Source: an uncultured Lachnospiraceae bacterium (lineage in GTDB: Bacteria; Bacillota; Clostridia; Lachnospirales; Lachnospiraceae). Taken from it: a DNA stretch of 40,134 bases. The stretch covers positions 1 to 40,134 of the forward strand of contig CANSTU010000027.1 in the NCBI GenBank assembly GCA_947650005.1. Reading direction: 5' to 3'. Shown here in pieces: positions 1 through 40,134 of this stretch. The position numbers and the translations under genes are program-made. The notes beneath the pieces were generated by a model that saw only the letters and a program-made list of their open reading frames with translations, ran no database searches and was not told where the DNA came from. Every line of letters begins with the position of its first letter. Position 1 is the first letter of the stretch.

Positions 1-312
1 GCCAAATGCATGATTGGTTCGATGGCCCCTCAGGCCTCCGTCCGGCTGCTTCATGTGCAGATGGGTCCGGAAGGGGGGCAGCGGCCGTACCATGTTTTTG
101 AACACCATCGCGCCAGATATTCCGATGAGCCCTGGACGCTTCCCTGTCGGGGTGTGTCCCTCCAGGGAAGCAGGTCTCATCTCCATGGCGCGAAATGTGT
201 CCAAAAACATGGTGCGGCGGCCGCGCCAGACTGGGCCGCCTTCCTCCAGGCGCCTTTACCGAGTACAGGAAGCAGCCGGGGCTATGGAGCCGCTGATCCA
301 TTCATGCATTTG
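1..312. repeat. Large imperfect palindrome / candidate structured RNA, copy 1
   Basis: The stretch folds on itself almost from end to end. Bases 3-17 pair with 298-312 with one mismatch, 42-52 with 269-279 (CCGGCTGCTTC/GAAGCAGCCGG), and 69-74 with 239-244. An inner arm around 81-104 pairs with 195-222 with a few wobbles. Inside lies a core at about 108-192 with stems CGCGCC/GGCGCG, GATGAG/CTCATC and CCCTGGA/TCCAGGG, an unpaired AAGCAGGT, and CCCTGTCGGG in the terminal loop. The same core, almost base for base, recurs at 14358-14443 with different outer arms. It may begin before the window. I do not recognise it. It could be an RNA, a cruciform-forming DNA element or a non-autonomous mobile element. 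Confidence 0.7.
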
Positions 313-335
313 TCCTGGAGCTTTTCACCAACCTG

Positions 336-365
336 TTGACATATCCCCCTTCATTTTGCTACAAT
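336..365 (+). promoter_or_regulatory. Promoter of the hybrid histidine kinase
   Basis: TTGACA (336-341), an 18-base spacer and TACAAT (360-365) make a good sigma-A promoter. It lies 24 bases after the end of the palindrome and about 90 bases before the kinase start codon. Confidence 0.65.
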
Positions 366-458
366 AAAACAGAGTTTGCCCGGGATTGGGGAACTGGGGA
401 AGGCTCACTTGGAAAAAACCGAATCAGGGTGGCGATAGAGCATGAGGAGGAAAGCAGA

Positions 459-3400
459 ATGTATCACTGTCATTTGCACTTCTATTTGGTAGGACGAAGC
501 TGCAGAACATTTGAGATCATAAAAGAAATATCCCCGTTGGAGCATTTTACCCATGAATTTTGGGAAAGTGAGTGGCCGGAGGGCGCATTGGTAAAGAAGG
601 CGGATGTGATTCTGGCTGTCATGCAGGGGGCGGATAGCGTTGAAACATTGCATGCGTTGCTTTCCGATAAAGCGAAGGATGCAGAGCTCATCCTCCTGGC
701 CAATCAGGATGGTTTCCAGCTTCCTTCCCGGGGAATGGAGGAAGTGAAGGATATCTGGCGGCTGCCCATGTCGGATGAGGAGTTGTTGTTCCGCTTCCAT
801 AGATGGCAGCAGGGCTGCAAGATGAGCAAGGATTTCTGGCAGACCAGCCAGTATCTGGAGACAGCCATCAATAATGTTCCAAACCTGGTCTGGTATAAGG
901 ATAAAAACGGGATCCATGAAAAGGTGAATGACAGCTTTTGCCGGACCGTTAATAAGGCGAAAAAGCAGGTGGAAGGGCAAGGTCATGCATATATCTGGGA
1001 TGTGGAGCAGGATGATCCTGCCTGCATCGAGTCGGAACGTCTGGTCATGACGAAAAAGGAGACCTGTATATCCGAGGAAACGGTTCTGACCGGAGGAGGG
1101 ACCAGGCTGCTCACCACCTATAAATCTCCCCTTTATGACCTGGATGGGAGCGTGATGGGGACTGTGGGCGTGGCCATAGACGTCACACAGGAGCGGGCCT
1201 ACGAACAGGAGATCATCAAAAAGAGTAAAACGCTGGAAACGATTTTTACCACCATGGAATGCGGTGTGATGTGCCATTCTTTGGATGGGAAGCGTATTCT
1301 CAGCGTGAATCAGGCGGCGCTTAAGATCCTTGGATACGAGTCTCAGGAAGAGATGTTGGCGGATGGATTTAATACGGTTGCGGCTTCCGTGCTGGAGGGT
1401 GACCGGGAGGAGCTTCAGGAACGGATCCAAAAGCTTCAGAAGGAAGGGGACAGTATCAGCGTGGAATACCGAGTCCGCCATAAGAGCGGGGAAATCCTGC
1501 ACGTGATGGGGAATGTGAAGCTTCTTCGGGAAAACGGGGAACTTCTCTATCAGCGCTTCCTTCTGGATATTACCGCCCAGAAGCTGCAGGAAAAGAAGCG
1601 GGAAAGGCATCAGATGGAACTGGTGCATGCGCTCGGCATAGATTATAACCTGATCTGTTTCTTTGACCTGGATACGGGAATGGGGTCTGCACTGCGGCTG
1701 GAGGATAATGACGACAGCCTGTTCGGAGGCGCTTTTACCGGCGAAATTTCTCTGGTAGGAAGCCTGGAATGTTACATACAAAAGTTTGTAGAGGAAGAGG
1801 ACCGGGAAATGCTTCGGGAGGCTTTTTCTCCGGAACGGTTGAAAAAGGAACTGACGACCAAAAGGTTGCACTATGCCAATTACCGGGTCCTTCAGGATGG
1901 TGAAACCAAATATTTTCAGATAAAAGCGGTGCGTGCGGGGTCGTGGGAAGATGGCACAGGCATTGTTCTGGGTTTCCGCAGCGTGGATGAAGAGATCCGC
2001 AATGCGATGGAGCAGAAAAACCTGTTGGAGGACGCACTCTTTCAGGCGAATCGGGCCAATAAGGCAAAAAGCGTATTCCTGTCCAATATGTCCCATGATA
2101 TCCGTACTCCGATGAACGCTATTGTGGGATTTACGGCATTGGCCCTTACTCATATCGAAAACAGGGATCAGGTGGAAGAATACCTGAAAAAAATTATGAC
2201 ATCAGGGAACCATTTGCTCAGCTTGATCAATGATGTGCTGGACATGAGCCGTATCGAAAGCGGAAAAATGCACTTGGAGGAGAAGCCCTGCCATCTGCCG
2301 GATATCCTCCATGCGCTGCGCAATATCGTGCAGGCGGATGTCCACGCCAAGCAGCTTGATCTCTACGTGGATGCGGTAGACATCGTGAATGAAGAGATCT
2401 ACTGCGATAAGCTGCGGTTAAATCAGGTGCTGCTGAATTTGCTGAGCAATGCCGTAAAATATACCGCGGCTGGCGGCATGATCAGCGTAAGAGTCTCAGA
2501 GAAAACCGGTGCGCCCGTGGGCCATGCAAATTATGAGTTCGTGATTAAGGATACCGGCATCGGGATGAGCGAGGAATTTGTCAACCATATTTTCGAGCCC
2601 TTTGAGCGGGAAAAGAATTCTACCATCAGCGGAATACAGGGAACCGGCCTTGGCATGGCGATCACAAAAAATATCGTGGATATGATGAACGGTTCCATCA
2701 AGGTGAAGAGCGAACAGGGTGTGGGCACGGAGTTTGCCGTTTCCTTTACCTTCCGTTTGAATTGCGAAGAAAGGATGAGCCAGGATATTCCGGAACTGAA
2801 AAACTGCAGGGCTTTGGTGGTGGATGATGACTTTAATACCTGCGACAGCGTGTCCTATATGCTCCAACAGATCGGGCTTCGGGCTGAATGGACCCTGTCC
2901 GGCAAGGAAGCGGTGCTGCGCACCCGTCAGGCGGTGACGCGGGGGGATGATTATGCTGTCTATATCATTGACTGGATGCTTCCGGACATGAACGGAGTGG
3001 AGGTCACCCGAAGAATCAGAAAGGAAACTGGGGAAAATGTCCCGATCATTGTTCTGACCGCATATGACTGGTCGGATATAGAGGAGGAGGCCAAGGAAGC
3101 CGGCGTGACAGCATTCTGCAGCAAACCGTTGTTCCTCTCGGAACTGCGCGGTTGTCTGCATTCCATCGTAAATGCGGAGGAAGAAGATGGAAAATGGGGA
3201 GCCGGCACAAGTAGGCAGCTGCGCGCCGGGCGAATCCTGCTGGCCGAGGATAATGAACTGAATCAGGAAATCGCTGTGGAGATTCTGCAGGATGCGGGCT
3301 TTACAACGGAGATAGCAGGGAACGGACAAATCGCCGTAGACATGCTGAAACAGTCCGAACCCGGCTATTACCAACTGATCCTGATGGATGTACAGATGCC

Positions 3401-3602
3401 GGTGATGGATGGCTATCAAGCGGTTAAAATTATCCGTAATTTAGGAAATAAGGAATTGGCTTCCATACCGATTCTTGCGATGACTGCAAATGCTTTTGAG
3501 GAGGATCGGCAGCAAGCCCTGCGATGCGGGATGAACGGGCATATTGCTAAGCCCATCGATATTAAGAACCTGTTCGATACTTTGGGAAAAGTGTTGGGCT
3601 AA
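459..3602 (+). CDS. PAS-domain hybrid sensor histidine kinase with two receiver domains
   Basis: This 1047-residue signalling protein autophosphorylates a histidine and passes phosphate to its own receivers. The N-terminal ~125 residues match nothing I recognise. PAS-like segments follow at about 130-250, 258-380 and 386-520. The HisKA box SHDIRTPMN holds the phosphorylated His546, and the ATPase domain runs about 645-760 (NAVKY, DTGIGM, GTGLGM). Receiver 1 is about 785-905 (Asp838 in IIDWMLPD) and receiver 2 about 925-1045 (Asp977 in LMDVQMP). No membrane segment or periplasmic domain is seen, so it probably senses a cytoplasmic signal. The start at 459 is chosen for GAGGAGG just upstream; the longer open frame from 336 overlaps the promoter. 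No separate response regulator is adjacent and the output partner is unknown. Confidence 0.9.
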   Translation: MYHCHLHFYLVGRSCRTFEIIKEISPLEHFTHEFWESEWPEGALVKKADVILAVMQGADSVETLHALLSDKAKDAELILLANQDGFQLPSRGMEEVKDIWRLPMSDEELLFRFHRWQQGCKMSKDFWQTSQYLETAINNVPNLVWYKDKNGIHEKVNDSFCRTVNKAKKQVEGQGHAYIWDVEQDDPACIESERLVMTKKETCISEETVLTGGGTRLLTTYKSPLYDLDGSVMGTVGVAIDVTQERAYEQEIIKKSKTLETIFTTMECGVMCHSLDGKRILSVNQAALKILGYESQEEMLADGFNTVAASVLEGDREELQERIQKLQKEGDSISVEYRVRHKSGEILHVMGNVKLLRENGELLYQRFLLDITAQKLQEKKRERHQMELVHALGIDYNLICFFDLDTGMGSALRLEDNDDSLFGGAFTGEISLVGSLECYIQKFVEEEDREMLREAFSPERLKKELTTKRLHYANYRVLQDGETKYFQIKAVRAGSWEDGTGIVLGFRSVDEEIRNAMEQKNLLEDALFQANRANKAKSVFLSNMSHDIRTPMNAIVGFTALALTHIENRDQVEEYLKKIMTSGNHLLSLINDVLDMSRIESGKMHLEEKPCHLPDILHALRNIVQADVHAKQLDLYVDAVDIVNEEIYCDKLRLNQVLLNLLSNAVKYTAAGGMISVRVSEKTGAPVGHANYEFVIKDTGIGMSEEFVNHIFEPFEREKNSTISGIQGTGLGMAITKNIVDMMNGSIKVKSEQGVGTEFAVSFTFRLNCEERMSQDIPELKNCRALVVDDDFNTCDSVSYMLQQIGLRAEWTLSGKEAVLRTRQAVTRGDDYAVYIIDWMLPDMNGVEVTRRIRKETGENVPIIVLTAYDWSDIEEEAKEAGVTAFCSKPLFLSELRGCLHSIVNAEEEDGKWGAGTSRQLRAGRILLAEDNELNQEIAVEILQDAGFTTEIAGNGQIAVDMLKQSEPGYYQLILMDVQMPVMDGYQAVKIIRNLGNKELASIPILAMTANAFEEDRQQALRCGMNGHIAKPIDIKNLFDTLGKVLG

Positions 3603-3616
3603 GAGCGGTTGATCTT

Positions 3617-3637
3617 TGGGGCCCCTTTTGGGCCCCA
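3617..3637. terminator. Possible hairpin between convergent genes
   Basis: TGGGGCCC and GGGCCCCA pair around a CTTTT loop 15 bases after the kinase stop. There is no T tract, so this may be only a weak terminator for either convergent gene. Confidence 0.35.
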
Positions 3638-3710
3638 GACGGCCGCAACTGACCGAAGCAGAGGAAAATGGGCGGCCAACTCTTCAGCGGTAGTCCGGCT
3701 GGCGCGCAGG

Positions 3711-5051
3711 TCAGCCTTCCTGTTTGCGGGAAAGAACCGGAGGACGGGAATGGGGGTACTGTACGGCAATGCGGTCCTCCGGGCGGACGTCACAGGTATA
3801 TAGGACGATAAGGAACAGATATTCCAAGGGTTTCATCAGAAAATAAATGAGATCAGCAATATAGGGGGAACGGATTTTCCGGGCGATGGGATAACCGCAG
3901 GTATCATAAAGGTACCGGATGCGGCGGTGCAGTCCGGGGGTTCGTTCCTCCAAAATCTGTTCAAAGGCATTTGCCACGCAAAGCTGGCGGTTGACGATGA
4001 CCGAATGGCCATGGCGTATACCTGAACGCAAAGGCTTTACCACCCTTGGATGCCCGCCGGCTGCCACCGTACATAGATAATGCTCGTCATAGTAAATGTT
4101 GGGCGGTGCAGTCTGCTTGGATAGGTTCCAGTCGCTGGTCTGTGTCCAGGCCTTGATCAGGGCATCAGGCTGTTGGCCGAAAAGGGCCAGCAGGCCAATG
4201 CAGATCCCAAGCAGCGGCCACATCAGGAGAAAAGCGGTAATCGGCCAAAGGCTGGCATTGTGAAGAAGACGGTTCAGGCAGTTTAGAATCTGCCCCTTCG
4301 CGGAGAGATCTTCCGATCTATTATAGAGCGATACGGTATCTTTTCCCGGAATCTTTTCTTCCGGGAAATTATTTTCAGACGAAATGATATCCGTCAAAGA
4401 GACCTCCTGATTTGCCGTTTCCATGCGGTTATACTCCAGGATTTTGGCCCGGATGGTCTTGGCGGCGATCAGGATACAGTTAGCGGGAAAAAGGCAGAGG
4501 ATGAGATATTCAGCGTCGATGATCTGGACGATCCACAGCACGCATTGGGCTGCGCCCAGATACATGGCGCTGATGGAGAGGACAATACAAAGAGGCGGCA
4601 TGTGGGAAAGGGGAATGAGAGAAAGAGCCAGATAGCCCACGATACCCAGGCAGGAGAAGAGAATCACCGTGGGATAGCTTTCGGTCCATATGGGCGCGTG
4701 AACCTGGGCGTTGACAAGCGTTTCCGTCCAGTCCGCTTGAAACTGAATATTATAAAAGATCAGGACAAGGCAGCTATAGGGCGCGCCCAGGCAGATGGTG
4801 ATGTATTCAAAAATTTTTCCCGTATGCCGGAAGCGCTCATCCCTGTCGGGAGTCAGGAAAAAGAAAAGGTTCAGCCCGGTTAAAAGCAGAGGGTGAATCA
4901 GAAAGATGCCAATGATCGCGCTGCTTGTGAAAGCGGAAAAAAGGGCGTGGGGGCGGAAATCGGCATAGAAAGCGGGCAGGCCAAAGAAAAGGCCGACGAG
5001 GAGGGATACGGCTAGGGAGGAAAAATAGGGGTGCTTTTTGATGAAGTTCAT
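3711..5051 (-). CDS. DUF6688-like integral membrane protein
   Basis: The 446-residue protein has a hydrophobic N-terminal half with several membrane spans, a polar linker (about 215-265), another hydrophobic pair and a conserved-looking C-terminal block. That block holds YLCTVAAGGHPRVVKP, RHGHSVIVNRQLCVANAFE and PYIADLIYFLMKPLEYLF. From memory it resembles the uncharacterised DUF6688 family of Clostridia; the Cys/His-rich tail suggests a catalytic or binding site, which is inference. The start is the ATG at 5051 because GGAG sits eight bases upstream; a TTG four codons earlier lies inside that site. It is monocistronic and convergent with the kinase. Confidence 0.75.
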   Translation of the reverse strand: MNFIKKHPYFSSLAVSLLVGLFFGLPAFYADFRPHALFSAFTSSAIIGIFLIHPLLLTGLNLFFFLTPDRDERFRHTGKIFEYITICLGAPYSCLVLIFYNIQFQADWTETLVNAQVHAPIWTESYPTVILFSCLGIVGYLALSLIPLSHMPPLCIVLSISAMYLGAAQCVLWIVQIIDAEYLILCLFPANCILIAAKTIRAKILEYNRMETANQEVSLTDIISSENNFPEEKIPGKDTVSLYNRSEDLSAKGQILNCLNRLLHNASLWPITAFLLMWPLLGICIGLLALFGQQPDALIKAWTQTSDWNLSKQTAPPNIYYDEHYLCTVAAGGHPRVVKPLRSGIRHGHSVIVNRQLCVANAFEQILEERTPGLHRRIRYLYDTCGYPIARKIRSPYIADLIYFLMKPLEYLFLIVLYTCDVRPEDRIAVQYPHSRPPVLSRKQEG

Positions 5052-5056
5052 GGTTA

Positions 5057-5080
5057 GCTCCAATCTGCGCTTTGGCGCGT
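5057..5080 (-). promoter_or_regulatory. Hairpin-Shine-Dalgarno cassette before the DUF6688-like gene
   Basis: Read on the minus strand: GCGC, loop CAAA, GCGC, then AGATTGGAG and the ATG. It is preceded by CTGATTTG, as in other cassette copies. The GGAG is the ribosome site of the gene. Confidence 0.6.
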
Positions 5081-5596
5081 GTGCAAATCAGGGGTGGTAT
5101 CGGCGGAAGCTTGGGATACAGCAACCTGGCTGATGACGTAATTATAAGTCTCTCAGATGTGAAAGTCAATAAAATATATCGAATTTCAATAAAAATTTAT
5201 CGAGAAAGATAGTGCGGCTCTTTTGTATTTATATCATAAAAGGCCTCTTTATTTTTCAGATTATATTCAAAGATGCCGGATAACCTGCGGGGAGGCATGG
5301 GATAGAGCGGAAACAAAAAGAGCTGTCTCGTAGATAGTATGGGAACAGAGAAAATCGGCCGGAAAACGACATCCCCTGTTCCCGTCCTGGCGTCCGCTTA
5401 TTTATTTCTATCAGGCAGCGCGGCATATGATGAAGGTAACGTGAGATTTATGACTCCACGATTATGATCTGCACGCCTGCGAAAGCAGACGTATGGGAGT
5501 TAACGTGTATTTTTCAGGAAGATATTGACAATAATGGAAGGGGGACATATAATGACAGGAATTCGTTTTATGAAAATACAGAGAGGGGATCGAATT
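5081..5596 (+). other. Divergent intergenic region and leader of the peptide importer
   Basis: No gene is seen. GGGAACAG near 5341 pairs with CTGTTCCC near 5376-5383. A hairpin-SD cassette lies at 5473-5499 (CTGC, loop GAAA, GCAG, outer ACG/CGT arms, then TATGGGAG). The GGGAG is five bases before a GTG at 5505 that opens a frame of only seven codons. I could not assign a confident -35/-10 pair to either divergent gene. Confidence 0.45.
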
Positions 5597-7246
5597 ATGA
5601 AAAAATATAGAAACAAAACCGCTGCACTGGCTCTTGCAGGCCTGATGGCATTGTTCCTCGCAGCGTGCGGTTCTTCCGAGAAAAACACACCGGAGGGGAC
5701 GCATGAGATGGAAGCGGAAGGCGGCAGCGGGGATGAGAAAATCGTAAATATCGGGGTGACGGATTCCCTGGGCGGGATCAATCCTCTGACTACCGATCAG
5801 ACATGGATCAATAAGTATGCGGTGGGACTGCAGTTCTTACCTTTGGTGGATTTGGACGGAGAGCTTTCCTTCCAGCCCATGCTGGCGGATTCCATTACCA
5901 CGGAAGATAACAGGAATTTCGTCGTTCATATCGACAAAAACGCGACCTGGTCGGACGGAATGCCGGTGACGGCGGAGGACGTGGAGTTTACCTTCCTGCG
6001 GCTGGCCAGCCCGGTGATCGCCAATCCTACCATGGTCCTCTATGCCTTTGAAGGGGTAGGAGAGGATGGATTTGTGGAGGAAGGGGCTACGAGCGTAGAC
6101 GGAGTGCGGGTGTTGGATGAGAAAACCATTCAATTTACAACGAAATATCCCATGTCTCTGACTACTTTTCAGAATTCCTATGCCTGTTATCTTCATACGC
6201 TTCCTAAGCATGTGATTGAAAAGTTTGATGAGTCGCAGATCGCGACACAGGAGTGGTTCAGCCATCCGGACGTGGTGGATGGCCCCTATCGGGTGGTGGA
6301 TTTGGACGCGAATCATTATGTGTCCTATGTGGCAAATGAGAATTATTGGAGGGGTGCGCCTAAAATCGACAGGCTGAATTTCAAGATTGTGGACAGCAGT
6401 CAGATCCTTTCCGGGCTGCAGTCAGGAGAAATCGATGTGACTCATCATACGATGACGGCCATTCCCCAGGAGGACTATGAGAGCATAGAAGCCCTGGAGA
6501 ATGTGGAAGTGGTATACGGCTCGCCGATTACCCATCAGTCCGTATTCATCCAAACGGCAAACCTTCCGGATGTTCGGGTACGGCAGGCGCTCCTTTGCGC
6601 CATTGACCGGAAGCAGATTTTAGAGCAATTATTGAGAAATCATGGGGAAGTGGTGGATGGTTTTCTCTCTTCCGCCAGCCCGCTGTATGACGCGTCCATC
6701 CAGCCTGTGGTATATGACCCGGAAAGGGCGAAAGCGCTGTTGGAGGAAGCGGGATGGGATAATTCCCAAACATTGGTATTCTATGTGAATTCAGGAGACG
6801 GGACGCTGGTGAACGCGGCTCAGGTTATGGTGGCGCAGTGGGCGGCTGTGGGAATCAAAGTGGAGGTCCGCACGGTGGATCTAGCAGCGTTGATGGGCGT
6901 TGCTGGAAGCACGGATTATGATTTGATGGCAGTGCAGTATACCTATGCGCCGGTGGATCCTTACCCGGATATCGCCTGGCTGCTTGGCGGAGAGGGAAGC
7001 TGGACAGGCTATGGGAACGATCAGGTCAATGAGGCATTGGAAGGAACGCAGGCTGCAGAAAATGTGGAGGAGATTAGGGCGCTTTATTCCATCGTGGACA
7101 GACAGGTGCAGGAGGATGTCCCCATGTTTTCCGCCTATGTCATCAGCGCCCAGGGAGCGGTGAATAAGCGGCTTTCCGGGGTCAATGCCAATGTATATGG
7201 CTTTTTTAATAACATTCAGGAATGGGACGTGGAAGCTGGAAAGTAA
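5597..7246 (+). CDS. Peptide-type ABC importer, substrate-binding lipoprotein (family 5)
   Basis: The 549-residue exported lipoprotein should capture oligopeptides, dipeptides or a similar ligand for the permeases encoded downstream. The first 24 residues are a typical lipoprotein signal: basic MKKYRNK, a hydrophobic stretch, and LAAC with the lipidated cysteine at 24. A charged linker follows, then the SBP_bac_5 fold with NATWSDGMPVTAEDVEFT and DPERAKALLEEAGW. The length is normal. The start at 5597 fits the signal peptide and has GAGAGGGG upstream; upstream ATGs at 5552 and 5570 would bury the signal. It is first in a five-gene unit. The ligand cannot be told from sequence. Confidence 0.9.
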   Translation: MKKYRNKTAALALAGLMALFLAACGSSEKNTPEGTHEMEAEGGSGDEKIVNIGVTDSLGGINPLTTDQTWINKYAVGLQFLPLVDLDGELSFQPMLADSITTEDNRNFVVHIDKNATWSDGMPVTAEDVEFTFLRLASPVIANPTMVLYAFEGVGEDGFVEEGATSVDGVRVLDEKTIQFTTKYPMSLTTFQNSYACYLHTLPKHVIEKFDESQIATQEWFSHPDVVDGPYRVVDLDANHYVSYVANENYWRGAPKIDRLNFKIVDSSQILSGLQSGEIDVTHHTMTAIPQEDYESIEALENVEVVYGSPITHQSVFIQTANLPDVRVRQALLCAIDRKQILEQLLRNHGEVVDGFLSSASPLYDASIQPVVYDPERAKALLEEAGWDNSQTLVFYVNSGDGTLVNAAQVMVAQWAAVGIKVEVRTVDLAALMGVAGSTDYDLMAVQYTYAPVDPYPDIAWLLGGEGSWTGYGNDQVNEALEGTQAAENVEEIRALYSIVDRQVQEDVPMFSAYVISAQGAVNKRLSGVNANVYGFFNNIQEWDVEAGK

Positions 7247-7354
7247 ACGATCAGGCGAGGATGGCCCTGCGGGAGAGAATTCAGCGACATGGGAGTCAGG
7301 CTTTCTTGCGGGAAAAAGAGGGCGCAGGGAAAAGGGAAGGTACAGGAAAAAGTT

Positions 7355-8326
7355 ATGGCGTATCTGCTGGAAGTAAAGAATCTGACGACCGTGTTCGAGG
7401 GGGACGGCGGGACGAATGTGCGCGTGGATCATCTTCATTTCCATGTGGAGAAAGGTGAGACGCTGTGCATTGTGGGCGAATCAGGATGTGGGAAGAGCGT
7501 GACCAGCCTTTCTCTCCTGGGTCTGTTGGGCCGGGGAGGGTTCGTAAAAGAGGGAGAGGTTTGGTTTGAGGGAAAAAACCTTCTGGAGATGGAGGAAAGG
7601 GAGCTGGATAGGATCCGCGGGAACCGGATTTCGATGATCTTCCAGGATCCCCTTACTTCCCTCAATCCGGTTTTTACCGTGGGAAATCAGATTACGGAAA
7701 GTATACGCACGCACATGCCTGTATCCAAAGAGGAGGCGTGGGAACGTGCGGAGAGTCTGCTTGCCAGGGTGGGGATGCCGGATGCTCACAAAGCCATGAA
7801 AAAGTATCCGCACACTTTATCGGGAGGAATGCGTCAGCGGGTTATGATCGCCATGGCGTTGTGCTGCGATCCTGCGCTTTTGATTGCGGATGAACCCACC
7901 ACGGCCCTGGACGTGACCATACAGGCACAGATCATGAGACTTTTGAAGGAACTGAGGAAGGAAACGGGTATGTCACTGATCCTCATCACCCATGATATCG
8001 GTTTGGTGGCGGGTATGGCGGATCGGGTTGCGGTGATGTATGCCGGACAGATCATCGAATCCGCATCGGTGGAGGAACTGTTTGCCGCGCCGGCCCATCC
8101 TTATACCCGGGCGCTGCTGGCCTGCGTTCCCGGAATTTATGATGAGGAGGATCGGGAATTGGTCTCCATTCCGGGAATCGTACCGGAAAATTATGATGAG
8201 ATCCCCGGCTGCCGGTTCGCGGACAGATGTGTGTACCGCAGGCCTGTGTGTGAAAATCCGCAGGCAGAGTGCAGGGTTTCAGACGGTCATTTTGCCCGGT
8301 GCTGCAGGTGGGAGGAAATAGAATGA
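7355..8326 (+). CDS. Peptide-type ABC importer, ATP-binding protein 1 (OppD/DppD type)
   Basis: This 323-residue ATPase powers import. Walker A is GESGCGKS, the signature is LSGGMRQR, and Walker B is [12 protein letters not shown]. An oligopeptide-transporter C-terminal extension ends in a cysteine cluster (CRFADRC, C, C), typical of OppD/DppD proteins. The start at 7355 ([10 protein letters not shown]) has AGGA nine bases upstream; an earlier in-frame ATG at 7289 would add an unrelated basic stretch. It lies 108 bases after the binding protein, and its stop overlaps the next start (ATGA). Confidence 0.9.
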
Positions 8327-9345
8327 GGCAGAAAGCTTCAATGGTTCAAAAAGAGGGGAGCAATTCGGTTCCGCTTTTGAGGGTGGAAGATCTAAAGAAA
8401 TATTATCCTTTAAAAGGCGGCTTGATTATGCATACCACAGGCTATGTCCGGGCCGTGGACGGGGTGGATCTGACCATCTGGGAGGGAGAAACTCTGGGCC
8501 TGGTGGGGGAATCCGGCTGCGGAAAATCCACCATCGGAAGGCAGATCGTGGGTTTGGAGAAGCCTACGGCGGGAAAAATCTGGTATGACGGGATTGATCT
8601 TTCCGCCGCAAAAGGCAGCAAGATGCATCAGATCCGGACGCAGCTGCAGATGGTATTCCAGGATCCCTATTCTTCCTTGAATCCCAGGAAGCATATTTAT
8701 GAAATCCTTTCCCAACCCATGCTATATCATCATCTGGCGGACCGAAGCAATGTGGATGCCAAAATCGGACGGCTGCTTGATATGGTTGGGCTGTCCCCAA
8801 ATGTGCTGGGGCGGTATCCCCATGAATTTTCCGGCGGTCAGAGGCAGAGGATCGGCATTGCAAGGGCCCTATCGCTGAATCCTCGTCTGTTGGTGTGCGA
8901 TGAACCAGTGAGTGCGTTGGACGTTTCCATACAGGCGCAGATCTTGAACCTGTTTCAATCCCTGCAGAAGGAACTCCATTTGACATGCCTGTTCGTGGGA
9001 CACGGATTGGGTGCGGTAAACTACGTGAGCGACAGAATCGCTGTGATGTATCTGGGAAAGATCGTAGAGATAGGGAAGGCGGCAGATGTATTCCGAACGC
9101 CTGCTCATCCCTATACTAGGGCTTTGGTGAGCGCCGTTCCCGTTCCGGATCCCAAAAAGAGAGACGAGGAAGGACAGACGCTGGGCGGGGAGACCGCGTC
9201 GGCGGTCAATCCGCCGTCCGGCTGTAGATTTCACCCTAGATGTCCCATTGCCAGGGAAGGCTGCTGTGCAGAAGAGCCGCAGATGCGGGAAACAGAGCCG
9301 GGCAGCGGCCATCTGGCAGCATGCCCTTATGTACAGGAGGGCTAG
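8323..9345 (+). CDS. Peptide-type ABC importer, ATP-binding protein 2 (OppF/DppF type)
   Basis: This 340-residue partner ATPase forms a heterodimer with the preceding one. Walker A is GESGCGKS, the signature is FSGGQRQR, and Walker B is LLVCDEPVSALD. The C-terminal cysteine motif CRFHPRCPIAREGC is present. The switch region reads LFVGHGLG, with GHG where HD is usual (compare LITHDIG in the partner). The catalytic switch histidine is retained and the D-loop is normal. The start overlaps the previous stop, with GGAGG upstream, so translation is probably coupled. Confidence 0.9.
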   Translation: MRQKASMVQKEGSNSVPLLRVEDLKKYYPLKGGLIMHTTGYVRAVDGVDLTIWEGETLGLVGESGCGKSTIGRQIVGLEKPTAGKIWYDGIDLSAAKGSKMHQIRTQLQMVFQDPYSSLNPRKHIYEILSQPMLYHHLADRSNVDAKIGRLLDMVGLSPNVLGRYPHEFSGGQRQRIGIARALSLNPRLLVCDEPVSALDVSIQAQILNLFQSLQKELHLTCLFVGHGLGAVNYVSDRIAVMYLGKIVEIGKAADVFRTPAHPYTRALVSAVPVPDPKKRDEEGQTLGGETASAVNPPSGCRFHPRCPIAREGCCAEEPQMRETEPGSGHLAACPYVQEG

Positions 9346-9356
9346 ATTGGAAAATG

Positions 9357-9387
9357 GCTTTACGATGGTAAAGCGGGCAGATGGGAG
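9357..9387 (+). promoter_or_regulatory. Variant hairpin-Shine-Dalgarno cassette before the first permease
   Basis: GCTTTAC and GTAAAGC form a 7-bp stem, followed by GGGCAGATGGGAG. The 3' half is the family sequence TAAAGCGGGCAGATGGGAG, but the usual left arm is replaced by a different one that pairs elsewhere. GGGAG is the ribosome site for the ATG at 9393. Confidence 0.55.
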
Positions 9388-9392
9388 TCAAA

Positions 9393-10337
9393 ATGAAATA
9401 TATCATCAAACGGATTGTGATCGCTATTCCGGTTTTGATCGGGATTACGGTTATCGACTATGCCATTATGTGTATGGCAGGAAGTCCGCTGGAAATGCTG
9501 CAGGGCCCCAGGGTATCGGAAGCGGCGTTGGAGGCGAAGCGGATCGCCCTGGGACTGGACCAGCCCTTTTATATCCAGTATTTCGTCTGGCTGGGAGAGC
9601 TTTTGAGAGGTAATATGGGATATTCCGTCAAACATTATGAGCCGGTTGCTGCCATGATCGAAAGCCATCTGGGGCCGACCCTGCTGTTGATGGGTACATC
9701 CTTGGCCGTGAGCCTGCTGCTGGCAGTTCCGGCGGGGATCTACAGCGCAGTGCATCAGTATTCCAAGGGAGATTACGCGGTGGTGACGCTTTCCTTCCTG
9801 GGAAGCAGTATACCCGGTTTTTTTCTGTCCATTCTGCTGATCTACCTTTTTGTGGGGCGTCTTGGGTGGCTTCCCTCCAGCGGCATGATCACGTTGGGAA
9901 CCCAGGGAGGCGCGGCGGATGTGGCCAGACATATGGTTATGCCGGTGCTGGTTTTAGCCATTTCCATGGCAGGGACGAATATTCGTTATATCAGGAGCGC
10001 GGTGCTGGAGATTTTAAGGCAAGATTATCTGCGGACAGCCCGGGCAAAGGGGATCGGACGCTTCCTGGTAATCAACAAACACGCCATGCGCAACGCGCTG
10101 ATTCCCATCGTCACCGTGATCGGAATGGAGATTCCGATGCTGTTTGGCGGACAGGTGATCATTGAGCAGGTATTTTCCTGGCCCGGCCTGGGCCTGATGA
10201 CCATGAGCGCCATTTCTAATCGGGATTATCCGGTGATCATGGGTGTGTGCCTGCTGTCTGCGGTAGTGGTATTGACGGCAAATTTGGTTACGGATATTCT
10301 CTATGCGCTGGTGGATCCTACGATTCAGCTGCGTTGA
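9393..10337 (+). CDS. Peptide-type ABC importer, permease 1 (OppB/DppB type)
   Basis: The 314-residue inner-membrane permease has an N-terminal span followed by a periplasmic stretch (LGLDQPFYIQYFVWLGELLRGNMG) characteristic of DppB/OppB, then five more spans. The EAA loop reads LRTARAKGIG...KHAMRNALIP. The start at 9393 is five bases after GGGAG; an in-frame ATG at 9381 lies inside that ribosome site. It sits third after the binding protein, behind the two ATPases, and pairs with the next permease. Confidence 0.9.
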   Translation: MKYIIKRIVIAIPVLIGITVIDYAIMCMAGSPLEMLQGPRVSEAALEAKRIALGLDQPFYIQYFVWLGELLRGNMGYSVKHYEPVAAMIESHLGPTLLLMGTSLAVSLLLAVPAGIYSAVHQYSKGDYAVVTLSFLGSSIPGFFLSILLIYLFVGRLGWLPSSGMITLGTQGGAADVARHMVMPVLVLAISMAGTNIRYIRSAVLEILRQDYLRTARAKGIGRFLVINKHAMRNALIPIVTVIGMEIPMLFGGQVIIEQVFSWPGLGLMTMSAISNRDYPVIMGVCLLSAVVVLTANLVTDILYALVDPTIQLR

Positions 10338-10365
10338 GGCCCTTTTTGGAATGGGAGGCATGGAA

Positions 10366-11274
10366 ATGAAAAGAAAAGAGAAGGAAACCATCCGTGCAGG
10401 GGGCCAAATGAGCCGGGATCTTGCGAGGGAGAATTCTTTTCAGACCGTATGGAGGAGATTTCGCCGCCATCATCTTGCGATGGTGAGTCTGGCAGCGGTA
10501 CTCTTTCTGGGAGGGGCGGCGCTGTTGGCCCCGTTGCTGGCGCCCTATGATCCAGACGCTATCGTGGGGCCCTTTTCCAGCGCGCCCAGTGCCAAGTTCT
10601 GGCTGGGAACGGATCAGATCGGCAGGGATGTATTGAGCAGGCTTCTGTATGCAACCCGAATTTCGTTGCTGGTGGGGATCATGGCCACGCTGATCTCCAC
10701 GGTGATCGGCGTAGCTCTGGGCCTGCTGGCAGGATATTTTGGCGGACTGGCAGATATGGTGGTCATGCGCTTTACGGATATGGTGATGTCCTTTCCCTAT
10801 ATCTTATTGGTTCTGGTGGCGGCATCCATCTTCAAGCCGGGCCTGTGGAACATCATCTTAATATTGGGGTTTGTGGATTGGCCCGGGATTGCCCGGCTGG
10901 TACGGGGAAATGTGCTGAGCCTGCGGGAAAGCAACTTTGTAAAGGGAAATATAGTGGCGGGAATGCCGGTTTCACATATTCTTTTCTCTGAAATCCTTCC
11001 CAATACCACGGCGCCCATCCTGGTCTATGCCACCTCTGTGCTGGCGCTTTCCATGCTGGACGAGGCGGCGCTCAGTTTCTTGGGAATGGGCGTGCAGCCG
11101 CCTGCGGCCAGCCTGGGAAATATGCTAAACGGGGCGCAGTCATTAACCGTCCTTACGGGAAAACCCTGGCTGTGGCTGCCGCCGGGAGGGGTGATCGTGG
11201 CGCTGGTAATCGCCATTAATTTTATTGGGGATGCGCTGCGGGACGCACTGGATCCCAGTTTGGCCTCCCGTTAG
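10366..11274 (+). CDS. Peptide-type ABC importer, permease 2 (OppC/DppC type)
   Basis: The 302-residue permease has a charged cytoplasmic N-terminus, a first span (about 40-60), the family LGTDQIGRDVLSRLLYATRISL segment, and further spans ending in IGDALRDALDPSL. These are standard OppC/DppC hallmarks. GGGAGG lies seven bases before the ATG at 10366; the ATG at 10360 would be only one base from it. It is last in the importer operon and ends 29 bases before the convergent acetyltransferase gene, with no obvious terminator between them. Confidence 0.9.
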   Translation: MKRKEKETIRAGGQMSRDLARENSFQTVWRRFRRHHLAMVSLAAVLFLGGAALLAPLLAPYDPDAIVGPFSSAPSAKFWLGTDQIGRDVLSRLLYATRISLLVGIMATLISTVIGVALGLLAGYFGGLADMVVMRFTDMVMSFPYILLVLVAASIFKPGLWNIILILGFVDWPGIARLVRGNVLSLRESNFVKGNIVAGMPVSHILFSEILPNTTAPILVYATSVLALSMLDEAALSFLGMGVQPPAASLGNMLNGAQSLTVLTGKPWLWLPPGGVIVALVIAINFIGDALRDALDPSLASR

Positions 11275-11303
11275 GAAAGCTGTTGTTTGCGCGTGGAAGT
11301 GTT

Positions 11304-12569
11304 TTAGAAATAGTCTGAAAAGTAGGGCTTTTCCACCGGGATCAGGCGTTCCAGCCAGGTGAGCATATAATATTCCGTATGAATTTTTTCATGATTATAC
11401 AGGTAGGTTGGCCGTTTATAACCCATGAGCATGGTGGTTAAGGTATTGATATCGAGTTCCACCACGTTGATGGACTGGTTGTCCTCCACCCGTTCGCAGT
11501 TTGTTTCCCCGTCGTGCCAGGAAAGCAGGAAATCCCCCTCGTTCCAGGCTGCCAGCGGGTCCGTCACGCGGAAGTGGATTTTCAGGTCTTCGGGCTGGAT
11601 CTGGAAGGGATAGCCGTTCAGAAAAGCAGCCACATCGACGATCCGCGCCATAATATACGGGGATATCGTTTCCGTGATTTCGCTGTCTTCAAAGAGATAG
11701 GCCATGGGCTCTCCGGAATAATTGTCTCCCTGCACCTGGGTGATCATGGAAAAGTGGGCGCTGATGTAGTTCCACAGGCCGTTGTTGGCCTCGATATTCA
11801 GATAGACCATTTCCTTGATATGAAAAATTTCGTTGGCGATGTAATAGACCACATACCCCAGGGGCTTGTGGTCTTTGCTGTAATAGACGGCGGCGATCAT
11901 GTCGTCGTTTTCCCATCGCCAATACTCTTCCCAGGCCAGGGGATCGCGAATCATCGCTCCATGGCGCTGCAGGGCGAAATAGGAATGAACGTTGTGATAA
12001 TCCTCGGAATCCAGGCTGACCCGTTCCACCATGCCGTCCACAGGGCGGGCCTTGGGGAGCTGAACGTCTTTGACCGTGAAGGAAAGCTTGTCCGATACGA
12101 TCTCCCAACCCATTTTACGGTAAAAAGGGATGGAGTAAGGGTATAAGAAGGTGATGGGAAATCCCTTCTCATGCATATAATCGATGGCGCGCCTTACGAG
12201 GGCATGGATCAGCCCTCTTCCCGTGTATTCCGGGTAGGTGGCGACCCCTGTGATACCGCCCATGTCCATGATGTTATCGTGAATATTAACCTTCATGGAG
12301 TAGACGACAATCATGGATGCCAGCCGCTCTTTATAAAACCAGCCCAGAACATAAGCCTCTTCCAGAATGGGACGCTTGGCGGATTTGATCTCGTCCTGAC
12401 GCCACCCGGTCTGGAGCAGCTCATAGGAAGTAACCTGAAAGGCATATTGGAGCAAGGCGTTAAACTGCTCCAGATCACCATGATCCAACTCCCGCATCCG
12501 GAAGTCGCCATGGCTCTCAAGATATGGAGATTCATTTGAGGGTAATATGTGTTCCTTTTTTTCCATCAT
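11304..12569 (-). CDS. Eis-like GNAT N-acetyltransferase with SCP2-type C-terminal domain
   Basis: This 421-residue protein has the length and layout of the Eis family: an N-terminal GNAT fold with the acetyl-CoA loop ATYPEYTGRGL and YPYSIPFYRKMGWE, a second GNAT-like half, and a C-terminal sterol-carrier-like domain. Family members acetylate amines such as aminoglycosides or protein lysines; the substrate here is unknown. It follows the ACT gene by 43 bases and may share its transcript. The start is a tandem ATG-ATG. The nearest GGGAG is about 12 bases upstream, within a degenerate hairpin-SD cassette. Confidence 0.85.
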   Translation of the reverse strand: MMEKKEHILPSNESPYLESHGDFRMRELDHGDLEQFNALLQYAFQVTSYELLQTGWRQDEIKSAKRPILEEAYVLGWFYKERLASMIVVYSMKVNIHDNIMDMGGITGVATYPEYTGRGLIHALVRRAIDYMHEKGFPITFLYPYSIPFYRKMGWEIVSDKLSFTVKDVQLPKARPVDGMVERVSLDSEDYHNVHSYFALQRHGAMIRDPLAWEEYWRWENDDMIAAVYYSKDHKPLGYVVYYIANEIFHIKEMVYLNIEANNGLWNYISAHFSMITQVQGDNYSGEPMAYLFEDSEITETISPYIMARIVDVAAFLNGYPFQIQPEDLKIHFRVTDPLAAWNEGDFLLSWHDGETNCERVEDNQSINVVELDINTLTTMLMGYKRPTYLYNHEKIHTEYYMLTWLERLIPVEKPYFSDYF

Positions 12570-12612
12570 AATTTAGATAGGCTCCCGTCTCCATTTATCT
12601 GCGCTTTGGCCG

Positions 12613-13017
12613 TTATAGCAGGGTAAAACCCTTGGCAGTCAGGCATGCTTCCACTTCACAGATGTCTTCAGTGTGAAAAATCATGATCGGCTTTCCGGAA
12701 TCCCGGTTAAAAGAAAGGTAAATGTAATCCAAGCTGATGTTACTCTCCTTCAGCGCCAGGAGGAGCCGGTTTAAGTTACCCACCTCATCCTCCACCTCGA
12801 CGCCGGTTACGTCGGTCAGACGGCAGAGATAACCGGCCTGGGTCAACGCTTGCGTGGCCTTTTCCGGAGCCGATACCACCATACGGATAATGCCGTATTC
12901 CGCGCTGTCGTTAGTTACGGAACCTAAGATATTGATCTGCTCTTTCTGAAGGGTTGCGGTGATATCCTGTAAAATCCCCTTTTGGTTCTCCGCATAAATA
13001 GATAATTGTTTTAACAT
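12613..13017 (-). CDS. Tandem ACT-domain protein
   Basis: The 134-residue protein is two ACT modules in a row (about 3-68 and 71-134; QLSIYAENQKGILQDITATLQKEQINI begins the first). ACT domains bind amino acids and regulate enzymes or transcription, but no catalytic domain is attached. The start at 13017 is chosen because AGAAAGG lies just upstream behind a perfect hairpin; a longer frame would read through that hairpin. The ligand is unknown. Confidence 0.8.
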   Translation of the reverse strand: MLKQLSIYAENQKGILQDITATLQKEQINILGSVTNDSAEYGIIRMVVSAPEKATQALTQAGYLCRLTDVTGVEVEDEVGNLNRLLLALKESNISLDYIYLSFNRDSGKPIMIFHTEDICEVEACLTAKGFTLL

Positions 13018-13023
13018 GAAAAA

Positions 13024-13046
13024 CCTTTCTGTCCGCTTCAGCGGAC
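13024..13046 (-). promoter_or_regulatory. Hairpin-Shine-Dalgarno element before the ACT gene
   Basis: Minus-strand reading: GTCCGC, loop TGAA, GCGGAC, then AGAAAGG and, six bases on, ATG. Same architecture as the other cassettes, with a different ribosome-site sequence. Confidence 0.55.
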
Positions 13047-13203
13047 GATTCAATTAGAATTGGAAACGGCGGCAAGCAAAACTGCGGCCGGAATAAAAAA
13101 ATCCGGATCATTTATGCATCTGCTGCGCCGCTTGCGCATTGACCGAATGTCTGCTCCAGATCGCTGGCTTGCTGCCGACAGGAATCAAAGCTTTCGGGGA
13201 GGA

Positions 13204-14064
13204 TCATCCCACGAGCATCAGGAGCGTACCAGCCACAATCCCGGTCAATCCGGCCGCTGCCCTTTTGGACAGCCTTTCACCGAAGACCAGCCGGGAAAAA
13301 GCAATGGTTACGAGAATGCTGAGTTTATCTATGGGAGCGATTACGCTTGCGGGACCGCTTTTCAGCGCCCGATAATAGCAGAGCCAGGAAGCGCCGGTGG
13401 CAACGCCGGATAGACAGATGAACCAAAACTCCCTGCGGGGGATTTGGATGATCAGACGCTGTTTTTTTTGAAGAAAAACGACCAGCCAGGCCATCAAAAG
13501 GACAACGCCCGTTCGCAGCGCGGTACCTAAGTTGGATTCCACGCCGTTGATCCCTATTTTGCCGAAAATGGAAGTTAGGCTGGCGAACAGCGCGGATAGG
13601 GCTGCATATATGAACCAGGCATTCCCCTTCGTCTCCCGATCATCTTCCTTTCGCTGAATCATCATCCAGGTGCCTGTACTGATCGCCGCGAGGCCGGCCA
13701 GTTTCCAGACACTGATCGGTTCCCCCAGAAAGAGGAAAGCCAGCAGGATCGTGAGTACGATACTGGATTTGTCTACAGGAACCACTTTATTGATGCTGCC
13801 AAGCTGCAGAGCCCGGAAATAGCAAAGCCAGGAAGCGCCTGTGGACAATCCTGACAGGATCAAAAAGAACCAGATGGCGGAGGGAATAGCCGTAAGACCC
13901 TCCTGGGAACCCGTAAGGAATGCCATCAACCAGGAAAAGGCCAGCACAATAATAGTCCGTATGGCCGTCGCAATATCGGAATCCGTTTCTCTGATGCCGC
14001 ATTTCGCCAGAATTGCCGTGACCCCGGCAAAGAAGGCGGAACCGGCTGCAAATAAGAGCCACAT
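13204..14064 (-). CDS. EamA/DMT-family membrane transporter
   Basis: The 286-residue protein has about ten membrane spans arranged as two EamA repeats. Each ends in the same signature: GLSTGASWLCYFRALQLGS in the first half and GVATGASWLCYYRALKSGP in the second, followed by DKSSIV / DKLSIL. The family exports metabolites or drugs; the substrate cannot be predicted. The ATG at 14064 is preferred over that at 14070 because AAGG is then eight bases upstream. The 186-base gap to the ACT gene holds a CCGGA/TCCGG hairpin with an A/T-rich loop near 13087-13105, and no other gene is seen there. Confidence 0.85.
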   Translation of the reverse strand: MWLLFAAGSAFFAGVTAILAKCGIRETDSDIATAIRTIIVLAFSWLMAFLTGSQEGLTAIPSAIWFFLILSGLSTGASWLCYFRALQLGSINKVVPVDKSSIVLTILLAFLFLGEPISVWKLAGLAAISTGTWMMIQRKEDDRETKGNAWFIYAALSALFASLTSIFGKIGINGVESNLGTALRTGVVLLMAWLVVFLQKKQRLIIQIPRREFWFICLSGVATGASWLCYYRALKSGPASVIAPIDKLSILVTIAFSRLVFGERLSKRAAAGLTGIVAGTLLMLVG

Positions 14065-14239
14065 ATGCATCGCCTTTCTTCATCGTTCAGAACGGAGGAT
14101 TACAGATAGAGGTATGGCTAATCCACTCATACTATACATTTTCCGGGGAGGGAAGTCAACTGTCTATGTGCCAGGGCGGGATAAACGCATGAATCTGCAA
14201 ACCAGCCCTCTTTGACCCTGCGCCATCCCGTTTTGGCAT

Positions 14240-14556
14240 CAGCTGCACGTGGAAATTGGCGTTTCAGCCGTTGGGGCCCACGTACCCGACAGGAAACACC
14301 CCGAAGAGGAGTGTCCCAGGGGGAGCCGCAGAAGCCGCCCCATGTTTTCACCCGCCGTCGCGCCGGACATTTCGATGAGCCCTGGATGCCTCCCTGTCGG
14401 GCAGCGGCCCTCCAGGGAAGCAGGTCTCATCTGCATGGCGCGAAATGCGGGTGAAAACATGGGGCGGCTTCTGCGGCTCCCCCTGGGACGCTCCTCTTCG
14501 GGGTGTTTCCTGGCAGGCGTGTGAAAGCAAAGATGCCGGACATTTCTATGCAGCCG
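14240..14556. repeat. Large palindrome / candidate structured RNA, copy 2
   Basis: Bases 14290-14355 pair with 14447-14512: 66 bp without bulges and with a single G-T wobble (T14312/G14490). Outside this, GCTGCA near 14242 pairs with TGCAGC near 14549. Inside is the core shared with copy 1: CGCGCC/GGCGCG, GATGAG/CTCATC and CCCTGGA/TCCAGGG, with AAGCAGGT unpaired and CCCTGTCGGG in the terminal loop. The arms differ from copy 1 yet pair fully. It sits between divergent genes and ends 14 bases before the SDR promoter. No coding function is credible: both strands give near-identical spurious peptides because of the palindrome. Confidence 0.8.
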
Positions 14557-14569
14557 TTGCTCCGGTGCC

Positions 14570-14598
14570 TGGACTAATTCTTCAGAATGTGGTAATAT
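14570..14598 (+). promoter_or_regulatory. Likely promoter of the SDR gene
   Basis: TGGACT, a 17-base spacer and TAATAT. The -35 is weak. It begins 14 bases after the palindrome. Confidence 0.45.
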
Positions 14599-14658
14599 GA
14601 CAGTGACCAAAAAGCGACTTCAAAGGAGATGCTTAAAACAAAAAGGCAGGAGGTTATC

Positions 14659-15420
14659 ATGAAACAATTAAATGAAAAAACAGCCATTGTAACCGGCGCA
14701 GGCCAGGGAATCGGAAAAGGGATCGCGCTGCTTCTGGCTAAACGGGGCGTCAAGGTGGTGTGCACCGGCCGCAGGGCGGAACCGATTGAGGAGACAGTGA
14801 AGGAAATCCATGCACTGGGCGGAGAGGGATTTGCAATGACCTGTGATTCTTCCGATCGTGCACGTGTCAAAGAAGTGGTGGAGAAGACGGTCGCCACTTA
14901 TGGTACGGTGGATGTCATCATCAACAATGCCCAGGCAATCGCACCCTCCGCACCGGTGGAAGAGACCACTTACGACTCCATGTATATGGCATGGTCCACG
15001 GGAACCATCGGTTCTCTGAATTTCATGCAGGAGTGCTTCCCTTATATGAAGGAACAGGGTGAAGGCCGCGTGATTAATTTTGCATCCGCTACGGGAATGT
15101 TTGGCTATGCGGGACAGCTGGCCTATGCGTCCAATAAGGAAGCGATCCGCGGTTTGACAAAGATTGCGGCCAAGGAATGGGGACAGTACGGTATCTGCGT
15201 CAACTGCGTGCTGCCCGGTGCGGAATCTCCTGCCGCTAAGGTGTGGGCGGAAAAGTTCCCCGAAAAATATCAGGCCATCCTTCAGCAGCAGCCCATGCGT
15301 CGGCTAGGGGATGCAGAGAATGATATTGCGCCGGTTATCGCGTTTCTCAGCGGCCCGGATTCCTGCTATTATTCAGGACAATGCCTGTTGGTGGACGGGG
15401 CGTATTCCATCGCACCATAA
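14659..15420 (+). CDS. Short-chain dehydrogenase/reductase (SDR)
   Basis: The 253-residue classical SDR uses NAD(P)H to interconvert an alcohol and a ketone. The cofactor loop TGAGQGIG is at 12-19, the NNAQ motif (normally NNAG) follows, and the catalytic Y156xxxK160 lies in AYASNK. The C-terminal GPDSCYYSGQCLLVDGAYS is typical of FabG/3-ketoacyl-reductase-like SDRs. Arg at CTGRRAEP after the second strand suggests NADP(H) preference, which is inference. The start at 14659 has GGAGG upstream. It is monocistronic, closed by a strong terminator. Confidence 0.88.
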   Translation: MKQLNEKTAIVTGAGQGIGKGIALLLAKRGVKVVCTGRRAEPIEETVKEIHALGGEGFAMTCDSSDRARVKEVVEKTVATYGTVDVIINNAQAIAPSAPVEETTYDSMYMAWSTGTIGSLNFMQECFPYMKEQGEGRVINFASATGMFGYAGQLAYASNKEAIRGLTKIAAKEWGQYGICVNCVLPGAESPAAKVWAEKFPEKYQAILQQQPMRRLGDAENDIAPVIAFLSGPDSCYYSGQCLLVDGAYSIAP

Positions 15421-15449
15421 AAGTTTTTTCATAATTGGTATGGTTAGTG

Positions 15450-15491
15450 GCGGGTTGCTTTCAGATGGAAGCAGCCCGCTTCTTTGTTTTT
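15450..15491 (+). terminator. Rho-independent terminator after the SDR gene
   Basis: GCGGGTTGCT pairs with AGCAGCCCGC (one wobble), followed by a T-rich tail ending in TTTTT. Confidence 0.85.
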
Positions 15492-15630
15492 AATGGGATA
15501 GCGGCAGCTTACTGTCTTGGAATTCCTCTGTGGACGAAATTCTGCCGGGTTGGAGCAGCAACGGTTTCAATGCCATTGTCGTGGTTCCGATCCGTAGAAA
15601 GGTTTTATCTGGTATAAATTAGATAAATAT

Positions 15631-15642
15631 TGAATCGTTTCA
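15631..15642. promoter_or_regulatory. LacI-type operator, upstream site
   Basis: TGAATCGTTTCA, the exact reverse complement of the site at 15817-15828. The two are 186 bases apart and flank the importer promoter, which suggests repression by looping. The likely binder is the LacI protein encoded at 19592. A related TGAATCGATT lies near 15676. The rest of 15492-15775 shows no gene. Confidence 0.6.
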
Positions 15643-15775
15643 TGAAAAAGGTCGAAATTTGGTGATAATGAAAAAATGAATCGATTTTAACTCGCATTTT
15701 GCACAAAAAATATGAAGAGATTTCGTCTGGAATCAATAAAAATAAGATTGTTGAACAAAAAATATGGAAAAGCAG

Positions 15776-15804
15776 TTGACATCTGGGGGGGGGTATGGTA
15801 TGGT
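15776..15804 (+). promoter_or_regulatory. Promoter of the sugar importer, with a G9 tract in the spacer
   Basis: TTGACA (15776-15781), exactly 17 bases, then TATGGT (15799-15804). The spacer contains nine consecutive G (15785-15793). Gain or loss of one G changes the spacing from the optimum. Confidence 0.75.
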
Positions 15805-15816
15805 ACTACCCAGATA

Positions 15817-15828
15817 TGAAACGATTCA
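15817..15828. promoter_or_regulatory. LacI-type operator, at the transcription start
   Basis: TGAAACGATTCA begins 12 bases after the -10 box, where a bound repressor would block initiation. It mirrors the upstream site. Confidence 0.65.
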
Positions 15829-15992
15829 AATTCATATGTAATTGTCTTATGCGTTTCGTAAGAGACGGCGGGACAAAACCAAGCGGAGAAGGGAGACAAG
15901 GGCTTTAGTCCGTGGAACCGATTTCCGCAACGGGCATCTCCCGAAGGGAGAATGGCCTATCACACATTTTTTTTCAAGGAGGAATGAAGAAG

Positions 15993-17384
15993 ATGAAAAG
16001 AAAGTTGGTCAGCGCACTCCTCTCCGTTGCCATGGTAGCTACGCTTCTGGTTGGATGCGGCGGCTCCTCTGACAATGGCGGGGCATCCGGAGAGACGGCT
16101 TCTGAAGCAGCTTCCGAGGCGGCTCCCGAAGCAGGCGATGAGGAAGCTTCCGCTGAATCTACGGGAGATTCTGAAGAGGCAGCGCCGGTTTCTACAGACG
16201 GCGTGAACATCACGATTCTGAATACCAAGAGCGAGATCCAGACCCAGTGGGAAGAGCTGGCAGCTAAATATACTGCTGAGACAGGCGTGGGTGTGGAAGT
16301 TTCCGTAACGGTTGGCGATTCTCCGTCCCAGGATATCACTAAGAGATATGCTTCCGGCGAAGTGCCCACCATTTTCATGGGCGATATCCAGGATATCCTG
16401 ATGCTGGATGAATATGCGCTGGATCTTACTAATGAAGATTGGGCAAAGGATGGCGGTTCCCAGTATGGCGCGACCTACAATGGCAGGCTGATCGGCTTCC
16501 CCTTCTGTATTGAAGCACGCGGTCTGATGTATAACAAGACAGCTATTGAAGCTACAACTGGCGAGACCTTTGATCCCACGGCTGTGAAGAGCCTGGATGA
16601 TCTGCAGGCACTGCTTGACAAGCTGGTTGCAGGCGGCATGGAAGCGCCGGTGGCCCTGAACATGGAAGACTGGTCCCTGGCAGGCCATTATTTGACCCAG
16701 GTATATGAAGAGCAGGACTGCACGGTAGAAGGTACATATACTTTCACAGATGGCCTGAAAGCCGGTACGGAAGACCTGAACACCAATGCAAGGTTTAACT
16801 CCCTGTTCGATACCTTTGATCTGCTGATGAAATACAACATGAATGCGAACGATCCTCTGGCAGCGGATTACAACAACAATGCTGTATGCCTGGCTGAAGG
16901 CGATATCGCTTTCTGGTTTAACGGCAACTGGGCATGGGCTGAGATGAAGGATTTCGCCATGGATGACAGCGAATACGGAATCATGCCTGTACCCCAGAAG
17001 GACGACACCAACGATGTGACGAGCAAGCTGGCTGGCGGCGCGAGCAAATACTGCATGATCGATACCGCTTACAATGACGAGGCACAGCAGCAGGCAGCCA
17101 GAGATTTCCTGAACTGGCTGGTATACAACGAAGGCGGCCAGGATTTCCTGGTAAATCAGTGCAGCCTCGTACCTGCATTCTCCAACATTACCCTGCCTGT
17201 TACCAATCCTATGGGACAGTCTGTGGCTAATTATACCAATCAGGGCGCTCTGGTTCCCGGTTTCCCGGAACTGCCCGGCGACCACTGGAAGACCCTTGGT
17301 GCTGAGATGCAGAAGTACCTTGGCGGCCAGTGCACCAGGGAAGAACTGGCTAAGGCCATCAACGACTACTGGGCAGCACAATAA
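15993..17384 (+). CDS. Sugar ABC importer, substrate-binding lipoprotein (family 1)
   Basis: The 463-residue extracellular binding protein should deliver a sugar or oligosaccharide to the two permeases downstream. The signal peptide MKRKLVSALLSVAMVATLLVGC gives a lipidated cysteine at 22. A Ser/Ala/Glu-rich linker runs to about residue 65, and the SBP_bac_1 fold follows (GEVPTIFMGDIQD, GIMPVPQKDD, ARDFLNWLVYNEGGQDFL). AAGGAGG lies about ten bases upstream of the ATG at 15993; the ATG at 15984 is only one base from it. A terminator follows the gene, so it is probably made in excess over the permeases. No glycoside hydrolase is encoded nearby and the ligand is unknown. Confidence 0.9.
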   Translation: MKRKLVSALLSVAMVATLLVGCGGSSDNGGASGETASEAASEAAPEAGDEEASAESTGDSEEAAPVSTDGVNITILNTKSEIQTQWEELAAKYTAETGVGVEVSVTVGDSPSQDITKRYASGEVPTIFMGDIQDILMLDEYALDLTNEDWAKDGGSQYGATYNGRLIGFPFCIEARGLMYNKTAIEATTGETFDPTAVKSLDDLQALLDKLVAGGMEAPVALNMEDWSLAGHYLTQVYEEQDCTVEGTYTFTDGLKAGTEDLNTNARFNSLFDTFDLLMKYNMNANDPLAADYNNNAVCLAEGDIAFWFNGNWAWAEMKDFAMDDSEYGIMPVPQKDDTNDVTSKLAGGASKYCMIDTAYNDEAQQQAARDFLNWLVYNEGGQDFLVNQCSLVPAFSNITLPVTNPMGQSVANYTNQGALVPGFPELPGDHWKTLGAEMQKYLGGQCTREELAKAINDYWAAQ

Positions 17385-17419
17385 GATCACGATTGTGATA
17401 AATAATGGCTGTGAAACGG

Positions 17420-17452
17420 GGGCCGGATCTGCAAGGGTCCGGCCCTCTTTTT
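17420..17452 (+). terminator. Intra-operon terminator between binding protein and permeases
   Basis: GGGCCGGATC pairs with GGTCCGGCCC (one wobble) and is followed by TCTTTTT. It probably gives partial termination, with read-through into the permeases. Confidence 0.8.
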
Positions 17453-17503
17453 AGGGCAGGGGGGAGAGCTGCCCTGGAGTAAGGAACATCGTTTTTGAAA
17501 ACT

Positions 17504-17516
17504 CGTTTCCGAAACG
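17504..17516. promoter_or_regulatory. Possible third LacI-type operator
   Basis: CGTTTCCGAAACG is a perfect palindrome around a central C, sharing CGTTTC/GAAACG half-sites with the two upstream operators. It lies 31 bases before the first permease start. Confidence 0.4.
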
Positions 17517-17547
17517 GCGTTTCTACCTATTAGAGAGGAGCGTTAGA

Positions 17548-18432
17548 ATGCAGAACCAATCAAAATTCTCTTACAAAGCTGCGATGTTCGCAAGTTTTGC
17601 AGGGCCGGCGGTTTTTCTATTTTCGGCAGTGGTTATCGTGCCCTTCCTTTTCGGTTTTTATCTAACCTTTACCGGTTGGGACGGCATCTCCAGTGCAATT
17701 CCCTTCGTGGGTTTTGCCAACTATGCGGCACTCTTCAAGGACGGTACTTTCTGGGTATCTATGGGAAAGACCATCCTGTACGCGTTTGCTGCGGTTTTGC
17801 TGGCCAATGCAGTGGCCTTTGGGCTGGCTTTGCTTGTGACGGGAAAGATCAAGGGAAGTAATTTCTTCCGTGCGGCTTTCTACACCCCGAACCTGATCGG
17901 CGGTATCGTACTCGGTTATATCTGGCAGTTCGTTTTTAAGCAGGCCATCCTGGTGATCGGTGAAGCCACCGGTATCAGCTTGTTTTCTTCTTCCTGGCTG
18001 TCCGATCCCTTTAAGGCTTTCTGGGCATTAATCATTGTCACCGTATGGCAGTTATCCGGTTATCTGATGCTGATCTATATCGCAGGACTGATGGGCGTAT
18101 CCGAGGATTTGAGGGAAGCGGCCAAGATCGATGGATGCGACGAGAAACAGACCACTCGCTATATTACCCTTCCCATGATGATGGGTACTTTCACAATTTG
18201 CTTCTTCCTGGCGATTACAAGGGCTTTCGTAACCTATGATGTGAACATTTCCCTGACAGAGGGTGGCCCCTTCGGCAGCACCACATTGGCAGCTATGTAC
18301 GTGTATAACCAAGCATTCTCATCCAAAAAGTACGGCCTCGGCCAGGCTGAAGCCCTGGTTCTCTTCCTGGTAATCGCGGTGGTTGCCGTGACACAGGCCT
18401 TTATGGGTAAGAAGAAGGAGGTGGAAGCATAA
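17548..18432 (+). CDS. Sugar ABC importer, permease 1 (MalF/UgpA type)
   Basis: The 294-residue permease has six predicted spans and the EAA loop LREAAKIDGCDEKQTTRYITLPMM, with which it contacts the ATPase. GAGAGGAG lies upstream of the ATG. The stop TAA shares its last A with the next ATG, so the permeases are translationally coupled. No ATPase gene is in this cluster, as is common for Firmicute sugar importers that share a general MsmK-type ATPase encoded elsewhere. Confidence 0.9.
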   Translation: MQNQSKFSYKAAMFASFAGPAVFLFSAVVIVPFLFGFYLTFTGWDGISSAIPFVGFANYAALFKDGTFWVSMGKTILYAFAAVLLANAVAFGLALLVTGKIKGSNFFRAAFYTPNLIGGIVLGYIWQFVFKQAILVIGEATGISLFSSSWLSDPFKAFWALIIVTVWQLSGYLMLIYIAGLMGVSEDLREAAKIDGCDEKQTTRYITLPMMMGTFTICFFLAITRAFVTYDVNISLTEGGPFGSTTLAAMYVYNQAFSSKKYGLGQAEALVLFLVIAVVAVTQAFMGKKKEVEA

Positions 18433-19292
18433 TGGATCTGAATACGAAAGGATATATCAAAAAAAGAGTATCTATGACGGTCAAGATGATCATCCTGCTG
18501 GTGTGCTTTGTCATCTATATGTTTCCCTTTGTGATGGTGGTGATCAATTCTTTTAAAACGAAGAGAGATATTATCAGAGAACCCCTTTCCCTGATCGGCA
18601 GCCAGGGCGCCTCCGTGAAGAACTATGTGGATGCCTTTGTGAAGATGGACTTCCCTAAGACGTTCATGAATTCACTGTGCATCACCGGTTTTGCGGTGTT
18701 GCTGCTCATCATCGTGGCAGCCATGTGTGCATACATTTTCGTGCGTACGGATTATGCGCTGAATAAAGTCTTCTTCTCCCTGATGGTGGCATCCATGGTA
18801 ATCCCGTTCCAGGTTATCATGATCCCCCTGGTTTCCATTTACGGCGGACAGCTCCATCTGCTGAACCACAGATTGACGCTGATCCTGATGCATGTGGGCT
18901 TCTCAGTGGCAATGTCCGTGTTTATGTACCATGGCTTCATTAAGGGCAGCATCCCTTTGGCCCTGGAAGAGGCGGCGAGACTGGACGGATGTACCAGGCA
19001 TCAGACCTTCTTCCTGATCGTGCTTCCGCTTTTGAAGCCCACCACGGCAACCCTGGTGATCCTGTATGCCATGGGCTTCTGGAATGACTTCCTGCTTCCG
19101 TCCCTGGTGTTAACCAAAAAGGAACTGTACACCCTGCCCATCGCAACGCAGATGTTCTATGGAACCTATTCTTCCGATCTGGGATTGATTATGGCTTCCC
19201 TGATCATGGTGGTAATACCGGTTATCATCCTGTATCTGTTCCTTCAGAAGTACATTATCGCGGGCGTGGTTGCGGGCGCGGTGAAATCCTGA
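18432..19292 (+). CDS. Sugar ABC importer, permease 2 (MalG/UgpE type)
   Basis: The 286-residue permease has six spans: an N-terminal one at about 15-36 followed by NSFKTKRDIIREP, then the five-span core. The EAA loop is LEEAARLDGCTRHQTFFLIVLPLLKP. It overlaps the preceding gene by one base. It is last in the importer operon; a hairpin-SD-like element (CGCCCGT, loop GAAA, GCGGGCG at 19347-19364) and a terminator follow. Confidence 0.9.
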   Translation: MDLNTKGYIKKRVSMTVKMIILLVCFVIYMFPFVMVVINSFKTKRDIIREPLSLIGSQGASVKNYVDAFVKMDFPKTFMNSLCITGFAVLLLIIVAAMCAYIFVRTDYALNKVFFSLMVASMVIPFQVIMIPLVSIYGGQLHLLNHRLTLILMHVGFSVAMSVFMYHGFIKGSIPLALEEAARLDGCTRHQTFFLIVLPLLKPTTATLVILYAMGFWNDFLLPSLVLTKKELYTLPIATQMFYGTYSSDLGLIMASLIMVVIPVIILYLFLQKYIIAGVVAGAVKS

Positions 19293-19453
19293 CAGGGCTT
19301 GGGAGGAGCATACGCGGAAGTGTAGATTCGCGGATCCCGCCTTGGACGCCCGTGAAAGCGGGCGGATGAAAAGGAAACATCCATGCGCCGTTGCGCATGA
19401 AAACCGGTTGAACGTAGCGCTCCCCGAGAAGGAGACCGTCTGCCGGAATCCTG

Positions 19454-19479
19454 GGCCCGGCAGAAATGCCGGGCCTTTT
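19454..19479 (+). terminator. Rho-independent terminator after the sugar importer
   Basis: GGCCCGGC pairs with GCCGGGCC around AGAAAT, followed by TTTT. An upstream CTGCCGG could pair with CCCGGCAG instead, giving an alternative fold. Confidence 0.75.
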
Positions 19480-19503
19480 GTGTAAACCGTTTTTGGGATT
19501 ATG

Positions 19504-19532
19504 TTTACAATGGAAGATATATTTGATAGAAT
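19504..19532 (+). promoter_or_regulatory. Promoter of the LacI regulator gene
   Basis: TTTACA, a 17-base spacer and TAGAAT, about 60 bases before the regulator start. Confidence 0.55.
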
Positions 19533-19591
19533 TAATCCGATGATTCATGAAATGCCACAAGGCTGAATCGCAGGCAGGAGGTAAATTGTGT

Positions 19592-20581
19592 ATGATAACA
19601 ATTAGAGAAGTTGCCGCCGCTGCCGGTGTATCGGTGGGAACGGTATCCAAGGTCCTGAACAATATGTATGTGAAGCCGGCCAACAGGAAAAAGGTGGAGG
19701 CGGCCATACAGGATCTGGGATATCATGTGAACACCTATGCCCAAGGGCTGAGGGCACAGCAGACTTATACAGTGGCGATCATCGTTCCGGATCTGGTGAA
19801 TCCGTTCTTCGCATTGTTGGTGAACTATGTGGAGCAGGTGCTCGCGGCGGTGGGGTACAGGCTTCTGGTGTGCAATTCCCATTGCAATGCGGATCGGGAA
19901 TTGGCCTATATCAATATGGCAAAGCAGAATAAAGTGGACGGACTGATTTCCATATCCTACAGCAACATGGACGAATACCTGGAGGCGGACATACCTTTTG
20001 TACCCATTGACAGGCATTTCCGGTATCCCACATGCTGTATTTCCAGTGACAACGATATGGGAGGCAGGCTAGCGGCCCAGAAGTTTATCGATACAGGATG
20101 CAGGAATGTGATCTATATACGGAATGGTTCCCATCTGCTGGGAGAGACGTTGAAACGTGGCAGAAGTTTTATGAACGTCTGCGAGCAGGCAGGGGTAAAT
20201 GCATCCAGTATGGATTTTGGGGAGGAGACCACCCTGACCAGACAGCAGATCAGGAAGATTTATGATTTCCTGGAACGCAGCGTACGGGATGGCAGACTGA
20301 TCTATGACGGTATTTTTACGAGTTCCGATGTGCATGCGGTTGCAGTGGAGAGAAAGCTCAGGGACATGGATATCCGTATACCCGAAGACGTACAGATCAT
20401 CGGATATGATGGGCTGCGTGTTCTGAATACAGGAGATTATGCCGTGTCCAGTATCGCACAGCCGGTGAAGGATATGGCAGTGGCCTGTGTGGATGCGCTG
20501 GTGAAAATGATTGAAAAGAAGCCAGTGGAAGACGGCGTCATCCTTCCGGTACGCTTTGTGGAAGGTGGGACGACGAAATAA
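19592..20581 (+). CDS. LacI-family transcriptional regulator
   Basis: The 329-residue regulator has an N-terminal helix-turn-helix (TIREVAAAAGVSVGTVSKVLNN), the hinge helix region (AQGLRAQQT) and a periplasmic-binding-like effector domain (VAIIVPDLVNPFFA, FTSSDVHAVAV, IIGYDG, SSIAQP). It should bind the TGAAACGATTCA sites in front of the sugar importer and release them on binding the imported sugar or a derivative; this link rests on proximity and site symmetry. The start at 19592 has AGGAGG ten bases upstream. It has its own promoter. Confidence 0.9.
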   Translation: MITIREVAAAAGVSVGTVSKVLNNMYVKPANRKKVEAAIQDLGYHVNTYAQGLRAQQTYTVAIIVPDLVNPFFALLVNYVEQVLAAVGYRLLVCNSHCNADRELAYINMAKQNKVDGLISISYSNMDEYLEADIPFVPIDRHFRYPTCCISSDNDMGGRLAAQKFIDTGCRNVIYIRNGSHLLGETLKRGRSFMNVCEQAGVNASSMDFGEETTLTRQQIRKIYDFLERSVRDGRLIYDGIFTSSDVHAVAVERKLRDMDIRIPEDVQIIGYDGLRVLNTGDYAVSSIAQPVKDMAVACVDALVKMIEKKPVEDGVILPVRFVEGGTTK

Positions 20582-20689
20582 AATTCCGACGAAAAAAATC
20601 GACGAAATAGAATACCCTATGGATAGTCTGTGAATCCCGTTTTGGCGCAGAAGCCAGGTGGTAGAGGGAAAGGACAAAAAGGGAATCTA

Positions 20690-20721
20690 AAATCCGGCGT
20701 GACGAAAATCACGCCGGATTT
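20690..20721. terminator. Bidirectional terminator between convergent genes
   Basis: AAATCCGGCGTGA pairs perfectly with TCACGCCGGATTT. The A/T ends can serve the LacI gene on one strand and the acidic repeat protein gene on the other. Confidence 0.65.
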
Positions 20722-20770
20722 ATAAAACATCTCTTGCCTTTAAAACATCTATTGTCTTTCGTACAACCGT

Positions 20771-21523
20771 TTAGAAATGCATTTCCTGACCGTCATCCTG
20801 CGCCGTCCCATCAGGGGAAGCCTGCTGCGTCTGAGGCGCATCGTCGGGTTTTATATCTTCTGTAGCTTCTGCCTCCGGCTGCTGTATCTCGTCTTCCGCC
20901 ATGGCAGAAGCACTGTTCATGGTAGCGTTAATCTTCGCGCCCACCCGGTTTACCGCCTTTTCCGTGGCTTCTTTTACCCGATTGAGCGCATGCTCCATTT
21001 GCTCATCTACATTAGCATATTCGTTGCTGTTGCGGATTCGCTCCACTGCTTCGTTGATTTTACCGGTTACGGCTCCAAATTCTTCGGAATTGCGGATCTT
21101 GGTAACGGCCCCGTCCACCCGGCTGGTAACCGTACCGAATTCTTCTGAGGAACGGATTTTATTTACCGCGTCCTCCACCTTTCCAGATACGCTGCTGATG
21201 ACTTCATCAGCCTTATCCTTTGCTTTCTGAAAATCCAGGGATACATAGGAACGGGAAGCGCTGTGGAGCTCGCTTTCTTCCGAGAGAGGTTCTTCGTCGG
21301 CTTCTTCTTCCTGGATATCTTCCTGTACGGTATTTTCGGCGTCCTTTTCCCCGTCATCAAGGTCGTCAAACTTGTCGTATTCATCAAAATCGTCATCAAC
21401 CCCGGCATCCTCGCTGGTGGAAGATGAATGCCTGCCTTTCAGATAATACCAGGCTCCTGCAGCCGCTGCACCGAATGCTGCGGCGGTAAGAAATTTCCCG
21501 AACCCGCTTTTTTTTCTGGCCAT
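20771..21523 (-). CDS. Acidic membrane-anchored protein with 21-residue repeats
   Basis: I do not recognise this 250-residue protein. It has a basic start (MARKKSGFGK), one hydrophobic Ala-rich segment (about 11-27) that could anchor it, and a very acidic region (about 38-82). Three 21-residue amphipathic repeats follow at roughly 112-175 (cores DAVNKIRSSEEFG, GAVTKIRNSEEFG, EAVERIRNSNEYA). Another helical stretch and a Pro/Gln/Asp-rich tail end it. The repeats predict a long helix or coiled coil. AGAAAGGGG lies before the ATG. It is single and convergent with lacI. Confidence 0.75.
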   Translation of the reverse strand: MARKKSGFGKFLTAAAFGAAAAGAWYYLKGRHSSSTSEDAGVDDDFDEYDKFDDLDDGEKDAENTVQEDIQEEEADEEPLSEESELHSASRSYVSLDFQKAKDKADEVISSVSGKVEDAVNKIRSSEEFGTVTSRVDGAVTKIRNSEEFGAVTGKINEAVERIRNSNEYANVDEQMEHALNRVKEATEKAVNRVGAKINATMNSASAMAEDEIQQPEAEATEDIKPDDAPQTQQASPDGTAQDDGQEMHF

Positions 21524-21595
21524 GGCTAATACCCCTTTCTAAGGTCATGCTATTGATGGGGATTCCTGCCGCAGACTGCCTTCTAGTAGAGCAGC

Positions 21596-21634
21596 TCCTT
21601 CCGCCTGGAAATCCTTTCCAGTAGAGGAGGCGGC
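21596..21634. other. Small inverted repeat in the TetR upstream region
   Basis: CTGGAAA, TCC, TTTCCAG is a perfect hairpin, flanked by CCGCC and GGCGG. The rest of 21524-21817 is AT-rich with a direct repeat GTATTAAA near 21690-21708 that might be an operator. No gene is seen. Confidence 0.4.
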
Positions 21635-21817
21635 ATTCCCTATTTCTCTTGTATTTTAATACTATTTTGCGGTTTTGAAAAGAAAATATGTATTAAAATT
21701 GTATTAAATTTTGTCGTGTAAAAAGTTAAAAATGCTTGAGATAATAGAGGATAGATGATAAGATGAGATCGTTCAGGAAACGGCCGGGCCGGCCGGGAGA
21801 AAATGCAGGGTATACAG

Positions 21818-22462
21818 ATGAATAACCGTTTTTTTGACGTGAAAAAAGAGAAGCAGGATCGGATTATAAATGCTGCGCTGCAGATATTTGCGCGCAACGG
21901 ATACAGGCGTGCCAGTACGGATGATATTGTCAGAATAGCTTCCATCAGCAAGGGACTTTTGTTCCACTATTTTGGAAGCAAATTGGAATTGTATGCTTTC
22001 CTATATGATTATAGTGCAAAATACATGCTGCTGGAGCTGTCAGGAGAGGTAAAATCCACAGAAACGGATTATTTTAAACTGCTTCGGCATATGGAGCGGG
22101 CCAGGATAAGGGTTTTGAAAACCTATCCCTATATGCGGCGTTTTATGGACCGGGTGGAAGAAGAGGACTGCGAGGAGGCGTTGGAGGCTGTGGAGCCGGC
22201 GCGCCAGGCATATCAGGAACGGATCCGCGGTATGATGGCACAGGCGGACTATCATATATTTGAGCCTTTGGCAGATCCGGATCTGGCGGCAAAATGTGTG
22301 GAATACACACTAAAGGGAATGACGGAGGAACACAGCCGCCGATTTGATTATACGCCGGACGGGCTATATCAGGAAATTTGTGTATATTTGGATCTGTTTG
22401 ATGGGATTTTTGGGAAGGGAAGACAAAATCCGAATGAAGAGGAAGATTACACGGATTCATAG
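21818..22462 (+). CDS. TetR-family transcriptional regulator
   Basis: The 214-residue regulator has an N-terminal TetR helix-turn-helix: KQDRIINAALQIFARNGY, STDDIVRIASISKGLLFHYFGSK. The C-terminal domain is all-helical and diverged and should bind an unknown ligand. AGGG seven bases upstream supports the ATG at 21818; the ATG at 21803 with GGGAG very close is the alternative and adds five residues. It is divergent from the acidic protein gene and may control it or itself; no clear operator was found. Confidence 0.85.
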   Translation: MNNRFFDVKKEKQDRIINAALQIFARNGYRRASTDDIVRIASISKGLLFHYFGSKLELYAFLYDYSAKYMLLELSGEVKSTETDYFKLLRHMERARIRVLKTYPYMRRFMDRVEEEDCEEALEAVEPARQAYQERIRGMMAQADYHIFEPLADPDLAAKCVEYTLKGMTEEHSRRFDYTPDGLYQEICVYLDLFDGIFGKGRQNPNEEEDYTDS

Positions 22463-22540
22463 GTTTGTCTTCTTTTATGTGCTATAGAAGGATTATTTTG
22501 GGCATTATGTAGAAAATCCGGAGAGGCCGTCGATGTGTCC

Positions 22541-22569
22541 TTGATTCCTGAAAAGCGGTGCGCTATACT
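22541..22569 (+). promoter_or_regulatory. Promoter of the purine genes
   Basis: TTGATT, 17 bases, TATACT. This strong match places the transcript start near 22576, about 110 bases before purC. Confidence 0.65.
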
Positions 22570-22570
22570 T

Positions 22571-22687
22571 GACGGGTAAACAGGTTCTGCAAAATTTTCG
22601 GAAGGGTTCTCCATACAGAGGGTCCCGTCTGAATTTAGCCTGGAGATTGACAGGCAGTTCCCCCTCACAGAAAGGTTAGGTAGGATA
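22571..22687 (+). other. purC leader with a long-range stem
   Basis: GACGGG just after the -10 pairs with CCCGTC near 22624-22629, enclosing about 47 bases. I see no purine riboswitch core. It could be a regulatory leader, or the pairing could be chance. Confidence 0.35.
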
Positions 22688-23392
22688 ATGGAAAAATTGG
22701 AACAGCTCTACGAAGGTAAGGCGAAGAAGGTATTTAAAACCGAGGATCCGGATGTACTCATCGTGGATTATAAGGACGATGCCACCGCTTTTAACGGAGT
22801 CAAAAAGGGGACGATCGTGGGAAAGGGTGTTATCAATAACCGGATGAGCAACCATGTGGATAAATTGCTGGAGGAAAAGGGAGTTCCTACCCATTATATA
22901 GAGGAGCTCAGCGACAGGGAAACCGCTGTGAAGAAAGTGGAGATCGTACCCCTGGAAGTAATTATCCGAAATGTGGCTGCAGGGAGCTTTTCCAAGAGAC
23001 TGGGCGTGCCGGAAGGAACGGATTTTGCGGAACCCACCATCGAGTTCAGCTACAAAAACGATGAACTGGGAGATCCTTTGATCAATTCCTATTTTGCGGT
23101 AGCTTTAAAGCTCGCCACTTGGGAGGAGATCGAGGTCATCAAGAAATATGCTTTTAAAGTGAACGAAGTGCTAAAGGATTATTTCCTTCAGGCGGATATC
23201 AAGCTGATAGACTTTAAGATTGAATTCGGCCGTTATCATGGACAGATCATCCTGGCTGACGAGATCAGCCCGGATACCTGCCGTCTGTGGGATGTGCATA
23301 CCAATGAAAAATTGGATAAAGATCGTTTTCGCCGTGACCTGGGAAATGTGGAAGAAGCCTATAATGAGGTTTTCAAACGGCTGGGACTGTGA
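22688..23392 (+). CDS. purC: SAICAR synthetase (phosphoribosylaminoimidazole-succinocarboxamide synthase)
   Basis: This 234-residue cytosolic enzyme joins CAIR and aspartate using ATP in de novo purine synthesis. It shows YEGKAKKVF (nucleotide-binding loop), [23 protein letters not shown] and the C-terminal [30 protein letters not shown] signature. The length is normal for the bacterial short form. It is the first gene of the purine run and is followed after about 100 bases by purF, with a hairpin between. Confidence 0.96.
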
Positions 23393-23416
23393 CCGAAAAA
23401 CGAAGTGTATGGGATG

Positions 23417-23439
23417 GGCCGCGGAGGGTTTCCGCGGCC
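23417..23439 (+). other. Intercistronic hairpin purC-purF
   Basis: GGCCGCGGA pairs perfectly with TCCGCGGCC. There is no T tract, so a processing or stabilising element is more likely than a terminator. Confidence 0.5.
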
Positions 23440-23496
23440 TGTGTCGTTTGACGGATGCAGGCCGTTTGCGTTTAGGCAGCAGGAAGGAGAGGAAGA

Positions 23497-24942
23497 ATGG
23501 CGGAAAAGGATATCGAAGAATGGACAGGGGAGAAGCCAGGCGAGGAATGCGGCGTATTTGGTATGTATGATTTTGACGGCACAGATGTGGCGGATACCAT
23601 TTATTATGGGCTGTTGGCGCTGCAGCACAGGGGGCAGGAAAGCTGCGGCATAGCGGTGAGCGATACCGCAGGACCGAAGGGGAAAGTGGTAAGCGTGAGA
23701 GAAATGGGGCTGGTGAACGAGGCCTTTCACCAGGAAAATCTGGGAAGCCTGCGGGGGGATATCGGCGTAGGGCATGTGCGGTATTCCACGGCGGGAAATA
23801 GTGTGCGGGAAAACGCTCAGCCGTTGGTGCTCAATTATGTGAAGGGTACGCTAGGGCTCGCCCACAACGGGAACCTGATAAATGCCCCGGAGTTGAGAAG
23901 AGAGCTGGAATACACGGGGGCCATCTTCCAGACAACCATCGATTCGGAGGTGATCGCCTATCATATCGCAAGGGAACGGCTGAATGCCCGGACGGTTGAA
24001 GAGGCGGTAGGAAGGGCCATGAAGAAGATTAAGGGTGCCTATTGCCTGGTGATCATGTCTCCGCGTAAGCTGATAGGCGCTAGGGATCCCTATGGTTTCC
24101 GGCCCCTGTGCATCGGGAAGAGGGGGAACGCCTATGTGCTGGCCTCGGAAACCTGTGCCTTAGACACGGTGGGGGCGCAGTTTGTACGGGATGTGCTTCC
24201 GGGCGAAATCGTGACGATCACGCCGCAGGCAGGGATCCTGTCGGACACCAGCATGTGTATCCCGCCTGGGAAGCATGCCAGATGCATTTTCGAATATATC
24301 TATTTTGCCAGGCCGGACAGCTATTTCGACGGGGCAAGCGTCTATCGCGCCAGAACTCTCGCCGGGAAGTTCCTGGCCATGGATTCGCCGGTGGAAGCGG
24401 ATATTGTGGTGGGAGTGCCGGAATCGGGAAACTGTGCAGCAATGGGATATGCCATGCAGTCGAAGATTCCCTATGGAGTCGCCTTTGTGAAAAATGCTTA
24501 TATTGGCAGGACGTTTATCAAACCGGGACAGAAGAACAGGGAAAACAGCGTGCAGGTAAAGCTGAATGCGTTGCGGGAGGTGGTGGAAGGAAAAAGAGTG
24601 ATCATGATCGACGACTCTATTGTGCGGGGGACTACATCTGACCGGATCGTGCGCATGCTCCGTGAGGCCGGGGCTAGCCAGATCCATATGCGCGTCAGCT
24701 CACCTCCGTTCCTGTGGCCCTGTTATTTCGGGACGGATGTGCCGGCCCGGGATCAGCTGATTGCGTATGAACACAGTACGGAGGAAATCCGAAAGATCAT
24801 CGGCGCCGATTCCTTGGCTTATCTGCGGGAAGAACGGTTGGAAGAAATGGTGGGCGGCCTAGAGATCTGCAAGGGATGTTTTACCGGAAAATACCCCATA
24901 GAGCCTCCCATAGAGGACATACGAGGAGAATTTGACCGGTAG
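23497..24942 (+). CDS. purF: Amidophosphoribosyltransferase
   Basis: This 481-residue enzyme makes phosphoribosylamine from PRPP and glutamine, the first committed purine step. A 17-residue propeptide precedes the nucleophile Cys18 (EECGVFGMYD), which should become the N-terminus after cleavage. Glutaminase residues follow (LQHRGQES, HVRYSTAG, HNGNL). The PRPP loop is VIMIDDSIVRGTT. Cysteines in CIFEYIYFARPDS and ICKGCFTGKYP suggest the Fe-S-containing B. subtilis-type enzyme. GGAGAGGAAG lies upstream of the ATG. Confidence 0.96.
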   Translation: MAEKDIEEWTGEKPGEECGVFGMYDFDGTDVADTIYYGLLALQHRGQESCGIAVSDTAGPKGKVVSVREMGLVNEAFHQENLGSLRGDIGVGHVRYSTAGNSVRENAQPLVLNYVKGTLGLAHNGNLINAPELRRELEYTGAIFQTTIDSEVIAYHIARERLNARTVEEAVGRAMKKIKGAYCLVIMSPRKLIGARDPYGFRPLCIGKRGNAYVLASETCALDTVGAQFVRDVLPGEIVTITPQAGILSDTSMCIPPGKHARCIFEYIYFARPDSYFDGASVYRARTLAGKFLAMDSPVEADIVVGVPESGNCAAMGYAMQSKIPYGVAFVKNAYIGRTFIKPGQKNRENSVQVKLNALREVVEGKRVIMIDDSIVRGTTSDRIVRMLREAGASQIHMRVSSPPFLWPCYFGTDVPARDQLIAYEHSTEEIRKIIGADSLAYLREERLEEMVGGLEICKGCFTGKYPIEPPIEDIRGEFDR

Positions 24943-24967
24943 GGGAAGCCGGGATGACCACAGGCTG

Positions 24968-24992
24968 TCGTTCTCCCGCCGGGGGAGAACGA
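24968..24992 (+). other. Intercistronic hairpin purF-purB
   Basis: TCGTTCTCCC pairs perfectly with GGGAGAACGA around GCCGG, with no T tract. It is the second such element in this operon. Confidence 0.5.
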
Positions 24993-25056
24993 TACGTAAG
25001 GCAGGGGGAAGACAGCAGATAAAAAAGTGGAAAGAGGAAAGGAGCAGCAAAAAACA

Positions 25057-26496
25057 ATGAGCAATAATACAGACAGATATGTGAGCCCGCTTTCGGAAAG
25101 ATATGCGAGCAGGGAAATGCAGTATATTTTTTCGCCGGACATGAAGTTTTGCACCTGGAGGAAGCTGTGGATCGCGCTGGCGCAGACCGAACAAGAACTG
25201 GGGCTTCCCATCACGGATGAACAGATCGAGGAATTGAAGGCCCATGCGGAGGACATCAATTATGAGGTGGCGCGGGAGCGGGAACGGGAAGTGCGCCACG
25301 ACGTCATGAGCCATGTGTATGCCTACGGTGTACAGTGCCCGAAGGCAAAGGGCATCATCCATCTGGGGGCGACTTCCTGTTATGTGGGGGACAATACGGA
25401 TATCATCGTGATGCGGGAAGCCCTGCTTCTGGTAAAAAAGAAGCTGGTGAACGTTCTTTCCGAGCTGTCTTCCTTTGCGGCTGCGTATAAAGACCTTCCC
25501 ACTCTGGCTTTTACCCATTTTCAGCCCGCCCAGCCCACCACTGTGGGAAAACGTGCCACGCTGTGGATGCAGGAATTCTGCCTGGATTTGGAGGATCTCA
25601 ATTATGTGCTTTCTACGCTAAAGCTTCTTGGATCCAAGGGAACTACTGGAACCCAGGCCTCTTTCCTGGAGCTCTTCGACGGTGACATGGAAAAAGTAAA
25701 TGCCGTGGATCCCATGATTGCGGCGAAAATGGGATTTGACGCCTGCTACCCCGTGTCCGGGCAGACCTATTCCCGGAAGGTGGATACCCGGGTGCTGAAC
25801 GTCCTTGCCGGCATCGCGGCCAGCGCCACCAAGATGGCGGGAGATATCCGGCTCCTGCAGCATTTAAAGGAAGTGGAGGAACCCTTTGAAAAGGGCCAGA
25901 TCGGTTCTTCCGCGATGGCCTATAAGCGCAATCCCATGCGGAGTGAGCGGATCGCTTCCCTGGCCCGCTATGTGATCGTGGACGCGCTGAATCCGGCCGT
26001 CACCTCCGCGACTCAGTGGTTTGAACGGACCCTGGACGATTCCGCCAATAAGCGCCTGTCCGTCCCGGAGGGATTTTTGGCCATCGACGGTATTCTGGAT
26101 TTGTGCCTGAACGTAGTGGACGGCCTGGTGGTGTATCCAAAGGTGATTGAAAAGCGGCTGCGCAGCGAGCTTCCCTTTATGGCCACGGAAAATATCATGA
26201 TGGACGCGGTAAAGAAAGGCGGCGACCGTCAGGTGCTGCATGAAAGAATCAGGGAACTTTCCATGGAAGCCGGAAGGAGGGTGAAGGAGGAAGGCGGAGA
26301 AAATAACCTGCTGGAGCTGATCGCCAAGGAGCCCCTGTTTATGACTACGCCAGAGGAACTGGCCCGTACCATGGATCCCTCCTCCTATGTGGGCTGTGCG
26401 CCTGCCCAGACGGATGCTTTCCTGAAAGATGTGATCGCTCCGATTTTGGAGGAAAATAAGGAATTGCTCGGCGTGAAGGCGCAGATTAACGTGTAG
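25057..26496 (+). CDS. purB: Adenylosuccinate lyase
   Basis: This 479-residue enzyme of the fumarase/aspartase superfamily cleaves SAICAR and adenylosuccinate, releasing fumarate. The signature GSSAMAYKRNPMRSE has the catalytic serine at 284-285. HLGATSCYVGDN and HFQPAQPTTVGKR carry the other active-site residues. The length resembles the longer eukaryote-like PurB form. The start is taken at MSNNTDRY (25057) with AAAGGAG about 12 bases upstream; a GTG at 25027 is less likely. It works with purC (same pathway) and with purA downstream. Confidence 0.95.
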   Translation: MSNNTDRYVSPLSERYASREMQYIFSPDMKFCTWRKLWIALAQTEQELGLPITDEQIEELKAHAEDINYEVAREREREVRHDVMSHVYAYGVQCPKAKGIIHLGATSCYVGDNTDIIVMREALLLVKKKLVNVLSELSSFAAAYKDLPTLAFTHFQPAQPTTVGKRATLWMQEFCLDLEDLNYVLSTLKLLGSKGTTGTQASFLELFDGDMEKVNAVDPMIAAKMGFDACYPVSGQTYSRKVDTRVLNVLAGIAASATKMAGDIRLLQHLKEVEEPFEKGQIGSSAMAYKRNPMRSERIASLARYVIVDALNPAVTSATQWFERTLDDSANKRLSVPEGFLAIDGILDLCLNVVDGLVVYPKVIEKRLRSELPFMATENIMMDAVKKGGDRQVLHERIRELSMEAGRRVKEEGGENNLLELIAKEPLFMTTPEELARTMDPSSYVGCAPAQTDAFLKDVIAPILEENKELLGVKAQINV

Positions 26497-26776
26497 GATA
26501 ATAGCTGTTTCCTTGGCCGTGGCCTTTTCGGGCTGCGTGCGAAATGGGCTGTTTTGGCTCCGCCGGGGAAGGGCGGGGCTGCGGATGCTTTTTGGGCGCA
26601 GTCATGCCGGGTATTCCGGCGGGGGCTGGACGCTTCACGGTTAGGGCCAAAGTATGCAATTTTCGTGTGCAGCTTGGGAGGGTCATTATCGGTAAGGAAA
26701 GAAGGAGAGGCGCGAATATTTCAGAAAAAGCCAATAGACATAAGCTGTACTAATTATTTTTATAAGAAATATTGAT

Positions 26777-26805
26777 TTTACTTATGTATAACCGTGGACT
26801 ATAAT
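26777..26805 (+). promoter_or_regulatory. Promoter of purA
   Basis: TTTACT, 17 bases, TATAAT. Upstream, 26497-26776 holds no gene. GGCTCCGCC/GGCGGGGCT near 26554-26577, followed by TTTTT about ten bases later, may end the purB transcript. Confidence 0.6.
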
Positions 26806-26811
26806 CATTAT

Positions 26812-26972
26812 GATAAGCGATAGAGGGAGTGCATGGCACAGGGCATTCGGTTTTTCATGCCGTCTGGCGGTACAGGATGTTTTCAATCAAGTGCCGCATT
26901 CCCGGGGCAGGAGAAAGCTGCCCATAGCAACGGTGTTCCGGCAGGGGCCGGTTTTCTGCGGAGGATATGATT
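26812..26972 (+). other. purA leader with several hairpins
   Basis: About 160 untranslated bases contain consecutive short stems: GGCAT/ATGCC, GCGGTAC/GTGCCGC, GGGCAG/CTGCCC and CCGG/CCGG. No known riboswitch consensus was recognised. Confidence 0.4.
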
Positions 26973-28268
26973 ATGGTGAAAGCGGTTGTAGGCGCAAACT
27001 GGGGCGATGAGGGGAAGGGAAAGATTACGGATATGCTGGCGAGGGAGGCGGATATTATTATCCGGTTCCAAGGTGGCGCGAATGCGGGGCATACCATTGT
27101 GAACGACTATGGGAAATTCGCTCTGCATACCCTGCCCTCCGGCGTGTTTTACGGGCATACCACCAGCATCATCGGAAACGGTGTGGCGCTGAATATCCCG
27201 ATTCTCATGGATGAGTTGAAATCCCTCGTGGATCGGGGCGTGCCGCAGCCTAAGCTGTTGGTTTCGGACCGGGCGCAGATGGTGATGCCCTATCACATCC
27301 TTTTTGACCAGTATGAGGAAGAACGCCTGGGAGGAAGATCCTTTGGTTCTACGAAGTCAGGAATCGCCCCTTTCTATTCCGATAAATATGCCAAGATCGG
27401 TTTTCAGGTATGCGAGCTGTTTGGGGAAGAAGGGCTGAAAGAAAAGCTGGCAAGGGTCTGCGAGACCAAAAACGTGCTGCTGGAGCATTTATATCATAAA
27501 CCTGCGCTGGATGCGGACGCACTATACGCAACCCTGATGGAATATAAGGAGAAGATCGCTCCCTTCGTATGCGATACCTCCCTTTATCTGGATCAGGCTA
27601 TCCGGGAGGGAAAGAATATCCTGTTGGAAGGGCAGCTGGGTACGCTCAAAGATCCGGATCACGGAATCTATCCTATGGTAACCTCTTCCTCCACACTGGC
27701 GGCCTACGGGGCCATCGGGGCAGGAATTCCGCCGTACGAGATCAGGAAAGTGGTGACCGTCTGTAAGGCGTATTCCTCCGCAGTGGGGGCAGGAGCCTTC
27801 GTGTCGGAGATCTTCGGAGAAGAAGCGGATGAACTGAGACGCCGGGGAGGCGACGGGGGAGAATACGGGGCCACGACAGGACGGCCGCGGCGGATGGGCT
27901 GGTTTGACTGTGTAGCCTCCCGGTATGGCTGCCGCTTGCAGGGAACCACTGATGTGGCCTTTACGGTATTGGATGTGCTGGGATATCTGGACGAGATCCC
28001 GGTATGTATAGGATATGAGGTGGACGGGGAGACGACCACGGATTTCCCCGCGAGTTGGAAGCTGGAGAAAGCGAAACCGGTGCTCACGACTCTGCCCGGA
28101 TGGAAATGTGATATCCGCGGGATCCGGGAATATGGACAACTGCCGGAAAATTGCAGGAAGTATGTGGAGTTTGTGGAGGAGCAGATCGGTTATCCCATCA
28201 CCATGGTGAGCAACGGCCCTGGCAGGGAGGATATCATCTACAGGGAATCGACGCTCGGAAAGGCGTGA
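26973..28268 (+). CDS. purA: Adenylosuccinate synthetase
   Basis: This 431-residue enzyme converts IMP and aspartate to adenylosuccinate with GTP, the first step from IMP to AMP. The GTP loop GDEGKGK is at 11-17, the IMP site is GGANAGHTI, and GSTKSGIAP, EGQLGT and TGRPRRMGWFD follow. The length is normal. The ATG at 26973 is eight bases after GGAGG; the ATG at 26967 is only two bases away. It has its own promoter, separate from purC-F-B. Confidence 0.96.
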   Translation: MVKAVVGANWGDEGKGKITDMLAREADIIIRFQGGANAGHTIVNDYGKFALHTLPSGVFYGHTTSIIGNGVALNIPILMDELKSLVDRGVPQPKLLVSDRAQMVMPYHILFDQYEEERLGGRSFGSTKSGIAPFYSDKYAKIGFQVCELFGEEGLKEKLARVCETKNVLLEHLYHKPALDADALYATLMEYKEKIAPFVCDTSLYLDQAIREGKNILLEGQLGTLKDPDHGIYPMVTSSSTLAAYGAIGAGIPPYEIRKVVTVCKAYSSAVGAGAFVSEIFGEEADELRRRGGDGGEYGATTGRPRRMGWFDCVASRYGCRLQGTTDVAFTVLDVLGYLDEIPVCIGYEVDGETTTDFPASWKLEKAKPVLTTLPGWKCDIRGIREYGQLPENCRKYVEFVEEQIGYPITMVSNGPGREDIIYRESTLGKA

Positions 28269-28279
28269 CGGACACCCCA

Positions 28280-29209
28280 ATGGTGCAGAACCTGGAATAT
28301 TATAAAGTATTTTATCATGTGGCGCGGTGCGGATCTTTGACCCTTGCGGCCCGGGAACTGTCCATCAGCCAACCGGCGGTGAGCCAGTCTCTAAAGCTGC
28401 TTGAGGCCGGGGCGGGAGCCCGGCTCTTCGTGCGCAGCGCCAGAGGCGTGAAGCTGACCAAAGAGGGAGAATTGCTGTATACCCACGTGGCCAGGGGATA
28501 CGAACAGATCGAGTTGGGCGAAAAGAGGCTCCGGCAGATGCTGAACCTGGAGCTGGGAGAGATCCATATCGGGGCGTCAGACATGGCGCTTCGGTTTTAT
28601 CTCCTGCCCTACCTGGAACGCTTCCATGAGATTTGTCCCGGCATCCGCATCCTGGTGAGCAACGCCCCCACACCGGAGACGCTCGCTTCCCTGCGGGAGG
28701 GCAAAATCGATTTCGGATTGGTGAGCACCCCCTTTGCGGAAGACGGGCTTTCCTGCAAGAAGGCGCGTGAAATAGAGGATGTATTTGTGGCGGGCAGGAA
28801 GTTCATGCAGTACAAAAACCGGATGCTGGATCTGCAGGAATTGGAACGCCTCCCCCTGATCAGCCTGGAGGGGAAGACCAGCACGGGAAGCTATATGGAA
28901 AGCTTCCTGGCCCAAAACGGGGTACATATGAACCCGGAATTCGAACTGGCCACCAGCGACATGATTGTCCAGTTCGCCTGCAGGAATTTGGGCGTGGGAA
29001 GCGTGGTACGGGATTTCGCATCCAAAGAACTGGAAACGGGCCGGCTGTTTGAACTGCGTTTTCATACCATGATACCCAAGAGGTATATCTGCGTGGTGAC
29101 AGGAAAGGACGGAACGCTGTCCGCGGCATCGGAAAGGCTGTTGCGCCTGATGGAAGGAGAGGATACCCTTACGGGGAATAGGAAAACGGAAAATGGCGCG
29201 CCAGATTGA
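28280..29209 (+). CDS. LysR-family transcriptional regulator
   Basis: The 309-residue regulator has an N-terminal winged helix (FYHVARCGSLTLAARELSISQPAVSQSLKLLEAGAGARLF) and a LysR substrate-binding domain (about 90-295). It starts 11 bases after the purA stop without a clear ribosome site, suggesting translational coupling. A GTG at 28265 overlapping the purA stop is an alternative start. Most LysR proteins act on divergent neighbours; none is divergent here, so the target is unknown. Confidence 0.85.
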   Translation: MVQNLEYYKVFYHVARCGSLTLAARELSISQPAVSQSLKLLEAGAGARLFVRSARGVKLTKEGELLYTHVARGYEQIELGEKRLRQMLNLELGEIHIGASDMALRFYLLPYLERFHEICPGIRILVSNAPTPETLASLREGKIDFGLVSTPFAEDGLSCKKAREIEDVFVAGRKFMQYKNRMLDLQELERLPLISLEGKTSTGSYMESFLAQNGVHMNPEFELATSDMIVQFACRNLGVGSVVRDFASKELETGRLFELRFHTMIPKRYICVVTGKDGTLSAASERLLRLMEGEDTLTGNRKTENGAPD

Positions 29210-29240
29210 CGATTAATTGTTATGGATTTTTGATTCAGGA

Positions 29241-29535
29241 GCCGTTAAAGCGGGGTGAAGGGAGAAAAATTGAAAGAAATGCGCTTTCAATTTTCTTGAT
29301 ATAAATGCGTGCCAAAGCACGCGGAGGGGAGAAAAATTGAAAGAAATGCACTTTTAATTTCTTTGATTAAATGCGTGCCAAAGCACGCGGAGGGGAGAAA
29401 AATTGAAAGAAATGCACTTTTAATTTCTTTGATTAAATGCGTGCCAAAGCACGCGGAAGGGAGAAAAATTGAAAGAAATGCGCTTTCAATTTTCTTGATA
29501 TAAATGCGCGCCAAAGCACGCAGATAGGAGAAAAA
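29241..29535 (+). repeat. Tandem array of 66-bp hairpin-SD units
   Basis: Unit starts at about 29241 (degenerate), 29307, 29373, 29439 and 29506. Each unit has a hairpin such as GCGTGC, loop CAAA, GCACGC; then a purine-rich GGAGGGGAGAAAA; then a second AT-rich hairpin (TTGAAAG/CTTTCAA in some units). The last unit ends in AGATAGGAGAAAAA and the ATG of the HAD gene, so its SD is used. The 66-base period keeps frames open on both strands, producing repetitive spurious peptides. Confidence 0.8.
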
Positions 29536-30138
29536 ATGATACGGACGATTATTTTTGACATTGGAAATGTCCTGACGGCTTTTGGCTGGCGGGATTTCAT
29601 GGGAAGCTTCGGTTTTGATAAAGAGACGGAAGCGAAGGTATGCCGGGCCACGGTGGAAAGCCCCTTCTGGTGCGAATGTGACAGGGGCGTACTTAGCGAC
29701 GAAGAGATTCTGGACGGATTCATCCAAAACGACCCAACTGTAGAAAAAGAACTTCGCCAGGTCTATTCCAATCTTCATGGGATTGTGACGCGGCTGGACT
29801 ACGCCATTCCCTGGATCCAGGAACTGAAGGAAAAGGGGTACCAGGTTCTGGTACTCTCCAACTTTTCCGAAAAAGGATGGCATGAAAACCAGGATGCCCT
29901 GGATTTCATGGAATATGTGGATGGAGGAATCATTTCCTATACGAAACAGCTGATCAAGCCGGATCCAGCCATTTACCGCCTGCTTCTAGACCAATATGGC
30001 CTCAAAGCAGAGGAATGCGTCTTCCTGGACGATACTGCCGTAAATGTAAAGGGCGCGGAGAGCGTGGGAATGAACGGCATTGTGTTCGAAAATCGGGAGC
30101 AGGCCATTGCGGAGCTGAAGAAACTGGGCGTGGAATAG
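29536..30138 (+). CDS. HAD-superfamily phosphatase, YihX-like
   Basis: The 200-residue hydrolase has the HAD core: nucleophile Asp8 in FDIGNVL, VLSNFSEKG (motif II), LIKPDPAIY (motif III lysine) and VFLDDTAVNV (motif IV). Motif I is D-x-G rather than D-x-D, as in YihX-type alpha-glucose-1-phosphate phosphatases, so a small sugar phosphate is a reasonable but unproven substrate. AGATAGGAG from the last tandem unit is the ribosome site, placed seven bases before the ATG. Confidence 0.85.
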   Translation: MIRTIIFDIGNVLTAFGWRDFMGSFGFDKETEAKVCRATVESPFWCECDRGVLSDEEILDGFIQNDPTVEKELRQVYSNLHGIVTRLDYAIPWIQELKEKGYQVLVLSNFSEKGWHENQDALDFMEYVDGGIISYTKQLIKPDPAIYRLLLDQYGLKAEECVFLDDTAVNVKGAESVGMNGIVFENREQAIAELKKLGVE

Positions 30139-30161
30139 AGGAATGCTGATGCGCCCTCCTC

Positions 30162-30386
30162 TCAACTGTCCGCCTCTTCCCGACGTTCCCGCACCTTTTT
30201 AAGCAGCCACAGATAGATCCAAAGAAGGATGGGCAGGCCGATATCAGCCACCAGAAGGGCTGCAAAGAGCCTGTCTGATCCGGGAAAATCTAAGAAGGCC
30301 ACGATCAGTGTGGCGAGATAGAGCAGGACGAGCAGCCCGATGGAAATCAGGGCTGCTATTTGCTTGGCTGTTTTCTTCGTTTTCAT
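30162..30386 (-). CDS. Small two-span membrane protein
   Basis: This 74-residue protein has a basic N-terminus (MKTKKTAKQ), hydrophobic segments at about 10-32 and 40-62, and a charged tail (KKVRERREEADS). AAAGGAG lies ten bases before the ATG. It is convergent with the HAD gene. The function is unknown; the composition fits a real small membrane protein rather than a chance frame. Confidence 0.65.
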   Translation of the reverse strand: MKTKKTAKQIAALISIGLLVLLYLATLIVAFLDFPGSDRLFAALLVADIGLPILLWIYLWLLKKVRERREEADS

Positions 30387-30743
30387 CTGCGATAGGCTCC
30401 TTTGCGGTTGGATTAGCGAATCTACGTTATAAATGGTTTGCGGGCATATAATATTTCAATGGCGCTGCAGTTGGGATATCATAGGCAGACGCTAGAAAAT
30501 AGACAATCCTCCTCCGGATTCACGTCCTCACTCAGCTGAACAGCGGTGCTAAGGCCGTATAGGACGCATGGAGGGACAGTGTAATGCGGACAGAACCGAT
30601 ACACAGCGGTGGGAGCGAAAGGATCACGTATGCTCCATGATTGTTACAAATTTATAGCACATCCAAAGAAGGGATGCAAGTATGAGATGATATTTTTCGT
30701 ATAACAGACAAATATTGTACTCACCCTTTTAGACCGGTGCGTA
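30387..30743. other. Intergenic region without recognised gene
   Basis: No convincing frame, tRNA or known riboswitch was found. The segment at about 30515-30640 is GC-richer than its surroundings and may be a remnant; minus-strand translation is interrupted by stops. Confidence 0.4.
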
Positions 30744-30760
30744 GTATAATTCAATTATAC
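30744..30760. promoter_or_regulatory. Perfect palindrome overlapping a -10 box
   Basis: GTATAATT C AATTATAC contains TATAAT at 30745-30750. A repressor bound here would occlude the promoter of the TIM-barrel/oxidoreductase operon. No strong -35 was found. Confidence 0.45.
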
Positions 30761-30971
30761 GTCAAAGCATCGATATGCTTATTGCGCAAATTGTGTAAAT
30801 AAAAATTGATTGCGGGCGGTTCAAACGGAAGCGGGGGATGGAGGCAGCTGTGAGTTTCGCGTCGCACAGCCGCAGAGGAGGCGGTATAGAGATTGGGTTG
30901 GAAGATGTCTGTCGGCCATTTTTCGATCGGTCCCTGAGCCGTTCGCCGGCGGCAGGATGGAGGTTAATTTA

Positions 30972-31850
30972 ATGAAGGAAAAGATCAGGATTTCCGGTTT
31001 CGCGGATGAGATCAGCACGGATTTCATCAGTCAGCTGGAAACGGTCACCGCCCTGGGGATGCGTTATATTTCCCTGCGGTCGGCAGACGGAAAGGGGATT
31101 GCGGACTATACGGCCCAGGAGGTGGAGGAGAAGCTTTTGCCAAAGCTTTCCGAATATCAGGTAAAGGTATCCTCCCTGGGTTCGCCAATCGGAAAGGTAG
31201 GGGTGGAAGACGAGGAGGGCTTCCAGAAGCAGAAGGAGCAGTTGGAGGAGCTGTGTGGAATCTGTAAAGTGCTGGGATGTAAGTATATCCGTATGTTCAG
31301 CTTCTTTATTCCGGAGGGGAAGGATCCGGAGGATTACCGGAAAACAGTGATCGATAAGCTGGGCCAGTTTTTGGAGATTGCCCGGAGACACGATGTGATC
31401 CTGCTTCATGAAAACGAGAAGGAGATCTATGGCGATACAGGCGCCAGATGCAAAACTCTTTTTGAGACATTGGGAAGCGGCCACTTCCGGGCAGCCTTTG
31501 ATTTCGCCAATTTTGTTCAGTGCGGGGAGGATACGGAGGCCTGCTGGGATCTGTTGCAGCCTTATATCGAATATATTCATATTAAGGATGCGGTCTCCAC
31601 GGACAAGGAGAATGTGGTATGCGGAACAGGGGAGGGAAAGATTGCACAACTGTTACGCCGTGCCATTGTGGAAGAAGGTTATGAAGGTTTCCTGACGCTG
31701 GAGCCACATTTGGTACTTTTTGATTCCCTTGCATCTTTAGAGACTACTGCGGCGGAGAATGTCATCAAAGAGAACAAGGCCAAGGATGGGGCGGAAGGGT
31801 ATGCGATGCAATACCGTGCGCTGCGGGCGATTTTAGATGAAATTCCGTAA
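30972..31850 (+). CDS. TIM-barrel sugar isomerase/epimerase-like protein 1 (AP endonuclease 2 family)
   Basis: This 292-residue protein of the xylose-isomerase-like TIM-barrel family should isomerise, epimerise or cleave a sugar or keto-sugar using a divalent metal. Likely metal or active residues lie in LLHENEKEIYG, AFDFANFVQCGED, YIHIKDA and LTLEPHL. The start at 30972 (MKEKIRISGF) has GGAGG eight bases upstream; a longer frame from 30810 runs through the promoter-proximal leader. It is first of four genes alternating with Gfo/Idh oxidoreductases. Confidence 0.85.
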   Translation: MKEKIRISGFADEISTDFISQLETVTALGMRYISLRSADGKGIADYTAQEVEEKLLPKLSEYQVKVSSLGSPIGKVGVEDEEGFQKQKEQLEELCGICKVLGCKYIRMFSFFIPEGKDPEDYRKTVIDKLGQFLEIARRHDVILLHENEKEIYGDTGARCKTLFETLGSGHFRAAFDFANFVQCGEDTEACWDLLQPYIEYIHIKDAVSTDKENVVCGTGEGKIAQLLRRAIVEEGYEGFLTLEPHLVLFDSLASLETTAAENVIKENKAKDGAEGYAMQYRALRAILDEIP

Positions 31851-31904
31851 GCGCTATTGTAAGGAATATTGTGAAATCTACGTTTTCACGATGTTGATGG
31901 GTAT

Positions 31905-32011
31905 GCCTGCTGAAGTAGGTAGATGGAAGCTTGTGTGAAATCTTTGGTTTCCTATGAAACGAGAGTTTCCTTAACCTGATTTGTATGCTTGCTGAAGCAG
32001 GTATATGGGAG
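31905..32011 (+). repeat. Composite hairpin-SD repeat before oxidoreductase 1
   Basis: There are two cassettes: stem around TGAA then AGATGGAAG (31905-31929), and an 8-bp stem around TGAA then ATATGGGAG (31985-32011). Between them GTTTC-GAAAC-GTTTC (31947-31969) can form either of two exclusive hairpins. The layout is repeated at 33264-33369. A further AAAGGAG before the ATG is the likely ribosome site. Confidence 0.65.
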
Positions 32012-32040
32012 TTTGCTAAAAGAGAAAGGAGAGCTTTATC

Positions 32041-33228
32041 ATGGAAAAGATTCGTTTTGGCCTGATCGGTATCGGAGCGCAGGGAGGCGCTTATGCCGGA
32101 TTTCTGACTGGGAAGGGAGGGATGCCGGGAATGCCGGCACCGGAGTGCCCGCCCCACTGTGCGCTTGGGGCTCTGTGCGATATTGATCCGGAGAAGGAGG
32201 CCCTTTGCAAGAAAGAATATCCGGAGTATCCTTTTTATAAGGATTGGAAGGAAATGGTCGCGTCCGGCAATGTGGATGCGGTAATCACCACGGTGCCCCA
32301 TTATCTGCATACGGAAATCGCCATTTACTGTCTGGAGCATGGCATGAATGTGTTGGTGGAAAAGCCGGCAGGCGTGTACGCCAAGGCTGTTCGTGAGATG
32401 AATGAGTGCGCTGCGGCCCACCCGGACGTGGCTTTCGGGATCATGTTCAACCAGAGAACCAATAAACTGTACCAGAAGGTGAAAGAACTCGTGGCGAGCG
32501 GAGAACTGGGAGAGATCCGCCGTACCAGCTGGATCATCAATTCCTGGTGGCGTCCGGATAGTTACTATGCACAGAGTGCATGGCGTGCCACTTGGGGCGG
32601 AGAAGGCGGCGGAGTCCTCGTGAATCAGGCTCCCCATCAGCTGGATCTGTGGCAGTGGATCTGCGGTGTGCCCAATCGGGTATATGCGAAATGTGTGTAC
32701 GGCAGCCATAGGAATATTATCGTGGAAAACGATGTGACTGTGGTGACGGAATATCCCAACGGCGCAACAGGCAGCTTCATCACCTGTACGCATGATCCCA
32801 TCGGTACGGACCGTCTGGAGATCGATCTCACCGGCGGCAAGATTGTGGTGGACGACAGCAGGAAGGCGACAGTCTATCGTTTGAACAAAGACGAAAATGA
32901 GATGAACGCTTCCATGAGTATGATGGAGGTGGCCCGCCTAACCATGGGGAATTCTGCGGGCGGTCTGTATACGACGGAAGAATTTGAGAATACGGATGGC
33001 TGGGGCATGCAGCACATTACGGTTATGGAGGATTTTGCACTGCATATCCTGGAGGGAAGGCCGCTTCTGGCGCCTGGCTCGGACGGTATCAACGGCGTGA
33101 ACCTGGCTAATGCGATTCTGTTGTCTTCCTGGCTTGGCAAGGAAGTGGAAAACCCGGTGGACGAGGATGTCTATCTGGCAGAATTGAACAAGAAGATCGC
33201 GGAGGAAGGGAAATTCCCCACCAGGTAA
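32041..33228 (+). CDS. Gfo/Idh/MocA-family oxidoreductase 1
   Basis: This 395-residue NAD(P)-dependent dehydrogenase is expected to act on a sugar, inositol or glycoside hydroxyl. The N-terminal Rossmann motif GLIGIGAQGG is followed by TTVPHYLHTEIA and the EKPAG motif with its conserved lysine. The C-terminal alpha/beta domain has GGGVLVNQAPHQLDLWQW with the usual catalytic histidine. At 395 residues it is slightly longer than typical members, mostly near residues 24-40. The pairing with TIM-barrel enzymes suggests oxidation to a keto sugar that the partner rearranges or eliminates. Confidence 0.9.
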   Translation: MEKIRFGLIGIGAQGGAYAGFLTGKGGMPGMPAPECPPHCALGALCDIDPEKEALCKKEYPEYPFYKDWKEMVASGNVDAVITTVPHYLHTEIAIYCLEHGMNVLVEKPAGVYAKAVREMNECAAAHPDVAFGIMFNQRTNKLYQKVKELVASGELGEIRRTSWIINSWWRPDSYYAQSAWRATWGGEGGGVLVNQAPHQLDLWQWICGVPNRVYAKCVYGSHRNIIVENDVTVVTEYPNGATGSFITCTHDPIGTDRLEIDLTGGKIVVDDSRKATVYRLNKDENEMNASMSMMEVARLTMGNSAGGLYTTEEFENTDGWGMQHITVMEDFALHILEGRPLLAPGSDGINGVNLANAILLSSWLGKEVENPVDEDVYLAELNKKIAEEGKFPTR

Positions 33229-33263
33229 TGAAACAGGATGCGGTATAATAGCGTGAAATGAAT

Positions 33264-33369
33264 GCCCGCTAAGGCGGGCAGACGGGAGTTAGCGCGAAAT
33301 CTTTGGTTTCCCAGGAAACGAAGTTTCCTTTGCTTGAATTGAGTGCCCGTCAAGGCGGGCAGATGGGAG
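33264..33369 (+). repeat. Composite hairpin-SD repeat before oxidoreductase 2
   Basis: GCCCGC, TAAG, GCGGGC, AGACGGGAG (33264-33288); then GTTTCC-GGAAAC-GTTTCC (33306-33328), whose middle part can pair either way; then GCCCGT, CAAG, GCGGGC, AGATGGGAG (33345-33369). The last GGGAG is the ribosome site for the ATG at 33380. Confidence 0.75.
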
Positions 33370-33379
33370 TTAGGTTAAT

Positions 33380-34390
33380 ATGAAGAGAGCAGCGGTTATT
33401 GGGCTTGGGGATATCTCGAGTATTCATATCATGGCGATCGATAAGAACCCTGAGATCACGCTGGCAGCGGTGTGCGATATCGACGGGACGGCAAGGGAGC
33501 ATGCGCCAAAGGACGTTCCATTCTATACGGATTTCAGGGAAATGATTGAAAGGGAGAAACCGGATGCGGTTCATATCTGCCTACCCCATTATCTGCATGT
33601 TCCGGTGTCCGAGGAAGCGGCAGGGAGGGGCGTCCATGTGTTCTGTGAGAAGCCGGTGGCGTTGAATACGCAGGAGGCGGAGGCATTTGCGGCGTTTGAG
33701 GCGTCCCATCCCGAGATCCATATGGGTATCTGCCTCCAGAACCGGTATAATGAATCCGTAGAAATGCTTAAGGGGCTCATAGACAGCGGAGAGTATGGGC
33801 AGGTGACGGGGACAAGGGGAATTGTTCCCTGGGCCCGGGAGAAATCCTATTATGATGTAAAACCCTGGAGAGGGAAGTGGGAGACGGCTGGTGGCGGCTG
33901 TATGATCAATCAGTCGGTTCATACGCTGGATCTTCTCTATCATCTGGGAGGTCCGGTCACGGCTGTGAAGGCTTCGGTGAGCCAGCTTCTGGATTACGGC
34001 ATTGAGGTGGAGGACACGGTGTCCGCCAGGCTTACCTATGCCAATGGCGCCCGTGGTTTATTTTTAGCCACCAACGCGAACTATCGCAATGAAAGCGTGC
34101 AGATCAGCGTGCAAATGGAAAAGGCAGAGTTTTCCATCATCGATAATGTACTTTATCGTTTAAATTCAGACGGCGGAAGGGAGAGACTGGTGGAAGATGA
34201 GAAGCTTCCTGGTACAAAATTCTATTATGGGGCCAGCCATGGGAAGCTGATCAATCAATTTTATCGGGAAATCGAAACGGGAGGCAGCGACTATATCCAT
34301 GTGTCGGATGCGGTGATGAGTATCCGGCTGATCGATGCGATTCAGAAGTCCGGACGAAGCGGCGAAACGGTGCAGGTTATTCCGGAATGA
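33380..34390 (+). CDS. Gfo/Idh/MocA-family oxidoreductase 2
   Basis: This 336-residue dehydrogenase is distinct from the preceding one (shorter, low similarity). It has the Rossmann motif GLGDISS, ICLPHYLHVPVSEE, the CEKPVA lysine motif, and GGGCMINQSVHTLDLL with the catalytic histidine. Two such enzymes in one operon could oxidise and later re-reduce a sugar via a keto intermediate, or act at different positions; this is inference. It is embedded between hairpin-SD repeats in the four-gene operon. Confidence 0.9.
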   Translation: MKRAAVIGLGDISSIHIMAIDKNPEITLAAVCDIDGTAREHAPKDVPFYTDFREMIEREKPDAVHICLPHYLHVPVSEEAAGRGVHVFCEKPVALNTQEAEAFAAFEASHPEIHMGICLQNRYNESVEMLKGLIDSGEYGQVTGTRGIVPWAREKSYYDVKPWRGKWETAGGGCMINQSVHTLDLLYHLGGPVTAVKASVSQLLDYGIEVEDTVSARLTYANGARGLFLATNANYRNESVQISVQMEKAEFSIIDNVLYRLNSDGGRERLVEDEKLPGTKFYYGASHGKLINQFYREIETGGSDYIHVSDAVMSIRLIDAIQKSGRSGETVQVIPE

Positions 34391-34458
34391 GCGGGTAAAG
34401 CAAACGTTTTGGGCTGTGTGCGTTCTTGGGCGCAGAGGGGATCTCCCTGATTTGTCTT

Positions 34459-34482
34459 CCCGCTAAAGCGGGCAGATGGGAA
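34459..34482 (+). promoter_or_regulatory. Hairpin-SD cassette in the gap before TIM barrel 2
   Basis: CCCGC, TAAA, GCGGG, C, AGATGGGAA, preceded by CTGATTTG. It lies about 95 bases before the next start, which uses its own GGAGG. Confidence 0.6.
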
Positions 34483-34575
34483 CAAAGATGAAAACGAGCC
34501 GGAGGAACGGGAATTTTCCGGCCGATGAGGGTTGGCCGGCAGAAGATATGTGCCGACAGATTGGAGGAAATAATC

Positions 34576-35439
34576 ATGGACAGAGGATTGATTGGAATCC
34601 AGATGAGCACGATTAAGAAAAAAATTGACGAATTGGGCGCTTACGGCACATTGAAGGCCTGCGCTGAGCTGGGATATCATTGTGTGGAGATCAGCCAAAT
34701 CCCCATGACGCCGGAGAACGTGGAGGGGATGAAGAAGGCCTGTGAAGAATTCAATATTAAGGTTGCGGCTTGTACTGCTGCGTTGGAGCCCATGGCTCCC
34801 GGCATGCCCGGCGAATATCTGGTGAACGATTTTGACAAGATCGTGGCGGACTGCAAGGCCCTGGACTGCAATATGCTGCGTATCGGCATGATGCCCATGA
34901 ATTGCATGGGAAGCAGGGAAAAGGTCATCGACTTCGTGAAACGGGCTGATGAGATGGCGGAAAAATTGAAAGAGCATGGGATCGATCTGTATTACCACAA
35001 CCATCATCTGGAATTTGTAAAATATGATGGAAAATATTTGCTGGACATCATCAAGGATACCACAAAGCACATGGGCTTCGAACTGGATATCCACTGGATC
35101 CATAGAGGCGGCGAAAACCCTGTGGAATTTGTGAAAAAATATGCGGGCCGTATCCGTTTGCTCCACTTAAAGGACTATCGCATCGGGGAAATGAAGATGC
35201 CGGAAGGCCCCTTTGATTTCACAAAGTTTAACCAGGCGTTTACCAATGTGGTGCAGTTCGCGGAGGTGGGCGAAGGCAGCATGCCTGTGAAGGAATGTAT
35301 CGAAGCAGGCCTGGCAGGCGGCAGCGAATATTTCCTGATCGAGCAGGATGATACTTATGGAAGGGATCCTTTTGAGAGCCTGAAGATCAGCAGGGACAAC
35401 CTGATTGCTCTGGGATATAGAGACTGGTTTGAACTGTAG
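34576..35439 (+). CDS. TIM-barrel sugar isomerase/epimerase-like protein 2 (AP endonuclease 2 family)
   Basis: This 287-residue xylose-isomerase-like TIM-barrel protein shows a classical metal site: LYYHNHHLEF, FELDIHWIHRGG, LLHLKDY and EVGEG, with IEQDDTYG near the end. It is only distantly similar to the first TIM-barrel protein of the operon. The start at 34576 has GGAGG upstream. It is last in the unit, followed by a terminator. A role with the two oxidoreductases in keto-sugar or glycoside conversion is plausible but unproven. Confidence 0.88.
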   Translation: MDRGLIGIQMSTIKKKIDELGAYGTLKACAELGYHCVEISQIPMTPENVEGMKKACEEFNIKVAACTAALEPMAPGMPGEYLVNDFDKIVADCKALDCNMLRIGMMPMNCMGSREKVIDFVKRADEMAEKLKEHGIDLYYHNHHLEFVKYDGKYLLDIIKDTTKHMGFELDIHWIHRGGENPVEFVKKYAGRIRLLHLKDYRIGEMKMPEGPFDFTKFNQAFTNVVQFAEVGEGSMPVKECIEAGLAGGSEYFLIEQDDTYGRDPFESLKISRDNLIALGYRDWFEL

Positions 35440-35610
35440 GCCAAGGAATCCCGATCCATGGGAGGCATGGCGTTGGCCGACTGTTTGTGAAGAAGGGTGA
35501 TCGGAAATGAATAGGTTTCATCTCACTGATTTGCCCACGCCAAAGCACATGGCTGAGAGCATTGACAGAGCCAAATATGTATAAGGATGAGCCCATTTCT
35601 TCCTAATCAA

Positions 35611-35654
35611 ATAAAATCCCGCCTCCAGCACTTCTGCTGCAGACGGGATTTTAT
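35611..35654. terminator. Terminator of the TIM-barrel/oxidoreductase operon
   Basis: ATAAAATCCCG pairs with CGGGATTTTAT, with an inner CAGCA/TGCTG stem and TTTAT after it. It is A/T-flanked and could work in both directions. Confidence 0.75.
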
Positions 35655-35700
35655 TTATAGGGGGGATTTCATATCATATCATCAAAGGAGGGGGTTTTTG

Positions 35701-35775
35701 ATGATAATACAAGTATGCCCCTCATTCTTTCTTCTATTCATTTTTTATAAATTTTATTCGTTTGGAAGAATATAG
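35701..35775 (+). CDS. Possible 24-residue hydrophobic peptide
   Basis: An ATG about ten bases after AAAGGAGG opens a 24-codon frame rich in Phe, Leu and Ile. It has no known relative and may be chance. The remaining 35655-35945 shows no other gene. Confidence 0.25.
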   Translation: MIIQVCPSFFLLFIFYKFYSFGRI

Positions 35776-35945
35776 CACAAAGAACAGGCCACGAAAAGCA
35801 GTCCGGCCATACCGGCGGCCTGAAAAACGACCGTATCTGTATGAAAGGAAAGTGGAAGAGTGCAAAATGCATATGAGAAATCGCTTCGTGGTTTTCGGAC
35901 AGAAAATATGGACTTCGACGGCATTGCCGCAAATATGGCTTAAAG

Positions 35946-37343
35946 TTAGGAGGATGCCTTCTGGGCATTCATGTCGGTGCGGCGAAGCTGCCTGCCTACT
36001 ACGGTGAGCATGGTTCCAAAACATGCGGCCCCGCCGATGAAGTTGGAAATGGGCTCCGCCAGAAAGACGCCATTGACGGAGGGCGAGATCAGTTTTGGAA
36101 GCAGCAGGGTGAGCGGTGCGACAATGACCACCTTCCGGAGGATGGAGAAAAAGATGGCATATTTTGCCTTTCCCAGCGCCTGGAATACGGTCTGGCCGGA
36201 GAACTGCAAAGACATCATGAAGAAGCCGAAATAATAGATTCGCAGGGCGGGCACAGCAGCCTCGGTCAGCTGAGGCTGGGTATTGAAAAGATGAATGAAA
36301 AATACGGGGAAGAGATGTAAGATTCCCCATACGATGACGGTATAACCAATACAACTGGCGGCCATAAAACGGATGGCCGTCCGGATGCGGTCGTTTTTTC
36401 CTGCACCGTAATTATAGCTGATGACGGGCTGAGAGCCATTGGTGATACCGCTCACCGGCATGGTAAGGATCTCCCGGATGGAATTGATGACGGTCATGAC
36501 GCCCACATACAGATCGCCGCCATAGATGGACAGAGTGGCGTTACAGAGCACCTGGACGATGCTGTTGGTAATAGCCATCATGAAACCGGACAGGCCTAAG
36601 GCAGTGATATCCCGTATGGTTCGCAGACAGGGTTTCATGCAGGCGGGACGGATACGCAGGATGGTATTCGGCCCTGTAAGGAAACGGATGGTCCAAAGGG
36701 CGGAAACAGCCTGGGAAATCACTGTGGCGATGGCCGCTCCCCGGATACCCATGTGGAAGACGAAAAGGAACAGAGGATCCAGCAGAAGATTCAGTACGGC
36801 TCCAATCAGCGTGGTGAGCATACCGATTCGGGCAAAGCCCTGGGCATTGATATAGCTGTTCATTCCCAATCCCATCATAACGAACAGGGTGCCCAGAAGA
36901 TAAACGGACAAATAGCTGTCCGCATAAGGATAGGTGGCGTCGCTGGCCCCGAAGGCATAGAGGAGCGGTTTCTTAAAAAAGAGCCCCAGCAGGGTTAAAA
37001 GGATTCCGGTAAAAAGAAGCATGGTAAAGGCATTCCCCAGAATCCGTTCCGCCCCCTGTAAATCCCCCTTTCCCCGGGCGATGGAGCACAGCGGCGCGCC
37101 TCCGGTGCCGAATAGGTTGGCAAAAGCGATGATAACGGAGATGAGGGGCATGCACAGTCCCAGACCGGTAAGGGGAAGCGAACCCTGCCCGGGGATACGC
37201 CCAATATACATCCGGTCTACCACATTGTAAAGAATATTGATCAGCTGCGCCAAAGTCATGGGAAGCGCCAGGGAAAGGATGCTGCCTACCACACTTCCCT
37301 TGGAAAAGTCATTCTGTTTTCTAGCTGTGTCCATAGCGTCCAT
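35946..37343 (-). CDS. MATE-family efflux transporter 1
   Basis: This 465-residue, about 12-span antiporter has the two-fold MATE repeat: SLALPMTLAQLINILYNVVDRMYIG at the start, FGTGGAPLCSIARGKGD after it, and GSQPVISYNYGAGKNDR in the second half. The family exports drugs, cationic compounds or metabolites using Na+ or H+ gradients. AAGGGG lies seven bases before the ATG. It is divergent from a second MATE gene 281 bases away. Confidence 0.9.
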   Translation of the reverse strand: MDAMDTARKQNDFSKGSVVGSILSLALPMTLAQLINILYNVVDRMYIGRIPGQGSLPLTGLGLCMPLISVIIAFANLFGTGGAPLCSIARGKGDLQGAERILGNAFTMLLFTGILLTLLGLFFKKPLLYAFGASDATYPYADSYLSVYLLGTLFVMMGLGMNSYINAQGFARIGMLTTLIGAVLNLLLDPLFLFVFHMGIRGAAIATVISQAVSALWTIRFLTGPNTILRIRPACMKPCLRTIRDITALGLSGFMMAITNSIVQVLCNATLSIYGGDLYVGVMTVINSIREILTMPVSGITNGSQPVISYNYGAGKNDRIRTAIRFMAASCIGYTVIVWGILHLFPVFFIHLFNTQPQLTEAAVPALRIYYFGFFMMSLQFSGQTVFQALGKAKYAIFFSILRKVVIVAPLTLLLPKLISPSVNGVFLAEPISNFIGGAACFGTMLTVVGRQLRRTDMNAQKASS

Positions 37344-37624
37344 AAATTTTCCCCTTTTGTTTCCTTGCTGAATCTGTTATACTGTGCGCAAGGCTGAAAG
37401 ATGTTGTATGTTCGGATAATGATGGAAGAAAGTTTCCTTCAGAAATTATAAATCCAAATATTTTTTTTGTAAAGGAGCAGTACCGCAGCGCTATCCTGTC
37501 CGCAAGCGATGGATTCCCCTATACATCCCGTCAGGGCCTTCCGGGAGAGGTAACGGCGGAATGTATAAAGGAACCAGGAGCTTGCAGATAGGATAGACGG
37601 CAGCGTGGCAGAATGGGAGGAAAG

Positions 37625-38986
37625 ATGGCACGGATACAGAATATGACAGAGGGGAAGCCGCTGAAACTGATTCTGGGATTTTCCCTTCCGCTTATGGTAG
37701 GAAATGTATTCCAGCAGTTATATACGGTAGTGGATACCATGGTAGTTGGGCAGGCGCTGGGCGTGGGCGCACTTGCGGCGTTGGGGGCGTCTGACTGGCT
37801 CAACTGGATGGTGCTGGGTATCGTGCAGGGATTTGCCCAGGGTTTTTCCATTAAAATGTCCCATGAATTTGGAGCCGGCGAATACAGACGGCTCTGTAAG
37901 ACGATTGCGAATTCTCTTCTGCTGGCCTTGGGCACCTCTCTGGCGCTTTTGGCGGCCAGTCAGATTTTTGCACGCCCCATTCTCTTGCTTTTGCAGACAC
38001 CAGAGGCGATCGTGGCGGATTCTCTTTCCTATTTGCGTATCATGTTTGCGGGGATTCCTGTGGTAATGGCCTATAATATCCTGGCGGCGATCTTGCGCGC
38101 TCTGGGAGACGGAAAGACGCCCCTGTATGCCATGGTCGTGGCAGCCCTGATCAACGTGGCGTTAGATCTTCTCTTTGTGCTGGGCTTTGGATGGGGGATC
38201 AGAGGCGCGGCAGCGGCTACGATCATCGCCCAAGTCTGTTCCGGCCTGTTCTGTCTGGTTGTCATCCGTCGGGTGGAGATCCTCCGGTTTGAAAAGAGCG
38301 ATTTTCGGATGAGCGGGGCGCTGGGAATTCATTTGATGAAGCTAGGTCTTCCCATGGCTTTTCAAAACGGCATTATCGCTGTGGGCGGGATGATCGTGCA
38401 GTCCGTAGTAAACGGTTTCGGCGTGCTGTTCATCGCAGGTTTTACGGCCACGAACAAGCTATATGGCGTGTTGGAGGTGGCAGCGACTTCCTATGGCTAT
38501 GCCATGGTCACTTATGTGGGGCAGAACCTGGGCGCAAAGCGGATGGATCGGATCAGCAGTGGGATGCGTTCCGCCCTGGTTGTGGCCATGGGCACATCTG
38601 CCCTGATTGCGGCCGCCATGTTTTTGTTCGGGAAATTGATTCTGGGATGCTTCATTTCAGGAACGCCGGAGGATGTGGCAGTAACCATGGATATCGCTTA
38701 TTTTTATCTGGCAGTGATGAGCGCATTTCTCCCCATCCTATATATATTGCATGTGGTGCGTTCCGCTCTGCAGGGGATGGGAGACACATTCCTGCCCATG
38801 CTGTCCGGGATCGCGGAGTTTCTTATGCGTACCGGAAGCGCGCTTGTGCTTCCTCTGTTCATGGGAGAACAGGGAATCTTCTATGCGGAGATCCTGGCCT
38901 GGGCCGGAGCGGATGTGATTCTGGTGACCAGTTATTTTCTGCGGATGCGGGGCATGCGCAATAGGGGGCAGGCGGCCGAAAAGTGA
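37625..38986 (+). CDS. MATE-family efflux transporter 2
   Basis: This 453-residue MATE protein has about 12 spans: FSLPLMVGNVFQQLYTVVDTMVVG near the start, and YVGQNLGAKRMDRI in the second half. GGGAGG precedes the ATG at 37625; the ATG at 37613 lies before that site. It is related to but clearly different from the divergent MATE gene, so this is not a recent duplication. The shared 281-base upstream region has no recognised operator. Confidence 0.9.
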   Translation: MARIQNMTEGKPLKLILGFSLPLMVGNVFQQLYTVVDTMVVGQALGVGALAALGASDWLNWMVLGIVQGFAQGFSIKMSHEFGAGEYRRLCKTIANSLLLALGTSLALLAASQIFARPILLLLQTPEAIVADSLSYLRIMFAGIPVVMAYNILAAILRALGDGKTPLYAMVVAALINVALDLLFVLGFGWGIRGAAAATIIAQVCSGLFCLVVIRRVEILRFEKSDFRMSGALGIHLMKLGLPMAFQNGIIAVGGMIVQSVVNGFGVLFIAGFTATNKLYGVLEVAATSYGYAMVTYVGQNLGAKRMDRISSGMRSALVVAMGTSALIAAAMFLFGKLILGCFISGTPEDVAVTMDIAYFYLAVMSAFLPILYILHVVRSALQGMGDTFLPMLSGIAEFLMRTGSALVLPLFMGEQGIFYAEILAWAGADVILVTSYFLRMRGMRNRGQAAEK

Positions 38987-39076
38987 TCGGATTGCAATCG
39001 ATACTTTGGCAGGGCCTTGCTGGGCGCGTGAATAGGAAGCGGATTTACTGCTCTGAAAGAAAGGCGGATTTTTGTC

Positions 39077-39105
39077 TTGTGGCATGGATGGGGGTGTGCT
39101 ATAAT
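39077..39105 (+). promoter_or_regulatory. Extended -10 promoter of the small membrane protein
   Basis: TTGTGG, 17 bases, TATAAT, with TG one base before the -10 (TGCTATAAT). Confidence 0.55.
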
Positions 39106-39171
39106 GGCGTCAGGAAATGTACTGACAGGATGGGACATTCCAGAATATAGAAAGGAAGCGGGTAGAGAGAA

Positions 39172-39288
39172 ATGGAAGTAATGGTTTTAATGGGCGGGAT
39201 GCTGTTAATCATCATTGTGGCTGTGGTGATTTCTGCGGTGACTTCTGTGGTATCGGGAGTGGTGGCCAGTGAGGACGAAGAGGATTGA
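39172..39288 (+). CDS. 38-residue single-span membrane protein
   Basis: The frame encodes MEVMVLMGGM, then a strongly hydrophobic Val/Ile stretch, then SEDEED at the C-terminus. This fits a one-span membrane peptide with an acidic tail. It has a good promoter about 70 bases upstream and a purine-rich AGGAAGCGGG before the ATG. The function is unknown. Confidence 0.55.
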   Translation: MEVMVLMGGMLLIIIVAVVISAVTSVVSGVVASEDEED

Positions 39289-39470
39289 AGTGCCGGATGA
39301 CGGCAGCTCCCGATTTTCGGAAGCGGTTGGAGGCAAAAGAATCAAAAGCCCCGTTCCGGATCCAGAAAATAGTTTGAATATACTGTATAAAAGAGATGGC
39401 ATGGGGAAACCTTAAATGTGTAATCCGGCGTATCCGGCATGCATATGATAGGATCGTGTCAATGCCATAA

Positions 39471-39542
39471 TCCTCGATAGCTCAATGGTAGAGCACGCGG
39501 CTGTTAACCGCGGGGTTGTTGGTTCGAGCCCAACTCGGGGAG
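39471..39542 (+). tRNA. tRNA-Asn (anticodon GTT)
   Basis: Full cloverleaf: acceptor TCCTCGA/TCGGGGA, D arm GCTC/GAGC, anticodon arm CGCGG/CCGCG with CTGTTAA loop, and T arm TTGGTTCGAGCCCAA. Discriminator G. CCA is not encoded. Confidence 0.95.
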
Positions 39543-39546
39543 TTTG

Positions 39547-39586
39547 AAAAACCTTGTGAACATTGGTGTTTGCAAGGTTTTTTGTT
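39547..39586 (+). terminator. Terminator of tRNA-Asn
   Basis: AACCTTGTGAACA pairs with TGTTTGCAAGGTT (two wobbles) around a TTGG loop, ending in TTTTTTG. Confidence 0.8.
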
Positions 39587-39599
39587 GTGCAGCATTCTT

Positions 39600-40134
39600 T
39601 TAAAAACCACCTGCTATGCAGGCAATGTCGTCAACTTAAGAGTATCAATAAAGATGAGAAATTTATAAAAAACACTTGACAAAACGGTCAAAAAATGTTG
39701 CCTCGCATTGATCATATTTTCAATGCGAGGTGCTTTTATGAATACAAGACTTTTGACATCTATCTTACAGTGTTCCAATGAACTTATCACATCGGATGAT
39801 TTCCTGTCAACAGATTTACGTACCTGGAATGATTTCCATATCTATGCCATTGATGGAAGTACGATACAGATCCCAGAATCAGAAGAAAATTATAAAATAT
39901 TTGGTGGCAATCCCAACAAAACGCAAATCGTGTCACCACTTGCTTCCGTATCCGTCCTGTATGACGTAATGAATGATATTCTGGTCGATGTTTCCCTTCA
40001 TTCCTATCGTTACAATGAACGTGAATCGGCCCAATCCCATATTGATTTTTTACCGGGATTTCCAAACAGTATCCTGCTTGTTGACCGAGGATATCCCTCC
40101 GAGAGCATGTTTCGTTACCCCAGCATCATAGAAC
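39600..40134 (+). mobile_element. 5' part of an IS4-like insertion sequence (boundary approximate)
   Basis: AT-richer than the chromosome around it. It contains a palindrome TTGAC-AAAACG-GTCAA (39676-39691) and a hairpin CCTCGCATTG/CAATGCGAGG (39701-39730) directly before the transposase, of the kind that shields an IS from outside transcription. The exact left end and any target duplication cannot be fixed here, and the right end is outside the window. Confidence 0.55.
39738..40134 (+). CDS. IS4-like DDE transposase, partial (runs off the window)
   Basis: 132 codons are visible with no stop before the edge. YAIDGSTIQIP carries the first catalytic Asp of the DDE triad and LLVDRGYPSE the second, matching the IS4-type RNase H fold. 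The usual N-terminal DNA-binding region of about 90 residues is absent, since the first Asp falls only about 38 residues in. Either this copy is 5'-truncated or the true start lies upstream in another frame. It is codirectional with tRNA-Asn. Confidence 0.8.
   Translation, partial: MNTRLLTSILQCSNELITSDDFLSTDLRTWNDFHIYAIDGSTIQIPESEENYKIFGGNPNKTQIVSPLASVSVLYDVMNDILVDVSLHSYRYNERESAQSHIDFLPGFPNSILLVDRGYPSESMFRYPSIIE

Follow-up and report, generated by a model that had tools for sequence, protein, structure and literature searches.

The foldback element that occurs twice in the window (the whole stretch of 40,134 nucleotides analyzed here, one entire contig of the uncultured Lachnospiraceae genome G000, 3,591,648 bases) very probably belongs to a family of MITE-like foldback DNA transposons that are full-length and non-autonomous and whose arms are kept matched by DNA copying. 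The first-pass annotation of this DNA had favored a structured RNA and named a mobile element as the main alternative; the alternative is the better supported of the two, with dozens of mostly intergenic copies in the genome and with inverted ends and target-site duplications in relatives. Genomes and loci are referred to below by G and L numbers, respectively.

Copies in the window and their relatives

Both copies in the window fold back on themselves around a common core (Table 1). None of 100 shuffled sequences folded as well as copy 1 or as copy 2, the latter having a fold z of −17.3. The strong arms of copy 2 form an inverted repeat of 71 nt that is 96% complementary, and copy 1, which starts 2 bases from the contig end, has more bulges. 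The core, 93 nt long in copy 2, is conserved in both copies as had been claimed, and covariance model R1 matches it at 94–205 (128.8 bits) and 14344–14455 (128.6 bits). The outer arms had been called completely different in the two copies, but an ungapped comparison of 78–225 with 14328–14475 gives 80% identity. The sequence GGACATTTC at 14365 is repeated at 14538, and the second, partial GCCGGACATTTC beside copy 2 (14532–14546) is perhaps, we infer, the remnant of an older copy. A Pfam scan found no transposase among the five window ORFs near the copies, and nothing in the whole window except one tRNA reached the Rfam gathering score.

Table 1. Coordinates of the elements and neighboring features (window positions unless a locus is named)
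Feature	Position	Strand	Remarks
Copy 1 of element	3..312	+	Outer pair CAAATGCATGA / TCATGCATTTG; fold z −9.3; among the 78 genomic motif places
Conserved core, copy 1	105..197	+	40 scored matches in its own genome, 85–100% identity
Copy 2, outline of the first-pass annotation	14240..14556	+	Strong arms 14285–14355 / 14447–14517; outer parts pair weakly
Conserved core, copy 2	14355..14447	+	88% identity to the copy 1 core
Candidate decayed second core fragment GATGCCGGACATTTC	14532..14546	+	Right outer part of copy 2
Promoter-like TTGACA...TACAAT	336..365	+	Elements at 336 and 360, immediately right of copy 1; consensus match only
PAS/histidine kinase/response regulator ORF	336..3602	+	Right neighbor of copy 1; ORF and Pfam; start putative
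EamA-family transporter	13204..14070	-	Left neighbor of copy 2, divergent; Pfam
Short-chain dehydrogenase	14629..15420	+	Right neighbor of copy 2; Pfam
tRNA gene	39471-39542		Rfam, gathering score
Second giant-hairpin family with GCGAAAGC hairpin in core	L143:17945-18180, L158-L187		High-copy in sister species

Other repeats were also noted in the window. A palindromic repeat with a core of about GCCCGC...GCGGGCAGATGGGAG is present at 5462, 9369, 29246–29541, 31903–32015, 33251–33373, and 34445–34493, being near-tandem at 29246–29541 with copies 66–67 nt apart. A pair of 37-nt direct repeats at 15678–15766 (start-to-start distance 52 nt, 70% alike) has a related AT-rich stretch in G002.

A 20-nt core motif, allowing up to 3 mismatches, was found at 78 places in the 3.6-Mb genome (42 forward and 36 reverse), and the reversed pattern used as a control at none. 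The foldbacks that had been placed at 1–312 and 14240–14556 are present, at 3–312 and with strong arms within 14285–14517, but they are not the only two, and a two-copy RNA gene is ruled out by these 78 places. In a DNA search with the copy 1 core, all 40 scored candidates of 110 matched. Distinct sequences recovered from the motif places number 77, of which 54 with a complete 112-nt region make up alignment A2. Many others are truncated by contig ends; because the repeat broke the assembly at these points, a single real copy may be counted as two truncated ones. Model R1 gave 103 matches in G000; this overstates the copy number, since the hairpins are also matched as shadows on the reverse strand.

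The search of Lachnospiraceae with a covariance model, which the first-pass annotation had proposed, found relatives under strict filters in 16 of 397 genomes and 13 of 334 genera, including its own; the G173 match (L124) among the 16 is doubtful. Ten model-positive genomes that were searched more deeply have 1 to 23 matches each. By plain DNA similarity, one of 60 other genomes (G002) matches. A second model (R2), in which the middle stem is poorly defined, matched under strict filters in three of 391 genomes of the class, G000 among them; all three are of the same bacterial family, and no core of this type (core A) was found outside it in that set. An exact 21-nt pattern with two free bases occurred in one contig (L109, Lachnospiraceae bacterium MAG S29_Bin8) of an 84,980-species collection, which may exclude the window's own genome, and in no viral contig.

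A giant hairpin with a different core is present in G002, both at the locus matching the right neighbor of copy 2 and elsewhere. By eye this second core (CCGGTCCTTA ... TTAGTACCGC and GCGAAAGC) has no similarity to the first. Within the genus it has at least 41 matches in G002, at least 40 in G001, 27 in G012, 11 in G003, and 6 in G000. Its arms are copy-specific and near-perfect, with 101 mismatches and 13 gaps in 3945 columns (51 rows; 4 of 55 had no arm seed, and five pairs are the same locus counted twice).

Core structure and matched arms

A five-helix core structure is supported by the 54 copies of alignment A2, in which 96.6% of cells are paired and 24 of the 32 pairs show double changes. 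Double-change cells number 244 as compared with 73.7 in shuffles, and slid controls are lower on every measure, so the covariation that had been predicted for the inner stems is present. One of these stems had been drawn as CCCTGGA/TCCAGGG, which is a mispairing: its central pair is T-A in 26 of the 54 copies and T-T in 22, and an alternative partner for this third stem gives A-T in 24, T-A in 20, and A-A in 7. The unpaired core bases were rightly described as conserved, the mean consensus frequency being 0.86 in unpaired and 0.89 in paired columns.

The cross-genera alignment has 22 sequences and 12 invariant columns; alignment A4 omits L124, a doubtful match of 75 nt, and L127, which is decayed. 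Three bases of the internal-loop CATT are invariant across genera and one is at 95%, and most bases of the CCATGG opposite are at 86–100%. Double-change cells number 79 as compared with 22.8 in shuffles and 88.0% of cells are paired, with no excess of further pair types (26 as compared with 26.2). The two innermost helices are paired in just 76–77% of cells. Because the loop bases around CATT and CCATGG are kept across genera, the core is probably functional and under selection, perhaps as a DNA recognition hairpin or as an RNA structure. Its shape and loops are kept although arms and ends differ, and some factor probably recognizes it, in the form of either DNA or RNA. Covarying stems and conserved loops are thus seen, yet in these elements they are not specific to RNA.

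The statement that no named class could be recognized holds: Rfam gave no family over the elements at gathering score in the window or in sets of 6 and 12 loci searched at E up to 5. An RRE match over the element in L092 scored 32 bits where 104 are needed, and a long hairpin can give such a score by chance. A lysine riboswitch (L018) and a TwoAYGGAY RNA (L112) both lie outside the elements.

Within each copy the arms match closely. In G000 there are 118 mismatches and 15 gaps in 4526 columns (54 rows), and the arms outside the core, with a median of 88 columns, are perfect in 20 of 51 copies (counts that omit L105, which has the motif without the structure, and L001 and L093, which have incomplete arms). 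Over the 40 nt adjacent to the core, the difference is 2.6% between the arms of one copy and 62% between copies, the latter value being too high because the comparison was ungapped. When the copies are aligned, the inner arms are related to each other and the outer parts fall into several types.

Selection on a transcript is expected to leave G-U pairs more numerous than A-C mismatches. The arm mismatches were 59 G-U to 42 A-C in G000 (p = 0.11), 10 to 19 in G012, and 20 to 29 in the other genomes (one locus, L282 = L310, being counted twice; of 46 loci, 11 lacked an arm seed and two a core motif). The pooled ratio of 89 to 90 shows no excess. Within G000, the best-kept arms have 22 to 8 (p = 0.016, uncorrected) and the worn arms 35 to 30, and the core helices have 20 to 12; the values for the best-kept arms and the core helices make some constraint at the RNA level possible.

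The G012 copies resolve changes at low divergence. Among 16 similar copies of 20, the arm cells, which include a few columns of the flanks, comprise 55 double changes that remain paired, 55 one-sided changes, and 8 double changes that are unpaired; the core pairs have one paired double change and 12 one-sided changes. Counted as distinct states, the arms have 29 paired double, 43 one-sided, and 5 unpaired double changes, of which 19, 34, and 3, respectively, are private to one copy. At the G012 rate, independent mutation would by a rough estimate be expected to produce far less than one matched double change. In the same alignment L219 and L226 have matched deletions in both arms. In L120 and L121, from two close relatives that have a single copy of the element each, 142 nt of the center are inverted (positions 1487–1631) between flanks that are collinear and 96–97% identical.

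According to the accessible text of PMC8604942, template switching leaves two signs, homogenized arms and an inverted spacer, and in that of PMC8794818 it is proposed as the origin of compensatory changes in RNA stems. Template switching from arm to arm would explain the matched arms, the matched indels, and the inversion of the center, although the inversion could also have arisen by recombination between the arms. Because it would explain the pairing of the arms, their covariation is not evidence for an RNA and is best read as a product of DNA copying. The earlier proposal that compensatory outer arms indicate a structured RNA is accordingly not upheld, given the lack of a pooled G-U excess and the matched indels in young arms.

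Ends, duplications, and genomic placement

Defined ends are present in two genomes of other genera, G211 and G427, in which all 26 of the R1-matched copies examined have both inverted ends (AGGYAATTGCGAAAC or a near match). At least 7 nt of flanking sequence are shared in 16 of these 26 copies, as compared with a mean of 0.8 and a maximum of 5 in 500 shuffles. A wider set picked by its ends has target-site duplications in 26 of 37 (shuffled mean 1.2, maximum 6), namely in 15 of the 17 that reach 200 nt, the length by which elements were classed as core-bearing, and in 11 of the 20 short ones without core; one of 38 loci is single-ended, and L343 and L344 are the same, including their flanks. 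Twelve G211 elements of 284–332 nt have a core-like center by eye and are absent from the R1 matches, and for this reason the duplication test was repeated on the R1-matched copies only. With up to 1 mismatch, AGGYAATTGCGAAAC occurs 145 times in G211 and 85 times in G427, against a control of 1 in either genome, and 3 times in G000, where the control is also 1. Eleven of the G427 elements that were read are short forms of 62–65 nt; as the short forms show, either the ends can move when no core is present or the core is frequently lost by deletion. In G211, L343–L348 represent a longer form, about 330 nt, whose center contains an additional domain of some 48 nt that the 284-nt form lacks.

The second core also has defined ends. 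Of 20 second-core copies in G012, 16 have both GGGTGCAGATAAAAA ends (up to 3 mismatches) and 14 have duplications of at least 6 nt (shuffled mean 1.5, maximum 6; 200 shuffles), with plain 9-nt duplications in L216, L220, L221, and L224. Several of L235–L238, L243, and L250–L254 (G012 and G001) have GGGTGCAGATAAAAA ends without a facing partner nearby; these, beside genes, are perhaps remnants.

The window's own genome has no single conserved sequence at the outer ends, and its duplication signal is weak: 6 of 50 copies have one of 6 nt, where shuffles gave a mean of 1.5 and a maximum of 6 (L021 was omitted besides L105, L001, and L093). In G001, no excess of duplications was seen (2 of 22; shuffled mean 0.7). 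The ends and duplications in G000 look decayed, and since they vary and are weak, the mobility of the window copies is inferred from the relatives. There, the inverted ends and target-site duplications indicate that each element was cut at its ends and inserted as a unit of DNA.

The elements that were measured extend from 47 to about 400 nt and carry no transposase of their own. No transposase partner or autonomous copy was found among ORFs read by eye in the stretches inspected, and no autonomous parent of the GGGTGCAGATAAAAA ends among the ORFs of 15 stretches. Two stretches, of about 2 and 3 kb, that lie between facing AGGYAATTGCGAAAC ends were considered as a possible parent and rejected, for their ORFs, read by eye, are host-like; for G211 this covers the sites listed, and a parent may lie elsewhere in that genome. 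In a search of six genomes, PF06782, which we take to be the ISLre2-type transposase, had no match in G000, G001, G002, or G211, one match in G012 that lacks the ends, and two pieces in G427. No clean empty site was proven among the loci compared in G002 and G012. The copy 2 locus in G002 is occupied by the other core type, and the locus matching L099 in the same genome is filled by a third repeat, similar to the GCCCGC...GCGGGCAGATGGGAG type. In G012 no foldback or inverted 10-mer is present upstream of the right neighbor of copy 2, and the left neighbor is unmatched.

Gene positions around the copies were taken from a crude ORF predictor. An ORF was called over the core in 7 of 76 copies and in none of the other 69. 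Gene 3′ ends that face an element are at a median of 15.5 nt (30 nt or less in 41 of 52), and gene 5′ ends at a median of 132 nt (30 nt or less in 1 of 66). The orientations of the neighbors, in 44 copies with both called, are ++ in 14, −+ in 12, +− in 11, and −− in 7. The right neighbor is co-oriented with the element in 40 cases as compared with 23 (p = 0.04). As a 3′ UTR element the family was rejected on orientation, there being no clear bias across neighbors. The placement is consistent with elements that insert at any site, the harmful insertions being lost afterwards.

Origin of the family and its significance

Three other origins were weighed against that of a MITE-like transposon. A family of structured RNAs, dispersed as small RNAs or 3′ UTR elements and kept paired in arms and core by selection on the transcript, would agree with the covarying inner stems, the unpaired bases kept across genera, the G-U excess in the best-kept arms, and the co-orientation of the right neighbor. 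We nevertheless judge it distinctly unlikely: of the 44 copies, 12 are flanked by divergent genes and so would be transcribed from neither neighbor, the G-U excess is absent from the pooled counts, and the perfect arms of 20 of the 51 copies, the indels matched between arms, the target-site duplications in relatives, and the element inverted in place all argue against it. The same 12 copies between divergent genes count against repeated transcription terminators or insulators, which the strong hairpins adjoining gene 3′ ends might suggest; moreover, no regular U-tract was seen 3′ of the hairpin in the part of the copies inspected by eye, and the internal loops kept across genera are unneeded in a terminator. 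This origin is highly improbable.

Domesticated palindromes of the REP/BIME type, immobile in this genome and binding a host protein in regulation or chromosome organization, are an unlikely explanation. The regular siting by stop codons and away from gene starts, the conserved core loops, and the varied ends and weak duplications in G000 are in its favor, but the placement is equally expected from the loss of harmful insertions, and the spread is patchy (16 of 397 family genomes by model and one of 60 relatives by DNA). REP/BIME palindromes are linked to the RAYT transposase and are small, 20–40 bp, the present elements being far longer.

For the MITE-like transposon, the following mechanism may be proposed. 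A transposase made elsewhere in the cell would move the elements, and the arms would be kept identical while the hairpin replicates, either by template switching or by conversion of one arm by the other; each copy would then drift as a matched pair of arms, and the core would escape this homogenization. A tentative extension, on balance rather doubtful, is that the core is a mobile functional module, either a single-stranded DNA recognition hairpin or an RNA, that is carried by different transposon ends across the family, with arms rewritten by hairpin-templated copying at each replication or move; the second core would behave likewise in the sister species.

The family shares features with several described repeats. 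ERIC, YPAL, RPE, and NEMIS/Correia, as presented in the accessible part of PMC2229807, are also short, non-coding, repeated, often intergenic foldback sequences with inverted ends, and the MITE-like members among them have target-site duplications, as here. By the descriptions in that part, the present elements differ in being longer (about 210–400 nt in core-bearing forms), in having long arms that are copy-specific yet matched, and in conserving the center, not the ends, between genera. The inverted repeats homogenized by template switching in PMC8794818 and PMC8604942 have the same compensatory multi-base changes and, in PMC8604942, an inverted spacer as here; the cases in the accessible text of both are RNA genes and yeast coding genes, whereas ours is a mobile-type repeat with much longer arms. 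The stem-loop sequence families of PMC2267715 are likewise repeated in bacterial genomes and were found with profile models; the comparison is with their description, and the species named in the accessible text are others. Candidate palindromic RNAs of human microbiomes (PMC8040213) are also palindromic, some possibly REP-like, and the present family may conceivably be identical to one of them. No description of this repeat family was found in the literature searched, which lay largely outside subscription papers, and we could not match this family of foldback MITE-like elements to those described.

Covariation is the usual proof of a functional RNA. Here it apparently arises at the level of DNA, as matched substitutions and indels at low divergence, and the clean inversion of the center in L120 and L121 adds to this natural case. 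The family is thus a warning for covariation-based calls of new RNAs, and its repeats provide a test bed for template switching. In the genomes of these bacteria it occupies intergenic regions and causes breaks in the assemblies.
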